Source of the DNA: Acidobacteriota bacterium
GTDB lineage: Bacteria; Acidobacteriota; Terriglobia; UBA7540
NCBI GenBank assembly: GCA_021780055.1
Contig: JAJXZM010000274.1
Span: 1-9,641, forward strand
Direction of reading: 5' to 3'
Length of the DNA stretch: 9,641 nt
Shown: one piece after another, positions 1 to 9,641 of the stretch
Position numbering within the stretch: the stretch's first letter is position 1
Layout: each line of letters opens with the position of its first letter
Translations under genes and position numbers: made by a program
Notes under the pieces: model-generated
The model's input: only the letters and a program-made list of their open reading frames with translations
What the model was told of the DNA's origin: nothing
Databases searched by the model: none

Positions 1-252
1 AAGTTTCGGGCGGCGGGCTTCAGTGCGAAGGAGGCTGTAGTGCAGGCGGGCCGGCGGCGCCTGCGGCCCATCGTGATGACCGCACTGGCGGCGGCTCTCG
101 GTTTCCTGCCACTGGCGCTGGCGCTCGGAGCGGGATCGCAGATGCTTCAGCCGCTGGCCATCGCTGTGATCGGCGGCATCCTGATCGCCATCGTGCTGTC
201 GCTTGTAGTAACACCGGTCCTGTATTACTACCTCAGCAGCAAGACGGCGTGA
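1..252 (+). CDS. RND efflux transporter permease, C-terminal fragment
   Basis: Inner-membrane proton-driven efflux permease of the RND superfamily, the pump subunit of a tripartite export complex. Only the last 83 residues are in the window; the gene enters in frame 1 and ends at a TGA. The visible part has the conserved cytoplasmic R-L-R-P-I-V-M-T segment that precedes transmembrane helix 11. It then shows two hydrophobic helices (about residues 24-42 and 50-76) separated by a G-A-G-S turn, ending in a short polar tail. The wording around LGFLPLAL and QPLAIAVIGG resembles the CzcA/heavy-metal branch and related HAE pumps, but the substrate cannot be set from this tail. The GTG at 40 is internal, since the reading frame is open upstream to the window edge. 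Any adaptor or outer-membrane partner would lie to the left. No strong terminator follows; only a weak CCCGG/CCGGG inverted repeat is seen. Confidence 0.85.
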   Translation, partial: KFRAAGFSAKEAVVQAGRRRLRPIVMTALAAALGFLPLALALGAGSQMLQPLAIAVIGGILIAIVLSLVVTPVLYYYLSSKTA

Positions 253-412
253 GGCACCCGGAAAGTTGGGATACCGGGAAAGGCCGCCGGTCGTTCTGAG
301 CGCTGCCAGGCATCTGCTTTGTCTTCTGGAGTTTAAACGAAGCACATCCTTCGCCGCCCCGCACTGAATGAGTCCCTCTGATGACAACGGCTGGCCCAAG
401 CGCAGGCAAGTC

Positions 413-1249
413 ATGAATCTTCGCACGATGACGACCGCTGACATTCCCGCCGGGATGAGGTTGAAAAACCTGGCGGGATGGAACCAGACTCCGGCCGATT
501 GGCTGTGCTTTTTGGAAAGCAGCCCGCAGGGATGTTTTGTGGCGGAAGTCGCGAGTATGGTGGTCGGCACGGCAGCCACAATCGTTTACGAAGGCCGCTT
601 TGCATGGATCGGTATGGTTCTCGTGGATACTGAATTCAGAGGACGGGGAATCGGAACGCGGCTGCTGGAAAAAGCCATTGAACACCTTGACGGTGTCGGT
701 ATCGGAACCATGAAGCTCGACGCCACACCGGCAGGCAGGCCGATTTATCAGAAGCTTGGATTCCGCGACGAATACGAAATCGAACGCTGGCTGCTGAAGC
801 GGACTATCCCACAAGCCACCGATGCGCCCGGGCCGCATCCTGTTCCTGACCCCGTGCTGCAACTCGACCATGAGATTTTCGGGGCTGACCGTGGACACCT
901 GCTGCGGTCGCTTGCGGCAGAGAATCCGGACTTCGCCCTGGTCACTGAGCGGAAAGGAGAAATTACGGGATACGCATTCGGGCGCCGCGGAACGCTGGCA
1001 GATCATCTGGGGCCTTGGATGGCCCGCGAGGAGGAGAATGCCACGGAACTTCTGGATGAGTTTTTGCGGCGCTCACGGCGCGAAAGTGTCTTTGCGGACG
1101 CGCTCAAGGGCCGCCGGTTCATGTCCGAGTTACTGGCGAAGCGAGGGTTCATTGTGTCGCGCCCGCTTGCGCGCATGGTGCGAGGCCCTAACCTCTATCC
1201 CGGACGCCCGGACCTGCTCTGTGCAATTCTCGGCCCGGAGTTCGGATAG
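413..1249 (+). CDS. GNAT family N-acetyltransferase with two GNAT-like domains
   Basis: Predicted cytoplasmic acetyl-CoA-dependent N-acetyltransferase of 278 residues; the substrate is unknown. The N-terminal domain (about 1-130) has the acetyl-CoA pyrophosphate-binding loop R-G-R-G-I-G at residues 76-81, preceded by the WIGMVLVDTEF strand. The closing motif IYQKLGF lies at 111-117. The C-terminal part (about 145-278) looks like the second, degenerate GNAT domain (Acetyltransf_18 type) found in YitH-like proteins: GYAFGRRG, then LGPWMA, then a final RPLARMVRG near residue 251. The start at 413 is chosen because the domain begins immediately (NLRTMTTADIP) and a weak GCAGG lies upstream. An in-frame ATG at 368 would add 15 residues of unconserved, polar sequence with no ribosome binding site. 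The next gene starts 39 bases downstream on the same strand, so the two may be co-transcribed. Fold assignment is firm; role is open. Confidence 0.85.
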   Translation: MNLRTMTTADIPAGMRLKNLAGWNQTPADWLCFLESSPQGCFVAEVASMVVGTAATIVYEGRFAWIGMVLVDTEFRGRGIGTRLLEKAIEHLDGVGIGTMKLDATPAGRPIYQKLGFRDEYEIERWLLKRTIPQATDAPGPHPVPDPVLQLDHEIFGADRGHLLRSLAAENPDFALVTERKGEITGYAFGRRGTLADHLGPWMAREEENATELLDEFLRRSRRESVFADALKGRRFMSELLAKRGFIVSRPLARMVRGPNLYPGRPDLLCAILGPEFG

Positions 1250-1288
1250 GAAAATGAAATCCTACTGGTACTTGGAGAGGAGAAGAAA

Positions 1289-2080
1289 ATGAAAATTCAC
1301 CGTCACGCATTAAAGAAGTTAGCGATTTCTGCGCTGCTTGGCTGTGCCGCTCTTCTCTGGATGGTAAGCGGCGGCAAAGGAGAACAGGGCCAGCCGAGCG
1401 TCGGGGCAACCATAGAACTCAAGAGAGTGCAGCAGCAGAGCATGCTGCAGGATTACCGCCAGGTCGAGGTTGCCTCGATTTCCGATGCAGAGGAAGAACT
1501 TTATGGCAGCCGGATGTATATGAGCCACCAGATGCGGCCGATCTTTAGGACGAAGTTTGTGGGTTACGCCGTGACGGTGCTGCTGAAGAAACAGGAAAAT
1601 CATCAAGGAAGTGCAGCCTTGAGCGGCATGCTGGCCGCTATCGACCACGGCGGGCCCGATGACGTTTACGTCATGAAGGTAGAAGATGGAGATGACATCG
1701 CGGGGATGGGAGGCATCATGGGCACGGCCATGTCGGCCCGCGGCTTTGTCGGTGCGGTCATCGACGGTGGAACCCGCGACACCGCCTATCTGCAGAGGAT
1801 CCAGTTTCCGGTCTATTCCAAGGGAATTGTTCCCTCGACTTCGGTCAATCACTATGTCTTCGGCGGATCGAACATTCAAATCAACTGCGACGGCGTTCCT
1901 GTTTCGGCCGGAGACATCATCGCCGCAGACAACGACGGCTTGGTAGTGGTGCCGCACGCGAAGGCAGAGGAAGTGCTGAAAAAGGCACAGCAGTTGGACT
2001 TCACCGAGCACTCGATGTATCCATTCATCTTTAAGTACAAATCCGTCGAGGAAGCCATCAAGAAGTTCGGGCGTATTTGA
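1289..2080 (+). CDS. RraA-fold protein with N-terminal signal peptide (aldolase/demethylmenaquinone-methyltransferase-like)
   Basis: A 263-residue member of the RraA superfamily, which includes 4-hydroxy-4-methyl-2-oxoglutarate/oxaloacetate aldolases and the RNase E regulator RraA; many members are mislabelled as demethylmenaquinone methyltransferase. The signature is present: a glycine-rich stretch (GMGGIMGTAMSARG, 139-152), then GAVIDGGTRD at 155-164 with the R163-D164 pair that binds substrate and metal in the aldolases. Then come PVYSKGIVPST and the closing AGDIIAADNDGLVVVP. Unusually, the fold is preceded by about 30 residues resembling an export signal: basic start (K2, R5, K9, K10) and a hydrophobic core (11-26). 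L-L-G-C19 could be a lipobox, but the hydrophobic run continues past it, so lipoprotein status is unclear. A strong GGAGAGGAG site sits just before the ATG. The neighbour is the GNAT gene 39 bases upstream. Family sure; export and substrate are inferences. Confidence 0.85.
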   Translation: MKIHRHALKKLAISALLGCAALLWMVSGGKGEQGQPSVGATIELKRVQQQSMLQDYRQVEVASISDAEEELYGSRMYMSHQMRPIFRTKFVGYAVTVLLKKQENHQGSAALSGMLAAIDHGGPDDVYVMKVEDGDDIAGMGGIMGTAMSARGFVGAVIDGGTRDTAYLQRIQFPVYSKGIVPSTSVNHYVFGGSNIQINCDGVPVSAGDIIAADNDGLVVVPHAKAEEVLKKAQQLDFTEHSMYPFIFKYKSVEEAIKKFGRI

Positions 2081-2284
2081 CGTGCGTTCCCTAGCCGAGT
2101 AATCTTGATGAATCGCCGACCGTGCGCGCTGCGCCCTTCACTCGCATGGCGCGCCGGTCTGGCCAATCTCACAGACGGGAGGTCGCTAGGCGTCGCTGCA
2201 TGCCGGTCGCGGGGGCAGATGGCTTGCGGCCAGCTCTGTAGTGGCGGACGACCAGGGCAATCAACTTTACTCACTGGTTAGCTT

Positions 2285-2938
2285 TCAACGAGCAAGGCTT
2301 ACTGAATCCGCGATCTCCTTCAACAAATCAGTACTTACGAACTGCTGTTGGTCATTGTCCGTGCGTTTGAAGATCACCACCTGGCCGGAGCGTCCCGTGG
2401 GCAGCAACACCGCATAAATCGGACCTGTAACACTCTCTGTGGTTCTGGGCGGATCGTAGTGCTCATACACCTGATTGAGATAGAGATCCAACACTTCAAG
2501 GCCATTGCGGTTTCGAAACACTTTCTGACGCGCAACCCCGGGGCAATGAACACTGCCCTCGGGCCCGTCCGCGTCGCAGCCAAGCCTGACTACATTGATG
2601 GCGAATTCCTTTAGTGACGTTTGGGAGTATGGGTCCATCGAGTAACCGGCGCGGTCTGCAAAATCAATATCGATCAGCCAGGGGGTATCGGGCTTTTTCA
2701 TCAAAGCAAAGATAAATCCGAACTTGGCGTTCACATGAGCGTCCAGCAGAAAATCGCCCGGGTAACTCATTTCAAACGGAACGCCTGGATGGCGGTAAGT
2801 CTTCCACCCGGCCGGCAACTGAGAGTCCATCGCCTGCTGCGCCGAACCGGGCCCAACGGCCGAATGGTCCGCTACCGGCCAGATCAGGCTGAATAGCAGC
2901 AGCGGCAACAGAATTCTCCTCAATGATGGGAAAGGCAT
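2285..2938 (-). CDS. Secreted protein of unknown function, possibly PsbP/Mog1-like fold
   Basis: A 217-residue protein I cannot assign to a named family. The start at 2938 is set by a clear GGAGG located 7 bases before the ATG and by the signal peptide that begins there; the frame stays open upstream to 3112, but that stretch has no signal and no family features. Residues 1-8 are basic (R7, R8), residues 9-21 are very hydrophobic, and cleavage is plausible near A27 or A36. The mature part opens with GWKTYRHPGVPFEMSYPGDF. A W-x-x-Y start followed by F-x-x-x-Y-P is common in PsbP/Mog1-like lipid- or envelope-associated domains, so this is a possible fold only. Two cysteines, C121 and C132, flank a short acidic loop and could form a disulfide after export. 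The gene is divergent from tatA and converges with the RraA-like gene. The signal lacks a twin-arginine F-L-K motif, so Sec export is more likely than Tat. Confidence 0.7.
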   Translation of the reverse strand: MPFPSLRRILLPLLLFSLIWPVADHSAVGPGSAQQAMDSQLPAGWKTYRHPGVPFEMSYPGDFLLDAHVNAKFGFIFALMKKPDTPWLIDIDFADRAGYSMDPYSQTSLKEFAINVVRLGCDADGPEGSVHCPGVARQKVFRNRNGLEVLDLYLNQVYEHYDPPRTTESVTGPIYAVLLPTGRSGQVVIFKRTDNDQQQFVSTDLLKEIADSVSLAR

Positions 2939-3061
2939 TTCTTTGCCTCCAAACGAATGAAATCTTACAACGGCAATGGCGGCTTTGAAATGTCCCGGCA
3001 AAACTTTTCTGTGGCCGCCTAACAATAGGAACCTTTCCTTCGGTTTTGAGGTGGGTGGGGA

Positions 3062-3067
3062 TATAAT
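3062..3067 (+). promoter_or_regulatory. Candidate -10 element upstream of tatA
   Basis: A perfect TATAAT hexamer lies 43 bases before the tatA start codon in the divergent intergenic space. No good -35 hexamer is found at 16-18 bases upstream (best is TTCGGT), and the extended TG is absent, so this is a candidate based on the -10 alone. Its position would give a leader of roughly 35-40 bases that includes the GGGAGG ribosome site. Confidence 0.35.
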
Positions 3068-3110
3068 GAGGCAGGCGGGGGAAAAGCAGTTTGCCGCCGG
3101 GAGGAATATC

Positions 3111-3290
3111 ATGGATGGATTGTTGGAACCAACTCATCTTTTTTTCATTTTGCTGATCGTTCTTATTATTTTTGGACCCGGAAAATTGCCTGAGCTGGGC
3201 CGGGGGCTTGGTAAGGGAATTCGGGAATTTAAGGGAGCTCTCAAAGGGGTCACTGAAGAGGTCAAGGACACTGGCAACAAGGCCAGTTGA
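3111..3290 (+). CDS. tatA: Sec-independent twin-arginine translocase subunit TatA/TatE
   Basis: Pore-forming TatA/E subunit of the twin-arginine translocase, which moves folded proteins across the inner membrane together with TatB/TatC. The 59-residue protein shows the classic order: a short polar N-terminus with E6, one transmembrane helix (about 9-22), the hinge F-G-P-G-K-L-P, then an amphipathic helix [17 protein letters not shown] and a charged tail ([11 protein letters not shown]). The length is at the short end for TatA, as in many non-proteobacterial TatA proteins. [10 protein letters not shown] is diagnostic of the family; TatA rather than TatB is favoured by the short tail. The ATG at 3111 is preceded by GGGAGG at a good distance. 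The open frame begins upstream at 2976, but that stretch is out of character. tatB and tatC are not adjacent: this is an isolated tat gene, so the other components must be elsewhere. Confidence 0.92.
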
Positions 3291-3344
3291 GGTTCCTGAC
3301 ATTTTCTTGCCGCTGAAAGATCGTGGGCCGTCGGCCTATACGCA

Positions 3345-3391
3345 GAGAGTGAAGCTTGGCAGATTCCGGGATTGACGAAAACTTCACGCTC
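3345..3391. repeat. Imperfect 10-bp inverted repeat downstream of tatA
   Basis: GAGAGTGAAG at 3345-3354 and CTTCACGCTC at 3382-3391 are inverted copies with one mismatch, separated by 27 bases. No T-run follows on either strand, so this is not a typical intrinsic terminator. It lies between tatA and the small membrane protein gene, which converge here, and could act as a weak 3' structure or a protein site; chance is not excluded. Confidence 0.3.
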
Positions 3392-3462
3392 ATACCGTGC
3401 AAATGCGCGGGGTCACTCTACGAAATTCGAGCAAATTGACGGGCCCACTTTTCAGGAGGACG

Positions 3463-3672
3463 CTACCGAAGAAGTGAGGAAAGGACACCCCAGACCAGTC
3501 CTCCGAACCACATCAAGAAAATCGTTGCTCCCAGGGCCGGACCAAGGCTGAAGAAGATAATGACGACCGCCTCATTCAAAGTATCCATCAGTTTTCGTGG
3601 TTGTTTTGCCGTGACCTCGGCATTCTTCCCGCCACTGGCAGCCAGGACTGGGATTAATTGAATATTCATCAT
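3463..3672 (-). CDS. Small single-span membrane protein of unknown function
   Basis: A 69-residue protein that I do not recognise. Residues 1-30 are mixed and polar (an alanine/serine/glycine stretch, then KNAEVTAKQPRK). Residues 34-65 form a long hydrophobic stretch rich in F, L, G, W and V that can span the membrane once, possibly with a kink at the S-L-G-P (42-45) turn; it ends in SSLLR. The start is supported by a strong GGGGAGG just upstream. Two ATG codons in tandem (3672 and 3669) lie 5 and 8 bases from it, and the second may be the real one. The frame continues upstream to 3705 without added features. The gene converges with tatA, and on its 5' side faces the gap before nagA. The ribosome site plus helix makes a real gene more likely than not; function is unknown. 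Confidence 0.55.
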   Translation of the reverse strand: MMNIQLIPVLAASGGKNAEVTAKQPRKLMDTLNEAVVIIFFSLGPALGATIFLMWFGGLVWGVLSSLLR

Positions 3673-4030
3673 GATCGCCTCCCCTTTGCAGCCGTCACGC
3701 ACCAAGGGTCATTAATCTGAATTCAGGCGAGCAGCCCAATTATGTCCGATGCCGCAAAGCCCCACTTTAACCACGACCCTTGGCGATACGTCACCGTGCT
3801 CTTACACTTGCAATCATAGGACTTTAGCGGCTGGAAGCTGTGCCTTGAATCACAGCTTGATGTGACATTTACGACATTCTGTTGGTTCGCTCCAATGTCT
3901 GACGGGATAGAATCTGTTACACATTTATTTGCGTTGTATCCATAGATCGTGAGCACCTTGTCGCGGATCGCAGCGTCGTCAGGATACCGCCAAAGCTGAC
4001 AGGTCGGCAAGGCCACAAACAGGGAGAACC
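3673..4030. other. Intergenic region, divergent between small membrane protein and nagA
   Basis: 358 bases with no gene I can support. A minus-strand GTG-started frame of 97 codons (3723-4016) fills much of it. It lacks a ribosome binding site, resembles no family known to me and has uneven third-position composition, so it is not called. The base composition is more AT-rich than the flanking genes around 3800-3950, as expected for a promoter region, but no convincing -35/-10 pair for nagA was found. The nagA ribosome site (GGGAGA) sits at the right edge. Confidence 0.5.
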
Positions 4031-5179
4031 ATGGAATTCATTGCCAATGTTCCAGCGAAAGGGTTGGTAAAAATCGACATTGAGGACGGTCGAATTGCTT
4101 CTGTCCAAAACGTGGGGCCGTCGGATGAAACAAAGCCCTACGTTAGCCCGGGCCTGATCGATATCCAATTGAACGGCTTTGCTGGAATCGACTTCTGCAA
4201 CGCCGATCTCGATGCCAGAAAGGTGCCTGATATCTTGCCCGCCTTGTGGGAAACCGGGGTGACTACTTTCTGCCCCACTGTCATTACCAACACCCAGGAA
4301 GGGCTTATTCGATGTTTCCATGCACTCGAAGAAGCACGACGCCTCGATCCGCGGTTTACCCAGTGCGCTCCTTGCTATCACCTCGAAGGGCCATATATTT
4401 CTCCCGGCGGGTCCCGCGGCGCACACAATCCGAAAGTCATGCGGCCGCCCGACTGGGAAGAGTTTCTGGAACTACAGGAGGCCGCGGGCGGGAGGATTGG
4501 GATTGTGACTCTCGCTCCAGAGTTGCCGGGCGCGCTTGATTTCATCCGCCAGGCACGTGGGGCAGGCCTGGTCGTGGCTATGGGCCACACGGACGCAACT
4601 CCGGAGCAGATCCATGAGGGAGCCGAGGCGGGTGCTCAGTTAAATACTCATCTTGGAAACGGTTGTCCACAAATGATCGACCGGCACCGCACCCCCCTGT
4701 GGGCACAGCTTGCCATTGATCAGCTATCAGCCAGCATGATCTGTGACGGATTTCACCTTCCGGCAGATCTGGTGCGAGTAATCTATCGGGCCAAAGGAAT
4801 TGATCGTTGTGTCCTGATAACCGACGCAGTCCATGTTGCCGGATTAATGCCGGGGCGGTACAAGTTGGTGGACATGGACATTGAGCTTCTGCCGACGGGC
4901 CGGGTGGTGACGGCAGACCGGCACAGCATGGCGGGGTCTGCGGTGAGCATGAACCGCGCCGTCAAGGTCTTCATGGACTTCGCCGAAGCGCCTTTAAGCC
5001 AGGCGATTCAGGCGGCGACCGCTAATCCCTCGCGGTTGCTTGCCAGATATGAAACGTGCAGTGGGATTGCAGAAGGCCAGCCTGCCAATCTGACCCTATT
5101 CCGTGTGGGAAAGGACAAACTGGCCATCGAGAAGGTGATGCTTCGTGGTGAAGCAGTCTATGTGTCTTCGGACTCATAG
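4031..5179 (+). CDS. nagA: N-acetylglucosamine-6-phosphate deacetylase, variant subgroup
   Basis: Amidohydrolase-superfamily enzyme predicted to remove the acetyl group from GlcNAc-6-phosphate, giving glucosamine-6-phosphate and acetate in amino-sugar use or cell-wall recycling. At 382 residues it is the normal NagA length. Landmarks: GLIDIQLNG (41-49), where NagA has Q-x-N in place of the usual HxH; metal ligand E119 in YHLEGPYIS; H186 in AMGHTDAT; H207 in NTHLGN; H242 in CDGFHLP; catalytic D265 in LITDA; and AGSAVSMNRAV near 301. The segment after H207 is unusual: classic NagA has T-H-L-F/Y-N-A-M, contacting substrate phosphate, whereas here it reads THLGNGCPQMIDRHR. This suggests a subgroup whose sugar-phosphate preference may differ. 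The start is supported by GGGAGA before the ATG. No nagB, kinase or transporter is adjacent. Family is certain; exact substrate moderately so. Confidence 0.9.
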   Translation: MEFIANVPAKGLVKIDIEDGRIASVQNVGPSDETKPYVSPGLIDIQLNGFAGIDFCNADLDARKVPDILPALWETGVTTFCPTVITNTQEGLIRCFHALEEARRLDPRFTQCAPCYHLEGPYISPGGSRGAHNPKVMRPPDWEEFLELQEAAGGRIGIVTLAPELPGALDFIRQARGAGLVVAMGHTDATPEQIHEGAEAGAQLNTHLGNGCPQMIDRHRTPLWAQLAIDQLSASMICDGFHLPADLVRVIYRAKGIDRCVLITDAVHVAGLMPGRYKLVDMDIELLPTGRVVTADRHSMAGSAVSMNRAVKVFMDFAEAPLSQAIQAATANPSRLLARYETCSGIAEGQPANLTLFRVGKDKLAIEKVMLRGEAVYVSSDS

Positions 5180-5548
5180 GACAGGCCGGCCAGAACTGAA
5201 GATTCCCTGAAGCAGAAAGCCCGGAAGTCGCATCTTATTAAAGCTGGGTGTCGAGTGACGGGCACGTCCGTCGGCTTGACGGAATTGTAAGTATCAGGCC
5301 CGAATATATTGAGCGGAACTCTGCGGCCTTGGCATAAAAAGCAGCAAATCACGTCCAGCGCGAAAGGAGGTGCCGGCAGAAGGTTTCGGGTGTATATTAT
5401 TGGAAGTTATATAAAACTTTGCATATACCCGTCCGGACAACCGTGACGATTCGGATTATTCAACTGCTCTGGCTTTTGGATTTGTAACTGCATTTTGAAG
5501 AGACCTTCCCCAATGAGTTCTAAACCAGTGTGAAGAAAGGAGCTCTCG
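5180..5548. other. Long leader/intergenic region before the radical SAM gene
   Basis: 369 bases with no gene I can support. Three short mutually exclusive pairing segments lie at 5257-5282: GACGG, CCGTC and GACGG, where the middle one can pair with either neighbour. An AT-rich stretch (5391-5427) contains the palindrome TTATATAA. It is enclosed by a bulged inverted repeat, CGGGT-GT-ATAT (5387-5397) against ATATACCCG (5423-5431). A strong GAAAGGAGG at 5362-5370 has no good start codon at the right distance. Tiny frames exist (for example GTG at 5390, 18 codons; ATG at 5511, 6 codons), but none looks like a RiPP precursor. A promoter for the downstream gene probably lies in the AT-rich part; TTGGAA (5400-5405) with TATACC 18 bases on is the best weak match. 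Confidence 0.45.
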
Positions 5549-6850
5549 ATGGCAGAAGTAGAGAATTTGGAACGCACTGCTGGCGCTTCCGTACCGGTTC
5601 GAGTGGATGTTCAATTGCGCGATCTGTTGATGAAGCCAGGAACAGCGCCGAAAACAACACCTCCTCTGCAACCGAAATCCCCCTCCGCGGAAGCGCAGGC
5701 CCTCACGCTGCCGGAGCCCGTTTACCCACAGCACCCGCTTCCAGAAGGCGTTGACTACACCGAGAAGCAATATCACAAGATCAACACCATGCGGGCCCTG
5801 AAGTGCTGGGCGATGCCCTTTGTAAAGTCCCGTTTTCGCGCCTCGGAGTTGCGGCCGATCATTGCCTATCTCTTCACCGAGTTCAAGTGCAACGTTGATT
5901 GCCACTACTGCTGGTCGTATAACAACGACGTGAAGGGCATGACGGAAGACGTGGCACGCCGATCCATCGACTGGCTGGAATCCACCGGATGCCGCGTGCT
6001 GGCGCTGATGGGTGGCGAACCTTTGCTGCGGCCGGGTTACGTCCACAAGGTCGTTTACTATGCCGCCAAGAAAGGCTTTTACGTCTACCTGCCCACCAAT
6101 GGCCGGCTGATGCGTCCCGAAGTGATTGACCAGATAGGCGACGCAGGAATCGGAATCGTGAACCTGGCCATCGATTGCGTGGAAGAGAAGCCGGGCCTGC
6201 CCAAGGCGCTGAACCGCATCCGGCCCTACTTCGATTACCTGATCAAGCGCCAGCGGCACTACGGTTACACGGTAATGATGAACATCAACATCACCCACAT
6301 CAATCAGGACGATGTAAAGGAACTCACCGAAATCGCGCGCGCAAACGGCATCGCTACCGACTATCACCTGAACGAAGCGCCGATGCTTGAGCAGGACCAC
6401 TTTAAGCACCTGGATGACAACACCACCTATCTGACGCCGGACGACTTCCCGAAGGTGGAGGCGCTGCTCGATTATCTGATCGACAAGAGCCGTCAGGGCT
6501 ACAAGATGGCTAACCCGCAGACGCACATGCACGACATGAAGAAGTTGATGCGAGGCAAGGTGAAACCCTGGCCGTGCCGGGCGGGGCAGAACAACCTGAT
6601 TATCCGGCCCGAGGGCACGCTGGCGCCTTGTTTCCCCATGTATTCCGCTACCTACGACTGGGGGACAGTCGGGAACCACAAATTCGACGTCCACCAACTC
6701 GACGAGATGAAGAAGACGTGCTCGACCACATGCCTCTCCACCTGCAACTACATCTTGTCGCACTGCTATGACAGCTCGCGAGTAATTCGCTGGGGCCTGA
6801 AGCAGGCGTTTCGCGGGTTCCGCGGCGTGAGCGGACACTTCGAAGATTAG
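5549..6850 (+). CDS. Radical SAM protein with SPASM/twitch-like C-terminal domain, function unknown
   Basis: A 433-residue radical S-adenosylmethionine enzyme. The SAM-cluster motif C114-N-V-D-C118-H-Y-C121 follows the strand IIAYLFTEFK; GGEP at 155-158 is the SAM amino-group motif; LPTNGRLM (181-188) and VNLAID (204-209) mark later barrel strands. The C-terminus carries C343-x12-G-x4-C361, fitting the first half of a SPASM domain, followed by C391, C395, C399 and C406 at spacings that do not match the canonical CX2CX5CX3C. This suggests one or two auxiliary Fe-S clusters in a variant arrangement. Residues 1-65 are proline/alanine-rich and probably disordered, then a conserved-looking segment (66-105) precedes the barrel. 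SPASM enzymes often modify peptides or mature enzymes, but no precursor or partner gene is adjacent. GAAAGGAG supports the start. It is a single-gene unit closed by the terminator at 6916. Class is sure; substrate is unknown. Confidence 0.9.
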   Translation: MAEVENLERTAGASVPVRVDVQLRDLLMKPGTAPKTTPPLQPKSPSAEAQALTLPEPVYPQHPLPEGVDYTEKQYHKINTMRALKCWAMPFVKSRFRASELRPIIAYLFTEFKCNVDCHYCWSYNNDVKGMTEDVARRSIDWLESTGCRVLALMGGEPLLRPGYVHKVVYYAAKKGFYVYLPTNGRLMRPEVIDQIGDAGIGIVNLAIDCVEEKPGLPKALNRIRPYFDYLIKRQRHYGYTVMMNINITHINQDDVKELTEIARANGIATDYHLNEAPMLEQDHFKHLDDNTTYLTPDDFPKVEALLDYLIDKSRQGYKMANPQTHMHDMKKLMRGKVKPWPCRAGQNNLIIRPEGTLAPCFPMYSATYDWGTVGNHKFDVHQLDEMKKTCSTTCLSTCNYILSHCYDSSRVIRWGLKQAFRGFRGVSGHFED

Positions 6851-6915
6851 GACCGGTTGGCGCCTCGGGGGCGGGCACATCGCCGGAAGCCAATCCTTAA
6901 AGAAAGATCACCTTG

Positions 6916-6948
6916 AAGGCCGGTTACCCATCAACCGGCCTTTTCTTT
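6916..6948 (+). terminator. Intrinsic terminator of the radical SAM gene
   Basis: A perfect 10-bp stem, AAGGCCGGTT (6916-6925) and AACCGGCCTT (6933-6942), with a 7-base loop, is followed by a T-rich run (TTTTCTTT including the stem end). It lies 66 bases after the radical SAM stop codon. On the minus strand the stem is not followed by a T-run, so it acts mainly on the plus strand; it might still help end the minus-strand gene whose stop is at 6980. Confidence 0.87.
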
Positions 6949-6979
6949 CGCCTTCCTGACAGCCACCTGGAGCGCGGTT

Positions 6980-7546
6980 CTATTTCTGCCTGCGTTCAAG
7001 CGCAGCGCGCATTTCGGGTTCGGGATCGATGCCCAGCGCGTCAGCAACGCGGTTGATGTAGTTGAAATAACCGATGACTTCAACCGCGTCCAGGATGTCG
7101 CGGTCGCTGAGGCCATGTTTGCGAAGGATGTCCAAGTCCTGTTTGCGGACGGCAGCGGGGGTTCGCGTGACAAGATCGGCAAATTTAGCCAGGGCTTTGC
7201 TGCGCGGCGGTAGCTTGGCGTAGAGATAGTTGTGCCTGACGCGCTCGGCCAGCCCGGGGTCACCACTTTGGGCACGGAGATCCTCTCCGTGAGACTCGGT
7301 TCAATAGAAGCAATTATTGGCACGAGATACAACGACGGCCAACAACTCGCGTTCGGCGCGGGAAAGCCCTGAAGGAGCACGCATGGTGGCCAGATAGAGG
7401 CCCATCGATGCCTGCAGGATCTTCGGGTTCAGGCTCTGGACCTTCAGAATGTTGAAGACTTTTCCTGCCCGCTTGACGGCCTTCGCGTATTCCTTCTTCA
7501 ACTCGCCGGTCGCAACCTCAGGTTCTACCGTTTTGATCCATGCCAT
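6980..7546 (-). CDS. AhpD-like peroxidase-related selenoprotein (carboxymuconolactone decarboxylase fold), TGA read as Sec
   Basis: Predicted cytoplasmic thiol/selenol redox protein of the AhpD-like, peroxidase-related family. Translation starts at the ATG at 7546 behind a strong GGAGG and meets an in-frame TGA (7303-7301) as codon 82. The same frame then runs 106 more codons to a TAG. Before the TGA: MAWIKTVEPEVATGEL, then NILKVQSLNP, then LSRAERELLAVVVSRANNCFY. After it: TESHGEDLRAQSGD, then LAKFADLVTRTPAAV, then LSDRDILDAVEVIGYFNYINRVADALG. Both halves are family-typical and make one full-length 188-residue protein. With Sec at 82 the active site reads C79-F-Y-U82-x3-H86, matching AhpD's CxxCxxxH. 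A SECIS-like hairpin follows immediately. Conventional gene finding would split or truncate this gene. The alternative, a nonsense mutation (TGC to TGA is one change), is less likely given the exact position and hairpin. Its own reductant and substrate are unknown; it is divergent from the glycosidase-like gene. Confidence 0.85.
7273..7291 (-). promoter_or_regulatory. Bacterial SECIS-like hairpin just downstream of the in-frame TGA
   Basis: On the minus strand, CACGGAGA and TCTCCGTG pair perfectly (8 bp) around a GGA loop; with the last A-T pair open the loop is AGGAT on 7 bp. The loop begins 17 bases after the TGA (16 in the open form). Known bacterial SECIS elements have a short apical loop with a G in its first two positions, about 16-37 bases from the UGA, on a stem of several base pairs; this fits. 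It lies inside the coding sequence, as bacterial SECIS elements must, and would bind SelB carrying Sec-tRNA. Confidence 0.75.
7301..7303 (-). other. In-frame TGA, predicted selenocysteine codon 82
   Basis: The codon sits three residues after C79 (C-F-Y-U), at the second position of the CxxC redox motif of AhpD-like proteins, with the expected histidine four residues later. No frame change is needed to continue. Confidence 0.8.
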
Positions 7547-7658
7547 TGTTGCCTCCGATCCGCCTTGTTAGCACAAGCCTCCACGGACCGGGGTCTTTTT
7601 AAACCACGCACCGCAGGCCGCCAGGGTCTGCACCACAGGCGCATCTACCAACAGCAGG

Positions 7659-7664
7659 TATAAT
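7659..7664 (+). promoter_or_regulatory. Candidate -10 element upstream of the glycosidase-like gene
   Basis: A perfect TATAAT lies 42 bases before the ATG at 7707 in the divergent intergenic space. No recognisable -35 hexamer is seen at the usual spacing, so an activator or an alternative sigma factor might be needed, or the match is chance. Confidence 0.35.
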
Positions 7665-7706
7665 ACAGACTCTGATTTCTCATGTCTTGTACCATTGGGG
7701 GCATCT

Positions 7707-8951
7707 ATGAGGGTTCGGCTTTGCGTTGCTTTGAGCGTGTTCCTGCTGGCTGGCGTGACAATCCCGGTAAGGGCGCAGAGTTTCGTAGAGCCGCCGCAGG
7801 TCTCTCCGCGCGATTTTGCTCTGATGGCCTGGGACCAGTCGCCTTCTGATCCGCACCAGCTTGATCTGATGCGGCAAGCCGGGCTGAACATTTCGGGATT
7901 TTGCCGTCCTGGAGAGCTTGACCTCGTGCAGGCCGCAAAACTGTCTTGTTTTGTTACAGACGACCGGGTGAACGGTTACGACTTGACCGAGATGCCGGGC
8001 GAAAAAGAACTTAGGGAGAAGATCGACGCCTTAGTTGAAGAGGTCCGGAACCATCCTGCGGCATTGGGGTTTTTCCTCTACGACGAGCCGAATACCGCGC
8101 TGATGCCGGGCCTGTCCAAGGTCGCGTTGATGCTGCGGAAAGCGATGCCGGGATCCTGGGCTTATGTCAACGTGCTGCCCAATTACGCGACACCATCGCA
8201 ATTGGGAGCACCAAACTATGATGCATATGTGCAAAAGTTCGTGGACCAGGTCCACCCGCCGCTGCTCAGTTCCGACAATTATTCGCTGTTTAACGGTGAA
8301 ATGCTGGGCCGCTTCTACACCAACCTCGCAACCATCCGGCACGCATCGCAAAAGGCCGGCATCCCGTTCTGGAACGTGATCCTTGCCAACAGCCACTTCA
8401 GTTACATGGAACCGAGTGACGCCACACTGCGCTTGCAGGCCTACAGCACCATTGCTTACGGCGGGCGTGGCATTGAGTACTTCACCTATTTTTCTCCGAA
8501 GGTGGGCAACTTCAGGCTGGCTCCGGTGGACCAGTTCGGCCACCGCACGGAAACCTGGTACATGCTGAGGCGGCTGAACGACCAGATTCGCACACTGGCG
8601 CCCTGGTTGATCAAGCTGCACAGCACGGGCGTTTACCATTCCGCTCCCCTGCCGGAAGGGGCCGCGCCCATCGAAAAGAGCGAATTGGTTAAGCAGGTGC
8701 GGGCAACGACCTTTCAGAGCCCTCCCGTCGCCCCCGAATACCTGATTGGCGAGTTCCGGGACGGCGAGGGCCATCCCTTCCTGATGATCGTTAACAAATC
8801 CCTGAGATTTTCAATGCGCTACGCGATCGACCTTAAAGATCAGAACCAGCACCTTGTTCTCGTTTCCCCATACACAGGCCAACTTGTTTCCTTTGCTGGA
8901 GAAATGAACTGGCTGGCGCCCGGCGCCGGCGCGCTGCTGGAAGTCAAGTAG
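7707..8951 (+). CDS. Secreted TIM-barrel protein, putative glycoside hydrolase
   Basis: A 414-residue exported protein that I read as a (beta/alpha)8-barrel glycosidase-like enzyme; no GH family can be named with confidence. Residues 1-23 are a Sec signal peptide (R2, R4, hydrophobic 5-19, cleavage after V-R-A). The barrel begins at FALMAWDQSP (37-46). GFFLYDEPN (121-129) ends a strand with acidic D126-E127, where clan-A glycosidases carry the acid/base glutamate. LLSSDNYSLF (186-195) and YGGRGIEYFTYFSP (251-264) are further strand ends, and E257 is a candidate nucleophile. W281-x-M285-type residues and the PWLIKL helix follow. From about 345 a beta-rich C-terminal domain is likely (LIGEFRDGEGHPFLMIVN and on to the end). 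ATG 7707 is preferred over the TTG at 7695: the signal peptide starts there and GGGGG lies before it. Likely role: extracytoplasmic carbohydrate breakdown. Fold is likely; activity is inferred. Confidence 0.7.
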   Translation: MRVRLCVALSVFLLAGVTIPVRAQSFVEPPQVSPRDFALMAWDQSPSDPHQLDLMRQAGLNISGFCRPGELDLVQAAKLSCFVTDDRVNGYDLTEMPGEKELREKIDALVEEVRNHPAALGFFLYDEPNTALMPGLSKVALMLRKAMPGSWAYVNVLPNYATPSQLGAPNYDAYVQKFVDQVHPPLLSSDNYSLFNGEMLGRFYTNLATIRHASQKAGIPFWNVILANSHFSYMEPSDATLRLQAYSTIAYGGRGIEYFTYFSPKVGNFRLAPVDQFGHRTETWYMLRRLNDQIRTLAPWLIKLHSTGVYHSAPLPEGAAPIEKSELVKQVRATTFQSPPVAPEYLIGEFRDGEGHPFLMIVNKSLRFSMRYAIDLKDQNQHLVLVSPYTGQLVSFAGEMNWLAPGAGALLEVK

Positions 8952-9031
8952 GCAGATCTTTACGGCCCGCCGTTCTTTCTCGAATTACCTAAATGCAGCA
9001 GGCCACAAGTGCCTGCGCTGTGCTCAGCCGG

Positions 9032-9060
9032 TTGTTCCCGCCCGGCGTTCACGCTAGAAT
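9032..9060 (+). promoter_or_regulatory. Candidate promoter of lipA, giving a very short leader
   Basis: TTGTTC (9032-9037) and TAGAAT (9055-9060) are separated by 17 bases. The -10 matches at 5 of 6 positions and the -35 at 3 of 6. Transcription would start close to 9067, only a few bases before the ATG at 9073, which agrees with the lack of a clear ribosome binding site there. It is weak as a sequence match. Confidence 0.3.
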
Positions 9061-9072
9061 GAAAGTTTAACG

Positions 9073-9641
9073 ATGGCGGAACTTGTCCAAATCGGCTCGA
9101 ACTCACGTCCGGCGCGGCGGCCGGAGTGGCTTAAGGTGCGCATTCCTTCGGGCGAAAACTACTTTGAGCTGAAGGGCTTGATGCGCGGGCTCAAGCTGCA
9201 CACGGTTTGCGAAAGCGCCCGCTGCCCCAACATTGCCGAGTGCTGGCACCACCGCACGGCGACCTTCATGATTCTGGGCGAGCTTTGCACGCGCCGCTGC
9301 GGCTTTTGCGCCGTACCCAAGGGACTCCCGGCCGGTCAGGTGGACTGGGCGGAACCGGAACGCGTTGCCGAGGCCGCCGAAAGCATGGGCCTTAAATACG
9401 TTGTGGTTACCTCAGTAGACCGTGACGACCTGAAGGACGGCGGCTCAACCATTTTTGCGCAGACGATCGAGGCCCTGCGGCGGCGGGTTGAAGGCTGCAA
9501 AGTCGAGGTCCTGATACCGGATTTTCGCGGATCGGATGAAGCCCTTGCCACCGTGCTCAAGGCTCGGCCGGACATCCTGAACCACAATATTGAAACCGTT
9601 CCGCGGATGTATCCTGTGGCGCGACGCGGTTCGCGCTATGA
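9073..9641 (+). CDS. lipA: Lipoyl synthase, N-terminal part (runs off window)
   Basis: Radical SAM enzyme that inserts two sulfur atoms into octanoyl groups on lipoyl-dependent proteins (pyruvate and 2-oxoglutarate dehydrogenases, glycine cleavage H protein). 189 codons are present, and the frame is open to the window end. Both LipA cluster motifs are visible: C46-x4-C51-x5-C57 (VCESARCPNIAEC) for the auxiliary 4Fe-4S cluster that is the sulfur source, and C72-x3-C76-x2-C79 (CTRRCGFC) for the SAM cluster. Also typical are RPEWLKVRIPSG near the start, TFMILG, VVVTSVDRDDLKDGG, EVLIPDF, and LNHNIETVPRMYP. An in-frame TAG at 9055 lies 18 bases upstream, so ATG 9073 is the only good start; it lacks a clear ribosome site. 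It sits 121 bases after the glycosidase-like gene. lipB is not in view. Assignment is essentially certain. Confidence 0.96.
   Translation, partial: MAELVQIGSNSRPARRPEWLKVRIPSGENYFELKGLMRGLKLHTVCESARCPNIAECWHHRTATFMILGELCTRRCGFCAVPKGLPAGQVDWAEPERVAEAAESMGLKYVVVTSVDRDDLKDGGSTIFAQTIEALRRRVEGCKVEVLIPDFRGSDEALATVLKARPDILNHNIETVPRMYPVARRGSRY

What the first reader, a model, noticed from the sequence alone, without database searches (positions are those of the whole stretch)
6980..7546. Probable unannotated selenoprotein: AhpD-like protein with C-x-x-Sec active site
The minus-strand frame starting at 7546 stops at a TGA after 81 codons, but the same frame continues 106 codons with sequence typical of the second half of peroxidase-related AhpD-like proteins. 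The TGA replaces exactly the second cysteine of the CxxCxxxH redox motif (C79-F-Y-U82-x3-H86). No frameshift is involved. AhpD-like proteins with Sec are known from metagenomic selenoproteome surveys, so the family precedent exists; this copy would be mis-split by ordinary gene callers. The prediction is testable and changes the annotation from two fragments or a pseudogene to a working selenol enzyme.
Basis: partly seen in the sequence, partly recalled or inferred. Interest (0 to 1): 0.9.

Follow-up and report, generated by a model that had tools for sequence, protein, structure and literature searches.

The report
Acidobacterial AhpD-like selenoprotein gene
A bacterium, probably an acidobacterium, carries a gene for a peroxidase-like enzyme whose apparent early stop codon most likely encodes the rare amino acid selenocysteine; the prediction holds up, but this selenoprotein family was already known.

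Summary
The read-through is a full-length TIGR01926 AhpD-like protein (171.9 bits, cut-off 81.8) with UGA at the second Cys of CxxCxxxH. At that codon 116 of 118 distinct related loci read TGA, 2 Cys. E67, C79, Y81 and H86 are kept in at least 115 of 116 TGA relatives. In 33 relatives' genomes SelB is found in 32, SelA 30, SelD 31, clear tRNA-Sec 28. The window's own genome is not held, so its machinery is untested. A hairpin that fits the bacterial SECIS model lies 17 nt after UGA. A 2026 review already lists TIGR01926 CxxU selenoproteins, so this is a new member of a known kind. One possible novelty: the family seems to use two overlapping, mutually exclusive SECIS registers (loop about 17 or about 24 nt after UGA), the same Leu-Arg codons serving as 3' arm in one and 5' arm in the other. 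Three searches found no description of this.

The parts
6980..7546 (-). AhpD-like (TIGR01926) selenoprotein gene, 188 residues with Sec at 82
7301..7303 (-). UGA predicted to be read as selenocysteine (U82)
   Evidence: TGA in 116 of 118 distinct related loci
7310..7312 (-). codon of C79, presumed resolving Cys
   Evidence: C in 116 of 116 TGA relatives; role inferred
7289..7291 (-). codon of H86 of the CxxUxxxH motif; also the start of the hairpin
   Evidence: H in 116 of 116 TGA relatives
7346..7348 (-). codon of E67, spaced like the relay Glu of AhpD proteins
   Evidence: E in 115 of 116 TGA relatives; spacing compared with PMC3141380
7273..7291 (-). SECIS-type hairpin CACGGAGA-GGA-TCTCCGTG, 8 bp, loop begins 17 nt after UGA
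   Evidence: function not tested
7552..7556 (-). GGAGG, probable ribosome-binding site, 5 nt before the ATG
   Evidence: sequence
6916..6942 (-). 11-bp hairpin after the stop codon, possible terminator
   Evidence: fold; the terminator scan did not list it

Best explanation
The locus is one intact gene, with opposite-strand neighbours on both sides, for an AhpD-like selenoprotein of the TIGR01926 family, in what is probably an acidobacterium. Translation starts at 7546, the UGA at 7303-7301 is decoded as Sec with the help of SelB bound to the hairpin at 7291-7273, and a 188-residue all-helical protein results. E67, C79, Y81, U82 and H86 take the places of the five-residue AhpD proton relay. 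U82 is expected to act as a selenolate on a (hydro)peroxide and then to form a selenenylsulfide with C79, which a dithiol donor reduces. Shown computationally: frame, family, codon conservation, hairpin, machinery in relatives. Inferred: Sec incorporation in this organism, the peroxide chemistry, and that a donor exists; substrate and reductant are unknown.
For: Frame and family. TGA opposite U82 in 63 of 65 loci and 116 of 118 distinct loci. Of the 120 listed database homologs (252 passed, 120 shown), 37 are C-terminal fragments that align only from residue 84 or 86 on, 1 is an N-terminal fragment that ends at residue 81, and 57 show W there, best read as TGA translated by code 4 (their DNA is not held). 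E67 115/116, C79, Y81, H86 116/116. Machinery in 33 genomes with a TGA copy: SelB 32, SelA 30, SelD 31, tRNA-Sec above 55 bits 28. Hairpin: 0.01 of synonymous shuffles as good for the window; 43 of 114 genes with the 17-register stem against 11.3 expected and 70 of 114 with the 24-register stem against 41.9; 1 of 20 each in non-Sec homologs. AlphaFold model pLDDT 96.7 with Cys at 82; TM-scores by query length 0.84-0.88 to chains of 6k40, 3c1l, 2oyo, 2pfx and 2prr.
Against: The window's own genome is not held, so its sel genes are untested. Alone, the window's hairpin is not striking: dinucleotide shuffles z -1.44, 19 of 200 as good, and MFE against synonymous shuffles 0.097. The averaged energy profile is lower 45-75 nt before the UGA than at it. 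SelB is common in the phylum sample anyway: 15 of 20 genomes without a P0001 match have it. Of the 12 genomes nearest by LipA, 4 lack SelB. Some TGA genomes miss a machinery gene: G284 SelB and SelA, G359 and G158 SelA, G252 and G420 SelD, five the clear tRNA-Sec; these are mostly fragmented assemblies. The relatives were gathered with P0001 as query, which favours its own kin.
Confidence: 0.95

Rival explanations
1. Pseudogene or sequencing error: a Cys codon of an ordinary CxxC AhpD-like protein has mutated to, or been misread as, TGA.
For: The family has many Cys members (22 of 82 listed homologs that cover the site; 19 of 20 no-stop homologs fetched).
Against: The same TGA is in 116 of 118 distinct loci. 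In the six closest relatives third positions differ most often in both halves (44-53 of 80 codons before, 50-67 of 100 after the site) and no further stop appears.
Confidence: 0.02
2. The organism reads TGA as Trp (code 4 or similar), as the database entries with W imply.
For: 57 of 82 covering database homologs show W.
Against: The RraA gene of the window ends on a TGA, and reading it through would add 67 residues. Other homologs have Cys at the site. Most genomes with the TGA carry SelB, SelA, SelD and tRNA-Sec.
Confidence: 0.01
3. The TGA is a working stop: an 81-residue protein is made, and the second half separately from a later start.
For: Databases split it so (37 C-terminal fragments and 1 N-terminal one among 120 listed).
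Against: The cut falls inside the active site, between C79 and H86. There is no conserved start after the site: residue 83 is T 55, I 31, V 17, M 7, L 5, S 1 of 116, and ACC in the window. Synonymous sites of the hairpin are conserved.
Confidence: 0.02

Closest known systems
AhpD-like selenoprotein with CxxU (TIGR01926 in PMC13188914; COG2128 with the same example accession MCB9421940.1 in PMC9312934; AhpD-like 1, COG2128, in PMC2398784; AhpD-like COG2128 in PMC1794560; AhpD-like CXXU in PMC1088965)
   Same: Same NCBI family as the 2026 review's entry, same CxxU motif, bacterial SECIS-type hairpin after UGA. Only passages of these papers were read.
   Different: A new sequence, nearest relatives 67-69% identical in the genomes searched and up to 75% in listed full-length proteins. 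The 2026 review does not contain the word Acidobacteri; for the 2005 and 2008 papers that word was not searched. Acidobacteria as users of Sec are known (3 families, 4 selenoproteins; Occallatibacter riparius, 3).
Cys-type peroxidase-related proteins of known structure (6k40, 3c1l, 2oyo, 2pfx, 2prr)
   Same: Fold over nearly the whole length, TM 0.84-0.88, 31-42% identity; sequence matches.
   Different: Cys where the window has UGA, in the three alignments printed.
NF041238 AhpD_rel_CFYUT (seleno)protein
   Same: A related profile (81.2 bits over residues 2-182) whose name carries the motif CFYUT that the window also has.
   Different: 357 positions and a cut-off of 175 bits, which the window's protein does not reach.
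AhpD of M. tuberculosis type (TIGR00777)
   Same: Spacing of Glu, Cys, Cys, His of the proton relay (PMC3141380, passages).
   Different: 21.6 bits against a cut-off of 191.95; none of the window genes scanned against Pfam matched a peroxiredoxin family.

Membership tests
TIGR01926 peroxidase-related enzyme | profile score above the curated cut-off | tested here: met
   171.9 bits, cut-off 81.8, profile 1-178 of 178
AhpD-like selenoprotein (CxxU) | in-frame UGA at the second Cys of CxxC, with Cys homologs | tested here: met
AhpD-like selenoprotein (CxxU) | bacterial SECIS hairpin after UGA (3-9 nt loop, 4-16 bp stem, G in the first two loop bases, 16-37 nt from UGA; PMC13188914, passages) | tested here: met
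   8 bp, GGA loop, 17 nt; its function is not tested
AhpD-like selenoprotein (CxxU) | selA, selB, selC, selD in the host genome | not testable with these tools
   window genome not held; in 33 relatives with TGA: selA 30, selB 32, tRNA-Sec above 55 bits 28, selD 31
AhpD-like selenoprotein (CxxU) | selenium in the protein | not testable with these tools
   needs 75Se labelling or mass spectrometry
NF041238 AhpD_rel_CFYUT | score above 175 bits | tested here: not met
   81.2 bits
AhpD (TIGR00777) | score above 191.95 bits | tested here: not met
   21.6 bits

The most novel reading that the evidence does not exclude
Within one selenoprotein family the SECIS element has moved. In the window's lineage the Leu-Arg codons (CTCCGT) are the 3' arm of a hairpin whose loop starts about 17 nt after UGA; in 66 of 117 genes read, among them most of those named as Planctomycetota, Verrucomicrobiota, Fidelibacterota or Chloroflexota, the same codons are the 5' arm of a hairpin whose loop starts about 24 nt after UGA. 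The two structures exclude each other, and 6 of 117 genes can form both and may be transitional. The SECIS can thus re-register in place without loss of Sec decoding.
Probability: 0.5. Interest if true: 0.5.

Novelty: new member of a known kind. Interest (0 to 1): 0.35.

Why it matters
It corrects a gene that ordinary callers split or translate wrongly (37 C-terminal fragments, 1 N-terminal fragment and 57 W entries among 120 listed homologs) and shows TGA-bearing AhpD-like genes to be common in the phylum sample around an acidobacterial genome (all 30 loci fetched read TGA). If the two SECIS registers are real, they give a tractable case for how SelB tolerates, and evolution relocates, a recoding signal inside a coding sequence.

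Tried and rejected
Viral or phage origin: no relative in viral contigs or in phages. Rfam on the window at gathering score: nothing. tRNA in the window: none. Conserved neighbourhood: among the loci fetched, only L019 has a second window gene relative beside the Sec gene (a 30% NagA match). NF041238 and TIGR00777 membership: cut-offs not met. Averaged folding energy as SECIS evidence: inconclusive. Host placement by LipA: the first threshold was too strict and gave nothing in 396 genomes; repeated looser, best 68% (G139, G091). G293, near by the Sec gene, is not near by LipA, so the host is placed only at phylum level, by names that NCBI gives to some homologs. The count of register changes on a tree that contained the hairpin codons (7 changes for the 17 label, 4 forced) was replaced by one without those columns (4 changes, 2 forced). 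The stem thresholds and the 55-bit tRNA-Sec line were chosen after seeing the data; tRNA matches of 43-53 bits occur also in genomes without SelB. Three loci with N (L048, L053, L058) were dropped. The control used uniform synonymous codons, the gene's own usage. My searches for a prior description of two SECIS registers were only, in open-access text; figures are not held, and the Sargasso paper draws an AhpD-like SECIS (legend seen) that I could not see.

Full report
Observation. The minus-strand frame from 7546 runs 81 codons to a TGA at 7303-7301 and on for 106 codons to a TAG at 6982-6980. A GGAGG lies 5 nt before the ATG.

Family. The read-through protein matches TIGR01926 (peroxidase-related enzyme) over profile positions 1-178 of 178 with 171.9 bits against a cut-off of 81.8, and Pfam CMD over residues 41-93. 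It does not reach the cut-offs of NF041238 (AhpD_rel_CFYUT, 81.2 of 175 bits) or TIGR00777 (AhpD, 21.6 of 191.95). PDB relatives 2pfx, 3c1l, 2oyo, 6k40 and 2prr match by sequence. An AlphaFold model, with Cys at 82, from 41 sequences has mean pLDDT 96.7, and Foldseek's first 16 matches are chains of 6k40, 3c1l, 2oyo, 2pfx and 2prr with TM-scores (query length) of 0.84-0.88 and 31-42% identity.

The codon. A scan of genome contigs gave 66 loci; 65 cover residue 82, with TGA in 63, TGC in L063 and TGT in L065. With the loci the count, window left out, is TGA 117, TGC 1, TGT 1 of 119 covering loci; L007 and L075 are the same gene of one genome, which leaves 116 TGA among 118 distinct loci (L066 and the 8 radical-SAM loci L099-L106 do not cover the site). 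All were found with P0001 as query, so they lean towards its own kin. More distant homologs are often Cys: of 20 that I fetched because one search listed them without a stop (not all such rows), 19 have Cys and 1 Ser. Of 120 listed database proteins, 82 cover the site: 57 W, 22 C, 2 S, 1 gap; 37 are C-terminal fragments (36 align from residue 84, 1 from 86) and 1 (P0114) is an N-terminal fragment that stops at residue 81. W is best read as TGA translated by code 4; the DNA of those entries is not held, so this is inference. TGA is not a general sense codon in the window: the RraA gene ends on one.

Selection. Against the six closest relatives (L097, L098, L067, L068, L107, L069; no gaps allowed), third positions differ most often in both halves: 44-53 of 80 codons before the site against 13-28 at the other two positions, and 50-67 of 100 codons after it against 24-34; no further stop appears. 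Over 116 TGA relatives E67 is kept in 115, and C79, Y81 and H86 in 116. Their spacing equals that of the proton relay Glu36, Cys48, Tyr50, Cys51, His55 of PA0269 and Glu118, Cys130, His132, Cys133, His137 of M. tuberculosis AhpD (PMC3141380, passages read). That the second Cys is the peroxide-reactive one is recalled, not read.

Machinery. The window's genome is not held. Among 18 genomes of loci, SelB exceeds its cut-off in 15 of 16 with TGA and 0 of 2 with Cys; the sixteenth (G014) has a match over positions 2-571 at 189.2 bits, below the cut-off of 242.25. I then took 33 genomes with a TGA copy (the codon itself was read in 32; G236's was not fetched): SelB 32 (not G284), SelA 30 (not G284, G359, G158), SelD 31 (not G252, G420), tRNA-Sec above 55 bits 28 (not G044, G284, G271, G248, G252). 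SelB is in 15 of 20 genomes without a match (those that one search listed, of 288) and in 2 of 10 hand-picked genomes whose listed matches had no stop. The three genomes nearest by the Sec gene, G421, G293 and G420 (67-69%), have SelB, SelA and a tRNA-Sec of 62 bits; SelD was not found in G420. Of 21 genomes near by two other window genes, 17 have SelB: 9 of 9 by the radical-SAM gene, 8 of 12 by LipA.

SECIS. After the UGA the window can form CACGGAGA-GGA-TCTCCGTG at 7291-7273: 8 bp, loop of 3 that begins with G, 17 nt from the UGA, inside the bacterial model of PMC13188914 (passages read). Alone it is weak against dinucleotide shuffles (z -1.44, 19 of 200 as good) and moderate against synonymous shuffles (0.01 for the hairpin score, 0.097 for MFE). 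The family view is stronger. An open scan of the model over 93 genes put the best loop at 17 nt in 16 and at 24 or 25 nt in 66, and 40 of 93 beat 95% of their synonymous shuffles. With more loci, of 117 TGA genes (window included) 37 have a stem of at least 6 bp with the loop 16-18 nt after UGA, 66 a stem of at least 5 bp with the loop 23-26 nt after UGA, 6 both, 8 neither. Over 114 genes without N, synonymous shuffles expect 11.3 and 41.9 such stems; 43 and 70 are seen. In 20 non-Sec homologs each occurs once, against 0.7 and 3.8 expected with uniform codons. In the 37 genes of the 17 register synonymous sites hardly vary: third base of the His-86 codon C in 35, of codon 88 G in 37, of the Leu-90 codon C in 34, of the Arg-91 codon T in 33, while loop base 20 takes all four letters. 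Pairs hold in 88.9% of cells against 30-58% with the partner slid by 1-3 bases, but there are only 2 double-change cells, and the group was selected for pairing. In the 32 of 66 genes of the 24 register with a loop of 6 at 24, 97.8% of cells pair, with 16 double-change cells, 9 of them at the outermost pair.

Two registers. In the 17 register CTCCGT is the 3' arm, in the 24 register the 5' arm, so the structures exclude each other; 17-register pairs hold in 55.3% of cells of the 24-register genes, 24-register pairs in 39.0% of cells of the 17-register genes. On a tree built without the hairpin's columns the label needs 4 changes, of which well-supported branches force 2, against about 30.6 in shuffles; the window's well-supported sets of 4 and 5 rows are all 17-register. 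The phylum sample around G001 holds both registers (L067-L096). Of the six genes that can form both, four could do so by chance. This part is computational only and its thresholds were set after looking.

Known or new. AhpD-like CXXU selenoproteins were reported from the Sargasso Sea in 2005, with a SECIS figure of which I saw the legend (PMC1088965, passages; its family accession was not seen). AhpD-like COG2128 selenoproteins are in a 2006 survey (PMC1794560, passages) and in GOS 2008 (PMC2398784, passages). A 2026 review lists AhpD-like, TIGR01926, CxxU with an accession that a 2022 review gives under COG2128 (PMC13188914 and PMC9312934, passages). The gene is a new member, probably acidobacterial, of that kind. 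Searches found no description of the two registers; that is a small search.

Noticed in passing
window 5549-6850 (+); G499:C80, G496:C58, G215:C10: The radical-SAM gene that faces the Sec gene has 61-69% relatives in 22 of 162 genomes of one class; in 3 of the 9 of these tested for SelB it lies about 5-9 kb from selB on the same contig, in the other 6 the two are on different contigs.
   Followed up: partly
G452:C615:7-1224: The radical-SAM relative in G452 (68%) is reported with one TGA inside the match; Sec, frameshift or error not decided.
   Followed up: no
P0031, P0117: Two listed homologs carry Ser at the Sec/Cys position, as does L135 (AGC).
   Followed up: no
window 6980-7546 (-), residues 15-181: Sub-threshold match to PA26/sestrin (25.2 bits, cut-off 29.4) and Foldseek matches to Sestrin2: the family resembles part of sestrins.
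   Followed up: no
window 7695-8951 (+) and 2285-3112 (-): Two ORFs of 418 and 275 aa with no Pfam match up to E 0.1.
   Followed up: no
L006, L009, L011, L012, L021, L042: Six Sec genes can form both SECIS registers, possible intermediates; in four of them chance alone could give the 17-register stem.
   Followed up: partly
P0114 and P0129: An 81% relative of the N-terminal half of the Sec protein and an 81% relative of the window's NagA both lie on contigs of 11,727 bases, so perhaps on one contig with shared gene order.
   Followed up: no
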